Assembly: GCA_024398125.1 (NCBI GenBank)
Contig: JAKSJO010000002.1
Coordinates: 1 to 64,000, forward strand
Source: Bacteroidales bacterium
GTDB lineage: Bacteria > Bacteroidota > Bacteroidia > Bacteroidales > UBA932
Length of the DNA stretch: 64,000 nt
Direction of reading: 5' to 3'
The stretch's first letter is position 1; every line of letters begins with the position of its first letter. Both the position numbers and the translations under genes were made by a program. A model generated the notes under the pieces. The model made no database searches, was not told the origin of the DNA, and saw only the letters and a program-made list of their open reading frames with translations. Below, piece by piece: positions 1 through 64,000 of this stretch.

Positions 1-52
1 CTCGACCTCCGGCGTGACAGGCCGGCATTCTAACCAGCTGAACTACCGCACC
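1..52 (-). tRNA. tRNA-Asp (GTC), 3' part cut by window edge
   Basis: Read on the minus strand, the first 52 bases give an acceptor 5' strand GGTGCGG, a D arm with the usual AGTTCAGCTGGTTAGA pattern, and a perfect GCCGG/CCGGC anticodon stem around CTGTCAC. The anticodon GTC sits at 16-18, so it charges aspartate. The T arm, acceptor 3' strand and any CCA lie beyond the window. The similarity to bacterial tRNA-Asp is strong through the whole visible part. Confidence 0.93.
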
Positions 53-91
53 AGGTTTTATTCAGCAGCGACGTTTCCGTCGTTGGGAATG

Positions 92-121
92 CGAAGGTAC
101 GAACTTTTTTCAAATTCCCAA
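92..121 (-). promoter_or_regulatory. putative promoter of the tRNA-Asp gene
   Basis: On the minus strand TACCTTCG (92-99) differs by one base from the Bacteroidota -7 box TAnnTTTG, and a TTG (119-121) lies 19 bases upstream, as expected for the -33 element. The box is about 40 bases ahead of the mature tRNA 5' end. Confidence 0.35.
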
Positions 122-197
122 TAGGGAAGGACAAAAACTGCATTAAAAATAGCCATATTTGCATTGTCGATTCGTGTGAAAGGCCACTGTTGTCCAT

Positions 198-908
198 ATG
201 AGAAAGCCGCTAAAGACAAGAATACTTTTATTTCTTTTTGTGAAGCTGCCGCTGGCATTTGTTCTGCTGACGGTTTCATGGGTGCTGGTATATAAATGGT
301 TGCCTGTATATGTGACACCCTTGATGATCCAGAGGTCGATCGAGAACCGCAAGGACTCTGGATATACGACCCAAAAGATATGGAAGCCGTACGAGGAGAT
401 ATCCTCTGAGCTTGCGAAGGCAGTCATTGCCAGCGAGGACAATCTTTTCAACAAGCACAACGGTTTCGACTTCAAGGCGATTCAGGATGCCCGCAAGGAA
501 TACGAGAGCGGCAAGAGAAGCTATCTCCGCGGAGCCAGCACAATATCTCAGCAGACGGCAAAGAACGTGTTTCTTTTGCCTCACCGAAGCTATGTCAGGA
601 AGGGGCTGGAGGCCTATTTTACTGTTCTCATCGAGAAAATATGGGGCAAGGAGCGGATAATGGAGGTATATCTCAACGTGATCGAGATGGGCCCCGGCAT
701 TTTTGGCGCAGAGGCGGCGGCTCAGGCTCATTTCGGGCATGAGGCGGCAAAGCTCACAACTCGAGAAGCTTGCCTTATAGCAGCCTGCCTGCCGAACCCC
801 ATCAAACGTAGCGCCGGCCATCCAAGCAATTACATCAGCAAGAGGGCGGGGGATATCGCTGCCTTGGAGAAAAAACTGGCTTACCCTGACTGGGTGTTGA
901 AGAAGTGA
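198..908 (+). CDS. mtgA: monofunctional peptidoglycan glycosyltransferase MtgA
   Basis: A 236-residue GT51 enzyme that polymerises lipid II into glycan strands at the outer face of the inner membrane. One membrane anchor is visible at residues about 8-35. The GT51 motif with the catalytic glutamate is present (ASEDNLFNKHNGFD, residues about 75-88), followed by the conserved RGASTISQQTAKN segment and the EVYLNVIEMGPGIFGAEAAA segment. There is no transpeptidase domain, and the length matches the monofunctional family rather than class A PBPs. A weak promoter-like CATATTTG lies at 154-161. The gene stands alone between the divergent tRNA-Asp and an esterase gene 74 bases downstream. The ATG at 198 gives a typical short cytoplasmic N-terminus. 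Confidence 0.93.
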   Translation: MRKPLKTRILLFLFVKLPLAFVLLTVSWVLVYKWLPVYVTPLMIQRSIENRKDSGYTTQKIWKPYEEISSELAKAVIASEDNLFNKHNGFDFKAIQDARKEYESGKRSYLRGASTISQQTAKNVFLLPHRSYVRKGLEAYFTVLIEKIWGKERIMEVYLNVIEMGPGIFGAEAAAQAHFGHEAAKLTTREACLIAACLPNPIKRSAGHPSNYISKRAGDIAALEKKLAYPDWVLKK

Positions 909-967
909 ATTTGAATAATTACTCCACTTTTCAATAACATTTTCGTAACTTGCAACCACGGAATTAA

Positions 968-2941
<1,974 letters not shown>

Positions 2942-2944
2942 CAA

Positions 2945-2972
2945 TATATTTGCGCAAAATGAATTAACTTTG
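2945..2972 (+). promoter_or_regulatory. two candidate -7 boxes upstream of pgi
   Basis: TATATTTG (2945-2952) and TAACTTTG (2965-2972) both match the Bacteroidota -7 consensus just after the esterase stop codon. No clear -33 TTG at the usual spacing is seen for either. They would give pgi leaders of roughly 75 or 55 bases. Confidence 0.5.
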
Positions 2973-3010
2973 CACCTGATGGCACGTTATCCAGTGCTTT
3001 CAGGTGCAAA
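2969..3010 (+). repeat. long hairpin in the pgi leader
   Basis: TTTGCACCTGA (2969-2979) is a perfect inverted repeat of TCAGGTGCAAA (3000-3010); inside it GCAC (2982-2985) pairs with GTGC (2994-2997). The hairpin lies between the esterase stop and the pgi start and has no U-run after it, so it is either a leader structure of pgi or a weak end signal for the esterase transcript. Confidence 0.55.
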
Positions 3011-3030
3011 TTATATAAAGTCTTCACAAT

Positions 3031-4380
3031 ATGGTAAAAATCAACGTAGAAGGTTCAAAGTCCTTCGTTCAGGAATCAGAGTACAAGGAGTACCTCGCAA
3101 AGGCGCTTGAGGCGTATGATACCCTCATGAGCGAGCAGGGTGCCGGCAACGACTTCCTTGGCTGGAAGACCCTTCCAGAGGGTGTAAGCGAGGAGGAACT
3201 CAGCGGTATCGAAGAGGTTTGCAAGGCATGGACAGCAAAGGGCATCGATCTCGTCATCACAGTCGGCATCGGCGGTTCATACCTCGGCGCCCGCTGCGCA
3301 ATCGAGGCGCTCAGCCATAACTTTGCCAAGCAGCTCAAGCGTAAGGAAGGTGCGGCTCCAGATGTGGTATTCGCAGGAAATACTCTCTCGGAGGAGTACA
3401 CCTCGGAGCTCATGGACCTCGCCAAGGAGCGCAACACCGCATGTGTTGTCATCTCAAAGTCAGGTACCACCACCGAGCCTGCTGTGGCATTCCGTCTTGT
3501 AAAGCAGTATCTTGAGGAAACATACGGCCGCCAGGAGGCTGCTGAGCGTATCGTGGCAGTAACCGATGCAAAGCGCGGTGCACTCAAGACCCTTTCAACC
3601 CAGGAAGGCTACAAGACCTTCATCGTTCCAGACAACGTTGGTGGCCGCTTCTCAGTCCTCACTCCGGTTGGTCTTCTTCCAATCGCGCTCGCAGGCTTCG
3701 ACATCCGCGCAATGCTCAAGGGCGCAGCTGACCAGAAGGCCGAGATGTACTCAAAGAGCGAGGCCAACACCGCAGTTCAGTACGCTGCAATGCGTAACCT
3801 CCTCCACAGCAAATATGGCAAGAGCACAGAGATCCTTCTCTGCTACAATCCTAAGCTTACATACCTCGCAGAGTGGTGGAAGCAGCTTTATGGCGAGTCT
3901 GAGGGTAAGGATGGCAAGGGTATTTTCCCTGCATCTGTTACCAACACCGCAGACCTTCACTCGATGGGTCAGTTCATCCAGGAGGGCAGCCGTATCATGT
4001 TCGAGACCGTCGTAAGCATCGACAAGAGCGCACGCGAGGTCATCATCGGCGAGGATCCACAGAACCTCGACCAGCTTAACTTCCTCGCAGGAAAGAATGT
4101 CGAGCACTGCAACAAGATGGCTCAGCTCGGCACCAAGCTCGCGCATATCGACGGCGGAGTTCCTCAGATGGAGGTAAGCGTAGAGAAGATCGACGAGTAT
4201 AATCTCGGAAGCATCTTCTACTTCTTCGAGTTCGCTTGCGGTGTCAGCGCATATACCCTTGGCGTGAATCCATTCAACCAGCCAGGTGTCGAGGCATACA
4301 AGAAGAACATGTTCGCACTTCTTCACAAGCCAGGTTACGAGGAGCAGACAGCAGCCATCCTCAAGCGCCTTGGTGAGTAA
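3031..4380 (+). CDS. pgi: glucose-6-phosphate isomerase
   Basis: A 449-residue cytoplasmic enzyme that interconverts glucose 6-phosphate and fructose 6-phosphate. The length fits the shorter bacterial type. Visible family blocks include GIGGSYLGARCAIEAL (sugar-phosphate binding, residues about 75-90), the VISKSGTTTEP SIS-domain phosphate loop near residue 140, and LAEWWKQLYGESEGKDGKG around residue 275, which matches the GPI signature. The C-terminal lysine helix is present (GVEAYKKNMFALL). The gene is followed after about 40 bases by a strong hairpin terminator shared with the convergent gpsA. It sits close to tpiA and gpsA, but on the opposite strand, so it is not co-transcribed with them. 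Confidence 0.96.
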   Translation: MVKINVEGSKSFVQESEYKEYLAKALEAYDTLMSEQGAGNDFLGWKTLPEGVSEEELSGIEEVCKAWTAKGIDLVITVGIGGSYLGARCAIEALSHNFAKQLKRKEGAAPDVVFAGNTLSEEYTSELMDLAKERNTACVVISKSGTTTEPAVAFRLVKQYLEETYGRQEAAERIVAVTDAKRGALKTLSTQEGYKTFIVPDNVGGRFSVLTPVGLLPIALAGFDIRAMLKGAADQKAEMYSKSEANTAVQYAAMRNLLHSKYGKSTEILLCYNPKLTYLAEWWKQLYGESEGKDGKGIFPASVTNTADLHSMGQFIQEGSRIMFETVVSIDKSAREVIIGEDPQNLDQLNFLAGKNVEHCNKMAQLGTKLAHIDGGVPQMEVSVEKIDEYNLGSIFYFFEFACGVSAYTLGVNPFNQPGVEAYKKNMFALLHKPGYEEQTAAILKRLGE

Positions 4381-4423
4381 GGCAGGATTCAAGGGTAATC
4401 CCCTTTGCACACGATAAGACGAA

Positions 4424-4452
4424 AGCCCCGGGACATCGATCCCGGGGCTTTT
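4424..4452. terminator. bidirectional terminator between pgi and gpsA
   Basis: AGCCCCGGGA (4424-4433) and TCCCGGGGCT (4440-4449) form a perfect 10-bp stem with a 6-base loop and a T run on the plus side. It serves the convergent pgi and tpiA-gpsA transcripts. Confidence 0.88.
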
Positions 4453-4473
4453 CTATAGGGTTCTGACGAAAAA

Positions 4474-5487
4474 TCAGAAAGTCTTTATCAGTTCATTGAT
4501 ACGTTTCCTTGCCGACATCCTGCGGTAGAGAATGTCATATACGGCTTCGGCTATAGGCATGTTTATGCCAAGCTTCTCGTTTACGCGCTTGATGCAGTCG
4601 GCTGCATAGTAGCCCTCTGCTACCATCGTCATTTCGTTGAGCGCGCTCTTTACTGTACAGCCTCGGCCTATCAGCTGGCCAAGACGGCGGTTGCGGCTGA
4701 AATTCGAGTAGCAGGTGACCAGAAGGTCGCCAAGGTACTCAGTCTTGTAGATGCTCCTTTCCTGTGGCTCCGCCTGAGACAGAAAATGGTCCATTTCGGA
4801 TGCGCATTTGGCTGTGAACGCGGCGATGAAGTTGTCGCCGTATCCAAGACCGTAAACGATTCCGACACAGAGTGCATAGATATTCTTGAGTATGGATGCA
4901 TACTCGACTCCAAAGATGTCATTGGAATAGCTCACTTTGACGTATGGAGCCTGGAGTCTTGATGCAATCACCTCGGAGTTTTCGTCCTTTGCGCTGACGA
5001 TTGTGATGAAAGAGTAGTTCTTTCTTCCAACCTCCTCCGAGTGGGTAGGGCCTGCGATGAGACCCATCTGGCTTGCGTCAACCCCGTAGGTGTCATGGAG
5101 ATACTCCACGACGGTAGTGTAGCTGTCAGGGATGATTCCCTTGATTGCGGAAACGATGAACTTGTCCTTCAAAGACACGGTAAGCGGCTCCAGAAAAGTC
5201 TTAAGGAAGGCTGAAGGAGCAGCCATGATGATGATACGTGCATTGGAAACGACTTCGTCGAGATTGCTGCTGGGGCAGATCTTCTCGGTGTCGAACTCGA
5301 CCTCGCTGAGGTACTTGCAGTTGCATCCCCTTGTTGTGAGTGACTCAAGAACCTCTTCGTTGCGTACGTACCACCATACCTTCTTCTGGTTGCGTACCAG
5401 AAGACTTACAATAGCAGTAGCCCAGCTGCCGTAACCGATTACGGCGCACTGGGCGTCTGCTTCAAGTATGTAGTCTTTAACTTCCAT
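4474..5487 (-). CDS. gpsA: NAD(P)+-dependent glycerol-3-phosphate dehydrogenase
   Basis: A 337-residue cytoplasmic enzyme that reduces dihydroxyacetone phosphate to sn-glycerol 3-phosphate for phospholipid synthesis. The N-terminal Rossmann loop reads VIGYGSWATA (residues about 17-26), a GxGxxA nucleotide-binding motif. The conserved catalytic-lysine block is VSAIKGI near residue 133, followed by AGPTHSEEV. The C-terminal substrate domain contains GLGYGDNFIAAF and the conserved arginine block NRRLGQLIGRG. It starts 18 bases after the tpiA stop, so tpiA and gpsA very likely form an operon linking triose-phosphate supply to glycerol-phosphate formation. Confidence 0.95.
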   Translation of the reverse strand: MEVKDYILEADAQCAVIGYGSWATAIVSLLVRNQKKVWWYVRNEEVLESLTTRGCNCKYLSEVEFDTEKICPSSNLDEVVSNARIIIMAAPSAFLKTFLEPLTVSLKDKFIVSAIKGIIPDSYTTVVEYLHDTYGVDASQMGLIAGPTHSEEVGRKNYSFITIVSAKDENSEVIASRLQAPYVKVSYSNDIFGVEYASILKNIYALCVGIVYGLGYGDNFIAAFTAKCASEMDHFLSQAEPQERSIYKTEYLGDLLVTCYSNFSRNRRLGQLIGRGCTVKSALNEMTMVAEGYYAADCIKRVNEKLGINMPIAEAVYDILYRRMSARKRINELIKTF

Positions 5488-5505
5488 TCCGCAAGGAATG
5501 AATGA

Positions 5506-6261
5506 CTAGTAAGACATTGCGATTGCGATGAAGTCCTCAGCCTTGAGAGCTGCTCCACCGATAAGGCCACCGTCGATGTCTGGCTGTGCGAAGATCTCCT
5601 TTGCGTTTGAAGGCTTGCAGCTTCCACCGTAGAGGATGGTCATATCCTCTGCAACCTGTGCACCGAACTTGTCGGCAACGACCTTGCGGATGCATGCGTG
5701 GATCTCTTCAGCCTGCTCTGCGGTAGCGGTCTTGCCGGTACCGATAGCCCATACTGGCTCGTAAGCGATGACAACCTTAGCCATGTCCTCAGCGGTGAAG
5801 TTGTAAAGGACAGCCTTGGTCTGGTCGGTAACAACGTCGAAGTGCTTGCCAGCCTCTCTCTCGTCGAGGTTCTCACCTACGCAGAAGATAACGCCGAGAC
5901 CGTTTGCAAGAGCGAGCTTGGTCTTCTCAACGAGCTTCTCATCAGTCTCACCATAGTACTGGCGACGCTCTGAGTGGCCGAGGATGGTCCAGCTTGCGCC
6001 GGTAGATGCTACCATTGCTGCAGAAACCTCTCCGGTGTATGCACCCTTCTCCTTGTCTGCGCAGTTCTCGGCAGAAAGCTCAACCTTTGAGCCCTTGAGA
6101 GCCTCGGCTACAGGGCAGAGGTGGGTGAATGGAGTACCAACGATGAGGGTTACATCAGCAGGTACCTCAGCTGACTTTGCAACCACTGCCTTTGCGAGCT
6201 CAACGCCCTCGGCAACTGTGGTGTTCATCTTCCAGTTGCCTGCTACAATTTTCTTTCTCAT
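5506..6261 (-). CDS. tpiA: triosephosphate isomerase
   Basis: A 251-residue TIM-barrel enzyme of glycolysis that interconverts dihydroxyacetone phosphate and glyceraldehyde 3-phosphate. All catalytic elements are visible: NWKMN near residue 10 (catalytic Lys), GHSERR near residue 97 (catalytic His), and [13 protein letters not shown] near residue 167 (catalytic Glu and flexible loop 6). The phosphate-binding end ILYGGS and GLIGGAAL is intact. Transcription probably starts from the TAAATTTG box at 6302-6309 on this strand and continues into gpsA. Confidence 0.97.
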
Positions 6262-6301
6262 AATTAAATATCTTCTTTAGAATTGTTTCGTTCGTAGACT
6301 G

Positions 6302-6309
6302 CAAATTTA
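6302..6309 (-). promoter_or_regulatory. -7 box of the tpiA-gpsA promoter
   Basis: The minus strand reads TAAATTTG here, a full TAnnTTTG match about 40 bases ahead of the tpiA ATG. It faces away from the tyrS box at 6332-6339. Confidence 0.7.
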
Positions 6310-6324
6310 AGGAAAATTCCTTAA
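6307..6324. repeat. inverted repeat between the divergent tpiA and tyrS promoters
   Basis: TTAAGGAA (6307-6314), two bases, then TTCCTTAA (6317-6324) form a perfect 8-bp inverted repeat. It overlaps the tpiA -7 box and lies in the upstream region of the tyrS promoter, where an operator would act on both genes. Confidence 0.5.
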
Positions 6325-6331
6325 GAATGGT

Positions 6332-6339
6332 TAAATTTG
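6332..6339 (+). promoter_or_regulatory. -7 box of the tyrS promoter
   Basis: TAAATTTG is a full match to the Bacteroidota -7 box, 22 bases ahead of the ATG at 6362. A GTG at 6341 in the same frame lies between the box and the likely transcription start, which argues against it as start codon. Confidence 0.75.
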
Positions 6340-6361
6340 CGTGCTAATTGAAAAACAGACG

Positions 6362-7651
6362 ATGAAGAATTTTGTTGAAGAACTCAAATGGAGAGGCATG
6401 ATCCACGATATCATGCCAGGCACCGAGGAAATGTTGATGAAGGGTCCTGAGGCCGCTTACGTCGGAATCGACCCTACCGGAGACTCTCTTCATATCGGTC
6501 ATCTCGTCAGCATCATGATCCTCAAGCATTTCCAGGCATGCGGCCACAAGCCATACGCACTCGTGGGAGGCGCTACAGGAATGATCGGCGACCCTTCCAT
6601 GAAATCCCAGGAGCGTAACCTCCTTGACAATATGACACTTGCCCACAATGTTAGCTGCATCAAGGCGCAGCTTTCACGTTTCCTTGATTTCGAGAGCGAT
6701 GCTCCAAACAAGGCTGAGCTTGTGAACAACTATGACTGGATGAAGGACTATACCTTCATCGATTTCACCCGTGACATCGGCAAGATGATCACCGTGAACT
6801 ACATGATGGCAAAGGATTCGGTGAAGAAAAGACTTTCCAGCGAGAGCCGCGAAGGTATGTCATTCACTGAGTTCACCTATCAGCTTCTCCAGGGATATGA
6901 TTTCGTATACCTCTATGAGAATCATGGCGTGAAACTCCAGCTTGGTGGTGCAGACCAGTGGGGCAACATCACAACCGGTACCGAAATGATCCGCCGCCGC
7001 TGCGGTGGAGAGGCTTTTGCGCTTACCTGCCCGCTCATCACCAAGGCTGACGGCGGCAAGTTCGGCAAGACAGAGAAGGGCAACATCTGGCTCGACGCAG
7101 AACGCACTTCGCCATACCAGTTCTACCAGTTCTGGCTCAATGTGAGCGATGCAGATGCCGAGAAGTATATCAAGATCTTCACAATGCTTGACCGCGAGAC
7201 CATCGAGGCTGCAATCGCAGAGCATGCCGAGGACCCGGGACAGCGCCGTCTCCAGAAGCTTCTTGCAAAGGAGATTACCATCATGGTACATGGTCAGGCT
7301 GAGTATGACAATGCCGTTGCTGCATCCCAGATGCTCTTCGGAAACAGTACATCAGAGGCTCTCCGCAAGCTTGATGAGAGGACATTCCTCGCTGTATTCG
7401 ACGGTGTTCCTACCTTCGATGTCGAGAAGGCAAAGCTTCCTATGGGCATCCTTGACTTCCTTGCTGTCGAGACCTCGGTGTTCCCTTCAAAGGCAGAGGC
7501 CCGCAAGATGGTTCAGGGCAACGGTGTAAGCATCAACAAGGACAAGGTCGCTGACATCAACTACCAGATCAGCGAGAATGATATCCTTGACGGCAAGTAC
7601 ATCCTCGTACAGAAGGGCAAGAAGAACTACTTCATCGTCAACGTAAAGTAA
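6362..7651 (+). CDS. tyrS: tyrosyl-tRNA synthetase
   Basis: A 429-residue class I aminoacyl-tRNA synthetase that charges tRNA-Tyr. The HIGH motif is DSLHIGHLV near residue 43, and the KMSKS equivalent is KFGKTEKG near residue 235, the form usual in bacterial TyrRS. The tyrosine-binding block [10 protein letters not shown] lies near residue 197. The C-terminal 70 residues form an S4-like RNA-binding domain ([17 protein letters not shown]). The start is placed at the ATG at 6362 because the upstream GTG at 6341 lies immediately after the -7 box and would precede the mRNA start. rbfA begins one base after the stop codon, so tyrS, rbfA and the permease are probably one operon. Confidence 0.96.
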
Positions 7652-7652
7652 T

Positions 7653-8000
7653 ATGGACAAGGCACCAGGCACAAGACAGCTGAAAGTTGCACGTGAGATC
7701 CAGAAGGACCTTGCGGAGATGCTCAGAAGCAAGGGAATGGCAGCTTTCGGTGGAGCCATGGTGACGGTCAGTGAAGTACGTATCAGTCCTGACCTTTCCG
7801 TGGCCAAGGCATATATCAGCGTCTTCCCTTCCGATAAGGCGAAGTCGGTCATGACCATGCTTGAGGAGAACAAGAAGGCAATCCGCGGTGAACTTGGACA
7901 TCGTGTCGCAAAGCAGCTGCGTATCGTGCCGAACATCGACTTCTACCTCGATACCACGCTTGACTACGCCGAGCATATCGAAGAACTGTTGAAGAAATGA
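7653..8000 (+). CDS. rbfA: ribosome-binding factor A
   Basis: A 115-residue KH-type RNA-binding protein that acts in late 30S ribosomal subunit maturation. The N-terminus has the family pattern TRQLKVAREIQKDLAEML, the middle shows VTVSEVRISPDLSVAKAYISVF, and the C-terminus contains the KH-like segment ELGHRVAKQLRIVPNIDFYLD. Length and motif order match RbfA throughout. It sits directly after tyrS, and its TGA overlaps the ATG of the following permease gene (ATGA, 7997-8000), so translation of the two is likely coupled. Confidence 0.93.
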   Translation: MDKAPGTRQLKVAREIQKDLAEMLRSKGMAAFGGAMVTVSEVRISPDLSVAKAYISVFPSDKAKSVMTMLEENKKAIRGELGHRVAKQLRIVPNIDFYLDTTLDYAEHIEELLKK

Positions 8001-9214
8001 GACTTCCGTTCTTCGTCGCCCGCCGCTATCTTTTCGCCGGTAAGTCACATAACGTGATCAATATAATATCGGCGATCAGTATGCTGGGCATGGCGATAGG
8101 CACGGCTGTCCTTATCATCGTTCTATCTGTTTACAATGGATTCGACGGTCTTGTTCGCTCATCTCTGAGCGATTTGGACCCGGACTATATCATCACCCCT
8201 TCCGCAGGCAAGACCTTTGTTGCGGAAGGGGCTGATTTTGACTGGCTGCATGCCAACGGTTCGGTGGAGAATGTTTTTAATATCCTCCAGGAAAACATCT
8301 TCGTGCAGTATGAGGGACGCCAGAGTGTTGCAAAGGCAAAGGGCGTTGATTCCTTGTACGAAGCTGAATCTCCTCTGCGGACCCATATGCTGCTTGGGGA
8401 CTTCTCTCTTCATCACGGGGAGATGCAGCAGTGCCTGGTCGGCATGAATCTGGCCGGAAAGCTAGGCGTGAATGTGAACTTCCTTTCTCCGATGGAGTTC
8501 TATTTCCCATCCAGGGAGGGAAGCATCTCCATCCAGAATCCGATGGCTTCCATCGGCATCGAGCATGCACGGCCTACTGGAATATTCTCAGTCAATGCGG
8601 ATACAGACAATTCGCTGGTCATCGTTCCCATCGAGCTGATGCGTGATCTCCTTGACTATGAGAAGGAGGTGTCGGCCGTGGAGGTGAGGTTGGCCCCCGG
8701 ATTGTCAAGAAAGCAGGTCAAGGCATTTGAAAAAGATCTGTATAGCCATTTCCTGGACGGCTTCGTGGTCCGTGACCGCATGCGCCAGAATGACTCGCTT
8801 TACAAGATGATGAAATATGAGAAGGCTGCGATCTTCCTTATTCTTGTCTTTATCATCATCATCATAGCATTCAATGTCTTCGGCAGCCTGTCAATGCTGA
8901 TAATCGAAAAGACCGAAGACATCAGTACCTTCCGCAGCATGGGAGCCACGGAAGGTACAGTTAAAAGCATATTTGTCCTGGAAGGATGGCTGATTTCTCT
9001 GATCGGCCTTGTGTCCGGCCTTGCACTGGGCGTCGCTTTCGTGCTGCTTCAGCAGAAGTTCGGCTTCATCTCCATGCCTTCGGGAAGCTACGTCGTCAAG
9101 TCCTATCCGGTAAGATTGCAGTTGGATGACCTGCTTATCACTGGTCTTGGAGTGGCTCTGATCGGCTATCTGATAGCTCTTCTGCCGGCATCGTCTCTTT
9201 CGTCCAGACGTTGA
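7997..9214 (+). CDS. LolC/LolE-type ABC transporter permease
   Basis: A 405-residue inner-membrane permease of the lipoprotein-releasing (LolC/LolE, FtsX/MacB) class. The N-terminal transmembrane segment with AISMLGMAIGTAVLIIVLSV (residues about 26-45) is typical, followed by a periplasmic MacB_PCD-like domain to about residue 265 and three C-terminal transmembrane segments (FLILVFIIIIIAFNVFGSL, the SMGAT coupling region, then LISLIGLVSGLALG and the last helix). It would work with a LolD-like ATPase that is not in the window. The last 77 bases overlap the 3' end of the convergent gene at 9138-9824. No signal suggests truncation. Confidence 0.88.
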   Translation: MRLPFFVARRYLFAGKSHNVINIISAISMLGMAIGTAVLIIVLSVYNGFDGLVRSSLSDLDPDYIITPSAGKTFVAEGADFDWLHANGSVENVFNILQENIFVQYEGRQSVAKAKGVDSLYEAESPLRTHMLLGDFSLHHGEMQQCLVGMNLAGKLGVNVNFLSPMEFYFPSREGSISIQNPMASIGIEHARPTGIFSVNADTDNSLVIVPIELMRDLLDYEKEVSAVEVRLAPGLSRKQVKAFEKDLYSHFLDGFVVRDRMRQNDSLYKMMKYEKAAIFLILVFIIIIIAFNVFGSLSMLIIEKTEDISTFRSMGATEGTVKSIFVLEGWLISLIGLVSGLALGVAFVLLQQKFGFISMPSGSYVVKSYPVRLQLDDLLITGLGVALIGYLIALLPASSLSSRR

Positions 9215-9824
9215 CGATCTCGCCGATGTACATTGTGTGGAGTCCCATGCGGCTGTAGAAGTTCTCCCTTACGTCAGCAGGCATCTTGTCGGTCTCGAAT
9301 TCATCGGCATATATCTTCTTGCATTCGATAGCAAGGTTTCCTTCGGTGATGATAGGGTTGCCAAGTGCGGTGTATTCGAAGGTGAGCCCTGAATTGGCCA
9401 TCTTATCCTTCTCCTCGGAATAAGAATGCGAACCGATGTAAAGGAGACCATCCTTGCATTTTGGAGTGTCAGGGAAGGCTGTTACCGTAAAATAGTCATA
9501 CTTGTCCATAAGCTTCTTTGAAGCACGGTCAGATGATACATATACAGTAACTACATGTTTGCCCCAGAGTTCACCGATGCCGCCCCAGGCAATGGTCATG
9601 GAGTTGCTCTCATTCTTGTTGCCCATAGAGAGAGCCATCCAATCGTTTGCAAAAATGTCAACAGGCTTGAGGCTGAGTTCAGTCGGCTTGATTGCAGTCC
9701 ATTCCACGGCGGTACTGTCAGCCTGCGCCTTCTTTTCTTTTCCGGTCATGTTCTTTACTCTACCGCATGAGGCTGCGGAAACTGCCATCGCCGCAAGAGC
9801 GGCCATGATTATAATCTTTCTCAT
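9138..9824 (-). CDS. flavin-reductase-like domain lipoprotein
   Basis: A 228-residue predicted lipoprotein with a lipobox around VSAASCG (Cys near residue 20). Residues about 45-210 resemble the FMN-binding split-barrel flavin reductase family: NSMTIAWGGIGELWGK near the start, then VYVSSDRASKKLMDKYDYFTVTAFP, and a GSHSY segment. The family reduces flavin with NAD(P)H or binds FMN; an exported lipidated form would sit in the periplasm or outer membrane, and its reductant is unknown. It is the last gene of a probable operon starting with the M6 protease, with a one-base gap from the gene before. Its 3' end runs 77 bases into the permease gene on the other strand, giving an unusual polar tail. 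Confidence 0.75.
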   Translation of the reverse strand: MRKIIIMAALAAMAVSAASCGRVKNMTGKEKKAQADSTAVEWTAIKPTELSLKPVDIFANDWMALSMGNKNESNSMTIAWGGIGELWGKHVVTVYVSSDRASKKLMDKYDYFTVTAFPDTPKCKDGLLYIGSHSYSEEKDKMANSGLTFEYTALGNPIITEGNLAIECKKIYADEFETDKMPADVRENFYSRMGLHTMYIGEIVNVWTKETMPAEELSDSRSEPLQDQ

Positions 9825-9825
9825 A

Positions 9826-10236
9826 TCAATCAGGTTGTATTATCGCTCCAATCTGTTCTTTCCTGCACCAGAGCCATACGCGGCCAGTATTGCCGATCTG
9901 ACTTACCTGAAATGTCAGTCCGCTCTTGCGCTCTACGTCACGGCCATCGGTCCATTCGATGCTTCCCTTTACCTTCTGTCCAACGGATGAGGGTCTGGAA
10001 TCCAGCCAGAGCATGTACCAGTCGGACATGTTGTCGTTGTGGACTCTGTACTCGTTCTTTTTGAGGTTGGCAGAGGTCTGACATGTATATGGGTTTGCAG
10101 AGAAGACTGTGCGTCCCTTGACGCTTAGCGAGTATTCCGCGGATGTCTTGATGAAGCTGTCATCGGGACCTTTGCCTGTGCAGCTGCATATGGTTATCAG
10201 CACCACCATTAGGGTGGCAAATCCTGTCCTTCTCAT
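9826..10236 (-). CDS. small hypothetical lipoprotein
   Basis: A 136-residue protein with a signal sequence and lipobox (LITICSC, Cys near residue 19). I do not recognise the family. The mature part looks like a small beta-rich domain: alternating hydrophobic residues, several Trp and Tyr (SDWYMLWLDS, GRVWLWCRK) and a motif KGSIEWTDGRD. Its ATG overlaps the stop of the M6 protease gene (ATGA at 10233-10236), and the flavin-reductase-like gene follows after one base, so the three are almost certainly co-transcribed. A role as an accessory to one of these two exported proteins is inference only. Confidence 0.7.
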   Translation of the reverse strand: MRRTGFATLMVVLITICSCTGKGPDDSFIKTSAEYSLSVKGRTVFSANPYTCQTSANLKKNEYRVHNDNMSDWYMLWLDSRPSSVGQKVKGSIEWTDGRDVERKSGLTFQVSQIGNTGRVWLWCRKEQIGAIIQPD

Positions 10237-12326
10237 TTTACGGTCAATCTCTTTGTTATGGTTTCAGTACTGCCATCTTTGTAATGAATCTCGGCCTTGA
10301 GCATTCCACCGTTGTTGAGGGTGAAATATCCGTCTCCTTCGGCTGTGATCTTACGGTCATTCAGCGTCCATGAGATATCGCGGACATCATTGCAATTGAA
10401 TACCCTGAGCGAAATGTGGCTGCCTCGTACTATGGAACCATCCGAGTTCTTCTCTGTGGAGCCCATGTATATGAATGGATATCCATCACTGTATTGAGAC
10501 ACCGTCGTGACCGAAGTGCTCACAGTCTGGGTTCCTGGTGCGGATATGGCAATTTCGTACTTTGTCTTCGGCGCCAGACCTTCTATCGTATATGAATAAT
10601 TGCCTTTGCCGTCGTAGGATTTAACCTGGGACAGAGTCTTGCCATTGCAGCTGATGGCGCAGACGGCATCAGCCAGTGAACAGTTCCACTGAACGATTGC
10701 TGCATTCTGGAATGCCTCGGCCGTCGATATCGACAGCGGTCCTGTCACATTGAATCTGACACCGCTGGAATTCTTCTGGATGTCCGTAATAGCTATCTCA
10801 GGTGCCTTGCCGCTCCAGAATCGGAAGGCCGGGGTGGTATTGGGCTTGAAAGAGTCTGTCTTGCCGTATGGCCATGCTACCTGAGAGGTGGAAGATGCGG
10901 TAGGGGAGGCCTCGATGAGGTCGGCACATTGGTGTTCAGGTCGACAGTTGACTTCGTTGTAATACCATCGTTCCTCTGCTGTCATGTCGAAAGAATAGGT
11001 GTCGGACCATCCGGCCGCGTTATCAGACACGTCGACATGATAGATCAGCATTCCGGAAGTGCCGATGTATCTGTCCCATCCTTCATTCGACCTGCACTCG
11101 AAAAGATAGCATTCGCCTTTCTGGTCTCCTGCGGCATAGGCAAATGACCTGTTCCTGTTTATAGGCTCAAGGCTGTATTCTCCTGGCTCCAGTTCGATTT
11201 CTTTTCCCAGCCCAAGCTGATACCAGTCGACTGCGCAGTAATTTGGAGGTGTATTTGAGTCATTGTTGTAGCAGCCGCCATCCATGAGGCTCAGCGTACG
11301 CCAGAGTGCCTTTGATTCGCCTCCGCTTTCTTCGTAGTCGGTATCATAGAGGTCTGCAAGTCCGAGAGTATGGCTGAATTCATGGCAGAATGAACCAATG
11401 CCTGTGAAGATGGACTGCCCGTAAGAATTGATTCCCAATTCGGTGGACAGTGCATAGCTGTTTATCTTCTTGCCGTCAAGTGTAAGACTGATTCCGGCTC
11501 CATTGTAAAGCGACCAGGCGTGTGACCAGATGAAGTCTTCTCCTGCGCCATGCGCCTCGTCCTTGCCGGCGACGAATACGAACACATTGTCTACTTCGCC
11601 GTCCCCGTCATAGTCGTACAGGGAGTAATCGATGCTGCTGTCTGCGAGGCGGCATGCCTCGGCTATAAGATCTCCGGGACGGGCATCGAAGTTGTCCTCG
11701 CCGTTCTCTCCATAATATGCGTAGTCATGGCTGAGGGTGACAACGTCACTTACGTCGAACTCGAATTCGACTATGCCCTTGAACTGTTCATTGAAATAAT
11801 CAGCGGCGCTTCCTGTTGCGTTGTTGTAATTGTAGCCACGTTCATTGAGCATGGCTGTGAATCTGTTTCTTGAGTTCTTGAACTTGAGGTTTCTGAATTC
11901 GGCAAGGATGACCAGTCCGCGATGCTTTGTGCTGGCCTTGGTTGCCGTGAATTCCATAGGCCTCATGACTTGTCTTGCAGCCTTTCGCCTTTCGGCGCCA
12001 TTCCTGGCTATGGTCTGGTAAGGAATGTTGCGGCTGGCGTCCATTATGGATGCAGGGGCAGGGCGGTCGGCTCTGTATGAGCTTGCATGCCGCTTTCCCG
12101 AAGCGTCATAGCTGGCATATCTGTAATACCCGTCCTTACCCAGGGCTACAGCGTGCCCGTCCACTGTTGTAAGAATGCGGCTGAACTCGTCTCCACGCAG
12201 GCGAACCCTAAGAGTCGATCCATCCGGCTGGCGAAGAGTATACACTCCTTCGCGTGCGGGAATGGCAGAGATGCGGAAGGAAAGAGCAAACAGCAGGATA
12301 AGTATTAACGGAAAGCTTCTTTTCAT
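10233..12326 (-). CDS. M6-family secreted metalloprotease
   Basis: A 697-residue secreted protein with a signal peptide (residues 1-22, ending RISAIPA). The M6 (immune inhibitor A-like) catalytic domain spans about residues 130-480. The zinc site reads SFCHEFSHTLGLADLYD, that is HExxH followed by the third-ligand region GLADLYD. The DYDGDGEVDNVFVFVAG calcium/M6 signature lies ahead of it. The C-terminal 200 residues contain a fibronectin-III-like region (residues about 520-610) and a terminal beta domain. It likely degrades extracellular proteins. The -7 box ends four bases before the ATG, so the mRNA may be leaderless. Two small exported proteins follow in the same operon. Confidence 0.88.
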   Translation of the reverse strand: MKRSFPLILILLFALSFRISAIPAREGVYTLRQPDGSTLRVRLRGDEFSRILTTVDGHAVALGKDGYYRYASYDASGKRHASSYRADRPAPASIMDASRNIPYQTIARNGAERRKAARQVMRPMEFTATKASTKHRGLVILAEFRNLKFKNSRNRFTAMLNERGYNYNNATGSAADYFNEQFKGIVEFEFDVSDVVTLSHDYAYYGENGEDNFDARPGDLIAEACRLADSSIDYSLYDYDGDGEVDNVFVFVAGKDEAHGAGEDFIWSHAWSLYNGAGISLTLDGKKINSYALSTELGINSYGQSIFTGIGSFCHEFSHTLGLADLYDTDYEESGGESKALWRTLSLMDGGCYNNDSNTPPNYCAVDWYQLGLGKEIELEPGEYSLEPINRNRSFAYAAGDQKGECYLFECRSNEGWDRYIGTSGMLIYHVDVSDNAAGWSDTYSFDMTAEERWYYNEVNCRPEHQCADLIEASPTASSTSQVAWPYGKTDSFKPNTTPAFRFWSGKAPEIAITDIQKNSSGVRFNVTGPLSISTAEAFQNAAIVQWNCSLADAVCAISCNGKTLSQVKSYDGKGNYSYTIEGLAPKTKYEIAISAPGTQTVSTSVTTVSQYSDGYPFIYMGSTEKNSDGSIVRGSHISLRVFNCNDVRDISWTLNDRKITAEGDGYFTLNNGGMLKAEIHYKDGSTETITKRLTVK

Positions 12327-12330
12327 GTTG

Positions 12331-12362
12331 CAAAGTTAGCCATTTTTCCGCAACATAATCAA
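12331..12362 (-). promoter_or_regulatory. promoter of the M6 protease operon, apparently leaderless
   Basis: The minus strand reads TAACTTTG (12331-12338), then CAAC, then the ATG of the protease gene. A TTG (12360-12362) lies 21 bases upstream. With the usual start point about five bases after the box, transcription would begin at the A of the ATG. Confidence 0.6.
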
Positions 12363-12371
12363 AAAATGAAA

Positions 12372-12399
12372 GGACCGATCACCTCACAGCGAACGGCCC
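12372..12399 (-). terminator. terminator of the hc1 transcript
   Basis: On the minus strand GGGCCG pairs with CGGTCC (one G-U pair), with an inner four-pair stem around a TGTGAG loop, and a T-rich run TTTCATTTTTT follows. It ends the short hc1 transcript before the M6 protease promoter. Confidence 0.6.
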
Positions 12400-12420
12400 T
12401 TCAGACGTGTACTAAAACCT

Positions 12421-12465
12421 AAACCTGCTATATTGATGCAGAAGTTCAGGTTTACGTTGCATCAA
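12421..12465 (-). repeat. interleaved inverted repeats in the hc1 3' region
   Basis: AAACCTG (12421-12427) pairs with CAGGTTT (12447-12453), and TTGATGCA (12433-12440) pairs with TGCATCAA (12458-12465). Both are perfect and they interleave in the order of an H-type pseudoknot, or could be two alternative hairpins. The region lies between the hc1 stop and its terminator. Confidence 0.5.
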
Positions 12466-12493
12466 AAATGAAAAAAATTAGAAAAAGCTGAAA

Positions 12494-12670
12494 TTATTTC
12501 TTTGCCTCTTCTACAGATACCTTACGGAACTCCTTGAGATCCTTCATGAGGTCGAGAGCAGCCTTGCGTGCGCGTGCACCTGCAGCCTTGTTTCCCTTCT
12601 CAACCTGTGCATCGGCGTTCACTTCGAACTCGGCGATTTCAGCCTTGATTTTTGCTACAAGCTCTTTCAT
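12494..12670 (-). CDS. Hc1-type histone H1-like DNA-binding protein
   Basis: A 58-residue protein read directly from the minus strand: it starts MKELVAKIKAEI and ends VSVEEAKK, with TAA at 12494-12496. It is rich in Lys, Ala and Glu, has a central basic stretch KGNKAAGARARKAALDL, and matches the short histone H1-like Hc1 proteins common in Bacteroidales chromosomes. By family it would bind and compact DNA. It is a single cistron: pth ends about 95 bases upstream and its own terminator lies at 12372-12399, giving a 3' untranslated region near 100 bases that holds two interleaved inverted repeats. The start is the only ATG that opens the frame. Confidence 0.88.
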   Translation of the reverse strand: MKELVAKIKAEIAEFEVNADAQVEKGNKAAGARARKAALDLMKDLKEFRKVSVEEAKK

Positions 12671-12717
12671 TTTTCAAGATATTTAACAGTTAATAATTGA
12701 AATTCCGCTAATACAGA

Positions 12718-12736
12718 CTTTCGCCTTTTGCGAAAG
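12718..12736. repeat. short hairpin between pth and hc1
   Basis: CTTTCGC (12718-12724) and GCGAAAG (12730-12736) form a perfect 7-bp stem with a 5-base loop just after the pth stop. There is no following T run on the minus strand, so it is at best a weak end or processing signal. Confidence 0.4.
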
Positions 12737-12765
12737 ATAGTGATTAATCTTTGAATTCCAAACTA

Positions 12766-13335
12766 TTACGCATTTTTTTTGTTGAGGAAGTTCATCGCTC
12801 TGTCCGGTCCGATGGTGGTGAAATCCCGTACTCCGCCGATTACCTTCTTGCATAATTCAGGCATGGCCTCTTTCTCCTCAGGTGTCAGCTCGCCCAGGAC
12901 GAAGTCAATTTGTCCGCCTCTGCGAAAATCATTGCCAATACCCATTCTGATACGGGTAAAGTTTTGAGATTCAAGAAGTTCGATGATGTTTGCAAGTCCG
13001 TTGTGACCTCCGTCACTTCCGTTTTTTCGCATACGAAGAGTTCCGAAGGGAAGGTTGAGGTCATCACAGATGACGATCAGATTTTCAATGGGAATGTCCA
13101 ACTTGTTCATCCAATAGCGTATAGCGTTGCCGCTCAGGTTCATATAGGTGGAAGGCTTAAGCAAAGTGATCTTCCTTCCCTTGAACGTGGTCTCAGCTAC
13201 ACTGCCGTATCGTGCGGTTTCGAAAACAAGATTGGATGCCTGAGCCCAGGCATCCAATACCATAAATCCCATGTTGTGTCTGGTCGAATCGTACTCGGAA
13301 CCAATGTTCCCCAATCCTGCTACCAGATAGTTCAT
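12766..13335 (-). CDS. pth: peptidyl-tRNA hydrolase
   Basis: A 189-residue cytoplasmic enzyme that frees tRNA from peptidyl-tRNA dropped by ribosomes. The N-terminus YLVAGLGNIGSEYDSTRHNMGF carries the family signature with the catalytic His near residue 21. Further conserved blocks are KPSTYMNLSGNAI, VICDDLNLPFGTLRMRK and GSDGGHNGLANI (Pth signature 2), followed by RIRMGIG. It starts 20 bases after the rplY stop, an arrangement seen widely in bacteria, so rplY-pth is an operon expressed from the promoter near 14010. Confidence 0.96.
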   Translation of the reverse strand: MNYLVAGLGNIGSEYDSTRHNMGFMVLDAWAQASNLVFETARYGSVAETTFKGRKITLLKPSTYMNLSGNAIRYWMNKLDIPIENLIVICDDLNLPFGTLRMRKNGSDGGHNGLANIIELLESQNFTRIRMGIGNDFRRGGQIDFVLGELTPEEKEAMPELCKKVIGGVRDFTTIGPDRAMNFLNKKNA

Positions 13336-13355
13336 AGTTTGTCAGCAGACAACGA

Positions 13356-13919
13356 TTAACCCTTGTTAGAGTTACGGGTAGCCTTCACGCCGCAGACGAT
13401 GGTGTCCTTGTCGGTAAGGATGGTGATGTTGTCGTACTTGAGTGAACCAGCCTTGATCTTCTTGTCGAGATCGAGCTCGGTGATGTCAACTGGGAGCTCA
13501 TCAGGAAGGTTGGCCATAAGTGCGCTGATGCGGAGTGCACGGGTGTTGAGAGTGAACTTACCACCCTTCTGTACGCCGACTGAATGTCCGGTGATGGTTA
13601 CAGGAACCTTGATTGCAACTGGCTTGGTCTCGTTTACAGCGAGGAAGTCAACGTGAAGGCAGTTGTCCTTTACAGGGTGGAACTGGAGCTCGTGAACGAT
13701 TGCGGTATAAGACTGACCGTTGTCAAGGGTAAGGTCAACGATGTGTGACATAGGAGTCTCGATAAGACCCTTGAGTTCCTTCTCCTCAACGGTGAAGAGT
13801 ACGTTCTCCATTCCAAGACCATAAAGGTTGCAAGGTACGAGACCCTGTGCGCGGAATGCCTTGATTACGGCCTTGTTGCCTACCTGGCGAACCTTGCCGT
13901 TAAGTGCGAAATGCTGCAT
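13356..13919 (-). CDS. rplY: 50S ribosomal protein L25 (TL5/CTC long form)
   Basis: A 187-residue L25 of the long CTC/TL5 type. The N-terminal 95 residues form the 5S rRNA-binding beta-barrel domain (GLVPCNLYGLGMEN, then HIVDLTLDNGQSYTAIVHELQFHP). The C-terminal domain from about residue 95 carries VPVTITGHSVGVQKGG and the DLPDELPVDIT-like segment typical of the long form. It binds 5S rRNA in the large subunit. It is preceded by an 80-base leader with two hairpins and is co-transcribed with pth. Confidence 0.95.
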   Translation of the reverse strand: MQHFALNGKVRQVGNKAVIKAFRAQGLVPCNLYGLGMENVLFTVEEKELKGLIETPMSHIVDLTLDNGQSYTAIVHELQFHPVKDNCLHVDFLAVNETKPVAIKVPVTITGHSVGVQKGGKFTLNTRALRISALMANLPDELPVDITELDLDKKIKAGSLKYDNITILTDKDTIVCGVKATRNSNKG

Positions 13920-13948
13920 TGTTGATTTGTTTTAAAATGTGTTACTCA

Positions 13949-13994
13949 TCCCGGAACAGGCCCGGGACCCATTGCACCAAAAGCTGCTGCTTTT
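13949..13994 (-). other. two-hairpin leader of the rplY-pth mRNA
   Basis: Within the 80-base leader, AAAAGC/GCTTTT (13979-13984 with 13989-13994, loop of 4) and TCCCGG/CCGGGA (13949-13954 with 13962-13967, loop of 7) are perfect stems. They could be an autoregulatory target for L25, but nothing in the sequence proves this. Confidence 0.4.
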
Positions 13995-14006
13995 CAAATG
14001 CGGGCG

Positions 14007-14037
14007 CAAATATAGCGATTATCTTGAAGAATCGCAA
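14007..14037 (-). promoter_or_regulatory. promoter of rplY-pth
   Basis: On the minus strand a TTG/TTTG (14035-14037 and the next base) is followed after 20 bases by TATATTTG (14007-14014), an excellent fit to the Bacteroidota consensus. It begins about 88 bases ahead of the rplY ATG. Confidence 0.75.
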
Positions 14038-14040
14038 AAT

Positions 14041-15315
14041 TTAATCATATTCAACAAGTTCCGTGGCCTTGTTCCATTCAAGCTTGCGATAAGCGTTGTC
14101 CAGACGCATGTTTCCTTCAGATGGGAGATACATGCTCAAGCCGCAATGTACATCAATCTCGAATCCGGAGTATTCCAGCATGAATGACGGTGTGGCGGCC
14201 TTGTAGACCACGCATCCGTCAAGCGCATCCTGCAGACTCTTGGATTCATCTGCTGTGATGCTGCATTTCTCCAGCATATCCTGGAGGTCGAAGAACCATT
14301 TGCGGTTTGATCTGTAATACCTCTGGACCCTGTACCTGCTCAGCGTGCTGATATCGGCACGATAGTCATTGAACAGCTTCTTGCAGATGCCAGCCAGAGG
14401 CTCGAGCTTTTTGCAGTCGATAAGGGAGATTGTCGCACTCCTCATGGAACCGGATTGAGCGTTGTAGTAGTCGAAGTAATCCTGGCAGACGCCGATCACA
14501 TCGGGATCCTTCCCCTTCAGCAGTCTTTCACCCATGGTCTTGTAATCCAGTCCTTCAGCCAGAATCTCGGCCTGGGAGAATCCGATCATGTCACAATGAT
14601 CCCGAAGCTCGTAGGCTGTTTCTATTCCTCCCATAAGGCAGGCATCGAAAAGGATATAATCGAAATGGAATGGAAGAGCTTCGGCAAAGTCCACGAGCTC
14701 CATCTCGTATGCGAGAGCGCCGGACACCGTCTGGCCTATGCTCTTGACTCTCGGTTCGCCGTCGGCGAGAATCGGCTCCTTGTATGGCACGGCTCCGTCA
14801 GGGCGGGGCAGATAGCTTCCTGATCCGGACTTCCAAAGGTTGGGATTGTCATAAAAACCTGTTGGCAGCCATCCTGTAGCGTGAGAAGAGAATACCATTC
14901 CGTATCTGCTGGCCTTGAATATCTGGTCTACAGTCGTGAGCGCACTGCGCATGACTTCCTTGTCGGTCAGCATGCTCCCTTGCTCGAGAACCTTGATGGT
15001 GTCGCGTACCACCATTCCTTTGAGGTCGGTATATACATTCTCGATAACTGGTTCGCTGACCCCTTTGTATACGTTATGATGGGAGATTATGACCAAGGCA
15101 TCTCCTGAACATACTCCAGGGATATATCCTGAACAAAGGTCATTGATATCTTCTGTCAGGTCCGAGCTAAGGCTGTTTGCTCCTGCCGAATAGAGAATCA
15201 TCACCTTGTCATATGATTCCGGAAAGACTACGTTGCCGCAGTCGCATGTCAGCTTGCATGATGACAGCGCAAGAACGGTGAGGATGAATGTGAATATGTG
15301 TCTCAAGTACTTCAT
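14041..15315 (-). CDS. clostripain-family (C11) cysteine peptidase lipoprotein
   Basis: A 424-residue predicted lipoprotein (lipobox LALSSCK, Cys near residue 20). The C11/clostripain fold is recognisable: the start block DKVMILYSAGANSLSSDL, the catalytic-His region MVFSSHATGWLP near residue 145, and the catalytic-Cys block DYILFDACLMGGIETAYEL near residue 220. The family cleaves after basic residues and is common on the Bacteroidales cell surface. It starts 21 bases after the xerD stop on the same strand and is probably co-transcribed with it. The substrate is unknown. Confidence 0.86.
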   Translation of the reverse strand: MKYLRHIFTFILTVLALSSCKLTCDCGNVVFPESYDKVMILYSAGANSLSSDLTEDINDLCSGYIPGVCSGDALVIISHHNVYKGVSEPVIENVYTDLKGMVVRDTIKVLEQGSMLTDKEVMRSALTTVDQIFKASRYGMVFSSHATGWLPTGFYDNPNLWKSGSGSYLPRPDGAVPYKEPILADGEPRVKSIGQTVSGALAYEMELVDFAEALPFHFDYILFDACLMGGIETAYELRDHCDMIGFSQAEILAEGLDYKTMGERLLKGKDPDVIGVCQDYFDYYNAQSGSMRSATISLIDCKKLEPLAGICKKLFNDYRADISTLSRYRVQRYYRSNRKWFFDLQDMLEKCSITADESKSLQDALDGCVVYKAATPSFMLEYSGFEIDVHCGLSMYLPSEGNMRLDNAYRKLEWNKATELVEYD

Positions 15316-15336
15316 TTCAATGATAAAGCCTGCAAT

Positions 15337-16248
15337 TTAGCTCTTTTTCATTTCATTATCATCCAATATGACTGCATTTTTGCGTGGATGGTGGTCAAGA
15401 ATGTTCGCCTGCCATGTCGATGAGTCGATGTGGGTGTATATTTCGGTGGTCAGGATGCTCTCGTGCCCCAGCATCTCCTGGACGACCCTTAGGTCTGCTC
15501 CATTCTCTATCATGTGTGTAGCGAAGGAATGCCTGAATGTATGTGGCGAAATGCTCTTGCGGATTCCGGCCAGCAGTGTCTGCTTCTTAACCATATTGAA
15601 CACTGAAATGCGGCTGAGCGGACGTCCGAACCGGTTAAGGAAAACGATGTCTTCCGATTCGCTTCCATCTGGCTCCGGGCGGTCTTCCATGTATGCCGCG
15701 ATGCACTGGAGTGCCATTCCTCCGATAGGGACGAGCCGCTGTTTGTTCCCTTTTCCTATTATGCGGACGAAGCCTTGGTCGGCGTAGATATCAGACAGTT
15801 TCAGTGTCGCAAGTTCGCTGACGCGCAGTCCACAGCCATAAAGGACTTCCAGAATGGCTCTGTCTCTAAGGCCTGTCTCCGACTTCAGGTCAACTGAATC
15901 CAGGATGGCCTCAATCTCTTCCACGCTCAGCACATCGGGCAGGTAGCGTCCAAGCTTGGGCGCATCAACACCGTCGCAGGGGTTGTCCTTGCGCATGCCT
16001 TCAAGTATCGTCCAGTTGAAAAAAGACCGCAGAGCGCTGATGGTGCGCGCCTGGGAACGTTTTCCTATGTCTCGAGAACGCTTTGCAAGGTAGTCGTTGA
16101 TACTGTCGGAGTTTGCAGATACGGCATCGCACCCCGACTGCTCGAAGAACTCGGCCACGTCCGAGCCATACGCCGAAACTGTGTTCGGCGACATGCTCCT
16201 TTCAACCTTGAGCCAGTATCTGAAATCCTTGAGCGTCCGTTCGTCCAT
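15337..16248 (-). CDS. xerD: tyrosine recombinase XerD
   Basis: A 303-residue site-specific recombinase that resolves chromosome dimers with XerC at dif. The N-terminal SAM-like core-binding domain covers residues about 5-90. The catalytic domain shows the full set: YGCGLRVSEL (Arg I), GKGNKQRLVPI (Lys), SPHTFRHSFATH (His-x-x-Arg), LGHESILTTEIYTH (His and the nucleophile Tyr). The start is taken as the ATG at 16248 rather than the GTG at 16254, because that GTG overlaps the -7 box. The leader would then be absent or one base long. XerD versus XerC is judged from overall resemblance and is not certain. Confidence 0.88.
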   Translation of the reverse strand: MDERTLKDFRYWLKVERSMSPNTVSAYGSDVAEFFEQSGCDAVSANSDSINDYLAKRSRDIGKRSQARTISALRSFFNWTILEGMRKDNPCDGVDAPKLGRYLPDVLSVEEIEAILDSVDLKSETGLRDRAILEVLYGCGLRVSELATLKLSDIYADQGFVRIIGKGNKQRLVPIGGMALQCIAAYMEDRPEPDGSESEDIVFLNRFGRPLSRISVFNMVKKQTLLAGIRKSISPHTFRHSFATHMIENGADLRVVQEMLGHESILTTEIYTHIDSSTWQANILDHHPRKNAVILDDNEMKKS

Positions 16249-16253
16249 GGACA

Positions 16254-16261
16254 CAAATATA
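16254..16261 (-). promoter_or_regulatory. -7 box of xerD, five bases from its ATG
   Basis: The minus strand reads TATATTTG, then TGTCC, then the xerD ATG. The usual start point falls on or next to the start codon, suggesting a leaderless mRNA. Confidence 0.65.
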
Positions 16262-16273
16262 CTGAAAAAGGAC

Positions 16274-16281
16274 TATATTTG
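16274..16281 (+). promoter_or_regulatory. -7 box of uvrA
   Basis: TATATTTG lies 20 bases ahead of the uvrA ATG at 16302. The divergent xerD box is only 12 bases away, so the two promoters overlap and may compete. Confidence 0.7.
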
Positions 16282-16301
16282 TGTTTTCGATTTTTACTGG
16301 A

Positions 16302-19127
16302 ATGGCTCAGGAAGGCAGCATAATCATAAAGGGTGCGAGAAGCAACAATCTTAAGAATATTGACGTCGAGATTCCTCGTGGAAAATTGGTGGTGGTCACC
16401 GGTCTTTCGGGATCAGGCAAGTCATCGCTTGTTTTCGATACTCTTTTTGCGGAGGGACAGCGACGCTTTGCTGAAAGTATTTCTTCCTATGCCCGCCAGT
16501 TCCTGGGACGTATGACCAAGCCGGACGTGGACAGCATCGAAGGCATCCCTCCCGCAATTGCCATCGAACAGAAAGTCAATGTCCGCAATCCGCGTTCTAC
16601 TGTCGCAACCACTACCGAGATATATGATTACCTGCGTATAATCTTTGCCCGCATAGGACGTACCTATTCGCCGGTAAGCGGCAGGGAAGTACGCAAGGAC
16701 AGCGTGGCTGATGTGCTCTCTTTCATCCGTGAGGGCGATTCAAGAACTATCTATATTCTGTCAGACATCCGTTGGAAGGACAGGGAAGACAAGGTAGAGC
16801 TTATGCTCGCACTCAAGGAAGATGGCTTTTCCCGTTTCTACGATTGCGGAAACGGTTCCATCATTCGCATCGAGGATGTAATGACCGATCAGGCCTCATA
16901 TGAGACTCTTGACCTTTTCCTTCTGGTCGACAGGGCAAAGCTGGACGATGGAGAGGATGGACAATACCATATCTCGGAGGATCTTGAGACACGTTTCATG
17001 TCCTCGATTGCATCGGCCTTCGACAAGGGAGACGGAATGATGCGTGTCGTCAAGGAAAACGGCCCGCACGATTTCTCGAACCGTTTTGAACTGGATGGAA
17101 TGAGCTTCAGCATGCCTGATGACTATATGTTCAGTTTCAACAGTCCTATCGGCGCCTGCAAGGTCTGCGGAGGCCTTGGGAACGTCATCGGTGTAAGCGA
17201 GGACCTTGTCATTCCGGACAAGACCAAGAGCATCTATGATGGCGCCATTGCATGCTGGCGAGGAGAGAAGATGGGCTGGTTCAATGACCATCTCATCCAG
17301 GTGGCGGACAGATACAACATCCCGATTTTCACACCATGGTGCGAGCTGCCCGAGGAGGCAAAGAGGACGATATGGAACGGCCACAGCGTTGACGGAGATG
17401 ACGAGTCCATCGTAGGAATCAAGGAATTCTTCGACTGGGTGGAGACTCAGCGTTACAAGATACAGTTCAGGTTCATGCTCAACCGCTTCAGCGGCAGGAC
17501 TGTATGTCCTGAGTGCGGAGGAAGCAGGCTTCGCAAGGATGCCCTGTATGTCCGCGTGGGCGGCAAGAATATCCACGAGATACTCAGCATGAACATCAGC
17601 CAGGCTATCGATTACTTCGAGAATCTGGATCTTTCACCTTATGAGCGCGAGATAGTCGACAACCCGATACAGGAGATTGTTTCACGTCTCAAATGCCTGG
17701 ATGACGTAGGTCTGGCATACCTGACCCTGTCCCGCAACTGCAATACATTGTCGGGAGGAGAGAGTCAGCGAATCAATCTGGTAGCAGCATTGGGAAGCTC
17801 TCTGGTCGGATCCATGTACATCCTGGATGAACCGAGTATCGGACTGCATCCACGCGATACGGAGAGGCTGATATCCGTTCTCCGCAGACTGCGCGACATA
17901 GGCAATACCGTCGTCGTCGTCGAACATGACGAGGAGATCATAAAAGCTGCAGACATATTGGTCGACATGGGACCGAAGGCGGGCCTAGATGGCGGCTCCA
18001 TCATCTATCAGGGCAGTCTCAAGGAAGGTCGACAGCCGTCTGAGGAGGAAATCGGCAGGTCTCTTACATTACAGTATATCCTTGGCAGGCGCAAGCGTAT
18101 AGACCGCGTCCTACGCAAGCCATACGGAGAGATAAAGGTCCTCGGTGCCATGGAACACAACCTGAAGAACGTTGACGTCTCATTCCCGCTGGGAACGCTC
18201 ACTGTCGTGACAGGAGTCAGCGGTTCCGGCAAGTCATCGCTGGTCGGCGACATCCTTTATCCTGCACTTTACAGACATATCAATGAGTCCGGCGACCTCC
18301 CAGGACTGTTCCATGGTCTTGCAGGCGATCTTAACGGAATCTCGCGTGTTGAATACGTTGACCAGAATCCTATCGGCAAGAGTTCCCGTTCCAATGCAGT
18401 GACCTATCTCAAGGCATGGGACGATATACGCAAGCTCCTGTCCGAACAGCAATACGCAAAGATAAACGGCTACACTCCGTCATTCTTCTCATTCAACCAG
18501 GATGGAGGACGCTGCCCTGACTGTCAGGGTGAAGGATATGTCCATATAGAAATGCAGTTCATGGCAGACGTGACCATGTTATGCGAGTCTTGCGGAGGAA
18601 AGCGTTTCAAGCCGGATATCCTTGAAGTCCGTTACAACGGCAAGAATGTGGACGACATACTTGACATGACTGTTGACGAGGCGGTCGAGTTCTTCTCGCA
18701 AGGCAAGGAAGATCATGCAAAGCATGTCGTGATGAAGCTTAAGCCGCTTCAGGAAGTCGGTCTGGGCTATATCAAGCTCGGTCAAAGCAGCAGTACGCTT
18801 TCGGGAGGTGAAAGTCAGCGAATCAAGCTCGCAAGTTTTCTGTCCATGAGTGAAAACAGCTCGAACCGCATACTCTTCATATTTGATGAACCAACTACCG
18901 GACTGCATTTCCATGATGTCGAAAAGCTCATCAAAGCTTTCGATGCTCTCTTGGACAAGGGACATTCTCTGGTTGTCGTCGAACACAATATGGACGTGAT
19001 CCGTGCGGCAGACTGGCTTATTGACCTCGGCCCTGAGGCTGGCGATGCCGGTGGAAAGGTTGTCTTTGCAGGTACGCCTCGCGATATGGCTGCTTCTTGT
19101 GACAGCTGGACGGCCAGATACCTATAA
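16302..19127 (+). CDS. uvrA: excinuclease ABC subunit A
   Basis: A 941-residue DNA-damage sensor of nucleotide excision repair that loads UvrB. It has two ABC ATPase modules: Walker [16 protein letters not shown] near residue 28 and [15 protein letters not shown] near residue 640, with signature motifs LSGGESQRI in both halves. The second zinc module is complete ([13 protein letters not shown], then CESCGGKRF). The first one looks incomplete: only ACKVCGG is present and the expected upstream CxxC pair is replaced by [13 protein letters not shown]. The start is the ATG at 16302, because the GTG at 16281 is the last base of the -7 box. Bacteroidota often carry more than one UvrA, so this may be one of two paralogues. 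Confidence 0.94.
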
Positions 19128-19134
19128 TAATAAG

Positions 19135-19165
19135 AAAACCGGCTCTGTGGAGGAGCCGGTTTTTT
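19135..19165. terminator. bidirectional terminator between uvrA and GH51 gene
   Basis: AAAACCGGCTC (19135-19145) and GAGCCGGTTTT (19153-19163) form an 11-bp perfect stem with a 7-base loop and flanking A/T runs, between two convergent genes. Confidence 0.88.
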
Positions 19166-19182
19166 ATGATGTCTTGTCTTTG

Positions 19183-20721
19183 TTACTTGATGGTGATGGT
19201 AACGACTGACTTTGCAGGGAGGTCGATCTCGACATTGTCGCCCTTTACCTTGAAGCCCTTGAAGTTCTGGATATTGACAGACTCTGCCTTGCCGAAATCA
19301 TTGTATGCGTGAATGTCCTTTGCAGTGATGATTTCGCCGCTGATTGCCTTGCCCTTGAGAGCACTGAGTTCTACGGTAACCTTCTGGTCCTTCTTGAGAT
19401 CTGGGTTTACAAGAGAAACGTGGACGTCACCCTTGGCGTCGCGTGATGCGGTTGCGCTGACGGTCGGCATGGTGCGGTTGAGAGGGGTAGCCACGCTCTC
19501 AGCGTTGCAGCTTACAGGGAGATACTGCGCATCCTGGTGTACATTGTACATCTTGAATACATAGTAGGTAGGAGTCTTGATCATCTGACCTTCGGCATTG
19601 GTGAGGAGCATTGCCTGGAGAACGTTTACAACCTGTGCGATGTTGGCCATCTTGAGACGGTCGGTGTAGCGGTGGAAGATGTTGAAGTTAAGACCTGCCA
19701 CGATAGCGTCACGCATGGTGTTCTGCTGATAGAGGTGACCAGGGTTGGTACCAGGCTCTACATTGAACCATGTACCCCACTCGTCGAGGAGGAGACCGAT
19801 CTTCTTCTCAGGGTCGACTGAATCCATGATAGCGCAGTGACGAGCGATCACAGGTTCAACCTCGAGAGTCTTGCCGATAATCTCGTAGTACTCATCATCG
19901 CTGAAGTTGGTTGCTGAACCCTTGTCGTTCCAGTTGTTTACAGAGTAGTAGTGGAGGGAAACGCCGTCCATCTTGTTGCCGATAGCCTTCATGAGGGTCT
20001 CGGTCCAGTCATAGTCATAATCTGATGCGCCGCTGGCGATCTTGTAGAGCTTGTTCCCGTGATAGTCGCGAAGATAGGTAGAGAATGCGCGGTACTGGTT
20101 TGAGTAGTACTCGGCGGTCATGTTTCCGCCACAGCCCCAAGCTTCGTTGCCGATTCCGAAGTACTTGACCTTCCAAGGCTCCTTGCGGCCGTTGGCAGCA
20201 CGCTCGTCAGCCATGTGGCCGTTAGCGGCGGTCATATACTCGACCCACTTTGACATTTCCTCTACAGTACCTGAACCTACGTTACCGCTGATGTATGGTT
20301 CGCAGTCAAGCATTTCACAAAGGTTGAGGAACTCGTGGGTACCGAAAGAGTTGTCCTCGAGGGTACCACCCCAGTTGTTGTTTACGATATGAGGGCGGTT
20401 AGCCTGTGGGCCGATACCGTCACGCCAGTGATAATCATCTGCGAAGCAACCGCCTGGCCAGCGCATTACAGGAACCTTGAGCTCCTTGAGCGCCTCGAAT
20501 ACGTCCTTTCTGTAACCATTGATATTTGGAATCTTTGAGTCAGTGCCTACCCAGAGACCACCGTAGATACATGATCCGAGGTGCTCGGAGAACTGACCGT
20601 AAAGCTCCTTGGCGATGATCTGCTTTTCCATAGGGTCTGTCTCGACTCTGACAGTGACATTCTGTGCATTGAGGAAAAGAGGCAAGAGGGCCGCCAATGC
20701 GATTGTAGTGGTTTTTTTCAT
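19183..20721 (-). CDS. GH51 alpha-L-arabinofuranosidase, secreted
   Basis: A 512-residue enzyme with a signal peptide (residues 1-19, ending FLNAQN). The GH51 (beta/alpha)8 domain starts with KELYGQFSEHLGSCIYGGLW. The acid/base glutamate is in YFGIGNEAWGCGGN (near residue 193) and the nucleophile glutamate in LLLDEWGTWFN (near residue 315). The C-terminal beta-sandwich domain is complete, ending KSVVTITIK. The family removes L-arabinofuranosyl side groups from arabinoxylan and arabinan. The signal peptide places it in the periplasm or outside, and no lipobox is seen. The gene is single and convergent with uvrA. Confidence 0.93.
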   Translation of the reverse strand: MKKTTTIALAALLPLFLNAQNVTVRVETDPMEKQIIAKELYGQFSEHLGSCIYGGLWVGTDSKIPNINGYRKDVFEALKELKVPVMRWPGGCFADDYHWRDGIGPQANRPHIVNNNWGGTLEDNSFGTHEFLNLCEMLDCEPYISGNVGSGTVEEMSKWVEYMTAANGHMADERAANGRKEPWKVKYFGIGNEAWGCGGNMTAEYYSNQYRAFSTYLRDYHGNKLYKIASGASDYDYDWTETLMKAIGNKMDGVSLHYYSVNNWNDKGSATNFSDDEYYEIIGKTLEVEPVIARHCAIMDSVDPEKKIGLLLDEWGTWFNVEPGTNPGHLYQQNTMRDAIVAGLNFNIFHRYTDRLKMANIAQVVNVLQAMLLTNAEGQMIKTPTYYVFKMYNVHQDAQYLPVSCNAESVATPLNRTMPTVSATASRDAKGDVHVSLVNPDLKKDQKVTVELSALKGKAISGEIITAKDIHAYNDFGKAESVNIQNFKGFKVKGDNVEIDLPAKSVVTITIK

Positions 20722-20844
20722 GATTGTTATTTTTTAGGTTTTATCTATCGTTTGATCAAACTGCAATTTAGTATAAAAAGGTAAGAAATGGAAAAATCAC
20801 GTGTCTGTTTTTTACCTTTTCTTTTATTGTCGCGTTCCCTCAGG

Positions 20845-20852
20845 TAGATTTG
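20845..20852 (+). promoter_or_regulatory. candidate -7 box of the fimbrillin-like gene
   Basis: TAGATTTG matches TAnnTTTG; a TTG at 20827-20829 is 15 bases upstream, closer than usual. It supports a start codon at 20876 rather than at 20801. Confidence 0.4.
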
Positions 20853-20875
20853 TCAAAGAACTAATCTCATTTGAA

Positions 20876-22237
20876 ATGCTTGAAATGATGCACATTACCC
20901 AAGAGGGAGGGAGCGCTGCTTCTACCTTGAGGCGTTCGCCTCGGGCCATTCTGGTCCAACTGATACTATGCTTGCTTGCTCTTTGCGCTCCCTTTCTCAT
21001 TGGTGGCTGTTCTCCACTTGATATGCCGGAAGGCGAGGGTGGGGAACGGACTGATATCTCCATTGAATTCAGAGCCGAAGGTTCAGGGCTGATAACGCGC
21101 AGCGGCTCCTCGGATGCGGCTTCCTTTGTCAGAGCGGCAAGCCTTATCCGCAGGCTTGATGTTTTCATTTATGATGGTGACGCCGCAGGGATACTGGACA
21201 GCTGGCAGTCTTTTAATGTCGCCTCAGCCGGAACGGTCCGCATGACATCCCGTACAGGACGTAAAAGGGTCGTGGTCCTTGCCAACATGAATCCTGAAAG
21301 GCTGACGAAGGCTGGTACAGCTTCTTATGCGGCAATCAGCGGTCTAAAAACCTTGCTGACTGATGAGCATCCTGATTATCCCGTCATGAGTGGTGAGGCT
21401 GTCTTCGAAGCAGGGGAGGGTGCAGTAGCAGAAGTCGTCTTGAAGCCCTTGATGTCCCGGGTCCTTCTGTCATCGGTACGTGCTGACTTCAGCGGCACTC
21501 CATATGATGGCCAGAGACTCCGTAATGCATCTGCGTATCTCATCAACGTCAATGCTTCATGCAGTGTATTGAAAAGTGAGGGTTTTGTACCCGAAATGGT
21601 TCTGAATGGCGGAAGGTTGATTGAATCTGACATGTCCTCGCTGAATATGGAATCGATGCTTTATCGCAGATTGGGGGATATCGGGCGTTCCAGAACCTAT
21701 TTCATGAATGATTTTGTGTGCTACCCAAATGACATAGAAGAAGAAAGCCTGGGACGTCCTTTTACCCGTTTTGTTCTCCAGGGCGATATTGCGGGGAGGA
21801 CGTGGTACTATCCTGTCAATCTTAATCAGGAGGGATTTGGCTATACTCTGGGTTCTAGGGGCATAGGAAGGAATGTATATCATGTCCTGGACCTTACCGT
21901 TACACGTACCGGCAGTACAGATCCGGATACAGTCATAGGCAGCGAGGAGGTCGAGACAAAGGGCTGGATCGAGCTTCATCCAGGGAACATCGTCACTGGA
22001 CATGATGGAGAAACCGTTCACATTTATGTGGATGTCTATCCGGAAGAGACAATGGTCGATATATGCAGGGAAGATCTTGACTATGATGTCGAGCGCGGAA
22101 TCTATGAATATGAACTTGATCCGGATGGTCATGGTGTCAAGCTGACTCTCCTTGAGGGTGGTACCGGCATGTTCACGATCGACGCTGGACCGCCAGTGAA
22201 CGCCGGTTTTCTTGTGATCGTTGTCTGCAACCCGTAA
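20876..22237 (+). CDS. fimbrillin-like (Mfa1/FimA family) lipoprotein
   Basis: About 453 residues from the ATG at 20876. The frame is open upstream to 20801, but a -7 box at 20845 makes that start unlikely; ATGs at 20885 and 20888 are alternatives. The N-terminus has a hydrophobic segment and a lipobox (LIGGCSP). The mature protein begins with a DISIEFRAEG strand and then shows ASLIRRLDVFIYD, VVVLANMN and PLMSRVLLSSV, features of the Bacteroidales major fimbrial subunit N-terminal domain. The C-terminal half has WYYPVNLNQEG and NVYHVLDLTVTRTG. Such proteins are exported lipoproteins, cleaved by an Arg-gingipain-like protease and assembled into fimbriae. No partner fimbrial genes are adjacent, so it could be a stand-alone homologue. 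Confidence 0.78.
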   Translation: MLEMMHITQEGGSAASTLRRSPRAILVQLILCLLALCAPFLIGGCSPLDMPEGEGGERTDISIEFRAEGSGLITRSGSSDAASFVRAASLIRRLDVFIYDGDAAGILDSWQSFNVASAGTVRMTSRTGRKRVVVLANMNPERLTKAGTASYAAISGLKTLLTDEHPDYPVMSGEAVFEAGEGAVAEVVLKPLMSRVLLSSVRADFSGTPYDGQRLRNASAYLINVNASCSVLKSEGFVPEMVLNGGRLIESDMSSLNMESMLYRRLGDIGRSRTYFMNDFVCYPNDIEEESLGRPFTRFVLQGDIAGRTWYYPVNLNQEGFGYTLGSRGIGRNVYHVLDLTVTRTGSTDPDTVIGSEEVETKGWIELHPGNIVTGHDGETVHIYVDVYPEETMVDICREDLDYDVERGIYEYELDPDGHGVKLTLLEGGTGMFTIDAGPPVNAGFLVIVVCNP

Positions 22238-22269
22238 GGGAGGCGCGATTTGATGATACTTTCCATAAA

Positions 22270-22302
22270 AAAACCGACTGAGTTGACTCAGTCGGTTTTC
22301 TT
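22270..22302. terminator. bidirectional terminator between fimbrillin-like gene and nqrF
   Basis: AAAACCGACTGAGT (22270-22283) and ACTCAGTCGGTTTT (22286-22299) form a near-perfect palindromic hairpin with T runs on both sides, ending the fimbrillin-like gene and the nqr operon. Confidence 0.9.
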
Positions 22303-22318
22303 ATAATGTATCGGAGGA

Positions 22319-23629
22319 TTAACCACCGAAGTTGTCGAAGCGGATCATGTTGTCCTCTACGCCGAGGCTGTGGAGAAGGTCGAGAACTGTCTTGGCCATC
22401 ATAGGAGGACCGCAGAGGTAGTACTCGATATCCTCTGGAGCTTCGTGAGCCTTGAGGTAGGTGTCGCCGAGAACATTTGCAATGAAGCCTGCAGTGTACT
22501 TGACTCCGAGACCATCAGCCTTTGGATCTGGACGGTCGAGGGCGAGATGGAAGTGGAAGTTAGGGAACTTCTCCTCGAGCTCGAGGAAGTCTTCCATGAA
22601 GAATACCTCATCGATACCACGTGCACCGTAGAAGTAATGCATCTCACGGTCGGTGGTGTTGAGGGTCTTCAGCATATGCATGATCTGTGAACGGAGAGGA
22701 GCCATACCGGCACCACCACCAACCCAGATCATCTCAGCCTTGGAGTTGAAGTTAGGAGCGAACTCGCCGTAAGGACCGCTCATTATACACTTGTCACCTG
22801 GCTTGAGGCTGAAGATGTATGAAGATGCGATACCTGCAGGTACGCCGTCCACGAACTCAGGGCCACCTGACTTGCACTGATCCTTTGGCTTGAATGGAGG
22901 AGTAGCGATACGCACGGTAAGTGTGATGATATCTCCCTCGTCAGGATAGTTGGCCATAGAGTATGCACGTACGGTAGGAGTGTCGTTCTTTGCCTTGAGG
23001 GTGAAGATGTTGAATCTCTCCCAGGTAGGAACATAAAGGTCGCCGATGAGACTCTTGTCGATGTCGACATTGTAGTCGATGTCGTATACAGGAATCTTGA
23101 TCTGTGCGTATGAACCAGGAACGAAGTTCATGTGCTCTCCTGGAGGAAGCTGAACCTTGAACTCCTTGATGAAGCTTGCAACGTTCTTGTTGCTGATAAC
23201 GGTGCACTCCCACTCCTTCACGCCGAGGGCTGACTCGGAGATCTGGATCTTGAGGTCTTCCTTGACCTTGACCTGGCAACCGAGTCTCCAGTTGTCCTGG
23301 ATCTGCTTGCGGCTGAAGAAACCGACCTCGGTAGGGAGGATTGAACCGCCACCTTCGAGGACACGGCACTTGCACTGTCCGCAGCTGCCCTTTCCACCAC
23401 ATGCTGATGAAAGGAAGATTCTCTCGTTTGCGAGAGTAGAGAGGAGTGATGAACCAGGTGTTACCTCGATCTCCTTCTTGCCGTCATTGATGTTGATCTT
23501 GACCTTGCCTGAAGGTGTGAGCTTGGCCTTGACGAACAGGAGGATAGCAACGAGGATGAGAGTGATGACAGTGACTGCCACCACTGAACAGAGTATACTC
23601 AAAATCAATTCCATTTCTTGTTCCTCCAA
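22319..23629 (-). CDS. nqrF: Na+-translocating NADH:quinone reductase subunit F
   Basis: A 436-residue NADH-oxidising entry subunit of Na+-NQR. It has one N-terminal membrane helix (residues about 8-32). A [2Fe-2S] ferredoxin domain follows, with SACGGKGSCGQCKCRV near residue 75 and the fourth Cys in RLGCQVKV. The FAD motif is RAYSMANY near residue 225 and the NADH-binding loop GGGAGMAPLRSQI near residue 300; the C-terminus holds YYLCGPPMM. Electrons pass from NADH through FAD to the iron-sulfur centre and on to NqrD/E and NqrC. It is the last gene of the six-gene operon and abuts nqrE. Confidence 0.97.
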   Translation of the reverse strand: MEEQEMELILSILCSVVAVTVITLILVAILLFVKAKLTPSGKVKININDGKKEIEVTPGSSLLSTLANERIFLSSACGGKGSCGQCKCRVLEGGGSILPTEVGFFSRKQIQDNWRLGCQVKVKEDLKIQISESALGVKEWECTVISNKNVASFIKEFKVQLPPGEHMNFVPGSYAQIKIPVYDIDYNVDIDKSLIGDLYVPTWERFNIFTLKAKNDTPTVRAYSMANYPDEGDIITLTVRIATPPFKPKDQCKSGGPEFVDGVPAGIASSYIFSLKPGDKCIMSGPYGEFAPNFNSKAEMIWVGGGAGMAPLRSQIMHMLKTLNTTDREMHYFYGARGIDEVFFMEDFLELEEKFPNFHFHLALDRPDPKADGLGVKYTAGFIANVLGDTYLKAHEAPEDIEYYLCGPPMMAKTVLDLLHSLGVEDNMIRFDNFGG

Positions 23630-24244
23630 TTAAAGTTTGATACCCATGAATGTCATGAATGCGATACCCATAAGACCTACGGTGATGAAGGTGATTCCAA
23701 GACCCTTGAGAGGTGCTGGAACGTTAGAGTATGCGGTCTTCTCGCGGATTGCTGCAAGGGCAACGATTGCGAGGTACCAACCGATACCGGAACCGAGGGC
23801 ATAAACGGCAGACTCACCTACGTTGGCGAATGCTCTCTCCTGCATGAAGAGGGAACCACCAAGGATCGCACAGTTTACGGCGATAAGAGGGAGGAAGATA
23901 CCGAGTGATGAGTAAAGTGCTGGTGCGAACTTCTCGACAACCATCTCAACGACCTGAACGATGGCAGCGATGACCGCGATGAACACGATGTAGCTGAGGA
24001 AGCTGAGGTCGAGTGATGCGTACTTGTCACCAAGCCATGCAAGAGCGCCTGGCTGGAGAAGGTACTTGTTGAGGAGATAGTTGATAGGAAGAGTCACCAG
24101 AAGGACGAAGATAACAGCAACACCCAAACCGTTGGCTGTCTTCACATTCTTCGATACTGCAAGGTATGAGCACATACCAAGGAAGTACGCGAAGATCATA
24201 TTGTCCACAAAGATGGACTTTACGAATAAGCTTAAATATTCCAT
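23630..24244 (-). CDS. nqrE: Na+-NQR subunit E
   Basis: A 204-residue integral membrane protein with about six transmembrane helices. It begins [32 protein letters not shown], where the conserved Cys in the first half helix is one of the ligands of the iron centre shared with NqrD in known structures. A second conserved Cys lies in [15 protein letters not shown]. It lies 18 bases after nqrD, and nqrF follows directly. It is related to RnfA but belongs here to the complete Nqr set. Confidence 0.96.
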
Positions 24245-24262
24245 TTCGATTCGAGTTTGATG

Positions 24263-24883
24263 TTATTTCTCCTGAAGGTCTTTCTGGATTGATCTCTGGA
24301 TCCAGATGACGCATCCGAGAAGGATGAGGGCCATTGGAGGCAGAATCATGAGACCGTTGTTTACATAGCCTGCATCGTAGATGAACTGAGGGATAACCTG
24401 GAGACCGAAGATGGTTCCTGATCCGAGGAGCTCACGTACGAAAGCGACTACAACGAGGATGAGACCGTAGCCGGCACCGTTTGCGAGACCGTCAAGGAGT
24501 GACGGGATAGGCTTGTTGCCAAGTGCGAAAGCCTCGATACGTCCCATGACGATACAGTTGGTGATGATAAGACCGATGTAGACTGAGAGGGTCTTGCTGA
24601 CGCTGTATGCGAATGCCTTGAGCACCTGGTCTACGAGGATTACCATCATGGCAACTACCACGAGCTGAACGATGATACGGATTCGGTTAGGAATTGTGTT
24701 GCGGAGAAGTGAAACCACGAAGCTTGAGAGGCCGGTCACGATGATAACCGAAAGTGCCATCACGAGGGCTCCCTGGAGCTGTACGGTTACGGCCAGTGAA
24801 GAGCAGATACCGAGGACAAGGACAGTGATAGGATTGCCCTTGAAAATAGGTTTCAACAATGTTTCTTTCATATTTGCATCCAT
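24263..24883 (-). CDS. nqrD: Na+-NQR subunit D
   Basis: A 206-residue polytopic membrane protein, homologous to NqrE/RnfE. It shows GNPITVLVLGICSSLAVT with the first conserved Cys and LIITNCIVMGRIEAFAL with the second; by family these bind the intramembrane iron-sulfur centre that carries electrons across the membrane. It starts three bases after the nqrC stop, consistent with tight operon packing. Confidence 0.96.
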   Translation of the reverse strand: MDANMKETLLKPIFKGNPITVLVLGICSSLAVTVQLQGALVMALSVIIVTGLSSFVVSLLRNTIPNRIRIIVQLVVVAMMVILVDQVLKAFAYSVSKTLSVYIGLIITNCIVMGRIEAFALGNKPIPSLLDGLANGAGYGLILVVVAFVRELLGSGTIFGLQVIPQFIYDAGYVNNGLMILPPMALILLGCVIWIQRSIQKDLQEK

Positions 24884-24886
24884 GGC

Positions 24887-25669
24887 TTAGTCCTCCTGGT
24901 TTTCTGAAGTTTCACATTCACATTCATCTTCGCAGCAATCCTCACCAGCAGGCTGAGGGCACTTGGCAATGTACTCCTTGTACTGGCCGAGCCAGATCTT
25001 GAGGGTTGCATCGAGAGCCTGGGAAGTGATGGTTGCACCGCTGATTGCATCGACAGCGTTGATGTCGTCCTTAGGAGCACCACCCTTTACGATGGACACT
25101 GCAACGACCTCGCCGTTCTTAGCAATCTGCTTGCCAGCGAACTGCTCACGGAACCATGGCTCGGTTGCAATCTTTGCACCGAGGCCCGGAGTCTCGCTCT
25201 TGTGGTCGAATACGACACCTGCGATGGTGTTCATATCCGGCTTGAGAGCTACATATCCCCAGATTGGTCCCCAGAGTCCTGCACCGTAGCAAGGAAGCAC
25301 TGTGATCACTTCGTTGTTTACATTGAACTTGTATACAGGGAGCTTTACGCTCTTGCCTGCCTTGATGTTGTCATTCTCAACCTTGAGGTCTGCGGTTACC
25401 TTGACCTCACCCTCGGCAAGCTTTCCTACAGGCTCGCCGGCAGCGTCGACGAGGAATGCCTCGACGAGGTTCTGGGCGTAAACGGCCTTTGCGTCGCATC
25501 CGTCCTCATAAAGTCCGGCTGCTGTGATGATCTTGCTGATGGTCTCTGCCTTGACGTTGTCATCCTGTCTTGACTTGAGAGAGCTTGCTGCAAAGGCGAG
25601 AACCGCTGCGACTACCATTACGAGGATAGTCGAATATACTACTGTATATGTATTACTGTTTGTATTCAT
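24887..25669 (-). CDS. nqrC: Na+-NQR subunit C with Cys-rich acidic tail
   Basis: A 260-residue subunit with one N-terminal membrane helix (residues about 9-30) and a periplasmic FMN domain. The covalent FMN site is the Thr in ISGATITS near residue 222. The preceding domain shows GAGLWGPIWGYVAL and HKSETPGLGAKI, both standard. After the usual end of the family near residue 238, the protein carries an extra tail of about 20 residues that is very rich in Cys, Glu and Asp (CCEDECECE within it, plus one Cys just before). That tail is not part of the subunit as I know it. The order nqrA-B-C-D-E-F is intact around it. Confidence 0.95.
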   Translation of the reverse strand: MNTNSNTYTVVYSTILVMVVAAVLAFAASSLKSRQDDNVKAETISKIITAAGLYEDGCDAKAVYAQNLVEAFLVDAAGEPVGKLAEGEVKVTADLKVENDNIKAGKSVKLPVYKFNVNNEVITVLPCYGAGLWGPIWGYVALKPDMNTIAGVVFDHKSETPGLGAKIATEPWFREQFAGKQIAKNGEVVAVSIVKGGAPKDDINAVDAISGATITSQALDATLKIWLGQYKEYIAKCPQPAGEDCCEDECECETSENQED

Positions 25670-25681
25670 ATCCCGTATTGA

Positions 25682-26860
25682 TTATGCGTTTACCTTTGCT
25701 TTCTTAGCTTTCTTCGCGATAGATCTGGTGATGACACAGTGGTCGATCAGAGGTGCGAAGGTGTTGAGGAGGAGGATAGCGAGCATCATTCCCTCAGGGT
25801 ATCCTGGGTTCCAGAGACGTACTACTACTGCGAGAGCACCGATAAGGAAGCCGTAGATCCACTTGCCACACTCGGTCTGTGCTGAGGTTACAGGGTCGGT
25901 TGCCATGAATACGGTACCGAACATGAAACCACCCATTACGAGCTGATAGTAGCCAGGGAGCTCGGTAGCACCGCCCCAATATCCGAGGTAACCGATGAGG
26001 AGACCGCCGGCGATTGATGAAACCATGATCTTCCAGCTTGCGACACCGGTCCAGATGAGGATGGCAGCACCGAGAAGGATAGCGATCACTGAAGTCTCGC
26101 CGACAGCACCAGGAATGGTACCTACGAACATGTCGGTGAACCAGCCGCAGTCAGGAGTAGCGCTTCCGAGGTTTGCGAGAGGGGTTGCGCCTGAGAAGCC
26201 GTCAACGAGTGAATCGGAACCCTGGAAGCAGTGACCCTTTGCAAGGAACTTGCTGAGACCTCCGGTCCATACGGTGTCTCCTGACATCTTGCTAGGATAT
26301 GAGAAGAAGAGGAATGCACGGGTGAGGAGAGCTGGGTTCCAGATATTCATACCGGTACCGCCGAATACCTCCTTGCCGAAGATTACAGCGAATGCTACTG
26401 CGATTGCGAGCATCCAGAGTGGAACGTCTACAGGAACGATGAGCGGAATGAGGAAACCTGTTACGAGGTAGCCCTCGGTAAGCTCATGACCGCGGAGCTG
26501 AGCTCCGGTGAACTCGATTGCAAGACCGACAAGGTAAGATACGATGAAGAGAGGTGCAACCTTGAGGAGACCGTACCAGAACATCTGACCGAAGCCCCAG
26601 TCGAGGCCGAAGGCTGCCGAGTGCTGGAGCCCCACGTTGTACATACCGAAGAGCATGGCAGGAACGAGGGCGAGCACAACCATGATCATGACACGCTTGA
26701 TATCGTTGCAGTCACGGACGTGTGAGCCTTTCTTGGTGGTGGTGTTAGGTACGAATGCAAATGTCTCGAATGCATCGAAAGTCGAATGAAGGAATCCGAG
26801 CTTGCCGCCTTCGCTGAAGGTCGGCGCCATGTTGTCAAAAAGTTTGCGTAATGCGTTCAT
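25682..26860 (-). CDS. nqrB: Na+-NQR subunit B
   Basis: A 392-residue polytopic membrane subunit that binds covalent FMN and riboflavin and forms the Na+ path. The FMN-attachment motif FSGATPLANL is near residue 225, and GTGMNIWNPALLTRAFLFF is the conserved block before it. About ten transmembrane helices can be picked out. The C-terminus is rich in Lys and Ala. It starts 12 bases after nqrA. Confidence 0.97.
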   Translation of the reverse strand: MNALRKLFDNMAPTFSEGGKLGFLHSTFDAFETFAFVPNTTTKKGSHVRDCNDIKRVMIMVVLALVPAMLFGMYNVGLQHSAAFGLDWGFGQMFWYGLLKVAPLFIVSYLVGLAIEFTGAQLRGHELTEGYLVTGFLIPLIVPVDVPLWMLAIAVAFAVIFGKEVFGGTGMNIWNPALLTRAFLFFSYPSKMSGDTVWTGGLSKFLAKGHCFQGSDSLVDGFSGATPLANLGSATPDCGWFTDMFVGTIPGAVGETSVIAILLGAAILIWTGVASWKIMVSSIAGGLLIGYLGYWGGATELPGYYQLVMGGFMFGTVFMATDPVTSAQTECGKWIYGFLIGALAVVVRLWNPGYPEGMMLAILLLNTFAPLIDHCVITRSIAKKAKKAKVNA

Positions 26861-26872
26861 AACTTTCGAGTA

Positions 26873-28222
26873 TTAAGCCATTTCTTTCAACATGAGTGCG
26901 ATACCGTCGGCGATGATGGACTGGATCTCGATCTTTGAAGGATCCACATACTCGCAGAGAGCAAGGTCCTCTGGAAGGACTTCGTAGATACCGAATTTCT
27001 CCATGTCGTCGATGTTGTTGCTGAGGCAAGCCTTGCAGAGGTATACAGGATAGATGTCCATAGGGAGCACCTTCGAGTAAACGTCAGAGAGAACGAATGG
27101 ACGTACGCCGCCGTGGGTGTTGGTGTCCATGTCGTACTTCTTCTTAGGGCAGAGCCAAGAGAAGTAGGTGCGGGCGAAGCTGTGGAGCTTTGGTCTTGCA
27201 GGCTTTGCCCATCCGAGCATCTCGTAGTAGTTGCCTTCCGAGAGAAGGGTTACCTGGTTGTCGAAGAAACCGAGGTATCCGTTTGCGCCTACTGCTGTAC
27301 CGGTGAGGATGTCGCCGCTGACCCAGCGGATGTCGCTCTCGCCCTGTGCTGCGAAGCATGCGAACTCGCTCATGGCGGTTCCAGGAAGAGCCTCTACGTA
27401 TGCAGGGTCGTTTGCTCTAGGACCGGTGATGGCGATCTTTCTGGTAAGGTCGAGCTTGCCGGTGTTGAGGAGCTTGCCGATGGCGGCAGCACCCTGGAGG
27501 GATACAGTCCATACGGTGTCGCCCTTCATGATAGGGGAGATGTTGCTGATCTGGACACCTACGTTGCCTGCAGGGTGCTTACCCTCTACAACGTGAGCCT
27601 TGACACCCTTGAGAGCGCTGAACTTTGAAGAAGCGCTGTTGGTGCAGACGTGTACGCCGCCGGCTGTAAGCTTGGCGAGTGCGTCCACTGCTGTCTGGAT
27701 GTTCTCTACCTCAGCTCCGAGAGTGTACTCGAGGTCTGCTGCGAGAGGAGCAGTCGAGAATGCGGAGATGAAGATTGCCTTTGGCTGAACGGTTGGATCT
27801 GCGAGAATGCCGTAAGGTCTCTGGACGATGAATGGCCATACGCCGCCCTTGAGGAGCTGCTCCTTGATCTCATCGGCCTTCATTCCCGATACGTTCTTCT
27901 TGCCGAAGTCGATTGCCTCATTCTGGGCGTCAGCCTTGATGAGGACAGCAAGAAGCTTTCTTCTGTCTCCACGGACGATCTCGGCAACAGTACCGCTGAC
28001 CGGTGAAGCGAAGATGATGTCAGGACATTTCTTGTCGGCAAGAACAGGTGAGCCTGCCAGAACCTTGTCACCCTCCCTTACGAGAAGCCTCAGGGTACAG
28101 CCCCTGAAGTCCGTAGGCTTGATTGCGACAACGTCAGCTGCGACCGTTTTGCTGGTCTTGAGGGCCGCTGCTCCGTTGACCGGAAGATCAAGCCCTCGTT
28201 TCAATACGATGTTGTTTGACAT
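26873..28222 (-). CDS. nqrA: Na+-NQR subunit A
   Basis: A 449-residue cytoplasmic subunit, the first gene of the nqrABCDEF operon. The N-terminus MSNNIVLKRGLDLPVNGAA is typical, and the protein contains the RnfC-like barrel region (VREGDKVLAGSPV) and the block FSRxYFSW-like SFARTYFSWLCPKKKYDMDTN. The start is set at 28222 because the longer frame to 28285 would begin upstream of the probable mRNA start: the -7 box TAAATTTG is at 28283-28290. NqrA lacks transmembrane segments; in this complex it helps bind quinone. The whole operon couples NADH oxidation to Na+ export in place of a Complex I-type entry point. Confidence 0.96.
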   Translation of the reverse strand: MSNNIVLKRGLDLPVNGAAALKTSKTVAADVVAIKPTDFRGCTLRLLVREGDKVLAGSPVLADKKCPDIIFASPVSGTVAEIVRGDRRKLLAVLIKADAQNEAIDFGKKNVSGMKADEIKEQLLKGGVWPFIVQRPYGILADPTVQPKAIFISAFSTAPLAADLEYTLGAEVENIQTAVDALAKLTAGGVHVCTNSASSKFSALKGVKAHVVEGKHPAGNVGVQISNISPIMKGDTVWTVSLQGAAAIGKLLNTGKLDLTRKIAITGPRANDPAYVEALPGTAMSEFACFAAQGESDIRWVSGDILTGTAVGANGYLGFFDNQVTLLSEGNYYEMLGWAKPARPKLHSFARTYFSWLCPKKKYDMDTNTHGGVRPFVLSDVYSKVLPMDIYPVYLCKACLSNNIDDMEKFGIYEVLPEDLALCEYVDPSKIEIQSIIADGIALMLKEMA

Positions 28223-28282
28223 TATGTAATTGTTTGACAATAAATTAGATTTCGTCTTGGGGAAATTTTGAAAAATCCGTCG

Positions 28283-28290
28283 CAAATTTA
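28283..28290 (-). promoter_or_regulatory. -7 box of the nqrABCDEF operon
   Basis: The minus strand reads TAAATTTG, about 60 bases ahead of the nqrA ATG at 28222. The helicase gene starts on the other strand 29 bases away, with only an imperfect box TAATTTCG at 28304-28311 ahead of it. Confidence 0.65.
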
Positions 28291-28318
28291 CTCAAAAAAA
28301 TCGTAATTTCGTGCCATT

Positions 28319-30745
28319 ATGGAAAACAATGCAGACGCTATTTTTGAAGGATTGAACAGCGAGCAGCGCAATGCTGTCGCATGTCTTGAGGGGCCGGTGC
28401 TGATAATAGCCGGAGCAGGTTCGGGAAAGACCCGTGTGCTGACTTCCAGGGTGGCCTATCTGCTTGAAAAGGGATTCGATCCATCATCAATCCTTTGCCT
28501 TACTTTCACCAAGAAAGCGGCAACGGAAATGAAGGAAAGGATTTCTCTCATGGTAGGCGAGAGAAGGGCAAGAAGGGTATGGATGGGCACATTCCATTCA
28601 GTTTTCATCCGATTCCTCCGCGAGTATGCGGAGAAGCTCGGATATCCATCGTCATTCACAATCTATGACACGAGCGATTCGGTCAGTGCGATAAAGTCCT
28701 GTGTAAAGGAACTTCAACTCGACGACAAGATTTACAAGCCCAAGGAGGTCCTTGCAAGGATTTCGATGGCAAAGAACAACCTCATAACCGACCAGGTCTA
28801 CAGGAACCGCTCGGAAATCACCATTGAGGACAGCCATTCCCGCAAGCCGCGCATTTGCGACATCTATTCGCTTTATGTGAAGAAATGCCGCCAGAACGGA
28901 GTCATGGACTTTGACGACATTCTGTTGAACATGAACATACTGCTCAGGGATTTCCCTGAGGCGCTTGAAAGCATCTCTGCCAGGTTCACGCATATCCTCG
29001 TGGATGAGTACCAGGATACAAACTTCTCGCAGTACCTGATAATCAAGAAACTGAGCATGCACCACCGCAACATCTGCGTCGTGGGCGACGACTCCCAGTC
29101 CATCTACGCCTTCCGTGGCGCCAAGATCGAGAACATACTCAATTTCAGGAAGGATTACCCCGAGGCGAGACTGTTCAAGCTGGAGCGCAACTACCGCTCG
29201 ACAGGCAATATCGTCAATGCTGCCAACTCCCTGATAGACAAGAATAAGAACCGCCTTCCAAAGGAGTGTTATTCGGTCGGGGAGGAAGGCGACAAGATCA
29301 AGCTGATAAAGTCATACAACGAACAGGAGGAAGCCGTTCTCATCACCAGCGGAATTCTGGATACGGTCAGGAAAGAGTCGGCCAGATACCAGGATTTCGC
29401 GATACTCTACAGGACGAACGCCCAGTCCAGAGCCTTGGAGGAAGCGCTTCGCAAGCGCAACATTCCGTACATGATCTATTCCGGCAACTCCTTCTTCGAC
29501 AGGGCCGAGGTAAAGGACCTCATGGCATATTTCAAGCTTGTCGTCAATCCTAACGATGACGAGTCTTTCAAGAGAGTTGTGAACAAGCCTACGCGTGGCA
29601 TCGGCGGCACCTCCGAGGATGCTCTTGCATTGGCTGCCAGAACCTTGGGATGTACCTTGTTCCGTGCTGTCTATTCTGAACGTCTGCTTGAATTCGGACT
29701 GAAGAGCGCAGCGATAACCAAGCTTCGTGCTTTCACGGACATGATAGACAGACTCTCCCGTCTGGTCGTGACGACTGACGCGGAGACTTTGGCGAAGAGG
29801 ATAGCCGATGACAGCGGCCTCTATCGCTTCTACAGGGAAGACAACAGCATCGAAGGTCAGGCAAGGACGGCCAATATCGAGGAACTCGTAAGCAGCGTGG
29901 CTTCTTATATCCAGGACCGCAAGGCGGAGTTTGAGGCTGAACAGGAGGCCGAAGGCTCGACAGGAGAGATGCCGGTGATCCGTCTTGACGAATTCCTTGA
30001 GAACATTTCCCTTCTCAGCAACATAGATATCGAGGATGAGGAGGATACCAACAACAAGGTGTCGCTCATGACAGTCCATTCTTCAAAGGGCCTTGAGTTC
30101 CCGTATGTCTATGTCTCGGGAATGGAAGAAAATCTGTTTCCTTCGGGGGGCTCGCTTGCTTCCTCGTCGGATATAGAAGAAGAAAGACGTCTCTTTTATG
30201 TGGCTATAACCAGAGCCGGGCGCAAGTTGTCGCTGAGCTTTGCGGACAGCCGCATGCGCAACGGCAAGACCGAAAACAACAGCCCGAGCCGTTTCATCAG
30301 GGAGATTGACAGCCGCTACATAGAGAATCCGCTTGACGAGCAGCGTGTGTTCGGAGGTGGCGGACAGACCTTTGGGTTCAGCAGGAACACAACATCATAT
30401 GGACAGTCAGGAAGACCGGTACGTATGCCCCGTCAGACTCAGCCCCAGCAATCTCAGTATGGTTCGCGTCCATCTTCGGCTGCAACACGTCCATCGGTTC
30501 AGACACGTCCTTCTGCATCGGCTGCGCCTCAGGGAAACAGGTACAATGAAGCTACTTTCAATGCTGCGCCTATGTCCTCTTTCACGATTGGTCAGCGCAT
30601 TGAACATCTCCGTTTCGGACCGGGAATGATTCTGGATCTCAGCGGACGTGTTCCTGACGTGAAAGCAAAGATTAGGTTCGATGATTTCCCTGAACCGAAG
30701 ATTATTCTGCTCAAATATGCAAAGATGAGAGCGGAACAGAAGTGA
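28319..30745 (+). CDS. uvrD: UvrD/PcrA-type ATP-dependent DNA helicase
   Basis: An 808-residue superfamily 1A 3'-5' helicase. Motif Ia Walker A is AGAGSGKTRVL (residues about 31-41), motif II is VDEYQDTN near residue 235, motif III is VGDDSQSIYAFRGA, motif IV LERNYRS, and motif V/VI are TVHSSKGLEFPYVYVSGMEE and RLFYVAITRA. After about residue 665 comes a Gln/Pro/Ser/Arg-rich linker and then a C-terminal Tudor-like domain (IGQRIEHLRFGPGMI...KIRFDDFPEPKIILLKYAK), as in PcrA/UvrD. It acts in repair, replication-fork processing and removal of stalled complexes. The start ATG at 28319 precedes a conserved NSEQRNAV Q-motif. Confidence 0.94.
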   Translation: MENNADAIFEGLNSEQRNAVACLEGPVLIIAGAGSGKTRVLTSRVAYLLEKGFDPSSILCLTFTKKAATEMKERISLMVGERRARRVWMGTFHSVFIRFLREYAEKLGYPSSFTIYDTSDSVSAIKSCVKELQLDDKIYKPKEVLARISMAKNNLITDQVYRNRSEITIEDSHSRKPRICDIYSLYVKKCRQNGVMDFDDILLNMNILLRDFPEALESISARFTHILVDEYQDTNFSQYLIIKKLSMHHRNICVVGDDSQSIYAFRGAKIENILNFRKDYPEARLFKLERNYRSTGNIVNAANSLIDKNKNRLPKECYSVGEEGDKIKLIKSYNEQEEAVLITSGILDTVRKESARYQDFAILYRTNAQSRALEEALRKRNIPYMIYSGNSFFDRAEVKDLMAYFKLVVNPNDDESFKRVVNKPTRGIGGTSEDALALAARTLGCTLFRAVYSERLLEFGLKSAAITKLRAFTDMIDRLSRLVVTTDAETLAKRIADDSGLYRFYREDNSIEGQARTANIEELVSSVASYIQDRKAEFEAEQEAEGSTGEMPVIRLDEFLENISLLSNIDIEDEEDTNNKVSLMTVHSSKGLEFPYVYVSGMEENLFPSGGSLASSSDIEEERRLFYVAITRAGRKLSLSFADSRMRNGKTENNSPSRFIREIDSRYIENPLDEQRVFGGGGQTFGFSRNTTSYGQSGRPVRMPRQTQPQQSQYGSRPSSAATRPSVQTRPSASAAPQGNRYNEATFNAAPMSSFTIGQRIEHLRFGPGMILDLSGRVPDVKAKIRFDDFPEPKIILLKYAKMRAEQK

Positions 30746-30753
30746 CAAAAATA

Positions 30754-30784
30754 TTTGGTAACTACAAAATTATGATTACTTTTG
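30754..30784 (+). promoter_or_regulatory. strong consensus promoter after the helicase gene
   Basis: TTTG (30754-30757), 19 bases, then TACTTTTG (30777-30784) is a full two-element Bacteroidota promoter. It lies just after the helicase stop and points at a short hairpin-terminated segment with no gene. Confidence 0.65.
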
Positions 30785-30788
30785 CGAT

Positions 30789-30866
30789 GAAGTTTTTCAT
30801 AGTTTAAGTTTAGGTTAAGTAGCGGGATCGAACGTAGTGATACGACGGTCCCGCAATTGTTTTTTA
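30789..30866 (+). ncRNA. candidate small RNA of about 75-80 nt
   Basis: The segment begins about five bases after a consensus promoter, contains a small ATGAA/TTCAT hairpin (30787-30800), and ends in a GCGGGA (30822-30827) / TCCCGC (30849-30854) stem followed by AATTGTTTTTT. This is the layout of a free-standing small RNA. No ORF longer than six codons (30787-30807) is present. It could also serve as the helicase terminator. I do not recognise it as 6S, tmRNA, SRP or RNase P RNA. Confidence 0.45.
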
Positions 30867-30961
30867 CATTTTTTGACATTCTTGTGAGAGTCAAAAAAGC
30901 AAAAGATATGTTTTGGTTAAAAATTGTAATCTTTTCATCGTAGAATCATGATTGCCGGGGG

Positions 30962-30969
30962 TATTTTTG
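30962..30969 (+). promoter_or_regulatory. -7 box of the lipoprotein gene at 31006
   Basis: TATTTTTG fits TAnnTTTG and lies 36 bases ahead of the ATG. No -33 TTG at the standard spacing was found. Between the small RNA terminator and this box (30867-30961) nothing else is visible. Confidence 0.55.
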
Positions 30970-31005
30970 GCGTGATCCGCAATATGGCGGAGCAACCCAA
31001 ATATC

Positions 31006-32085
31006 ATGTGTATGAAACTCCATGGATTTCGATTCCTGCCATTTCTGGCCTTATTTCCTGTTGTATCCTGTAGTGACTGGCTGACGCCTCCCGGACAGGG
31101 AGAAATGTCGTTCTGCTTCAGTCCCGATGTCCGTTCCATGATTACAAAATCTTCATCATCTGCGATTCCGGACACCAACAATTTCATTCTCAAGGTAAGT
31201 GACTCTTCCGGCAAGCCGCTTTATGAAGGTCTGTATTCATCTGTCCCGGATCCAATGACTCTTGATCCCGGAAGCTATACAGTCCGTGCCGTCTCAAATG
31301 CTTTCAGCAAGCCGGATTTCTCGATTCCGCAGTTCGGAGATGAACAGCTTGTCGTGATCAAGGCGGGGGAGCGGACGGATGTCTCTCTGAACTGTGTAAG
31401 GATGAATGCGGGCATAAGGCTCAAGATTGCCCCTTCGTTCATCGAGAATTGCCCACAGGCTGTTCTGTTCTTGAAAAATGCGGCAGGGAAGCTGATGTAT
31501 TCATATCGCGAAACGCGATTTGCCTATTTTGCCCCTGGAAACGTTTCGCTCATGATGAGTGAAGATGGGGTGGACAAGGTATTGGATACCCGCGCCATGG
31601 CTGCAGGGGATATGCTGACATTGAATGTATCGGCATCGGCAAAGACCGTATCCGGGAAAGGGATCTCCATAGGTGTGGATACAACCGGCAACTGGATGAC
31701 TGACAACTACGAAATAGGAGGCTCCGGAAGCGGAGGATCATCGGGAGGTGAGACTATGGGTGTCAACGATGCCCGGAATGCGGTTGGAAAGACCGGAGTC
31801 TGGGTGATGGGCTATATCGTCGGCGGTGACATGTCATCATCCAAGGTGAAGTTTTCCGGTCCGTTTACGTCCCAGACGCATTTAGCCATAGCGGGACGGG
31901 CGTCATGCTCGGACCGTGACATGTGCATGTCCGTACAGCTTAACAAAGGCGAACTGAGAGACAGACTCAACCTCGCTTCGAATCCATCCAATCTTGGCCG
32001 GAAGGTATATGTAAAAGGGGATATCGTAGCATCGTACTACGGTATCCCCGGTATACAGAATATTACTGAATTCAGGCTTGAATGA
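31006..32085 (+). CDS. lipoprotein with DUF4493-like and DUF6359-like regions
   Basis: A 359-residue predicted lipoprotein (lipobox FPVVSCSD; start ATG at 31006 or 31012). Residues about 30-225 resemble the DUF4493 type of Bacteroidales surface proteins: a stretch of SMITKSSSSAIPDTNNFILKV, then YEGLYSSVPDPMTLDPGSYTVRA. A Gly/Ser linker (GGSGSGGSSGGE) separates a C-terminal domain from about residue 255, which has VWVMGYIVGGDMSS and GRKVYVKGDIVASYYGIPGI and looks like the OB-fold-like DUF6359 domain. The function of neither region is known. The gene is monocistronic and convergent with the M16 protease gene 15 bases away. Confidence 0.75.
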   Translation: MCMKLHGFRFLPFLALFPVVSCSDWLTPPGQGEMSFCFSPDVRSMITKSSSSAIPDTNNFILKVSDSSGKPLYEGLYSSVPDPMTLDPGSYTVRAVSNAFSKPDFSIPQFGDEQLVVIKAGERTDVSLNCVRMNAGIRLKIAPSFIENCPQAVLFLKNAAGKLMYSYRETRFAYFAPGNVSLMMSEDGVDKVLDTRAMAAGDMLTLNVSASAKTVSGKGISIGVDTTGNWMTDNYEIGGSGSGGSSGGETMGVNDARNAVGKTGVWVMGYIVGGDMSSSKVKFSGPFTSQTHLAIAGRASCSDRDMCMSVQLNKGELRDRLNLASNPSNLGRKVYVKGDIVASYYGIPGIQNITEFRLE

Positions 32086-32100
32086 TCCTGAAACAGCAGA

Positions 32101-34998
32101 TTAATATCCGAAAATCTCCTCCAGGCTGAGAATGCGTACAGGACCAAGTGTACGGAGGAAGTTCATGTCCATGTCCTTATAGTCTCCGAGGAGACCATAG
32201 ATGTATGTACGGTCCTTGACTCTCTTCTGCTGGATTGCGCTGAGGTCGCTGATGGTAAGGTTAGGAAGTGCCTCGAATACTATGCGGCTGGCAGGCTCGC
32301 TGAGTCCGAGCTCCTGGCAGTTGAGGTATGAGCTGAGCACAGCCTGTCCTGTTGTCCTCTGGGTACGGAGTACTCCATCAAGGGCAGTCTTGGCAATCTC
32401 GAATGACTTCTCGCTTTCAGGCATGTTGTTTATGATCTCATCAAAAGCCTCTACCGCGGTCTGGAGCTTGTCGTTCTGGGAACCGATGGTTGCGTTGAAG
32501 CTATAGCTGTCGTCGGTGAAAACAGGAGCCTGGAGTGTTGCCCTTGCTGAGTATGCGAGTGCACGGGCCTCGCGCATCTCCTGGAATACGACTGTGTTCA
32601 TACCGCTTCCGAAGTACTCGTTGTAGAGGTTTACATATGGGGCATCGGCAAGCTCGAACTTCTCGCCTGAGTTGGTGTACTGGATGTAGTTGAACTGGCG
32701 GGAATCGTATGGCGCGATGAATACCTTTGCCTCCGGGGTCTGTACCTTCATGGCGTGCTTCTTCTGGAGTGGCTGCAGCTCGCCTGCAACATCATGGTGG
32801 TCGGCAAGGAGGGCCTTGACATCACTCTCAGATGCAGGTCCGTAATAAAGAACCTTGTGCTGTTTTGAGAGCAGGTTGGAAACCTTTGCAAGGAGTTCTT
32901 CCGAAGTGAGGGCCATCATTGCTTCGTTCGACAGGGTAGTAGCCTTGATGTACTCAGGTCCATACATGATGTATGTCTGGAGTGCGCTGTTGCATGCTCT
33001 CTGGTTGAACTTGTTGTCTGCACGGGACTTGAGAAGGTCGGCCTTGAGGTTTGCAAGGATATCCTCATCAGGGATGGCGTTTGCCATAAGGTCCTCGATG
33101 ATCTCGAGAGCCGCTCCGATGTTGGCACTGATTCCGCTTACGCCGTAAGAACAAGAAGTGGCGTTCACTGAATTGCTCTGGTTGCATGCAAGCTTGTAAA
33201 GCTCCTTGGCAATCTGCTCTGACGAACGTGCAGGGGTGCCGAGGTAGCTGATGTAGTTCAGTGCAAGCCCAAGCGCCGGGTCATCCATGCTTCCTTCGTC
33301 GAAACTGAAGGTGACAGACGCGATGTCATTCTTCTCGTTGGTCTTGTAAAGGACCTCGATGTCTGACTGAGCCTTGAAGGTTGACATTTCCTTGGAGAAA
33401 TCAACGAATACCGGCTCGATCTCCTTTACCTCGATGCCCTGGATCTCCTGGAGGAAAGCACTCTGCTTGTCGCGGTTCATTGCGATAGGAGTGATTTCCG
33501 GAGCCTCGATCTTCTTGATGTTAGGATCTACTCCGGTATGCTTGAATGCTGCGACGTAGCTGTTGGCACCAAGATACTTGTTTGCCCATGCAACAACGTC
33601 AGCCTTGGTCACCTTGGACAGGCGGTCCATTTGGTGGACGTCATCTGCCCAGTCATGACCTGCGATGAATGAGTTGACATAGAGCATCGCACGCTGTCTG
33701 TTGTTCTCAAGGCCTCTCATCTGGCGGAGCTTGAAGTTCGCAACAGCCGCAGCGACAAGGTCTTCGTCAAACTCGCCATTGCGGAGCTTTGCCACTTCTG
33801 CAAGGAGAAGGTCGCGAACCTCTTCGAGAGACTGTCCGTCCTTAGGGTATCCGATCAGGAGGAAGTCGCCATAGTCGCTTCTCGTGTTTGCACCGGAACC
33901 TGCCTGGAGAGCCTTCTGCTGCTGGTTGATGTCTATGTCGATGAGTCCGGCCATGCCGTTGTTGAGCACTGCCGATGCAATCTCCGAAATCTCGCTGTCC
34001 TTCCAGTCCTTCTCGCCAGGGATTCTCCAGCCGATGTAGAGGAACTCGGTATCATTACCCATGATGTGTCTCTCGACAGGACTGGTTATAGGAGTCTCGG
34101 CCTCATAGCTGAACTCGGGAACCGGAGCGGACTTCCATTCTCCGAAGTATTTCTCGATAGTCTTTACGAACTCGTCCGGATCAAAGTCTCCAGATACGCA
34201 GATGGCAGCGTTGTTAGGGACATAATAGGTCTGGAACTGCTTGTAGATGGTGTTGATCGAAGGATTCTTGAGGTGGTCCTGGGTTCCGATGACGGTCTGG
34301 CTGCCGTATGGATGATGCTTGTAAAGCACTGAGTCGATTGACTGGAGTACCTTGTCGCTATCCTCATAGAGATACATATTATACTCCTCGTAAACGGTCT
34401 CAAGCTCGGTGTGGAATCCGCGGATGACCATCTTCATGAAACGGTCTGCCTGGATCTTCGCCCAGGTGTCGATCTGGTTTGAAGGGATGTTCTCGACGTA
34501 GCATGTTACATCCTCTCCGGTGAACGCGTTGGTTCCGCGGGAGCCGATGACAGCCATAGACTTGTCATACTCGTTAGGAATGCCGTAGGTCGATGCGATG
34601 TAGCTGAGTGAATCAATCTTGTGATAGATTGCCTTGCGCTCTGCTGGATCCTCGGTGACACGGTAAACCTCGTAGAGATCGGCTACCTGGTCAAGATAAA
34701 CCTTCTCGGCTGCATAGTCTGATGTTCCGAGATTCTCGGAGCCCTTGAACATGAGGTGCTCGAGATAGTGGGCCAGTCCGGTGTTGTCGGAAGGGTCGGT
34801 CTTTCCGCCTGTGCGGAACGCAATCATGGTCTGGAGTCTTGGCTCGTCCTTGTTGACGGTCATATAGACCTTGAGTCCGTTTTCAAGTGTGTAGATTTTT
34901 GTCCCCAGTGGGTCGCCACTGACAGTCTCGTACTTTGGCGTACAAGACACCATGAGCAGGAAGATACCGGCCATGGCAGCCAATGCTTTGTTTTTCAT
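32101..34998 (-). CDS. M16-family (insulinase-like) zinc protease lipoprotein
   Basis: A 965-residue predicted lipoprotein with lipobox LMVSCTP (Cys near residue 18). It is built from tandem M16 halves in one chain. The first half has the inverted zinc motif HYLEH in GLAHYLEHLMFKG near residue 75, with the downstream Glu in TELETVYEEYNMY near residue 190. The second half from about residue 510 lacks the motif, as in pitrilysin-type enzymes. The start is the ATG at 34998, since the ORF extension to 35034 gives no signal peptide at its beginning. It probably degrades peptides in the periplasm or at the outer membrane. A -7 box lies at 35040-35047. Confidence 0.9.
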   Translation of the reverse strand: MKNKALAAMAGIFLLMVSCTPKYETVSGDPLGTKIYTLENGLKVYMTVNKDEPRLQTMIAFRTGGKTDPSDNTGLAHYLEHLMFKGSENLGTSDYAAEKVYLDQVADLYEVYRVTEDPAERKAIYHKIDSLSYIASTYGIPNEYDKSMAVIGSRGTNAFTGEDVTCYVENIPSNQIDTWAKIQADRFMKMVIRGFHTELETVYEEYNMYLYEDSDKVLQSIDSVLYKHHPYGSQTVIGTQDHLKNPSINTIYKQFQTYYVPNNAAICVSGDFDPDEFVKTIEKYFGEWKSAPVPEFSYEAETPITSPVERHIMGNDTEFLYIGWRIPGEKDWKDSEISEIASAVLNNGMAGLIDIDINQQQKALQAGSGANTRSDYGDFLLIGYPKDGQSLEEVRDLLLAEVAKLRNGEFDEDLVAAAVANFKLRQMRGLENNRQRAMLYVNSFIAGHDWADDVHQMDRLSKVTKADVVAWANKYLGANSYVAAFKHTGVDPNIKKIEAPEITPIAMNRDKQSAFLQEIQGIEVKEIEPVFVDFSKEMSTFKAQSDIEVLYKTNEKNDIASVTFSFDEGSMDDPALGLALNYISYLGTPARSSEQIAKELYKLACNQSNSVNATSCSYGVSGISANIGAALEIIEDLMANAIPDEDILANLKADLLKSRADNKFNQRACNSALQTYIMYGPEYIKATTLSNEAMMALTSEELLAKVSNLLSKQHKVLYYGPASESDVKALLADHHDVAGELQPLQKKHAMKVQTPEAKVFIAPYDSRQFNYIQYTNSGEKFELADAPYVNLYNEYFGSGMNTVVFQEMREARALAYSARATLQAPVFTDDSYSFNATIGSQNDKLQTAVEAFDEIINNMPESEKSFEIAKTALDGVLRTQRTTGQAVLSSYLNCQELGLSEPASRIVFEALPNLTISDLSAIQQKRVKDRTYIYGLLGDYKDMDMNFLRTLGPVRILSLEEIFGY

Positions 34999-35039
34999 AA
35001 TAGATATCGTATTTTGATGTATCCGTTTTTTCAAAGGCG

Positions 35040-35047
35040 CAAAAATA
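35040..35047 (-). promoter_or_regulatory. -7 box of the M16 protease gene
   Basis: The minus strand reads TATTTTTG, about 42 bases ahead of the ATG at 34998, just after the GH43 terminator. Confidence 0.6.
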
Positions 35048-35059
35048 TGGATAATCCGT

Positions 35060-35097
35060 AAAAAAAAGAAAAGGAAACGGGGTTCCGCTTCCTTTTC
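35060..35097 (-). terminator. terminator of the GH43 gene
   Basis: On the minus strand a 13-position stem (35085-35097 with 35068-35080, one mismatch, 4-base loop) is followed by a run of eight T. It closes the GH43 transcript just ahead of the M16 protease promoter. Confidence 0.82.
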
Positions 35098-35117
35098 CTG
35101 TATTGAATTTCTGTTTT

Positions 35118-36128
35118 CTACTCGTCGATTCCCTCGATGGTTTCAATGGTGCCGTCCTCATTGAAGGTGAGCTCGCACACCTTGAGGCTGCGGAGCCATG
35201 ACTTGCCGCCTGAAGGCTTGCTGTCATGATGGAACAGATACCACTTGCCTTCGAACTCGATGATTGCATGATGGGTTGTCCAGCCTACAACAGGGGTGAG
35301 GATCACTCCCTTGTATGTGAATGGGCCATAGATGTTGTCACCGATAGCGTAGCAAAGGAGATGGCTGTCACCGGTAGAGTAGGTGAAGTAGTACTTGCCG
35401 TCCTTCTTGAAGGTCCATGATGCCTCGAAGAAACGATGAGGATCGTCTGCTGTGAGCGGCTTGCCGTCCTCGTCTACGACTACGACAGGCTTTGGCTCCT
35501 CTGCATACTGGAGCATGTCTGGAGAAAGCTTTACAACGCGGCTAGGGATCGCAGGCTGGTCTCCATGAGGGAGATTAGGGCTGTCAGGGGTGTTGTTGAC
35601 AGCAGGATCCTCGATGCCGATGTTGTCCCTGTATGACTGAAGCTGGCCACCCCAGAGACCTCCGAAGTACATATAATACTCGCCATTGTCCTTAAGGACA
35701 GCCATGTCGATGGAGTAGCTGCCATGAACCGGCTCCGGCTGAGGGATGAACGGACCTGCAGGGTTGTCTGCGATAGCCACACCGTGACGGAATACCTCGT
35801 TCTTGTCCTTCATAGGGAAGTACATGTAGTACTTGCCGTCCTTTTCCTGGACATCACAGTCCCAGAGCTGGCGTCCGTGCCAAGCGATGTCCTCGAGGTC
35901 GAGAACCTTGCCGTGGTCGGTAACGGTTCCGGTCATAGGATCTCCGTCGATTGAAAGGACGTGATAGTCCTTCATGATATACTGGTCGCCGCTGTCATCC
36001 TCTACGTTTGACTCATCCTCCCAGTCGTGAGAAGGATAGATGTAGATCTTGCCGTTGAAAACATGAACGGATGGATCAGCCATGTAATCCGCAGGGAGAA
36101 GGTAGCGTTTCTCAACTTTCTTTGCCAT
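35118..36128 (-). CDS. GH43-family glycosidase, cytoplasmic
   Basis: A 336-residue five-bladed beta-propeller enzyme. The three GH43 acids are visible: Asp in MADPSVHVFNGKIYIYPSHD (general base), Asp in SYSIDMAVLKDNGEYYMYFGG (pKa modulator) and Glu in FFEASWTFKKDGKYYF (acid). There is no signal peptide (starts MAKKVEKRYLLPADY), so it acts in the cytoplasm, probably on xylosides or arabinosides imported by a symporter. It is divergent from xylB and the symporter with a 225-base control region between, which supports a common function. Its substrate, xyloside or arabinoside, cannot be settled from sequence. Confidence 0.9.
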   Translation of the reverse strand: MAKKVEKRYLLPADYMADPSVHVFNGKIYIYPSHDWEDESNVEDDSGDQYIMKDYHVLSIDGDPMTGTVTDHGKVLDLEDIAWHGRQLWDCDVQEKDGKYYMYFPMKDKNEVFRHGVAIADNPAGPFIPQPEPVHGSYSIDMAVLKDNGEYYMYFGGLWGGQLQSYRDNIGIEDPAVNNTPDSPNLPHGDQPAIPSRVVKLSPDMLQYAEEPKPVVVVDEDGKPLTADDPHRFFEASWTFKKDGKYYFTYSTGDSHLLCYAIGDNIYGPFTYKGVILTPVVGWTTHHAIIEFEGKWYLFHHDSKPSGGKSWLRSLKVCELTFNEDGTIETIEGIDE

Positions 36129-36158
36129 AATGATAGGGTGTTATAATGTGGTTAATAT

Positions 36159-36171
36159 ATTGATTGTCAAT
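36159..36171. repeat. TGTCAA-containing inverted repeat near GH43
   Basis: ATTGA (36159-36163), 3 bases, TCAAT (36167-36171) form a small inverted repeat in the GH43 leader, and it contains the half-site TGTCAA also found at 36233-36249. It may be a secondary operator; evidence is thin. Confidence 0.3.
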
Positions 36172-36215
36172 AATGCACGATACGGGAGCCCGGGTGGGGG
36201 ACTCCTTTATGTTTC

Positions 36216-36223
36216 CAAATATA
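36216..36223 (-). promoter_or_regulatory. -7 box of the GH43 gene
   Basis: The minus strand reads TATATTTG, giving a leader of about 85 bases. It faces away from the xylB promoter at 36288-36295. Confidence 0.65.
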
Positions 36224-36232
36224 GAGTTTTTT

Positions 36233-36249
36233 TGTCAAATGCCTTGACA
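36233..36249. promoter_or_regulatory. candidate operator between GH43 and xylB promoters
   Basis: TGTCAA (36233-36238), 5 bases, TTGACA (36244-36249) is a perfect inverted repeat with the size of a typical operator. It is 10 bases from the GH43 -7 box and about 40 from the xylB box, so one regulator could control both sides. Confidence 0.5.
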
Positions 36250-36267
36250 TATACGGGTTGAAAGACG

Positions 36268-36295
36268 TTGATTTCAGGAATTATTCATATATTTG
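36268..36295 (+). promoter_or_regulatory. promoter of xylB and the symporter
   Basis: TTG (36268-36270), 17 bases, TATATTTG (36288-36295), followed by ATG at 36354. The leader of about 50 bases is A-rich at its end and shows no clear structure. Confidence 0.65.
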
Positions 36296-36353
36296 CGTCA
36301 ATGGGCAATTGTGTCCTGACTGATAATAACAACCAACAAAACTGATAACAACG

Positions 36354-37820
36354 ATGTATTCTCTTGGTATTGATATCGGATCTTCTTCCATCAAGGTATC
36401 GCTTCTCGACATCCAGAAGGGCACATGTCTGTCCTCATCGACCAATCCTAAGACTGAAATGCCGATTTCGGCTCCTAACAAGGGCTGGGCAGAGCAGAAT
36501 CCAGAGCTCTGGTGGCGCTATATCTGCGAAGGAATCAAGGATATCTCAACCCAGTGCGACATGTCAAAGGTCGTTTCAGTGGGTGTTACCTACCAGATGC
36601 ACGGACTCGTTGCAGTAGACCGCAACGTAAAGCCTGTACGTGACGCAATCATCTGGTGTGACTCACGCGCCGTAGGTATCGGTGCCGAGGCTCTCCAGAC
36701 CATAGGTTACGACAAGTGCATGAGCCACCTGCTCAACTCTCCAGGCAACTTCACCGCTTCAAAGCTCGCATGGGTAAAGCGCAACGAGCCGGAGAACTAC
36801 GCGAAGATCTGGAAGTTCATGCTTCCTGGCGACTATGCAGTTTACAAGCTCTCAGGTGATGTGGGCACTACCGAGACCGGTCTTTCAGAGCAGATTCTCT
36901 GGGACTTCAAGGATGGCAAGATGGCTTCATTCGTTGCCGAGTACTATGGCATCGACCCTGAGCTCATCCCTGAGATCAAGCCTTCTATCGGCGTAGCAGC
37001 ACGCACATCCGCTGAAATCGAGGCCCTCCTCGGCATCCCTGCTGGAACTCCAATCTCTTACCGCGCAGGTGACCAGCCAAACAATGCATTCTCACTCAAC
37101 GTCCTCAATCCTGGTGAAATCGCTGCAACCGGCGGTACCAGCGGCGTTGTATACGGCGTTACCGACAAGCCAAAGGCTGATTCGGCTTCACGCGTCAATA
37201 CCTTCCTCCATGTGAACAATACCGCAGATGCAGCACGTCTCGGCGTACTTCTCTGCATCAACGGAACCGGTATCATGAACTCATGGGTACATCGCAACAT
37301 CGTTCCTTCACTCACATACGCTGAAATGAACGACCTCGCTGCAAACGCTCCTGTAGGTTCAGACGGTCTCATCGTCCTCCCATTCGGTAACGGTGCCGAG
37401 CGTGTTCTCGAAAACCGCTGCATGGGTGCACGTTTCGCAGGCATCGACCTCGTACGTCACAGCCAGGCTCACATCCTCCGCGCAACCCAGGAGGGTATCG
37501 CATTCTCATTCCGCTACGGTATCGACATCATGAAGGACCTCGGACTCGAGCCTAACGTGATCCGTGCAGGAAAGGCAAACCTCTTCCTCAGCCCTCTGTT
37601 CCGCAGCACCCTCGCAACCCTCTGCGACTCACGCATCGAGCTCTTCAATACCGACGGCGCTCTCGGTGCAGCTCGCGGCGCAGCTCTCGGTGCAGGTTAC
37701 TATACCAGCGAGGCTGAAGCATTCTCAACCCTCGCGAAGGTTGGTGAGGTTGAGCCTGAGGCAGCTTGGAAGAACGCCCTCGAGGAGAACTACATCCAGT
37801 GGAAGGAGAATCTGAAGTAA
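36354..37820 (+). CDS. xylB: xylulokinase
   Basis: A 488-residue FGGY-family kinase that phosphorylates D-xylulose with ATP, the last step before the pentose phosphate pathway. N-terminal phosphate loop GIDIGSSSIKVSLLD (residues about 5-19); the substrate-binding Met-His pair is VTYQMHGLVAVD near residue 82; the ATP-site blocks are ATGGTSGVVYG near residue 260 and GALGAARGAALGAG near the end. The assignment to xylulokinase rather than other FGGY sugar kinases rests on the QMHGL block and on the adjacent GH43 and symporter. It is co-transcribed with the symporter 26 bases downstream. Xylose isomerase is not in the window. Confidence 0.9.
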   Translation: MYSLGIDIGSSSIKVSLLDIQKGTCLSSSTNPKTEMPISAPNKGWAEQNPELWWRYICEGIKDISTQCDMSKVVSVGVTYQMHGLVAVDRNVKPVRDAIIWCDSRAVGIGAEALQTIGYDKCMSHLLNSPGNFTASKLAWVKRNEPENYAKIWKFMLPGDYAVYKLSGDVGTTETGLSEQILWDFKDGKMASFVAEYYGIDPELIPEIKPSIGVAARTSAEIEALLGIPAGTPISYRAGDQPNNAFSLNVLNPGEIAATGGTSGVVYGVTDKPKADSASRVNTFLHVNNTADAARLGVLLCINGTGIMNSWVHRNIVPSLTYAEMNDLAANAPVGSDGLIVLPFGNGAERVLENRCMGARFAGIDLVRHSQAHILRATQEGIAFSFRYGIDIMKDLGLEPNVIRAGKANLFLSPLFRSTLATLCDSRIELFNTDGALGAARGAALGAGYYTSEAEAFSTLAKVGEVEPEAAWKNALEENYIQWKENLK

Positions 37821-37846
37821 TATAACCACATTAGCTAATAATCATT

Positions 37847-39274
37847 ATGGCAAACAACAACGAGAGCAGAGGTTTCTACAAGCTGAGCTGGCTGCAGCGC
37901 ATCGGCTTCGGCTCGGGTGACATGGCCCAGAACCTCATCTACCAGACCGTCAGCATCTGGCTTCTCTTCTTCTACACAAACGTATTCGGACTCGATCCCG
38001 GCGCAGCAGCCGTCATGTTCCTCGTAGTACGTCTTGTGGATGTAATCTGGGATCCTATCGTAGGCACCCTTGTCGACAAGAAGAACCCTAAGTGGGGAAA
38101 ATACCGTTCATGGCTCATCCTCGGCGGTATTCCTCTTACAGCCCTTGCAATCCTCTGTTTCTGGAACGGATTCTCAGGCTCTCTCATCTACGCTTACGTT
38201 ACATACGTCGGCATGTCAATGTGCTACACCCTCGTCAATGTCCCTTACGGTGCAATCAACTCATCACTTACTCGTGACACCGACGAGATTACAATCCTCA
38301 CATCTGTACGTATGTTCATGGCGAACTCAGGCGCGCTTATCGTAAAGTCGCTTCCGCTCGTCATCGCCCTCTTCGCACCAAAGGTGCTCAATCCTACCAC
38401 CGGAAAGATGGAGGCTGCATACAACACACCTGAAGCTGCCGGTGCATGGTTCACCACAATGGCTATCTTCTGTGTCGCCGGCTTCGCTCTCCTCGTATTC
38501 TGCTTCAGCCAGTGCAAGGAGCGTGTCGTTATGGACGAGAAGGAGTCTGCAAACGTAAAGGTAAGCGACCTCTGGATGGAGTTCTTCCGCAACAAGCCGC
38601 TCCGCGTCCTTGCATTCTTCTTCATCACAGCATTCTCGATGCTTTCTGTAAGCAACGCTGCAGATGCATACTTCATGACGTATAACGTAGGTGCAACCCC
38701 ACTCCTCACCACGCTCTTCATGTGGCTTGGAACCATCCCTGCACTTATCTTCATGCCTCTCGTTCCTGCAATCAAGAAAGCAATCGGCAAGAAGAACATG
38801 TTCTACGCATCTCTCGGCATTGCAATCTTCGGAATGGCAATGATGTATGTGTTCGTGCAGCTCAATCTCCCTCAGACATTGAGATTCACTCTCCTCTGCA
38901 TGGCACAGTTCATCAAGAGTGCCGGCGTCCTCATCGCTACCGGTTACATGTGGGCTCTCGTTCCTGAGGTCATCACCTATGGCGAGTACACCACCGGCAA
39001 GCGTATCGCAGGTATCGTGAATGCTCTTACAGGTATCTTCTTCAAGGCAGGTATGGCTCTTGGTGGCGTTGTTCCTGGATTCGTCCTCGCAATCGTCGGC
39101 TTCCAGGCTGCAAGCGCAAGCCAGACTCCTATGGCACTCCAGGGTATCCTCTGGCTCGTATGCGTCATCCCTGCACTCCTTCTCCTCCTCGCTATGTTTA
39201 TCATCTCAAAGTATGAGCTCACCGACGAGAAGATGGATCAGATCAACAAGGAAATCGAGGCTAGAAACGCATAG
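37847..39274 (+). CDS. GPH-family sugar:cation symporter (xyloside/xylose type)
   Basis: A 475-residue major-facilitator protein with twelve transmembrane helices. Family features: N-terminal LQRIGFGSGDMAQNLIY, the loop RLVDVIWDPIVGTLVDKKNPKWGKYRSW split over helices 2-3 (GPH signature D-x-x-x-D region), and EVITYGEYTTGKRIAGIVNAL in the second half. This is the melibiose/xyloside (XynP-type) cation symporter family. It follows xylB closely and both lie opposite the cytoplasmic GH43 enzyme, so it likely imports xylobiose, xylosides or xylose. A hairpin terminator follows 26 bases after the stop. Confidence 0.9.
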   Translation: MANNNESRGFYKLSWLQRIGFGSGDMAQNLIYQTVSIWLLFFYTNVFGLDPGAAAVMFLVVRLVDVIWDPIVGTLVDKKNPKWGKYRSWLILGGIPLTALAILCFWNGFSGSLIYAYVTYVGMSMCYTLVNVPYGAINSSLTRDTDEITILTSVRMFMANSGALIVKSLPLVIALFAPKVLNPTTGKMEAAYNTPEAAGAWFTTMAIFCVAGFALLVFCFSQCKERVVMDEKESANVKVSDLWMEFFRNKPLRVLAFFFITAFSMLSVSNAADAYFMTYNVGATPLLTTLFMWLGTIPALIFMPLVPAIKKAIGKKNMFYASLGIAIFGMAMMYVFVQLNLPQTLRFTLLCMAQFIKSAGVLIATGYMWALVPEVITYGEYTTGKRIAGIVNALTGIFFKAGMALGGVVPGFVLAIVGFQAASASQTPMALQGILWLVCVIPALLLLLAMFIISKYELTDEKMDQINKEIEARNA

Positions 39275-39300
39275 TTTTCCTCTTTTGGAATATTTGATGA

Positions 39301-39327
39301 AGCCGTCCCTCATGGGGCGGCTTTTTC
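39301..39327 (+). terminator. terminator of xylB-symporter operon
   Basis: AGCCGTCCC (39301-39309) pairs with GGGGCGGCT (39314-39322) with one G-T pair and a TCAT loop, and TTTTT follows. Confidence 0.88.
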
Positions 39328-39397
39328 TGTACATATCTTTGTCTTTTTTCTGGCAGTAATAATGTCCTTGACTATACCGAATGACAGGATATTTATT

Positions 39398-39405
39398 TAT
39401 ATTTG
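39398..39405 (+). promoter_or_regulatory. -7 box of the NifU-like/GGGtGRT operon
   Basis: TATATTTG, 30 bases ahead of the ATG at 39436. It makes the in-frame start at 39403 impossible because that codon overlaps the box. No -33 TTG at standard spacing is seen. Confidence 0.7.
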
Positions 39406-39435
39406 CGTCGCGAAATATCATTTAATTACACAGAT

Positions 39436-40128
39436 ATGATCTACACAAAAGAAGTGCAGCAGATGTGCTGCGTAGCAAAGGGCGCCAATCACGCCAATGC
39501 TCCTATTCCTGAGGAAGGAAAGTGGGTGCATGCTAAAGAAATCAAGGATATCTCCGGTCTTACCCACGGTATCGGCTGGTGCGCTCCTCAGCAGGGTTGC
39601 TGCAAGCTTACCCTCAACGTTAAGGACGGCATCATCGAGGAGGCTCTCGTAGAGACTCTCGGCTGCTCAGGTATGACCCACTCAGCTGCTATGGCATCTG
39701 AGATCCTCCCAGGCAAGACTCTCCTCGAGGCTCTCAACCAGGACCTCGTTTGCGACGCTATCAACACCGCAATGCGCGAGCTCTTCCTCCAGATCGTTTA
39801 CGGACGTACCCAGTCAGCATTCTCTGAGGGCGGTCTTCCAGTAGGTGCTTCACTCGAGGACCTCGGAAAGAACCTCCGCAGCCAGGTTGGTACCATGTTC
39901 GGTACCCGTGCAAAGGGTTCACGTTATCTCGAGATGACCGAGGGTTATTGCACCCAGATGGCTCTCGACGCCAACGATGAGGTTATCGGTTACGAGTTCG
40001 TAAACCTTGGCAAGCTCATGGATGCTCTCAAGGCTGGCGCTACCGGCCCAGAGGCTATCGAGAAGGCAAAGGGTACCTATGGCCGTTTCAAGGATGCAGT
40101 TAAGTATATTGACCCACGTAAAGCATAA
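39436..40128 (+). CDS. NifU-like iron-sulfur scaffold protein
   Basis: A 230-residue cytoplasmic protein. It resembles the N-terminal scaffold domain of NifU/IscU, with the block LVETLGCSGMTHSAAMASEILPG-type segment near residue 77 and an upstream Cys group GWCAPQQGCC at residues 49-56. Other cysteines are at 11, 12, 106 and 172. The start is the ATG at 39436. It sits five bases ahead of a GGGtGRT protein gene, a pairing known across anaerobic bacteria but without an assigned function. A role in assembling or handing over an iron-sulfur cluster to the neighbour is inference. Codon use is uniform with highly expressed genes (strong preference for CTC, GGT, ATC). Confidence 0.82.
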   Translation: MIYTKEVQQMCCVAKGANHANAPIPEEGKWVHAKEIKDISGLTHGIGWCAPQQGCCKLTLNVKDGIIEEALVETLGCSGMTHSAAMASEILPGKTLLEALNQDLVCDAINTAMRELFLQIVYGRTQSAFSEGGLPVGASLEDLGKNLRSQVGTMFGTRAKGSRYLEMTEGYCTQMALDANDEVIGYEFVNLGKLMDALKAGATGPEAIEKAKGTYGRFKDAVKYIDPRKA

Positions 40129-40133
40129 GCACT

Positions 40134-41135
40134 ATGGCACTTTTTGAAAGCTACGAGCGTCGTATTGACCAGGTCAATGCAGCTCTTAACAAGTATGGTA
40201 TCAAGGACCTCGAAGAGGCTAAGGCTATCTGCGACGAGAAGGGCATCGATCCTTACAAGATGTGTGAGGACACCCAGAAGATCTGCTTCGAGAATGCAAA
40301 GTGGGCTTATGTAGCAGGTGCTGCTATCGCTATCAAGAAGGGTTGTGCAGTTGCTGCTGACGCTGCCGAGGCTATCGGTGAGGGTCTCCAGGCATTCTGT
40401 ATCCCTGGATCTGTAGCTGATGACCGTAAGGTTGGTCTCGGCCACGGAAACCTCGCAGCACGTCTTCTCCGTGAGGAGACCGAGTGCTTCGCTTTCCTTG
40501 CAGGTCACGAGTCTTACGCAGCTGCTGAAGGCGCTATCAAGATCGCTGAGATGGCTAACAAGGTACGTCAGAAGCCACTTCGCGTCATCCTTAACGGTCT
40601 CGGAAAGGATGCTGCAAAGATCATCTCACGCATCAACGGTTTCACCTATGTACAGACCCAGTTCGACTATTACACCGGTGACTATGAGATCATCAGCGAG
40701 ACCCGTTACTCAGAGGGTGTTCGTGGTGGCGTTCGCTGCTACGGTGCTGACGATGTACGTGAAGGTGTAAAGATCATGTGGAAGGAGGGTGTAGACGTAT
40801 CCATCACCGGTAACTCTACCAACCCTACCCGTTTCCAGCACCCAGTTGCTGGTACCTACAAGAAGGAGCGCGTGCTCGCTGGCAAGCCTTACTTCTCAGT
40901 AGCATCAGGTGGTGGTACCGGCCGTACCCTTCACCCAGACAACATGGCTGCAGGTCCTGCATCATACGGTATGACCGATACTCTCGGCCGTATGCACTCT
41001 GACGCTCAGTTCGCAGGTTCATCTTCAGTTCCTGCACACGTCGAGATGATGGGCTTCCTCGGCATGGGTAACAACCCTATGGTTGGTTGCTCAGTTGCTG
41101 TCGCAGTTGCAGTTTCTCAGGCTCTCAGCAAGTAA
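40134..41135 (+). CDS. GGGtGRT family protein
   Basis: A 333-residue protein that carries the name-giving motif SGGGTGRTLHPDN near residue 276. It starts LFESYERRIDQVNAALNKYG and has cysteines at several places (AICDEKG, KMCEDTQKICFENA, GFC-like QAFCIPGS, ETECFAF, VRCYGADD, MVGCSVAV). Its fold and chemistry are not known to me. The middle shows LGKDAAKIISRINGFTYVQTQ and the end is a Gly/Met-rich helix. It follows the NifU-like gene by five bases in the same operon and the same codon style, so the two proteins are very likely partners. Family membership is confident, function is not. Confidence 0.88.
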   Translation: MALFESYERRIDQVNAALNKYGIKDLEEAKAICDEKGIDPYKMCEDTQKICFENAKWAYVAGAAIAIKKGCAVAADAAEAIGEGLQAFCIPGSVADDRKVGLGHGNLAARLLREETECFAFLAGHESYAAAEGAIKIAEMANKVRQKPLRVILNGLGKDAAKIISRINGFTYVQTQFDYYTGDYEIISETRYSEGVRGGVRCYGADDVREGVKIMWKEGVDVSITGNSTNPTRFQHPVAGTYKKERVLAGKPYFSVASGGGTGRTLHPDNMAAGPASYGMTDTLGRMHSDAQFAGSSSVPAHVEMMGFLGMGNNPMVGCSVAVAVAVSQALSK

Positions 41136-41157
41136 TTTTTGCTTGATCGAATAAATG

Positions 41158-41190
41158 TCCCCGTAACCGGATGAGGTTGCGGGGATTTTT
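41158..41190 (+). terminator. terminator of the NifU-like/GGGtGRT operon
   Basis: TCCCCGTAACC (41158-41168) pairs with GGTTGCGGGGA (41175-41185), one G-T pair, loop of 6, and TTTTT follows. Confidence 0.88.
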
Positions 41191-41193
41191 CGG

Positions 41194-41201
41194 TATATTT
41201 G
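41194..41201 (+). promoter_or_regulatory. -7 box of the CE1 esterase gene
   Basis: TATATTTG lies right after the preceding terminator. The esterase ATG is 112 bases downstream, a long leader for this window. Confidence 0.65.
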
Positions 41202-41207
41202 TAGAGA

Positions 41208-41282
41208 ATGGTAGATCGGGAACCAAAAGATGATCATGAAAGGATTTACCACGCCGAGCACGGCTGGTCGCTGAAAGACTGA
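41208..41282 (+). CDS. candidate 24-codon small ORF in the CE1 leader
   Basis: The ATG at 41208 lies six bases after the -7 box, at or just after the expected mRNA start. The frame encodes 24 residues beginning MVDREPKDDHERIY and ending GWSLKD, with TGA at 41280-41282, 31 bases before the esterase ATG. The peptide is charged and has no signal sequence. I do not recognise it. It could be a leader peptide or chance. Confidence 0.3.
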   Translation: MVDREPKDDHERIYHAEHGWSLKD

Positions 41283-41295
41283 AAAAAACATATAA

Positions 41296-42423
<1,128 letters not shown>

Positions 42424-42432
42424 ACTTATAGC

Positions 42433-42465
42433 ATCCCGTAACCCATCAGTGGTTACGGGATTGTT
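42433..42465 (+). terminator. terminator of the CE1 gene
   Basis: ATCCCGTAACC (42433-42443) and GGTTACGGGAT (42451-42461) form a perfect 11-bp stem with a 7-base loop; the tail is only TGTTT. Confidence 0.7.
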
Positions 42466-42525
42466 TCACACGAAGAATCAAGCGATTGCTTATCATTGTC
42501 ATAATATGAACTTATTGTTGGAAAT

Positions 42526-43551
42526 ATGAAAAGATTCATCCTTTTATCGTCAGTGCTGCTTGCGCTTGTTGCATGCAGAAACAGCAACGAATTGGTAATC
42601 AATGGAAGTATCGACAGCGGCGCGGAAAACGCGTATGTAGTGGCAGACGGTGACACACTTGCAACTGTTCCTGTCGTGGACGGTGGCTTCAGCGTGAAGA
42701 TCCCTCTCGCCGAGAGTATGGGAGTAATCTATGTCCGCGATCTTCCGGGCACCTCTTTCGCTACAGTCATTGCAGAACCGGGAACGGTGGATTACGTAAA
42801 GACCGGAGATGATGTCAAGGTGACAGGAACACCCGTGAACGACATCTATCAGGATTATCGCGACAAGATGAATGACTTCAACAATGCATATCGTGCTGCT
42901 GAGACCAAGGAGGCTAAGGACGCCATTGTCGCAGAGGCAGACGAACTGGACAAGAAGCTATATGAGGACAATCTTGATAACTATCTTTCTGTCATCCAGC
43001 TCCAGTCCATGCAGTATGACCTTGATGGATATGCTCTGGAGGAGGCTCTTGCCAAGGTCAATCCAAAGTTCGCAGCTACAAAGGTTGTGACTGGTCTGAA
43101 GGAAAGGGCCGAGATTCTCAAGAAGAGCGCTGTCGGTCAGCCATATCTCGAAATCAATCTTCCTGATGTAGACGGCAACACACTCCCGCTTTCAAGCGTG
43201 GTAGGTGAGGGCAAGTGGGTGCTCCTCGATTTCTGGGCTTCATGGTGCGGCCCATGTATGGGCGAGGTTCCATATCTCGTCAGTGCGTATGGCGAATATC
43301 ATTCAAAGGGTTTCGAAATCTACGGAGTCTCGCTTGACAAGGACAGAGAGCCATGGATAAAGGCAATCGAGGATAACAAGATGAACTGGATCCATGTTAG
43401 TGATATCAAGATGTGGAAATGTGAGGCAGCAGCGACATACGGAGTGAATGCCATTCCTGCAAACTTCCTCATCGGTCCTGATGGCAAGATTGCAGCCAGG
43501 AATCTTCGTGGCCAGGCTTTGGCAGCGAAGCTCTCCGAGATATTCGACTAG
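42526..43551 (+). CDS. thioredoxin-fold lipoprotein (TlpA/ResA-like, DUF4369-type)
   Basis: A 341-residue predicted lipoprotein (lipobox LALVACR, Cys near residue 17). Residues about 22-110 resemble the DUF4369 domain common in Bacteroidales: ELVINGSIDSGAENAYVVADGD-type start. After an alpha-helical linker, residues about 200-341 form a thioredoxin-like domain with active site WASWCGPCMGEVP near residue 240. By family it is a membrane-bound disulfide reductant or folding factor in the periplasm. The following phosphatase-mutarotase gene starts 30 bases downstream, so the two may be co-transcribed. Confidence 0.88.
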   Translation: MKRFILLSSVLLALVACRNSNELVINGSIDSGAENAYVVADGDTLATVPVVDGGFSVKIPLAESMGVIYVRDLPGTSFATVIAEPGTVDYVKTGDDVKVTGTPVNDIYQDYRDKMNDFNNAYRAAETKEAKDAIVAEADELDKKLYEDNLDNYLSVIQLQSMQYDLDGYALEEALAKVNPKFAATKVVTGLKERAEILKKSAVGQPYLEINLPDVDGNTLPLSSVVGEGKWVLLDFWASWCGPCMGEVPYLVSAYGEYHSKGFEIYGVSLDKDREPWIKAIEDNKMNWIHVSDIKMWKCEAAATYGVNAIPANFLIGPDGKIAARNLRGQALAAKLSEIFD

Positions 43552-43580
43552 GTATAGATATCACACAATACTGGTTTGAT

Positions 43581-46085
43581 ATGAAAAAATTGACAATAAC
43601 AATCCTCGCTTTTGCATTCTGTGCCAGCCTGAATGCCCAGAATGCATTGTCGGTCATCACCGAGAATCCGGACCGCGCCGCGAACAACATGCACTCCTAT
43701 GAGTTTGCAGAGATACGCGACACGCCGGCTCCAAAGGGCTATAAGCCATTCTACATCTCGCACTATGGCCGTCACGGATCAAGATATGAGCAGAATGCCA
43801 CTTTCGGAGCAGCTGCGATTAAGACTCTGTCCCATCTCGACACCCTGGGACTTCTCACAAGCCAGGGAAAGCTCCTTCTTGAACAGGTAAAGACTGTCCA
43901 GGACGCACACGTCGGCATGGAAGGTATGCTCACCCCTCGCGGAGCGAAGGAGCACAGGACCATCGCAGCCAGAATGGCTGACAGATACCCACAGGTATTC
44001 AAGAGCAAGGAGCGCAACGAGGTCAACTGCGTCGCCAGCACAAGCCAGCGCTGCATCGTCAGCATGACCAACTTCAGCTACAGCCTCAAGGAGAGATTTC
44101 CTGATCAGAATTTCACATTCTCGACTGGCGAGAAGTTCATGTCATACATCAACCCAAGCCTCAGGGTCTATGCCCCGGGCAACGAGCCGCCTCAGCGTCC
44201 AGGCATGGGCATGGGTCAGATGCCGCCGATGGCATGGCCTATGGCGCGTCCTGCCGAGATGCCGTACGCACCGGCACCAGGTGTTCCTGGCTATGACTTC
44301 ACCCGTTTCCTCAAACCTCTCCTTACTGACTTCAACAGGGGAATGGCAGTGATCGGCAACCCTGAACCATTCATCAAGTCTGTATTCTCGGCCGGCGGAA
44401 TGTGCCAGGATGTCGACTTCCTCGGAATCGATATCTTCCGCAACTTCTTCTCACCGGAAGAGCTCGTATATCTCTGGGCTTCCGGAAATGATTCCATCTA
44501 CAGGATGTGGGCAGCCTCTCTCGAGGTCGGCGACAACATCAAGTATGCGGCAAGACCTCTTCTCAAGGACTTCATGGACAAGGCGGACGAGGCAGTGAAG
44601 CCGGGCAGCCACAGGTCTGCAGACCTCCGATTCGGTCACGACACCGCAATCCTTCCTCTCTTTGCCCTTCTCGGCGTAGACGACCTCCAGGGAAGACGAT
44701 TCCCTACAGCCGAGGCTCACGCAAACGGATGGTATGCATTCGAGCAGATTCCGATGGGAACCAACTGCCAGATGATTTTCTACCGTGACAAGAAGGGTAA
44801 TGTGCTGACCAAGATCCTTTACAACGAAAAGGAAGTGTCGCTCCCTGGACTTGAGTCCGAGACAGCTCCATATTATGACTGGAACGAGCTCCGCGCATAT
44901 TTCCAGGATCTCTATGACTGGAAGGCAGAAGCCGTTAAGCCGGTTTCCAAGCCAAAGCCGCAGGTAAAGGCTCCTGGCGACCTCCTCGATGCAGCGGCAT
45001 TCAATACCGAGATCGACGGCAAGAAGGTATCTCTCTACACCATCACCAACGGTACCATCAGCGCTCAGATCACCAACTACGGTGGATATATCGTAGGTAT
45101 CTATACACCGGACAAAGACGGCAAGTATGCAAATGTTGTCGGTCATAATGACAATATCCAGCAGTACATGGGATTCAGCAGAAATCCGGCCGGCCCGGCA
45201 CTCGGACGCTATGCCAACAGAATCGGCCATGCGAAATTCACCCTTGACGGTGTCGAGTATAACGTGACCAAGAACAATGGCGAGCATATCCTCCACGGTG
45301 GAAGCAAGGCCTTCGACCATACCGTGTGGGATGTACTTGAGGCAGGGGAGAGCAAACTCGTTCTCAGCTGTACCCTGGAGGACGGTCTTGACGGTTTCCC
45401 TGGAAACATGACCACCATCCTTACCTTCTCCATCACAGAGGACAATGGTGTCAGCATCGACTTCAAGGCAACCACCGACAAGACTACTGTATGCAGCCTC
45501 TCGCACCACGCGTACTTCAATCTCAATGGTACCGATTCGGATGACATTCTCAACCACGTGATCACCATCAACTCGGACAAGATCACCGAGTCGGACGCAG
45601 CACTCATCCCGACCGGCAAGTTCCTCCCTGTCGAAGGCACTCTCTTCGATTTCAGGAAGCCTGTAAAGCTCGGTGACCGTCAGGTGGCTCCGGCTCCTAT
45701 GCCTGCAATGCCGGCAGGTCCGCGTCCGGCAGGTCCAGGTGCAGGTGCACGCCCTGGTCAGGGTGCCGCTCCTGCGGCCCGTCCACAGATGCCGCCTGTT
45801 CCTGACGGAATGGTACGCAGCTATGACCAGAACTTCTGTCTGAACCACAGCGCTGCCGGAAAGGTGGAACTTGTTGCAGTTCTCAAGTCTCCTGAGACAG
45901 GCCGCGTGATGGAGGTCCTCAATGACCATCCAGGAATGCAGCTTTTCACCGGAAACAGAAAGGCCATCGCAATGGAGTCTCAGATGTACCCGGATTCACC
46001 AAACCATCCAGAGTTCCCAAGCACAACTCTCCGTCCAGGCGAGACCTATACTCACACAGTCGTTTACAGATTCAAGGCAGAGTAA
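43581..46085 (+). CDS. fusion of histidine acid phosphatase and aldose 1-epimerase, secreted
   Basis: An 834-residue protein with a signal peptide (residues 1-20, ending LNAQN). Residues about 40-450 form a histidine acid phosphatase of the phytase-like branch: ISHYGRHGSRYE near residue 62 (RHGxR with the phosphorylated His) and FGHDTAIL near residue 352 (HD proton donor). Residues about 470-834 form a galactose mutarotase: ITNYGGYIVGIYTP, GRYANRIGHAKF, NGEHILHGG, SHHAYFNLNG (catalytic His) and LRPGETYTHTVVYRF (catalytic Glu). Pro/Met/Ala/Gly-rich insertions interrupt both domains (43581+~610 to +~700 and 45690-45795). The reading frame is unbroken, so this is a genuine fusion in this assembly. 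Its substrate is unknown. Confidence 0.88.
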   Translation: MKKLTITILAFAFCASLNAQNALSVITENPDRAANNMHSYEFAEIRDTPAPKGYKPFYISHYGRHGSRYEQNATFGAAAIKTLSHLDTLGLLTSQGKLLLEQVKTVQDAHVGMEGMLTPRGAKEHRTIAARMADRYPQVFKSKERNEVNCVASTSQRCIVSMTNFSYSLKERFPDQNFTFSTGEKFMSYINPSLRVYAPGNEPPQRPGMGMGQMPPMAWPMARPAEMPYAPAPGVPGYDFTRFLKPLLTDFNRGMAVIGNPEPFIKSVFSAGGMCQDVDFLGIDIFRNFFSPEELVYLWASGNDSIYRMWAASLEVGDNIKYAARPLLKDFMDKADEAVKPGSHRSADLRFGHDTAILPLFALLGVDDLQGRRFPTAEAHANGWYAFEQIPMGTNCQMIFYRDKKGNVLTKILYNEKEVSLPGLESETAPYYDWNELRAYFQDLYDWKAEAVKPVSKPKPQVKAPGDLLDAAAFNTEIDGKKVSLYTITNGTISAQITNYGGYIVGIYTPDKDGKYANVVGHNDNIQQYMGFSRNPAGPALGRYANRIGHAKFTLDGVEYNVTKNNGEHILHGGSKAFDHTVWDVLEAGESKLVLSCTLEDGLDGFPGNMTTILTFSITEDNGVSIDFKATTDKTTVCSLSHHAYFNLNGTDSDDILNHVITINSDKITESDAALIPTGKFLPVEGTLFDFRKPVKLGDRQVAPAPMPAMPAGPRPAGPGAGARPGQGAAPAARPQMPPVPDGMVRSYDQNFCLNHSAAGKVELVAVLKSPETGRVMEVLNDHPGMQLFTGNRKAIAMESQMYPDSPNHPEFPSTTLRPGETYTHTVVYRFKAE

Positions 46086-46100
46086 TCTGGTTGACAAACA

Positions 46101-46136
46101 AAATGACGCGAGGAATCAACTCCTCGCGTCATTTTT
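46101..46136. terminator. bidirectional terminator after the fusion gene
   Basis: AAATGACGCGAGGA (46101-46114) and TCCTCGCGTCATTT (46121-46134) form a perfect 14-bp stem with a 6-base loop, followed by T on the plus side and A/T on the minus side. It also closes the convergent ThuA gene. Confidence 0.9.
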
Positions 46137-46156
46137 AGTTTCATGTTGTATGATTA

Positions 46157-46891
46157 TTATTCGCCGGCTGCCCAAAGAATTCCTCTCTTCATGATTTCGA
46201 GAGCTTCCGGAACCTCGAAGTCGCTTACGACATGAACGAGTGATGAATAAAATACACGTCCCTCGCCATACTGGGTCTTCCATACTACCGGCATCACGTG
46301 ACCGTCGATCCATGATGCGTGGTCACCATTGAAGGTAGTGGTGGCGAGAACCTTCACATTAGGGTCTACGTGCATGTAGTACTGCTCCGAGGTCATGTGG
46401 AAATCCTTGAGACCGGCAGTAACCGGATCCTTGTGATCGGTGATGTTGACGTCATAATCGATGACTCCACCTGGATGAGCCACCCACTGTCCGCCTACCA
46501 TGAACTGGAAGTCAGGGTTGTTTCTGAATGAGTCTCCGATTCCGCCATGCCATCCTGCGATAGGGGTTCCGCTCTTTACTGCATTGAGAAGACCTCTCTC
46601 CTGAGCTGGAGTGATGCGGCCCATGGTCCATGCCTGGATGATGAGGTCCACGCTGCCCATGAGTTCGGCGTCGGTATAGACACCAAGGCTGTCGGATGAG
46701 GTCACGGTTGCACCCTGCTCTTCCAGCCAAGGGAGAAGAAGCTCGTGGCATGGACCTGGATCGTGTCCATCCCAGCCTCCATATACGTAGAGGACATGTT
46801 TGCCTTCCAGAGTTCCTTCAGGCTTGTACTCCGTTGTTGTCTGACATGCTGCGACTGCGGCGCAGAGAAGAATGAATAATAGCTTTTTCAT
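46157..46891 (-). CDS. ThuA-domain lipoprotein
   Basis: A 244-residue predicted lipoprotein (MKKLLFILLCAAVAACQ, Cys near residue 17). The mature part is a class I glutamine amidotransferase-like fold of the ThuA (trehalose utilisation) type: HVLYVYGGWDGHDPGPC at the start, VDLIIQAWTMGRIT, GTPIAGWHGGIGDSFRNNP, and SEQYYMHVDP. ThuA-domain proteins occur near sugar oxidoreductases and glycosidases, but their reaction is not settled. The start is the ATG at 46891; the upstream in-frame extension has no signal-like beginning. It is divergent from the LamG lipoprotein gene. Confidence 0.85.
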   Translation of the reverse strand: MKKLLFILLCAAVAACQTTTEYKPEGTLEGKHVLYVYGGWDGHDPGPCHELLLPWLEEQGATVTSSDSLGVYTDAELMGSVDLIIQAWTMGRITPAQERGLLNAVKSGTPIAGWHGGIGDSFRNNPDFQFMVGGQWVAHPGGVIDYDVNITDHKDPVTAGLKDFHMTSEQYYMHVDPNVKVLATTTFNGDHASWIDGHVMPVVWKTQYGEGRVFYSSLVHVVSDFEVPEALEIMKRGILWAAGE

Positions 46892-46973
46892 TGGGAATGT
46901 TTTGTCTGTCGTATCAGGTGCGTTTGTATGGGTTAAAAATAGACTATTCGGGACTAAAAGCCAATACATTTCA

Positions 46974-47002
46974 TTGAAAGGTGAAGAATAGTGCTATTTT
47001 TG
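46974..47002 (+). promoter_or_regulatory. promoter of the LamG lipoprotein gene
   Basis: TTG (46974-46976), 18 bases, TATTTTTG (46995-47002), then the ATG at 47033. This excludes the in-frame start at 46991. Confidence 0.65.
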
Positions 47003-47032
47003 CGCTGTTATCGAACCTCAAAAGAAAATAGC

Positions 47033-47779
47033 ATGAACCGATTATTCAAAGCAATCGCAGCCCTTGCATCCATGGCGATGCTGGCGTCCTGCGGCAATCC
47101 GGAAGAAAGGAACATAGTGCTCCACTATGATTTCAACAAGGTAGAAGGCAGTATTGTCAAGGATCTGGGTCCGTCCCATGCCGACGCGGTTCTGATGAAC
47201 GAAGCATCGGTCAGCAATTCAATAATGGATCTCGGAAACGGTACAGGCTATCTTGACATGACAGTAAAGGCCGGCGAGATCATGAAGAACCTCGATGATT
47301 TCACCGTTTCAGCCGTCTATCGTGTAAAGCCTGGTACAGAGGTCAAAGGCTACGGCTACTTCCTCTGGTGCTTCTCGGAGAAAGAGGCCAATGCCGCTGA
47401 GGAAGGCCCATATCACGCATTCAGAATCAACGAGCAGAGATGCGAGACTTCTACGGGAGGTTACAAACATGAGACAGGTGTCCAGACAGGAACAATCTCC
47501 GAGATGGGACCATGGCTCAGCGTAGTATTCCGCCAGAAGGATGGTCATGGCGAACTCATTCTCAATGGATCTGTCGTTGACACAGAAGATGGTTTCCCGA
47601 CACCATCGTCAATCTTCCAGGTCGCTCCGGAGTTCAACTGGATGGGACGCCCGCCATTCAATGGAGACCATTATCTCAACGGAGTGGAGGTCTATGATTA
47701 CAGAATCTACAGCACTGCAATCAGCGATGATGAAGTTTCAAGACTTGTCAAGATTGCATCTGACGTGCCTAGAGATTGA
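47033..47779 (+). CDS. LamG/concanavalin-like lipoprotein
   Basis: A 248-residue predicted lipoprotein (lipobox MLASCGN, Cys near residue 20). The mature protein reads as a single jelly-roll LamG domain: NIVLHYDFNKVEGSIVKDLG at the start, LDMTVKAGEIMKNLDDFTVSAVYRV in the middle and VEVYDYRIYSTAISDDEVSRLV at the end, all typical. The family binds or cleaves glycans; no catalytic residues can be assigned. The last 11 bases overlap the convergent TonB-receptor remnant. Confidence 0.82.
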   Translation: MNRLFKAIAALASMAMLASCGNPEERNIVLHYDFNKVEGSIVKDLGPSHADAVLMNEASVSNSIMDLGNGTGYLDMTVKAGEIMKNLDDFTVSAVYRVKPGTEVKGYGYFLWCFSEKEANAAEEGPYHAFRINEQRCETSTGGYKHETGVQTGTISEMGPWLSVVFRQKDGHGELILNGSVVDTEDGFPTPSSIFQVAPEFNWMGRPPFNGDHYLNGVEVYDYRIYSTAISDDEVSRLVKIASDVPRD

Positions 47780-48899
47780 TGCTGAGACCGGCGAGTACGG
47801 TTGCACCAGGCATTGGGAAGCCAAGCATGGTCTCGTACTTCTGGTTGAGGAGGTTCTCACCTCTTGCAAATACATCCATCCAGTCAGTGACCTTGTATGA
47901 AGCACGGGCTTTCACGTCGACATAGCTGCTTGATACGCCGTTGCCTCCGGTAGAGAGCCAGAGACCTGACACCGCCATCGCTCCAAGGTTGAGCGAGAAC
48001 CTGCCGGGACGCCAGTTGCATCCGAGGTAAGCCTTGTGCTCAGGGGCGCTTGTGAGAATCTTGTCCATGCGGAGGTAGCTGTAGTTGGCGTTGAGGTTCA
48101 CATTGCCTGCAATGCGATATGACACCGAGAGCTCTGCGCCGCTGTTCGCAAACTCACCGGCGTTGCGGTTCTGACGCTTGCCCTCGACAACTGTAACCTC
48201 GATGATGTTCGATCCTGTGGTATGGAAGAGACTGAGTTCGGTGTTGAGGCGTCCGTCAAGGAATGCCTTTGAAGCTGTGAAATCGTAGCTCCATGCCTCC
48301 TCTGGAAGAAGCTCCTCGTTTGCCACTGCGTACATATAGAGCTCTCTCATGTTCGGAGTACGGAAACCCTTTGAAGCGGAAAGCTTGAGGCTTGTGCCCT
48401 GTTCAGGTGAAAATGCCACACCTGCCTGTGGAACAGCTACACGGCCATAGACGCTGTTGTTCTCGACTCTCAGTCCTGCGCTGAGCATGAACTTGCCGAT
48501 AGTGTACTGGTCGAAAACGTATCCTGCATGCTCTTCGATCTTCTTGTGGTCGGCGTAGATTTCCTTGACAGGATCCCTGTATGCATTTCCGCCATAGAAC
48601 TTCACATCGGAACCGACGGTGAAAGTATTGCCTTTGAAGAGATTGATCGATTCGAAGAGGTTGACGCCGCCCATGTAGTCGACACCGTTGAAAAGGAACT
48701 CGCGAGGCTTGCCGCCCTGGGTGTAGCCGTCATTGATGATGTGCTCACCCCAGTTGTAGTAGAAGTTCACTGCGCCCTCGACCCTGTCGTAACTGTTGGC
48801 GAACGAGAGGCCGGTCATGAGACGCTTTACATCGGCTGTACCCTCGAACATCGGCTGATCGACTGTTCCCGGATTCTCCGAATAGGCGCGCATGAGATC
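47769..48899 (-). pseudogene. TonB-dependent receptor, C-terminal beta-barrel remnant
   Basis: About 375 residues with no signal peptide and no plug domain, against about 650-750 in the complete family. The remaining part is clearly receptor barrel: VEGAVNFYYNWGEH, ASKGFRTPNMRELYMYA (the conserved receptor block), YEDFTASKAFLDG-type strands and the final strand ATVLAGLSINL. The open frame ends at a stop codon (48915-48917) just upstream of the first homologous residues, and there an AraC-type regulator fragment begins on the opposite strand. The gene has lost its 5' half. It may be an assembly join or a real deletion. Confidence 0.8.
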
Positions 48900-49237
48900 T
48901 GGCTCTGTTCGACTTCAAGTCGCAATGGAAGATCGAGATTCTTCCTTTCATGGAGGAAAACTTCCGCTATGATCTCAGCATTGCGCAGCTCGCGCACTAC
49001 ACAGGCCGCAGCCTTGCCAGCTTCAAGCGCGACTTCAAGAAGGTCAGCGACCTTACTCCGGAAAAGTGGCTGCTTCGCCGCAGGCTGGAAGAAGCGCACA
49101 GAATGCTGACCATTGGAGGATGCTCAGTCACGCATGTAGCCGATGAGTGCGGGTTCAGCAGCCTGTCATACTTCTCAAGAGTCTACAAGGAGGCATACGG
49201 AGTCAGTCCGACGTCTGTCATGAAGGAAAGTCAATAA
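48896..49237 (+). pseudogene. AraC-family regulator, C-terminal DNA-binding remnant
   Basis: The open frame from 48896 to 49237 encodes only the two helix-turn-helix motifs of an AraC/XylS-type regulator: AQLAHYTGRSLASFKRDFKK and then VTHVADECGFSSLSYFSRVY, ending KESQ. Residues before the internal ATG at 48950 (LFDFKSQWKIEILPFMEEN) match the linker of Bacteroidales regulators, so the frame truly started further upstream. The N-terminal sensor domain is missing and the frame begins at the same breakpoint as the TonB-receptor remnant. Whether it is translated from the ATG at 48950 is unknown. Confidence 0.82.
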
Positions 49238-49279
49238 TGCTTTTTGTCGCATCCAGAAGGCATTTTAATGATAAACGAC

Positions 49280-49310
49280 TTGCAGGTTTGCGAGCCGTTT
49301 TTTACTTTTG
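49280..49310 (+). promoter_or_regulatory. promoter of the DUF1846 gene
   Basis: TTG (49280-49282), 20 bases, TACTTTTG (49303-49310), then the ATG at 49332. The in-frame TTG at 49308 lies inside the box and is excluded as start. Confidence 0.7.
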
Positions 49311-49331
49311 CACGACCAAAAAAACATCCCC

Positions 49332-50819
49332 ATGAAACCAGCCATAGGCTTCGATAACGAAGCATATCTGAGGACTCAGTCCGCACGTATCAAGGAAAGA
49401 ATCTCAACCTTCGGCGACAAGCTTTATCTCGAGTTCGGAGGCAAACTTTTCGACGACTTCCACGCTTCACGAGTCCTCCCGGGTTTCCAGCCAGACAGCA
49501 AGATCCGCATGCTCACCCAGCTCAAGGACGAGGCTGAGGTAGTATTGGCAATCAACGCATATGACATCGAGAAGAATAAGGTACGCGGCGACCTGGGCAT
49601 CACCTATGACCAGGATGTACTCCGTCTCATTGACGCATTCCGCGGCTACGGACTCTATGTAAGCAGTGTCGTTCTGACCCGTTTCGCCGGCCAGGCCAAT
49701 GCAGTCGCATATCAGCGCAAGCTGGAAAAACTTGGACTCAAGGTATATCGTCACTATCCGATCGAAGGATACCCTCACAACATCTCGAAGATCATGAGCG
49801 ACGAAGGCTTCGGCCGCAACGAGTTTGTCGAGACCGAGCGTCGTCTTGTAGTCGTTACCGCTCCAGGCCCTGGTAGCGGCAAGATGGCTACCTGTCTCTC
49901 ACAGATGTACCATGAGAACAAGAGGGGAGTGAAGGCCGGCTATGCCAAGTTCGAGACCTTCCCTATCTGGAACATTCCGCTCAAGCATCCTGTCAATCTC
50001 GCGTACGAGGCCGCAACCGTGGATCTTAACGATGTCAACATGATCGACTCGTTCCACCTTGAGGCATACGGCGAGACAACTGTCAACTATAACCGTGACA
50101 TCGAGATTTTCCCTGTCCTCAATTCGATGATGGAACATATTCTCGGTCAGTCGCCATACAAGTCACCTACCGATATGGGTGTGAACATGGCCGGCTACTG
50201 TATCGTCGATGACGCCGTGACCCGCGAGGCATCAAACGAGGAGATGATCCGCCGTTACTACAATACTCTTGTCCAGGTCCGCAAGGGCAACGCTGAGCAG
50301 GAGCAGGTCAACAAGCTTGAGATCCTCATGAAGCAGGCAGGCATCAGCCCTGCAGACCGAAAGGTTGCCATTGCTGCAAATGAGCGCGCAAAGCTGACCG
50401 ACGGTCCTTGTGCTGCAATCGAGCTCCACGATGGAACCATCGTCACCGGCAAGACCAGCGAGCTTCTTGGTGCTTCGGCTGCTATGCTTCTGAGCGCTTT
50501 GAAGCATCTTGCAGGCATTCCAAATGAGGTCAACCTGATCTCTCCGATAGTGCTCGAGCCTATCTGCAACCTCAAGACCCAGCATCTTGGACATCATAAC
50601 CCACGTCTCCATACCGATGAGGTTCTCACCGCGCTCAGCATCTGCGCCCTTACGGATATCAATGCCCGCAACGCGATGAACAAGATTTCCGAGCTTCGTG
50701 GCTGCGAGGTTCATACCAGCGTCATCCTCGCTCAGGTTGATGAGGGTGTATTCCGCAAGCTTGGAGTCAACCTTACATCTGAACCTATATATCAGACAAA
50801 GAAGCTTTACCACAAGTAA
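49332..50819 (+). CDS. DUF1846 (UPF0371) family protein
   Basis: A 495-residue cytoplasmic protein matching DUF1846 along its length: it begins GFDNEAYLRTQSARIKERI, then has LYLEFGGKLFDDFHASRVLPGF, GDLGITYDQDVLRLID, and VVTAPGPGSGKMATCLSQMYHE (Gly-rich loop resembling a nucleotide site, residues about 178-199). The last third contains HLGHHNPRLHTDEVLTALS. The family is conserved but its reaction is not known to me. It is a single-gene transcript with its own promoter and a UUCG-loop terminator. Confidence 0.88.
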   Translation: MKPAIGFDNEAYLRTQSARIKERISTFGDKLYLEFGGKLFDDFHASRVLPGFQPDSKIRMLTQLKDEAEVVLAINAYDIEKNKVRGDLGITYDQDVLRLIDAFRGYGLYVSSVVLTRFAGQANAVAYQRKLEKLGLKVYRHYPIEGYPHNISKIMSDEGFGRNEFVETERRLVVVTAPGPGSGKMATCLSQMYHENKRGVKAGYAKFETFPIWNIPLKHPVNLAYEAATVDLNDVNMIDSFHLEAYGETTVNYNRDIEIFPVLNSMMEHILGQSPYKSPTDMGVNMAGYCIVDDAVTREASNEEMIRRYYNTLVQVRKGNAEQEQVNKLEILMKQAGISPADRKVAIAANERAKLTDGPCAAIELHDGTIVTGKTSELLGASAAMLLSALKHLAGIPNEVNLISPIVLEPICNLKTQHLGHHNPRLHTDEVLTALSICALTDINARNAMNKISELRGCEVHTSVILAQVDEGVFRKLGVNLTSEPIYQTKKLYHK

Positions 50820-50841
50820 AAATCCATCACCTGGCATAAAT

Positions 50842-50866
50842 AGCGACCTTCGGGTCGCTTTTTTTT
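50842..50866 (+). terminator. terminator of the DUF1846 gene
   Basis: AGCGACC (50842-50848), a TTCG loop, GGTCGCT (50853-50859), then a run of T. A UUCG tetraloop makes this hairpin very stable. Confidence 0.9.
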
Positions 50867-50867
50867 G

Positions 50868-50875
50868 TATATTTG
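50868..50875 (+). promoter_or_regulatory. -7 box of the SASA esterase gene
   Basis: TATATTTG starts one base after the T run of the preceding terminator, 28 bases ahead of the ATG at 50904. Confidence 0.65.
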
Positions 50876-50903
50876 ACCCGCTAGACTAATTACAACCAAT
50901 AAT

Positions 50904-52421
50904 ATGAAGAGATTTATCCTCCTGGTTGCCACCATTATCATGGCAATCAATGTCAGCGCCGCTGACAAGACCCTCAGGACATCCAAGATGCTCTCTGACC
51001 ACATGGTTCTCCAGCAGAATGCCAACGCCCGCATCTGGGGTTGGGCGGCACCTGGCGCACAGGTAAGTGTAACCCCGTCATGGTCAGGCAAGACCGTCAG
51101 CGCCAAGGCTGGCAAGGACGGAGCATGGGAAGTTTTCGTTAAGACACCTGCCGGCACTTTCAAGCCATCGACAATCAGCATCAAGTCGGGCGGAGAGAGC
51201 ATCAAGCTCAGCGACGTCCTTATCGGTGAAGTATGGTTCTTCTCAGGCCAGAGCAACATGGAGATGAGACTCGGCAGCGGCCGCAACGCTCCGGTTGAAG
51301 GATCTCTCGAGGAGATTGCCAGATCAGGCCAGTACAAGGGTCTCCGTCACCTTGAGGTCGCAAAGCAGACCTCTACCGAGGTTATGGAAGACGCAGGTGG
51401 CGAATGGAAGGTCTGCACTCCGGCAAACGCACCATCGTTCGGCGCTATCCCTTACTTCATGGGAAGCCGTCTTTCAGAATGTCTCGATGTACCTGTAGGA
51501 GTCATCAACTGCAGCTGGGGCGGTGCTCTCATCGAGTGTTTCATGAGCAAGGAGATTCTTGAGGAATGCGGCGAGGAGCGTATGCAGGACGCATATGATT
51601 CAAAGGTGAACGCAATGAGCCAGCCTATGGTAATGTACAACGGTATGATCGCTCCAGCCAGCAAGTATGCTGTGAACGGTATCGTATGGTACCAGGGCGA
51701 AAGCAACGTCAACCGTTCCGAGACCGACTACGCACGCCGTCTCACCAAGATGGCCGAGCTCTGGCGCAAGGATTTCGGAAGAGGAGACATCCCATTCTTC
51801 ATCATCGAACTTGCACCATATGACTACAACGATGGTATGTACGGCTTCCAGGATGAGACTGGTCCTGCTCTTCGTGAACAGCAGTTCCTCGCTTCAAAGC
51901 AGATTCCTAACAGCGGATACATCTGTACCAACGACCTGGTATACGACTATGAGCTCCAGCAGGTACACCCTAGCCGCAAGCGTGAGGTAGGTGAGCGCTG
52001 CTGCTGGCTCGCTCTCAACCAGTGCTACGGTTTCGAGACAGTTCAGGCTGTCAGCCCATCATTCCGCGCAATGGAGATCAAGGACGGCAAGGCACTTGTA
52101 TACTTCGACAACTCACAGGCAGGCCTCGTCGCTGCTGGTGATGTGGTTGGCTTCGAGATCGCCGGTGGCAGCGGTCAGTTCCACAAGGCTGATGTGAAGA
52201 TCGGTTTCTTCAACCTTGAGGTAAGCAGCCCTCTCGTTCCAAATCCTATGTATGTTCGTTACTGCTTCAAGGATTTCGAGGTCGGCAATCTCAAGACTGC
52301 ATACGGCATTCCGGTAATCCCATTCAGAAGCGACTCTCCAGTCATCGAGCAGGGTACCATTCCTGAGATGAATTTCGGCCGCATGCGTCCGCGCAGCACC
52401 GACGTCGAGAAAGAAAACTAA
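50904..52421 (+). CDS. sialate O-acetylesterase-like (SASA) carbohydrate esterase
   Basis: A 505-residue secreted enzyme (signal peptide residues 1-19, ending VSAAD). The SGNH-type core has the serine block GEVWFFSGQSNMEMRL near residue 113, the Gly/Asn blocks VGVINCSWGGALIECF and GIVWYQGESNVNRSE, and the C-terminal Asp/His region VHPSRKREVGERC near residue 355. Residues before about 100 form a beta-sandwich found in this family. The family name comes from 9-O-acetyl sialic acid, but in gut Bacteroidales many members act on acetylated plant glycans; given the neighbours, the latter is plausible. Confidence 0.9.
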   Translation: MKRFILLVATIIMAINVSAADKTLRTSKMLSDHMVLQQNANARIWGWAAPGAQVSVTPSWSGKTVSAKAGKDGAWEVFVKTPAGTFKPSTISIKSGGESIKLSDVLIGEVWFFSGQSNMEMRLGSGRNAPVEGSLEEIARSGQYKGLRHLEVAKQTSTEVMEDAGGEWKVCTPANAPSFGAIPYFMGSRLSECLDVPVGVINCSWGGALIECFMSKEILEECGEERMQDAYDSKVNAMSQPMVMYNGMIAPASKYAVNGIVWYQGESNVNRSETDYARRLTKMAELWRKDFGRGDIPFFIIELAPYDYNDGMYGFQDETGPALREQQFLASKQIPNSGYICTNDLVYDYELQQVHPSRKREVGERCCWLALNQCYGFETVQAVSPSFRAMEIKDGKALVYFDNSQAGLVAAGDVVGFEIAGGSGQFHKADVKIGFFNLEVSSPLVPNPMYVRYCFKDFEVGNLKTAYGIPVIPFRSDSPVIEQGTIPEMNFGRMRPRSTDVEKEN

Positions 52422-52426
52422 ATGAC

Positions 52427-52458
52427 AATCCCCGGGAAATTCTCCCGGGGATTTTTTT
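52427..52458. terminator. bidirectional terminator between SASA esterase and thiD
   Basis: AATCCCCGGGA (52427-52437) and TCCCGGGGATT (52443-52453), loop of 5, followed by TTTTT. It serves both convergent genes. Confidence 0.9.
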
Positions 52459-52459
52459 A

Positions 52460-53269
52460 TCAATGTATCTTATAGAAATGATCTACGGGGCCGTGGCCGT
52501 GACCGATCTGGTACTCGGCACCGGCGGCGATGGCCTCGGTGATGTAGGTCTTTGCCGCACGGGCTGCGTCGTCCAGACTGAAGCCCTGAGCCAGGAAAGA
52601 GGCGAATGCTGAAGACAGCGTACAGCCTGTTCCATGGGTGTTGGGCGAGTAGATGCGTTTTGATTTCAGCTCGATGATACTGTCACTCTCGGCGTTGTAG
52701 AAGATGTCCACCAGCTCGTCATCGGTAAGATGTCCGGCCTTCATGAGTACTGAAACCTTGCCTCCGCACGAAAGCTTGCGCGCAATGGAAGGAAGCTCGC
52801 TCTGTGATTCAATCTTGCATCCGGCAAGTATCTCCGCTTCGGGAATGTTCGGAGTGATGACACGCGCCCTCGGGATGAGCTCGGATGTCAGAACCTCGAT
52901 GGCCGAGTCTTCCATAAGCCTGTGCCCGGAGGTGGACACCATTACGGGATCGACGACCACGTTCCTGATTGCAAACGTATCCAGTTCGGAACAGATGGTC
53001 CTGATGACTTCAGGGCTGTTCACCATGCCGATTTTGATGGCGTCTGCACCGATGTCGCTGAGAACGGCGCGTATCTGTCCCGCGATGGTCTCGACAGGGA
53101 TAGGGCATACACTCTCGACGCCTACTGTGTTCTGTACAGTCACGGCAGTGATGGCGCTGGCAGCATAGGAGCCGGTCGCAGAGATGGTCTTGATGTCGGC
53201 CTGGATGCCTGCGCCTCCGCCACTGTCGCTGCCCGCGATTGTCAATACTCTTGGATAGGTCTTCATCAT
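52460..53269 (-). CDS. thiD: hydroxymethylpyrimidine/phosphomethylpyrimidine kinase
   Basis: A 269-residue ribokinase-fold enzyme that phosphorylates HMP twice to HMP-PP. The start block VLTIAGSDSGGGAGIQADIKT is diagnostic. DPVMVSTSGHRLM carries the pyrimidine-site region, and the ATP-site catalytic loop is NTHGTGCTLSSAFAS near residue 210. The ATG at 53269 overlaps the thiE stop (ATGATGA), so translation is coupled; the ATG at 53266 is the only close alternative. It is the last gene of thiM-thiE-thiD and ends at a shared terminator. Confidence 0.95.
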   Translation of the reverse strand: MMKTYPRVLTIAGSDSGGGAGIQADIKTISATGSYAASAITAVTVQNTVGVESVCPIPVETIAGQIRAVLSDIGADAIKIGMVNSPEVIRTICSELDTFAIRNVVVDPVMVSTSGHRLMEDSAIEVLTSELIPRARVITPNIPEAEILAGCKIESQSELPSIARKLSCGGKVSVLMKAGHLTDDELVDIFYNAESDSIIELKSKRIYSPNTHGTGCTLSSAFASFLAQGFSLDDAARAAKTYITEAIAAGAEYQIGHGHGPVDHFYKIH

Positions 53270-53889
53270 TTCATTATTTCGAGAAGGTTCCTTGCGGCTT
53301 CGCACGGAGAATCAGCGCTCACGATTGCGCTCACAACAGCGATGCCGTCTGTGCCGCACGCCATGACATCCTTGGCAGTCTTCATGTTCATGCCTCCGAT
53401 AGCCACGGTAGGATGAACGCTCAGTTTCACCGCCTCGCGCAGTCCGTCAAGGCCGAAAGGAGCCGCTGTGTCTGTCTTGGTATGTGTGGAATACACAGGC
53501 GAGATGCCGACGTAATCCACGTCCAGGCCGTTTGCGACCCTGATGTCGTCCATATTCTCCACTGAGAGGCCGATTATCTTGTCTGGCCCCAAAAGCTTTC
53601 TGGCTGTCTCGTATGGCATGTCAGACTGGCCGATATGCACGCCGTCGGCGTCAACTGCAAGCGCGACATCCACGCGGTCGTTGATGAGTAGCGGTACACC
53701 AAGCGGCTTCAGTGTCTCTTTCAGCTTGGCGGCAAGCTCTATGAACTCCCTTGTGGAACAGTCCTTCTCGCGGAGCTGAACCATTGAAGCACCGCCCTTG
53801 ACAGCTTCCTCGACTATCCAGTCGATGTCGCGGCCGAGCGAAAGCGGACGGTCGGTGACGAGATAGAGCCTCAGATCTTCTCTTCTCAT
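53266..53889 (-). CDS. thiE: thiamin-phosphate synthase
   Basis: A 207-residue TIM-barrel enzyme that joins HMP-PP and thiazole phosphate to give thiamin phosphate. Visible blocks: LYLVTDRPLSLGRDIDWIVEEA at the start, MVQLREKDCS (pyrophosphate-site Arg/Lys), LINDRVDVALAVDADGVHIGQSD, YVGISPVYSTHTK and VAIGGMN near the end. The gene overlaps thiM upstream and thiD downstream by ATGA junctions. Confidence 0.95.
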   Translation of the reverse strand: MRREDLRLYLVTDRPLSLGRDIDWIVEEAVKGGASMVQLREKDCSTREFIELAAKLKETLKPLGVPLLINDRVDVALAVDADGVHIGQSDMPYETARKLLGPDKIIGLSVENMDDIRVANGLDVDYVGISPVYSTHTKTDTAAPFGLDGLREAVKLSVHPTVAIGGMNMKTAKDVMACGTDGIAVVSAIVSADSPCEAARNLLEIMK

Positions 53890-54680
53890 ATCTGGCGAAG
53901 TGACTTCACTGCCTCTTCGGCATTGAAAACGGTAAGCTCGTCAAGGAAGTTGACACCGAAGGTGCCGGTGCCCTTTGCGCCCTTGGCTGCGAATTCTCCT
54001 GCAAGACCCATTACGGCCATGGTATGGAGAGCTGCGTCGAATGCGGTAGGGCTGACAGCTGCGAAGGCTCCGGTAAGAGCAGATGCGGTACATCCCATAG
54101 CGGTAACCATAGGCATGAGCGGGCTTCCGTTTGCGATGGTCTCCACGCGCTCGCCGTCGGTGATGTAGTCAACAGGACCGCTGACTGAAACCACTGCGCC
54201 GGTGCTCTTTGCGAGTGACTTTGCTGCATCTACGGCGTCGCTGCTCTTCTCTGATGAGTCGACTCCGCGTGAAGCGATCTGGGCGCCTGCGAGGCACATG
54301 ATCTCCGATGCGTTACCGCGGATGATGGTTGGGTGATTTTTGATAAGCTCGAGTGCAGTCTGGGTGCGGACTACGCTGGCTCCTGCGCCTACAGGGTCGA
54401 GTACCCATGGCTTGGCATACTTGTCAGCAGCCTCAGCTGCCGCCTTCATACCTGCAATCTCGTTGCTGTCGAGACAGCCGATGTTGATTACCAGTGCGCT
54501 TGCGATCTTGACGATCTCATCCATCTCTTCCTCGTAGAAGGACATGAGAGGGGAGGCTCCGATGGCAAGAAGTCCGTTGGCAGCGATGTTCATTGCAACA
54601 TAGTTTGTGATGTTGTGAACGAGTGGCGACTTTGAGCGTACAGCTTCGCAGTCTGCGATGAATTGTTGTGTGTTGAGCAT
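53886..54680 (-). CDS. thiM: hydroxyethylthiazole kinase
   Basis: A 264-residue ribokinase-like enzyme that phosphorylates salvaged hydroxyethylthiazole. Key segments: SPLVHNITNYVAMNIAANGLLAIGASPLM (N-terminal substrate site), PWVLDPVGAGAS, IIRGNASEIMCLAG, and GCTASALTGAFAA with the catalytic Cys near residue 198. It is the first gene of the salvage operon, 10 bases downstream of a terminator controlled by a TPP riboswitch. No thiC or thiG is present, so this locus does salvage and joining only. Confidence 0.95.
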   Translation of the reverse strand: MLNTQQFIADCEAVRSKSPLVHNITNYVAMNIAANGLLAIGASPLMSFYEEEMDEIVKIASALVINIGCLDSNEIAGMKAAAEAADKYAKPWVLDPVGAGASVVRTQTALELIKNHPTIIRGNASEIMCLAGAQIASRGVDSSEKSSDAVDAAKSLAKSTGAVVSVSGPVDYITDGERVETIANGSPLMPMVTAMGCTASALTGAFAAVSPTAFDAALHTMAVMGLAGEFAAKGAKGTGTFGVNFLDELTVFNAEEAVKSLRQI

Positions 54681-54686
54681 GATAAT

Positions 54687-54716
54687 AAAAAACCTTGCAT
54701 TAATATTATTGCAAGG
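54687..54716 (-). terminator. riboswitch-controlled terminator ahead of thiM
   Basis: On the minus strand CCTTGCA (54716-54710) pairs with TGCAAGG (54699-54693), followed by TTTTTT and then the thiM ATG. It is the expression platform of the TPP riboswitch. Confidence 0.75.
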
Positions 54717-54735
54717 GGGCTCATGGAAATGAGTT

Positions 54736-54814
54736 TTGCTTCCCTACGGCGGAATTGTCCGCGTCAGGTTCCATGGGTATTTCTCAACCGGTCGTGCGAC
54801 CAGTACCCCCGCAA
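54736..54814 (-). ncRNA. TPP riboswitch (THI element)
   Basis: The minus strand carries the conserved TPP aptamer: GGGGGTAC, a CTGGTC/GACCGG hairpin, TTGAGAAATACCC, GAACCTGA, a CGGA/TCCG stem and CGTAGGGAAGC. A closing P1 helix TTGC/GCAA bounds it at 54811-54814 and 54736-54739. Binding of thiamin pyrophosphate would favour the terminator at 54687-54716 and shut down thiM-thiE-thiD. In the absence of ligand, TTGCGGGGG of the aptamer can pair with CCCCC..GCAA (54719-54709 region) and block the terminator. Confidence 0.93.
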
Positions 54815-54825
54815 TTATTACTATG

Positions 54826-54856
54826 CAAATATGGAAAAAAGAGGATGAAAAAACAA
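54826..54856 (-). promoter_or_regulatory. promoter of the riboswitch-thiMED transcript
   Basis: On the minus strand TTG (54856-54854), 20 bases, CATATTTG (54833-54826), one base off the consensus -7 box, about seven bases before the P1 helix. Confidence 0.5.
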
Positions 54857-54860
54857 TAGA

Positions 54861-54887
54861 AAAAGCCGGCCAAGAAGACCGGCTTTT
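54861..54887 (-). terminator. terminator of carB
   Basis: AAAAGCCGG (54861-54869) pairs with CCGGCTTTT (54879-54887) with a 9-base loop; the minus strand continues in a T-rich tail. It lies just after the carB stop. Confidence 0.8.
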
Positions 54888-54906
54888 CCAATATGTTGGA
54901 CTTGTA

Positions 54907-57900
54907 TTATGCCTCGTAATCCTGCCAGCTCTTGATAGGAATATCCTCGAGCTTGACCTTGCAGAATGCCTCGATGAAGGTGCGTGCAAGACGGATGTTG
55001 GTCATAAGAGGAATGTTGTGGTCGATAGCGGCGCGACGGATGCGGTAACCATTGCTGAGCTCTCTCTTGGTGTGGTTCTTAGGAACGTTCACGATAAGGT
55101 CGAACTTATGGTCTGCGATCATCTCCATCACGTTGTTCTCGCCTTCCTCATCAGGCCACTTCACTGCGGTGGCAGGAATCTCGTTCTCGTTGAGGAACTT
55201 CGCGGTGCCCTCGGTAGCGTAGATCACATAGCCGTTGTCCACGAGCATGTGGGCAGCCTCGAGTACCTTCACCTTGCTCTTTGCATCGCCGCTTGAGAGG
55301 AGGATGTTCTTCTTAGGAAGAGAGTAACCTGTAGCGATGAGAGAGTTGAGGAGAGCCTCGTCGAGAGTGTCGCCAAGACAGCCAACCTCACCGGTAGAGC
55401 TCATGTCTACACCAAGTACAGGGTCTGCGTTCTGGAGACGTGCGAAGCTGAACTGGGATGCCTTCACACCGATGCGGTCGATGTCGAACTCGCCCTTTGC
55501 AGGGAGTGAGTATGGAGCGTCGAGCATGATCTTGGTAGCGGTCTCGATGAAGTTGCGCTTGAGAATCTTGCTGACGAATGGGAACGAACGAGATGCGCGG
55601 AGGTTGCACTCGATGACCTTGACAGCGCGGTTCTTTGCAAGGAACTGGATGTTGAAAGGTCCGCTGATGTTGAGCTCTGCTGCGATCATGCGTGCGATCT
55701 TCTTGATCTGGCGGATGGTTGAGTAGTAGATGTGCTGTGCAGGGAATACCATGGTAGCGTCACCTGAGTGAACACCTGCGTACTCTACGTGCTCAGAGAT
55801 AGCGTACTCTACGATCTGGCCCTTGTCGGCAACTGCGTCGAACTCGATTTCCTTGGTATCCTGCATGAACTGGGAAACAACGACAGGGAAGTCTGAGCTG
55901 ACCTCGGTAGCCATCTTGAGGAATCTCTCAAGCTCGTCGTCATTGTAGCATACGTTCATGGCAGCGCCGGAGAGGACGTATGAAGGACGGACGAGTACAG
56001 GATATCCTACAGTCTCCACGAAGCTCTTGATGTCATCCATAGAGGTGAGGGCGCGCCATGCAGGCTGGTCGATGCCGAGCTTGTCGAGCATGGCCGAGAA
56101 CTTGTCGCGGTTCTCTGCACGGTCGATGTCGACTGGAGATGTACCGAGAACAGGAACGCCCTGACGATGGAGCTTCATCGCGAGGTTGTTAGGAATCTGA
56201 CCACCTACGGAAACGATCACTCCGCGTGGCTGCTCGAGGTCGATGACGTCGAGAACGCGCTCAAGTGAAAGCTCGTCGAAGTAGAGACGGTCACACATAT
56301 CATAGTCGGTAGATACGGTCTCAGGGTTGTAGTTGATCATGATCGACTTGTAGCCGAGCTTGCGTGCGGTGTTGATGGCGTTCACTGAACACCAGTCGAA
56401 CTCTACTGAAGAACCGATACGGTAAGCACCGGAACCGAGCACGATTACTGACTTCTCGTTCTTGTACCACTCGATGCTGTGGTTCTGTGGCTTCATTGCG
56501 CGAGCCTTCCACTCCTCGGTGGTGAGCTTGTCTGCGTTTGTAGGCTCAACCTCTCCGAGATATGTAAAGTAAAGGTAGTTGGTAAGCTCTGGGTGCTCGC
56601 CGCCTACGGTCTCGATACGACGTACGGTAGGGAGGATTCCTCTCTGCTTGCGGTCCTTGCGGACCTCGAGGTTTGCCTTCTCCATGCCGCCTTCTGGCTT
56701 GAGGACGAAACGTGCGATCTGGAAGTCAGAGAAACCGCAAGCCTTGACCTCGCGCATCTTCTCGTCAGAGATCTCCTCGAGAGAGTTGTATGTGCAGAGC
56801 TCGTGCTTGAGGTCTACGATATGCTTCATGCGGCTGAGGAACCAAGGGTCGATCTTGGTGAGCTCCTCGATGCGCTCGATGGTATAGCCTTCCTCGAGAG
56901 CCTGGGCGATGGCGAAGATACGAAGGTCGGTAGGGTTTGCGAGCTCCTCGTCGAGGTTGTCGAACTTGGTGTGGTCGTTGCCTACGAAACCGTGCATGCC
57001 CTGGCCGATCATGCGGAGACCCTTCTGGATCATTTCCTCGAAGCTGCGGCCGATAGCCATGATCTCACCAACGGACTTCATTGAAGAACCGATGAGACGG
57101 CTTACGCCTGCGAACTTGGTGAGGTCCCAGCGAGGGATCTTGCAGATCATGTAGTCGATTGATGGAGCTACGTATGCAGAGTTTGGTGTACCCATCTCGC
57201 CGATCTGGTCGAGGGTGTAGCCGAGAGCGATCTTGGCTGCAACGAATGCGAGAGGATAACCGGTTGCCTTTGATGCAAGAGCTGAAGAACGTGAAAGACG
57301 TGCGTTGACCTCGATGATACGGTAGTCATTGGTCTGGGCGTTGAATGCGAACTGGATGTTGCACTCTCCGACGATGTTGAGGTGACGTACGCACTTGATG
57401 GTGATTTCCTGGAGGAACTTGACCTGATCCTGGGTAAGTGAACAGGTTGGAGCGACTACGATAGACTCACCGGTATGGATTCCGAGAGGGTCGAAGTTCT
57501 CCATTGAAGCAACGGTGAAGCAATGGTCGTTTGCGTCGCGGATGCACTCGAACTCGATCTCCTTCCAACCCTTGAGAGACTCCTCTACGAGAACCTGCGG
57601 CGCGAAGGTGAATGCGCTCTCGGCAAGCTCCACGAAGGTCTTCTCGTCAGGACAGATACCTGAACCGAGACCGCCGAGGGCGTATGCCGAACGGATCATG
57701 ATAGGGAAACCGATCTCGTGAGCAGCCTTGAGGGCGTCCTGCATGTTCTCCACAGCCTGGCTTACAGGTGTCTTGAGCTCAGCCTTGTCGAGCTCCTTCA
57801 CGAAGAGGTCGCGGTCCTCGGTGTTCATGATGGCCTCGACACTGGTGCCGAGTACCTGTACGCCGTACTCCGCAAGAACACCGCTCTGGTAGAGGGCTGT

Positions 57901-58191
57901 TCCTACGTTAAGACCTGTCTGGCCGCCCCATGCCAGCATGATGCCGTCTGGGCGCTCCTTCTTGATGATCTCTGTGATGAAATGTGGGGTGATTGGCTGG
58001 AAATAGACCTTGTCTGCGATTCCTTCCGATGTCTGGATGGTAGCGATGTTAGGATTTACCAGCACGCTGCGGATGCCTTCCTCGCGAAGAGCTTTGAGTG
58101 CCTGAGAACCTGAATAGTCGAACTCTCCGGCCTGACCGATCTTCAGCGCTCCGGAACCGAGTACAAGAACTTTGTTAAGTTTCTTTTTCAT
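54907..58191 (-). CDS. carB: carbamoyl-phosphate synthase large subunit
   Basis: A 1094-residue enzyme that makes carbamoyl phosphate from bicarbonate, ammonia and two ATP for pyrimidine and arginine synthesis. The first ATP-grasp half covers residues about 1-400 (LVLGSGALKIGQAGEFDYSG, MIRSAYALGGLGSGIC, INARLSRSSALASKATGYPLA), an oligomerisation domain follows to about 550, the second ATP-grasp half is about 560-940 (VIVSVGGQIPNNLA, VLVRPSYVLSGAAM, ECNLRASRSFPFVSKI), and the C-terminal MGS-type allosteric domain is about 945-1094. The small subunit carA is not adjacent in this window. The gene has its own promoter at 58228-58235. Confidence 0.97.
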   Translation of the reverse strand: MKKKLNKVLVLGSGALKIGQAGEFDYSGSQALKALREEGIRSVLVNPNIATIQTSEGIADKVYFQPITPHFITEIIKKERPDGIMLAWGGQTGLNVGTALYQSGVLAEYGVQVLGTSVEAIMNTEDRDLFVKELDKAELKTPVSQAVENMQDALKAAHEIGFPIMIRSAYALGGLGSGICPDEKTFVELAESAFTFAPQVLVEESLKGWKEIEFECIRDANDHCFTVASMENFDPLGIHTGESIVVAPTCSLTQDQVKFLQEITIKCVRHLNIVGECNIQFAFNAQTNDYRIIEVNARLSRSSALASKATGYPLAFVAAKIALGYTLDQIGEMGTPNSAYVAPSIDYMICKIPRWDLTKFAGVSRLIGSSMKSVGEIMAIGRSFEEMIQKGLRMIGQGMHGFVGNDHTKFDNLDEELANPTDLRIFAIAQALEEGYTIERIEELTKIDPWFLSRMKHIVDLKHELCTYNSLEEISDEKMREVKACGFSDFQIARFVLKPEGGMEKANLEVRKDRKQRGILPTVRRIETVGGEHPELTNYLYFTYLGEVEPTNADKLTTEEWKARAMKPQNHSIEWYKNEKSVIVLGSGAYRIGSSVEFDWCSVNAINTARKLGYKSIMINYNPETVSTDYDMCDRLYFDELSLERVLDVIDLEQPRGVIVSVGGQIPNNLAMKLHRQGVPVLGTSPVDIDRAENRDKFSAMLDKLGIDQPAWRALTSMDDIKSFVETVGYPVLVRPSYVLSGAAMNVCYNDDELERFLKMATEVSSDFPVVVSQFMQDTKEIEFDAVADKGQIVEYAISEHVEYAGVHSGDATMVFPAQHIYYSTIRQIKKIARMIAAELNISGPFNIQFLAKNRAVKVIECNLRASRSFPFVSKILKRNFIETATKIMLDAPYSLPAKGEFDIDRIGVKASQFSFARLQNADPVLGVDMSSTGEVGCLGDTLDEALLNSLIATGYSLPKKNILLSSGDAKSKVKVLEAAHMLVDNGYVIYATEGTAKFLNENEIPATAVKWPDEEGENNVMEMIADHKFDLIVNVPKNHTKRELSNGYRIRRAAIDHNIPLMTNIRLARTFIEAFCKVKLEDIPIKSWQDYEA

Positions 58192-58227
58192 ATATGATTA
58201 TTTGTTTTCTTTCGGGATTCCGGAATG

Positions 58228-58235
58228 CAAAAGTA
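58228..58235 (-). promoter_or_regulatory. -7 box of carB with adjoining palindrome
   Basis: The minus strand reads TACTTTTG, 37 bases ahead of the carB ATG. The 10-bp palindrome ATTCCGGAAT (58217-58226) lies at the expected transcription start and may be an operator or the base of a leader hairpin. Confidence 0.6.
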
Positions 58236-58237
58236 GC

Positions 58238-58286
58238 AAAAAACTCTCAAAAATCGGGGCGCGATCCCGGTTTTTGAGAGTTTTTT
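58238..58286 (-). terminator. terminator of the esterase gene
   Basis: A 16-bp perfect arm (58238-58253 with 58271-58286, AAAAAACTCTCAAAAA and its complement) with a GC-rich loop ends in a T run on the minus strand. It lies between the esterase stop (58336) and the carB promoter. Confidence 0.82.
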
Positions 58287-58335
58287 ATCAACAAATGGAT
58301 GATTTTACGTGCTCATTCACGAAAATCAGCTGTTT

Positions 58336-59271
58336 TTACTTGCTCATGCGCAAAAAGTAGTCAACCATCATCTTATAGTATGGCTCGCTGAAGCAGACAG
58401 GTCCGTGACCGCCACCCTCGACGCTGACGAATGTCGCAGGTACACCGGCCTCGTCGTATGCCTTCTTGAGATTGATGCTCTGGCACTGCGGAACGACGTT
58501 GTCCGCGGTTCCATGGAAGATAAGAATCTCAGGGTCGGATGAATCGACACAGTAGATTGGGCTGATCACGCGGGCCCAGTCGGTTTCCTCCTGCGGATTC
58601 TTGCCTCCGATGAGCACGGCCTCAGGAGAAGTGCCGTCGTTCGGCTTGGTACAGCCGTCCGCAAAGCGGAGCATGTCAACAGGTCCGAACCAGTCGACTA
58701 CGGCGTCCACGTGGCTTGATGTGGAGGTATAGTCTCCGATGCTTCCCTCGATGTCGACTGTCACGTCGCCGGAAGTGATTTCCTTGGTGCCGATGGTGTT
58801 TGCGGCATATACAGAAAGGTGTCCGCCTGATGAGAATCCTGTTATGCCTATGAATGAGTTGTCATAGCCGTACTTGTCGGCGTTGGCGCGGACATAGCGG
58901 ATAGCGGCCTTGACATCCTGGATCTGTGCAGGCCACTGCGCCTCCATGCTTGCGCGATGATTGATGGTGGCTACCGCGAATCCGGCCTCGAGCAGAGGAA
59001 TTCCGATCGAGGTCATAGGCGAGGACTTTGCGTTGTTCGAGAACCATGCGCTGCCGTAGATGAGAATGATCATCTTCGGATTCTCTACGTTTTTTGGCAG
59101 ATAGATGTCCATGTTGTGGCTCACAAGGTCGTCACACGCATAGTTGACGTCTGCGTAAAGCTTTGAATAAGTGTCCTCCGATGGACCTGTAGGCATGGTC
59201 GGAGTGAACCCCTGTGCAAATGCAAGGGTGCTGATGGCTGCGAGAGCCAGTGTTACGACAAACTTTTTCAT
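58336..59271 (-). CDS. secreted alpha/beta-hydrolase esterase (BD-FAE-like)
   Basis: A 311-residue secreted enzyme with a signal peptide (residues 1-20, ending LAFAQ). The alpha/beta hydrolase core begins NMDIYLPKNVENPKMIILIYGSAW, where the oxyanion-loop HGG is replaced by YGSAW. The nucleophile elbow is GITGFSSGGHLSVY near residue 155, the Asp is in DPEILIFHGTADNVVP and the His in VEGGGHGPVCF. Proteins of this shape include bacterial feruloyl and acetyl esterases; the substrate is inferred from context only. The start is the ATG at 59271 ahead of the signal peptide; the open frame to 59352 has no signal-like beginning. Confidence 0.86.
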   Translation of the reverse strand: MKKFVVTLALAAISTLAFAQGFTPTMPTGPSEDTYSKLYADVNYACDDLVSHNMDIYLPKNVENPKMIILIYGSAWFSNNAKSSPMTSIGIPLLEAGFAVATINHRASMEAQWPAQIQDVKAAIRYVRANADKYGYDNSFIGITGFSSGGHLSVYAANTIGTKEITSGDVTVDIEGSIGDYTSTSSHVDAVVDWFGPVDMLRFADGCTKPNDGTSPEAVLIGGKNPQEETDWARVISPIYCVDSSDPEILIFHGTADNVVPQCQSINLKKAYDEAGVPATFVSVEGGGHGPVCFSEPYYKMMVDYFLRMSK

Positions 59272-59362
59272 ATAAGAATCATTGTGGTTTTCTTCGGAAA
59301 AACTGCTCAAAACACGTGCCTTGATGGCTTCCGATCCGTGCAAATAAAACAATCTTTTTCCA

Positions 59363-59370
59363 TATATTTG
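59363..59370 (+). promoter_or_regulatory. -7 box of the alcohol dehydrogenase-oxidoreductase operon
   Basis: TATATTTG, 27 bases ahead of the ATG at 59398. No -33 TTG at standard spacing is seen. Confidence 0.6.
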
Positions 59371-59397
59371 CTGAAATCTAATCCAAATGCTTTTGAT

Positions 59398-60573
59398 ATG
59401 AACAATTTCACATTCTATAGCCCGACCAAATTCGTCTTCGGTCGTGACGCGGAATCCAGGACCGGCGAGCTTGCAAAGAGCTTCGGTGCAACCAAGGTTC
59501 TTATTGTATATGGTGGCGGAAGCATTGTACGCAGCGGACTTCTTGCACGCGTCGAGGCATCTCTCGAGGCTGCAGGAATCGCTTATGTTGAGCTCCCTGG
59601 CGTACAGCCTAACCCTATCGACACAAAGGTCCGCGAAGGTATCGAGCTGGGCCGCAAGGAAGGCATCGACTTCATCCTCCCTGTAGGCGGCGGTTCACCT
59701 ATCGACACCGCGAAGGCAATCGCAGTGGGCATCCCATACGAGGGCGACTTCTGGGACTTCTATCTCGGCAAGGCTGAGCCGGCCGCAGCTGTTCCTGTCG
59801 CTACCGTTCTCACCATCCCTGCTGCCGGCAGCGAAGGCTCCGGCGACAGCGTGATCACCCAGAAGGATGGCATGAACAAGCTTGCCATCGGCACAGAGCT
59901 TCTCCGTCCGAAGTTCTCTATCATGAATCCGGAGATCACCTTCACCCTGCCAGCAAGCCAGACGGGATACGGCATCACTGACATGATCGCCCACATCCTT
60001 GAGCGTTACTTTACCAATACTCCAAACGTCGAGGTCACCGACCGCGTGGCAGAAGGTCTCATCATGTCGATCATGAACGAGGCTCCGAAGGTATTCGCAA
60101 ACCCTGAGGACTACGATGCACGCGCCAACATCATGTGGGCCGGCACCATCGCGCACAACGGTCTCTGCGGCGTTGGCCGCGAGGAGGACTGGATCACCCA
60201 CAGCATGGAGCACGAGGTGAGCGCATGGGACGACAAGATCGCCCACGGAGCAGGTCTCGCAGTGCTTTTCCCTGCATGGATGACCTATATGGCAGAGCAT
60301 AACCCTGGAAAGGTTGCACAGCTTGGCGAGCGCGTGTTCGGAATCACTCCGGGCGGCGATCCTAAGGAAACTGCCCTCCAGGCTGCGAAGTGTCTCCGTG
60401 CCTTCTTCAACTCAATCGGCATGCCTTCGACCCTCCGCGAGTTCGGCATCCAGGAGTCTGACATCGACGGACTCGTTGCCAAGTTCCACAAGAACAACGG
60501 CGAGATCATCGAGAACCGCTATCTCACCATCACACCTGAAGTATCAAAAGCAATCTATACAATTGCATTATGA
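59398..60573 (+). CDS. iron-containing alcohol dehydrogenase (YqhD/BdhA type)
   Basis: A 391-residue group III alcohol dehydrogenase that reduces aldehydes with NAD(P)H. It starts NFTFYSPTKFVFGRD, has the nucleotide-site loop LIVYGGGSIVRSG near residue 40 and PVGGGSPIDTAKAIA near residue 95, and the metal ligands in TDMIAHILERYF (Asp, His), THSMEHEVSAWD and IAHGAGLAVLFP (His residues). The start is the ATG at 59398, since the extension to 59284 crosses the -7 box. Its TGA overlaps the ATG of the oxidoreductase that follows (60570-60573), so the two genes are translationally coupled. Confidence 0.93.
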   Translation: MNNFTFYSPTKFVFGRDAESRTGELAKSFGATKVLIVYGGGSIVRSGLLARVEASLEAAGIAYVELPGVQPNPIDTKVREGIELGRKEGIDFILPVGGGSPIDTAKAIAVGIPYEGDFWDFYLGKAEPAAAVPVATVLTIPAAGSEGSGDSVITQKDGMNKLAIGTELLRPKFSIMNPEITFTLPASQTGYGITDMIAHILERYFTNTPNVEVTDRVAEGLIMSIMNEAPKVFANPEDYDARANIMWAGTIAHNGLCGVGREEDWITHSMEHEVSAWDDKIAHGAGLAVLFPAWMTYMAEHNPGKVAQLGERVFGITPGGDPKETALQAAKCLRAFFNSIGMPSTLREFGIQESDIDGLVAKFHKNNGEIIENRYLTITPEVSKAIYTIAL

Positions 60574-61547
60574 AACCATTCAAAGTAGGTATACTCGGCA
60601 CCGGCTGGATCGCTGAGCGCATGGCTGAGACCCTCTCAGGCATGGAGGGCGTAGAAAAGTACGCAGTCGCTTCCCGCACAGATGAAAAGGCTGCCGAATT
60701 TGCAGCACAGTGGGGTTTCAGCCGTTCATACGGTTCATACGAGGCTCTCGCACAGGACGCAGATGTCGACCTCGTCTACATCGCAACTCCTCACTCGCAT
60801 CACTATGACAATGTGAAGATGTGTCTGCTTGCAGGACGCCATGTCCTCTGCGAGAAGGCATTCACCGCAAACGCACGCCAGGCTGAAGAGATCATCGCCA
60901 TGGCACGTGAGCGCAACCTCTTCCTCACCGAGGCTATCTGGACCCGCTACCAGCCATTCCGCCAGACTGTACTCGACATCATGAACAGCGGCGTCATCGG
61001 CAAGATCCACCAGCTCAGTGCAAACCTCTGCTATCCTAACATCGGTCTGCCACGCATGTATCTTCCCGAACTCGCAGGCGGCGCGCTCCTCGATATCGGC
61101 GTATATGCAATCAACTTCGCTGCAATGTTCTTCGGTTCCGACTACAAGATCGTTGCATCCAGCTGCCAGCTTACCGATACAGGCGTCGACCTGACGAACA
61201 CCATGACCCTCCACTGGCCTGACGGCCGCATGGGCATCCTCTGGTCATCGAACAGCGTACGCAGCGAGCGTCAGGGTGTCATCTCAGGAGAGAAAGGACA
61301 TATCATCATCGAGAATATCAACAACCCTCAGTCGGCTACCATTGTCGACAATGACTACAATGTCATCGAGGTTGTCAAGTGCCCTAAGCAGATCACCGGA
61401 TACGAGTATCAGGTATACGAGTCGATGGAGTGCATCCGCAACGGCAAGCTCGAGTCATCATTCATGCCTCATGCAGAGACCATCCGCATCATGAAGGAAA
61501 TGGATGACCTCAGAGCAGCCTGGGGCGTAAAGTATCCTTGGGACTAG
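60570..61547 (+). CDS. Gfo/Idh/MocA-family oxidoreductase
   Basis: A 325-residue NAD(P)-dependent sugar oxidoreductase. The N-terminal Rossmann loop is VGILGTGWIAERMAE (residues about 5-19), and the conserved CEKA motif is in HVLCEKAFTANARQAEE near residue 93. The C-terminal alpha/beta domain contains LLDIGVYAINFAAMFFG. It lacks a signal peptide and so acts in the cytoplasm on a sugar or polyol not identifiable here. It overlaps the alcohol dehydrogenase gene by four bases; the pair may process a common carbonyl compound. Confidence 0.92.
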   Translation: MKPFKVGILGTGWIAERMAETLSGMEGVEKYAVASRTDEKAAEFAAQWGFSRSYGSYEALAQDADVDLVYIATPHSHHYDNVKMCLLAGRHVLCEKAFTANARQAEEIIAMARERNLFLTEAIWTRYQPFRQTVLDIMNSGVIGKIHQLSANLCYPNIGLPRMYLPELAGGALLDIGVYAINFAAMFFGSDYKIVASSCQLTDTGVDLTNTMTLHWPDGRMGILWSSNSVRSERQGVISGEKGHIIIENINNPQSATIVDNDYNVIEVVKCPKQITGYEYQVYESMECIRNGKLESSFMPHAETIRIMKEMDDLRAAWGVKYPWD

Positions 61548-61560
61548 ACTAAGAATTGAC

Positions 61561-61585
61561 AGGGGCGCTCAGGCGTCCCTTTTTC
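61561..61585 (+). terminator. terminator between oxidoreductase and EamA transporter
   Basis: AGGGGCGC (61561-61568) and GCGTCCCT (61573-61580), one G-T pair, TCAG loop, then TTTTT. It ends only about eight bases before the transporter start codon. Confidence 0.8.
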
Positions 61586-61592
61586 ATGCAAC

Positions 61593-62519
61593 ATGTGGGT
61601 ATTACTGGCATTCATCTCGGCCTGTTTCCTTGGTCTGTATGACGTGGCGAAGAAGACTTCGCTTCGAGGCAATGCCGTGCTTCCTGTCCTGGCGACCAGT
61701 ACGGCTGTATCTGCGTTGATCTTCCTTCCTGTCATACTGAGCTCCGTTTTCGGACTCGGGTTGTTTGGAGACAGCATCCTTGCCATTCATCGCGGCACGC
61801 TTCAGGAACATCTCTGGCTGATCCTCAAGGCTGTCATTGTGCTGTCTTCGTGGATATGCGGATTCTATGGACTGAGAAGCACGCCGCTGACCATCTATGG
61901 CCCTATCAACGCGACGCGGCCCGTTTTCGTGCTGCTGGGCGCCATATTCATCTTCGGAGAAAGGCTCAACCTGCTCCAGTGGCTTGGCGTGATCGTGTCC
62001 TTCGGTTCGCTGTATCTGCTGAGCGTGACATCGAAGAAAGGGGAGGGCATCGACTTCCGTCACAACAGGGGCATCTGGTGCGTAGCCGCCGGCACCATTC
62101 TCGGAGCCGTCAGCGCCCTGTATGACAAGTTCCTCATGCAGAGGATGGACAGCGTGTTCGTCCAGAGCTGGTTCTCAATCTACAATGCAGTGCTGATGAC
62201 TGCCGTGATGCTGATTCTCTGGCTGCCGGGAGAGCTGAAAAGGCGCAGGATGGAAAACGCTCCGTTCGAGTTCAGCTGGCGCTGGAGCATTCCTCTCATA
62301 TCGGTCTTCATCACCATTGCGGATTTTGCATACATGTACAGCCTTACGGTTCCGGGATCCATGGTTTCCATCATCTCGACCATACGCCGCGGATCGGTCA
62401 TCATCTCATTCCTGTGCGCGGCTCTGATCTTCCACGAGAAGAACCTCAAGGCAAAATCAGTCGACCTGGCGATAGTCCTGCTTGGTATGCTGCTGCTCCT
62501 ATGGGGCAGCCTCACTTAA
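61593..62519 (+). CDS. EamA/DMT-superfamily transporter
   Basis: A 308-residue membrane protein with about ten transmembrane helices in two EamA repeats. The first repeat opens LLAFISACFLGLYDVAKKTS and contains GLRSTPLTIYGPINATRPVFVLLGAIFIFGERLNLLQW; the second has ISTIRRGSVIISFLCAALIFHEKNLKAKSVDLAIVLLG. The substrate cannot be inferred. Transcription is unclear, because a terminator lies directly ahead of the start and no -7 box of its own was found in the 46-base gap. Confidence 0.85.
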   Translation: MWVLLAFISACFLGLYDVAKKTSLRGNAVLPVLATSTAVSALIFLPVILSSVFGLGLFGDSILAIHRGTLQEHLWLILKAVIVLSSWICGFYGLRSTPLTIYGPINATRPVFVLLGAIFIFGERLNLLQWLGVIVSFGSLYLLSVTSKKGEGIDFRHNRGIWCVAAGTILGAVSALYDKFLMQRMDSVFVQSWFSIYNAVLMTAVMLILWLPGELKRRRMENAPFEFSWRWSIPLISVFITIADFAYMYSLTVPGSMVSIISTIRRGSVIISFLCAALIFHEKNLKAKSVDLAIVLLGMLLLLWGSLT

Positions 62520-62527
62520 AGATTAGG

Positions 62528-62557
62528 ACAGCCTTCCTTAATGGGAGGCTGTTTTTT
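62528..62557 (+). terminator. terminator of the EamA transporter gene
   Basis: ACAGCCTTCC (62528-62537) and GGGAGGCTGT (62543-62552), one G-T pair, 5-base loop, then a T run. Confidence 0.88.
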
Positions 62558-62570
62558 GTTCCTTTTTTCT

Positions 62571-62578
62571 TACCTTTG
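62571..62578 (+). promoter_or_regulatory. -7 box of the DUF4380-like gene
   Basis: TACCTTTG fits TAnnTTTG, 40 bases ahead of the ATG at 62619. Confidence 0.55.
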
Positions 62579-62618
62579 AGAGTTGATAGAATAATACTGA
62601 ATCATAATAACCATAACA

Positions 62619-63521
62619 ATGAAAAGGATTTCCTATGTCCTGATGTGCCTTGCCATGCTGACCCTCGGCACATCCGCTTCCGCAGCGTCAAAGAAGGTCG
62701 CATCCGTAAAGGATTCTCTCTATGTTCTTACTTCCGGCAATGTAGTCATGTCGATCGACGCTACTGTCGGTGCGAAGGTGACTTCAATGAAGCTTGACGG
62801 CAAGGAGCTCATCGCACAGCACGTTCCTGCAAAGGGCTTCTTCAACAATGTCAACGACTACGGCGCAACATTCTGGCCAAGCCCTCAGGCTGAGTGGAAC
62901 TGGCCTCCTATCAAGACCTATGACGCAGCTCCTTACACTGTTGAAGTCGGCAAGAAGAGCGTTAAGATGACCAGCGGCAGAGATGAGAAGTATCCATATG
63001 TATTCGTTAAGGAGTACAAGGTCTGCGGCAAGGGTGCTTACGAGATCGTCTACACCATCAAGAACGTAAGCGACAAGGAAGTGAGCGTTGCTCCATGGGA
63101 AATCACCCGCGTTCCTGGTGCCGGCAAGATCTTCTTCGACGCTCCGTCTATCCGTCCTGCAGAAGTACTTCCATGCGAGAGCAAGGAAGGCCTCACATGG
63201 CTTCCTTTCGTGGCTGACGACAAGCAGAACCGCAAGATCTTCGCTGACGGCAAGGGCTGGCTCGCATTCGCAAACGACGGCATGCTCTACGTAAAGCAGT
63301 TCGACGATATCAAGACAGCTGACGCGGCTCCTGAAGAGGACGAGATCGAAATCTACGTCAACAGAGGAACCACCTACATCGAGATCGAGAATCAGGGTGC
63401 ATACAAGAAGATCGCTCCTGGTGCATCTCTCACCTGGGTTGTACGCTGGACTCTCCTTCCTGCAGCCGACAATCTTGATGCAGCAGCTCTCAAGGCTCTT
63501 GCAAAGAAAGCACTCAAGTAA
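62619..63521 (+). CDS. secreted DUF4380-like protein
   Basis: A 300-residue protein with a signal peptide (residues 1-22, ending SASAA). The mature part looks like a galactose-mutarotase-type beta-sandwich of the DUF4380 kind: ATVGAKVTSMKLDGKELIAQ, then YGATFWPSPQAEWNWPPIKTYD, WEITRVPGAGKIFFDAP and a terminal strand GASLTWVVRWTLLP. Members occur beside glycosidases, and the next gene is a GH43 lipoprotein five bases downstream, so the two are an operon. The reaction, if any, is unknown; it may bind or mutarotate sugars. Confidence 0.78.
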   Translation: MKRISYVLMCLAMLTLGTSASAASKKVASVKDSLYVLTSGNVVMSIDATVGAKVTSMKLDGKELIAQHVPAKGFFNNVNDYGATFWPSPQAEWNWPPIKTYDAAPYTVEVGKKSVKMTSGRDEKYPYVFVKEYKVCGKGAYEIVYTIKNVSDKEVSVAPWEITRVPGAGKIFFDAPSIRPAEVLPCESKEGLTWLPFVADDKQNRKIFADGKGWLAFANDGMLYVKQFDDIKTADAAPEEDEIEIYVNRGTTYIEIENQGAYKKIAPGASLTWVVRWTLLPAADNLDAAALKALAKKALK

Positions 63522-63526
63522 TAAAT

Positions 63527-64000
63527 ATGAACAAATCACTTATCACGGCCGCTGCAATGGCGGCCATGCTTTGTTCTTGCGGCAATGCTCCGCAGAATAC
63601 GGCTGACTACGACTTCGAGATCGTAGCCAACCCTATCTTCAGGAACACCCACACCTCGGACCCGGCTCCGCTCGTTGTCGGCAACACCCTATACGTGCTT
63701 TGCGGACATGACCAGTGCTACGAGGACCAGCCTGGTTTCGAAGGCCAGTACGGATACAATCTGACCGAATGGCTGCTATATTCTACCGAGGACATGCTCC
63801 ACTGGAAAGATCATGGTGTGGTCATGAAGCCTACCGATTTCAGCTATGCAGTCGGCGAGGCGTGGGCATCCCAGATCATCGAGTACCAGGGACGCTACTA
63901 CATGTTCACATCGATGCAGGCTGGAGCACCATACAACAGCAAGGTCGTAGGTCTCGCTGTCAGCGACAGTCCTGAAGGCCCTTACGAGGACTACCTCGGA
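63527..64000 (+). CDS. GH43-family lipoprotein, 3' end beyond the window
   Basis: The visible 158 codons start at the ATG at 63527 and begin MNKSLITAAAMAAMLCSCGN, a signal peptide with lipobox MLCSCG. The mature part enters a GH43 propeller: FRNTHTSDPAPLVVGNTLYVLCGHD has the general-base Asp, followed by LTEWLLYSTEDMLHWKDHG and GEAWASQIIEYQGRYYMFTS. A surface xylosidase or arabinofuranosidase is likely. The other catalytic acids lie outside the window. The start is clear because no in-frame start lies upstream and the DUF4380-like gene ends five bases before. Confidence 0.85.
   Translation, partial: MNKSLITAAAMAAMLCSCGNAPQNTADYDFEIVANPIFRNTHTSDPAPLVVGNTLYVLCGHDQCYEDQPGFEGQYGYNLTEWLLYSTEDMLHWKDHGVVMKPTDFSYAVGEAWASQIIEYQGRYYMFTSMQAGAPYNSKVVGLAVSDSPEGPYEDYLG

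Follow-up and report, generated by a model that had tools for sequence, protein, structure and literature searches.

A fusion of a histidine phosphatase and an aldose 1-epimerase in Candidatus Cryptobacteroides, a genus whose branch 2 histidine phosphatases are often fused

A single open gene in a Bacteroidales genome joins a histidine phosphatase of superfamily branch 2 (HP2) to an aldose 1-epimerase (mutarotase, GalM). Both domains and their motifs are recognisable, the gene is under selection, and its halves are related to two separate genes with signal-like N-termini; we consider it likely that this is a real, recent fusion yielding one exported bifunctional enzyme with two independent sites. 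In the scenario we propose, a secreted phosphatase gene would have acquired, in frame at its 3' end, a secreted mutarotase gene stripped of most of its signal-peptide coding sequence. The resulting chain would be exported and periplasmic, possibly vesicle-borne; its HP2 domain would strip phosphate via a phospho-histidine (His65), with Asp354 as the proton donor, and its GalM domain would act on a free aldose by interconverting its anomers, the likeliest such sugar being a pentose freed by xylan-degrading enzymes encoded nearby. The two sites would work independently, and the gain would be one export signal, fixed stoichiometry and co-location. Judging from profile searches, HP2 enzymes of the genus are often fused and this gene is one example, a genus-wide habit that is more interesting than the single gene.

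The gene lies in the window, a stretch of 64,000 nucleotides (assembly GCA_024398125.1, contig JAKSJO010000002.1), at positions 43581..46085 of the plus strand. It has an ATG start and is a single 834-codon ORF (834 aa) with zero internal stops, encoding a likely signal peptide, the HP2 phosphatase, an 18-residue linker and a complete GalM domain, in that order. Its features and its neighbours are as follows:

43581..43640, plus strand: likely signal peptide, residues 1-20, MKKLTITILAFAFCASLNAQ; read by eye, no lipobox seen, aligned N-termini of relatives similar
43581..44924, plus strand: HP2 histidine phosphatase domain, residues 1-448; RHGSR at 64-68, HD at 353-354; Pfam His_Phos_2 and PDB matches
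44172..44294, plus strand: phosphatase insert, Pro/Met/Gly/Ala/Arg-rich, residues ~198-238
44925..44978, plus strand: interdomain linker AEAVKPVSKPKPQVKAPG, residues 449-466; takes in the residues where similarity to the mature start of separate mutarotases sets in
44979..46082, plus strand: GalM (aldose 1-epimerase) domain, residues 467-834; Pfam Aldose_epim and PDB matches
45684..45809, plus strand: mutarotase insert, Pro/Ala/Gly/Met/Arg-rich, residues ~702-743, before RSYDQNFCLN
41314..42423, plus strand: CE1-type esterase, feruloyl-esterase-like; Pfam Esterase; NCBIfam Xylase_Ferestase E 4.6e-191, below its cut-off
36354..39274, plus strand: xylulokinase-like kinase of the FGGY family, short of the XylB cut-off, and GPH symporter that passes its cut-off
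35118..36128, minus strand: GH43 glycoside hydrolase, an upstream neighbour

The fused protein scores 43.4 bits against Pfam His_Phos_2 (cut-off 23.6) and 237.3 bits against Aldose_epim (cut-off 27). With both domains above cut-off and 834 codons without a stop, the unbroken phosphatase-mutarotase frame described in a first-pass annotation of this DNA is borne out, as is its RHGxR phosphatase: R64-H65-G66-x-R68 is intact, and the N-terminus, judged by eye, is signal-like, making export of the fused protein likely. The linker is Lys/Pro-rich; its cleavage would yield two separate enzymes, which would count against a single bifunctional chain. A 492-codon open frame runs antisense to the fusion (window 44451-45929, minus strand), with parts also open in L129, L118 and L089, and is most likely a by-product of codon usage.

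The phosphatase half falls within histidine phosphatase superfamily branch 2 (PF00328), with its profile score above cut-off, an RHGxR and a distal HD; R64-H65-G66-x-R68 and H353-D354 are invariant across 21 HP2 rows. The closest solved relative is 7r5y, 'Histidine acid phosphatase' (E 6.6e-42), which has GHDT in common with the window protein but is a 416-residue chain without a mutarotase; no paper or function for this entry was found in the open-access literature. BtMinpp entries follow at ~1e-32 to 1e-33. Because the nearest solved structures include BtMinpp and other MINPPs, and BtMinpp (4fdt) has the HP2 fold, RHGxR and export in a gut Bacteroides to the periplasm and vesicles (PMC3969271), the phosphatase might be a phytase, MINPP-like in activity, with an independent mutarotase attached. 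The motifs speak against this. MINPPs carry HAE where phytases have HD, plus a conserved Arg183 (PMC3969271); the window protein has HDT, and two BtMinpp entries align as HAE while two others, apparently variants, align as HDN and HDE. The RHGxRxP of MINPPs reads RHGSRYE, with Glu replacing the last Pro, and the residue aligned to Arg183 (pocket S2) is Asn193, by a profile alignment with residues counted by hand in which an error of a few columns is possible. On these three motifs we rejected membership of the MINPPs: by these tests, HD, RHGSRYE and Asn at the Arg183 position make the protein an HP2 phosphatase but not a MINPP. BtMinpp, which has HAE and Arg183 where the window protein has neither, also differs in having been solved as a single phosphatase. 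We therefore regard the phytase reading as rather unlikely, and phytate as one possible candidate substrate among others. The phytate-like compound proposed at first pass is weakened by the absent HAE and Arg183, and the anomer conversion that was to follow its dephosphorylation fails because inositol phosphates have no anomer to convert.

For the mutarotase, the xylan and xylose genes of the neighbourhood point to pentoses, and a pentose from xylan is our best guess at its substrate. In L075/L129 too the esterase precedes the fusion, and L075 also has GH115 directly upstream. G120 has a GH43-CBM6 gene after its separate phosphatase and one after its separate mutarotase; the mutarotase of L164 comes after GH43 and GH3 genes, and that of G335 (L274) has upstream of it two genes with 37-39% identity to the window esterase. 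On the other hand, the separate mutarotases of L191, L193, L275-L279 and L165, judged by gene starts and by their lack of esterase-like neighbours, lie in no obvious xylan operon, which counts against our preferred reading.

Alternatively, as suggested at first pass, the two sites could act in sequence, with HP2 dephosphorylating a sugar phosphate or a phosphorylated glycan end and GalM equilibrating the anomers of the freed sugar before uptake. This gains from the partners that HP2 has elsewhere in the genus, since 23 of the 30 fusions counted pair it with NAGPA, GDPD or a calcineurin-type phosphoesterase, whose product could be a phosphomonoester, and from the possibility that an HP2 of the HD type, lacking the pocket residues of MINPPs, may prefer smaller substrates. 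With partners mostly of phosphodiesterase type, relay logic may be common in the family: the diesterase would make a monoester and HP2 would remove its phosphate. Such pairing elsewhere raises, without establishing, the chance that the halves of the window protein share a substrate. However, no sugar-phosphate-specific feature was identified in the protein, its neighbours are xylan genes, and mutarotation also occurs spontaneously in water. Moreover, GalM is joined in the genus to other enzymes (GH5-GalM, GH2-GalM, GalM-GH2 and GalM-GDSL were seen), so that it need not follow a phosphatase. We give sequential action a small chance, and continue to favour two independent sites. The individual cases are L060, L062, L063, L064 and L065, with GalM joined to GH2 (both orders) and to GH5, and L279:3200-4975 (minus strand; G308), where a GDSL-type esterase comes after GalM; this makes two fusions in the mutarotase clade of the window protein.

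The mutarotase half matches 4rnl (E 2.7e-49) and human GALM (1snz, E 1.1e-47), and in alignment with 1snz it keeps LHGG, the HH/NH histidine, the Asp of YDQNF/FDHNF and the Glu of AMESQ/CLETQ; the His pair, Asp and Glu are the catalytic residues of GalM. Together with a score of 237.3 against a cut-off of 27 bits, this places it in the aldose 1-epimerase family (PF01263) and agrees with the complete mutarotase recognised at first pass. Both solved proteins have the same fold and catalytic residues but are single-domain chains, whereas members of the window clade start with a signal-like N-terminus, carry a low-complexity insert and lack a 16-residue loop before AMESQ that 4rnl and 1snz have. 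The score against the galM_Leloir equivalog (TIGR02636) is 233.9 bits, below the cut-off of 397.65, and this, with the missing loop, suggests that specificity or activity may differ from galM. The loop deletion, the insert within the fold and the score below the equivalog cut-off would also suit a module that has no catalytic role and instead binds sugar, docking the phosphatase onto glycans; we think this quite improbable, given that the catalytic residues are kept and that dN/dS is 0.03.

The low-complexity inserts lie at residues ~198-238 and ~702-743, the latter directly before RSYDQNFCLN, in the positions already assigned to them at first pass. Their best 30-residue windows are 90% (phosphatase) and 100% (mutarotase) P/M/G/A/Q/R, a composition that reaches 70% over 30 residues in only 1 other of 49 non-overlapping window ORFs. 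They had been taken for a shared feature of the fusion, a signature that we rejected since unfused relatives of both halves have them at variable length. The phosphatase insert measures 28-44 residues in the 37 unfused members of the same HP2 clade, while in the more distant rows L058, L059, L110, L113 and L114 it is short or has another composition (L111 is broken); the mutarotase insert is present in 12/12 separate close mutarotases, mostly shorter but ~60 residues in G120. Going by these relatives, both inserts predate the fusion. No tandem repeat is shared between them, TRF giving one 6-base array (3.5 copies, score 35) in the mutarotase insert only. The phosphatase insert begins a few residues past the position aligned to BtMinpp Arg183, so that it is probably close to the substrate pocket. 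Two signal-bearing proteins of the genus (L274:16627-17286 and L279:8567-8998) have long Met/Gly/Pro-rich stretches at their start that resemble the window inserts.

A contig scan for fused relatives, which may skip the window's own genome, gave 79 pattern hits and 45 relatives, of which only L129 (JAKSJN010000016.1, a Bacteroidales MAG from horse faeces, corresponding to G235 of the whole-genome set) matches residues 1-834, with 91% identity to the window protein over that range. Between the two fusions dS is ~1.1 (834 aligned codons, Nei-Gojobori), and dN/dS by the same method is 0.064 in the phosphatase, 0.033 in the linker (18 codons) and 0.032 in the mutarotase. The linker is identical at 17/18 residues, with 8.5 synonymous versus 1.5 nonsynonymous differences. 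This strong purifying selection shows that both halves and the linker have been preserved since the species split. The flanks are shared with L075/L129 in the same order (gene 40134-41135, esterase, fusion, ThuA, LamG-like gene, TonB receptor), and one upstream flanking gene differs, L075 having GH115 where the window has a thioredoxin-fold gene. An assembly join or a degenerate read-through of two genes, although the other close relatives seen are separate genes, is so improbable as to be dismissed, since the same junction stands at the same locus in a second assembly and the linker itself is under purifying selection. Likewise, two species carrying the fusion contradict the possibility, raised at first pass, that homologues are always two separate genes, which the other close relatives seen are. 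A phage origin was also considered, and dropped as PHROGs gave no match.

In the matches listed for 400 genomes sampled from the genus, the phosphatase half has an HP2 counterpart in 315 genomes, and a close mutarotase (E <= 1e-70) occurs in 14. The mutarotase is joined to the phosphatase in only two of those 14, the window's genome (G000) and G235, a rarity (among the matches listed) that counts against our preferred reading; more distant copies of both families may be fused elsewhere in the genus. In the other 12 it is not joined to a phosphatase and has its own signal-like N-terminus, one of them (G308) having it joined to the GDSL esterase. A tree of 114 HP2 domains, made by a quick method with SH-aLRT only, from rows partly picked for long frames and with several long-branch warnings, places the two fused rows together on a branch of their own (support 98). 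A single-domain gene of G120 joins them next (99), and all three belong to a clade of 39 rows (100; all three values starred) whose 37 other members are single-domain. By this tree, the fusion is one young branch, recently formed.

The junction itself points to the parent genes. The 12 separate mutarotases have a signal-peptide-like start ending in AQTKAPGDLLD or similar, where the fused protein reads PQVKAPGDLLD, and the fused mutarotase thus starts at the mature start of its separate, signal-bearing relatives. DNA similarity to the separate mutarotase of G120 (L118) runs a few codons into the end of its signal peptide; the stretch is short, and so only suggestive. We found little sign of ancestral adjacency: of nine genomes with both close genes separate (G089, G120, G141, G201, G249, G306, G307, G308 and G335), seven have them on different contigs. 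They are 2.1 kb apart in G201 and ~13 kb apart in G335, on one strand with the mutarotase upstream, the reverse of the fused order. The start of contig C11 of G306 was dropped as a third same-contig case, because its overlap with contig C44 is far below identity and it is thus another copy.

Long HP2 frames in the genus are other fusions, with GDPD, a calcineurin-type phosphoesterase, NAGPA on either side and GH106, and further with a carboxylesterase, a CE1-like esterase, an SdiA-regulated-family domain, NAGLU and a glyoxalase-like domain. To count them, we searched 20 genomes with profiles: G000, G235 and 18 hand-picked for high completeness and an HP2 match, two of which (G016 and G107) were already known to hold HP2 fusions. 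The search gave 104 rows and 99 HP2 genes, with 33 frames of at least 560 aa; three of these (the second copy in G107:C7, G418:C46 and G235:C23) were judged spurious. Fused genes thus make up 30/99 in these hand-picked genomes versus 1/26 elsewhere in the order. The partners are NAGPA (15), calcineurin-type (5), GDPD (3), GalM (2), SdiA-regulated (2), NAGLU (1), glyoxalase-like (1) and one extension without an assigned family, called by Pfam scan in 17 cases, by similarity to those in 12 and, in G235, by similarity to the window; NAGPA, GDPD and calcineurin-type, the phosphodiester-cleaving families, account for the 23 cited above. Leaving out G000 and G235 gives 28/94, and leaving out G016 and G107 too gives 25/82; against 1/26, either has a one-sided Fisher p of 0.003, a rough guide given that genes are non-independent and the 20 genomes non-random. 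The order-wide figure comes from 247 genomes, a few of them of the same genus or family, in which 21 besides G000 hold 26 HP2 genes, one of them fused (GH2-HP2 in G503). Across 392 genomes of the phylum, five besides G000 have a full-length HP2 (frames 425-457 aa) and one a weak fragment; G624 belongs to both sets. The wide searches scored only 4-7 candidates per genome, a further reason to take the Fisher values as a rough guide. On the HP2 tree, at least 20 changes are required to explain the 16 states, and at least 10 to explain the single/fused label even when only starred branches are counted, so that HP2 fusion probably happened many times.

The commonest fusion counted has the phosphodiester glycosidase (NAGPA) on either side of HP2 (L067, L070, L071, L237, L238, L246-L256), a pairing that suggests a diester-to-phosphate relay. 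Others join HP2 to a GH106 alpha-L-rhamnosidase in open frames of 1491 and 1462 aa (L066:2500-6972 and L174:1979-6364), or place a NAGLU-type alpha-N-acetylglucosaminidase ahead of the phosphatase (L242:3093-6554, minus strand). Two HP2 phosphatases (L257:2430-4505 and L179:1273-3441) carry a C-terminal extension of 270-300 residues with no Pfam domain above cut-off. The glyoxalase extension of L235, which may be two overlapping genes, was counted as a fusion. L091, L072:1774, L177:3853, L181, L187, L241 and L258 were not, their extra sequence being an upstream frame without a recognised domain (for L072:1774, L241 and L258 this call was made by eye and from profile coverage). More speculatively, and with low confidence, HP2 might be a plug-in terminal phosphatase module of the genus, fused many times independently to phosphodiesterases, glycosidases, esterases and a mutarotase; a single protein would then strip phosphorylated glycans and lipid head groups, and here the phosphatase would free a reducing sugar and the mutarotase equilibrate it for uptake.

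Bifunctional secreted enzymes and GalM fusions are already known. In yeast GAL10 (1z45), too, a single chain carries a mutarotase domain after a different sugar enzyme, but no phosphatase; the partner domain is UDP-galactose 4-epimerase, and the protein is cytosolic. The other HP2 fusions of Cryptobacteroides (NAGPA, GDPD, metallophosphoesterase, GH106, NAGLU, esterases) have the same phosphatase family in one open frame, but differ in their partners and lie on other branches of the HP2 tree. The architecture was unfamiliar at first pass, and we too found no description of it in the open-access literature (bioRxiv lying outside the search and few subscription papers within it); the mutarotase passages of a galactosidase paper (PMC11739564) hold nothing relevant to it. 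Nor did a narrower search of the open-access literature find a description of the genus-wide habit. Young as it is, and with unfused sister genes for comparison, the fusion offers a direct way to ask what is gained when two secreted enzymes become one. The genus pattern marks a little-studied herbivore-gut lineage as multiplying and recombining secreted phosphatases, and bears on phosphate release from feed and on the gut breakdown of phosphorylated glycans.
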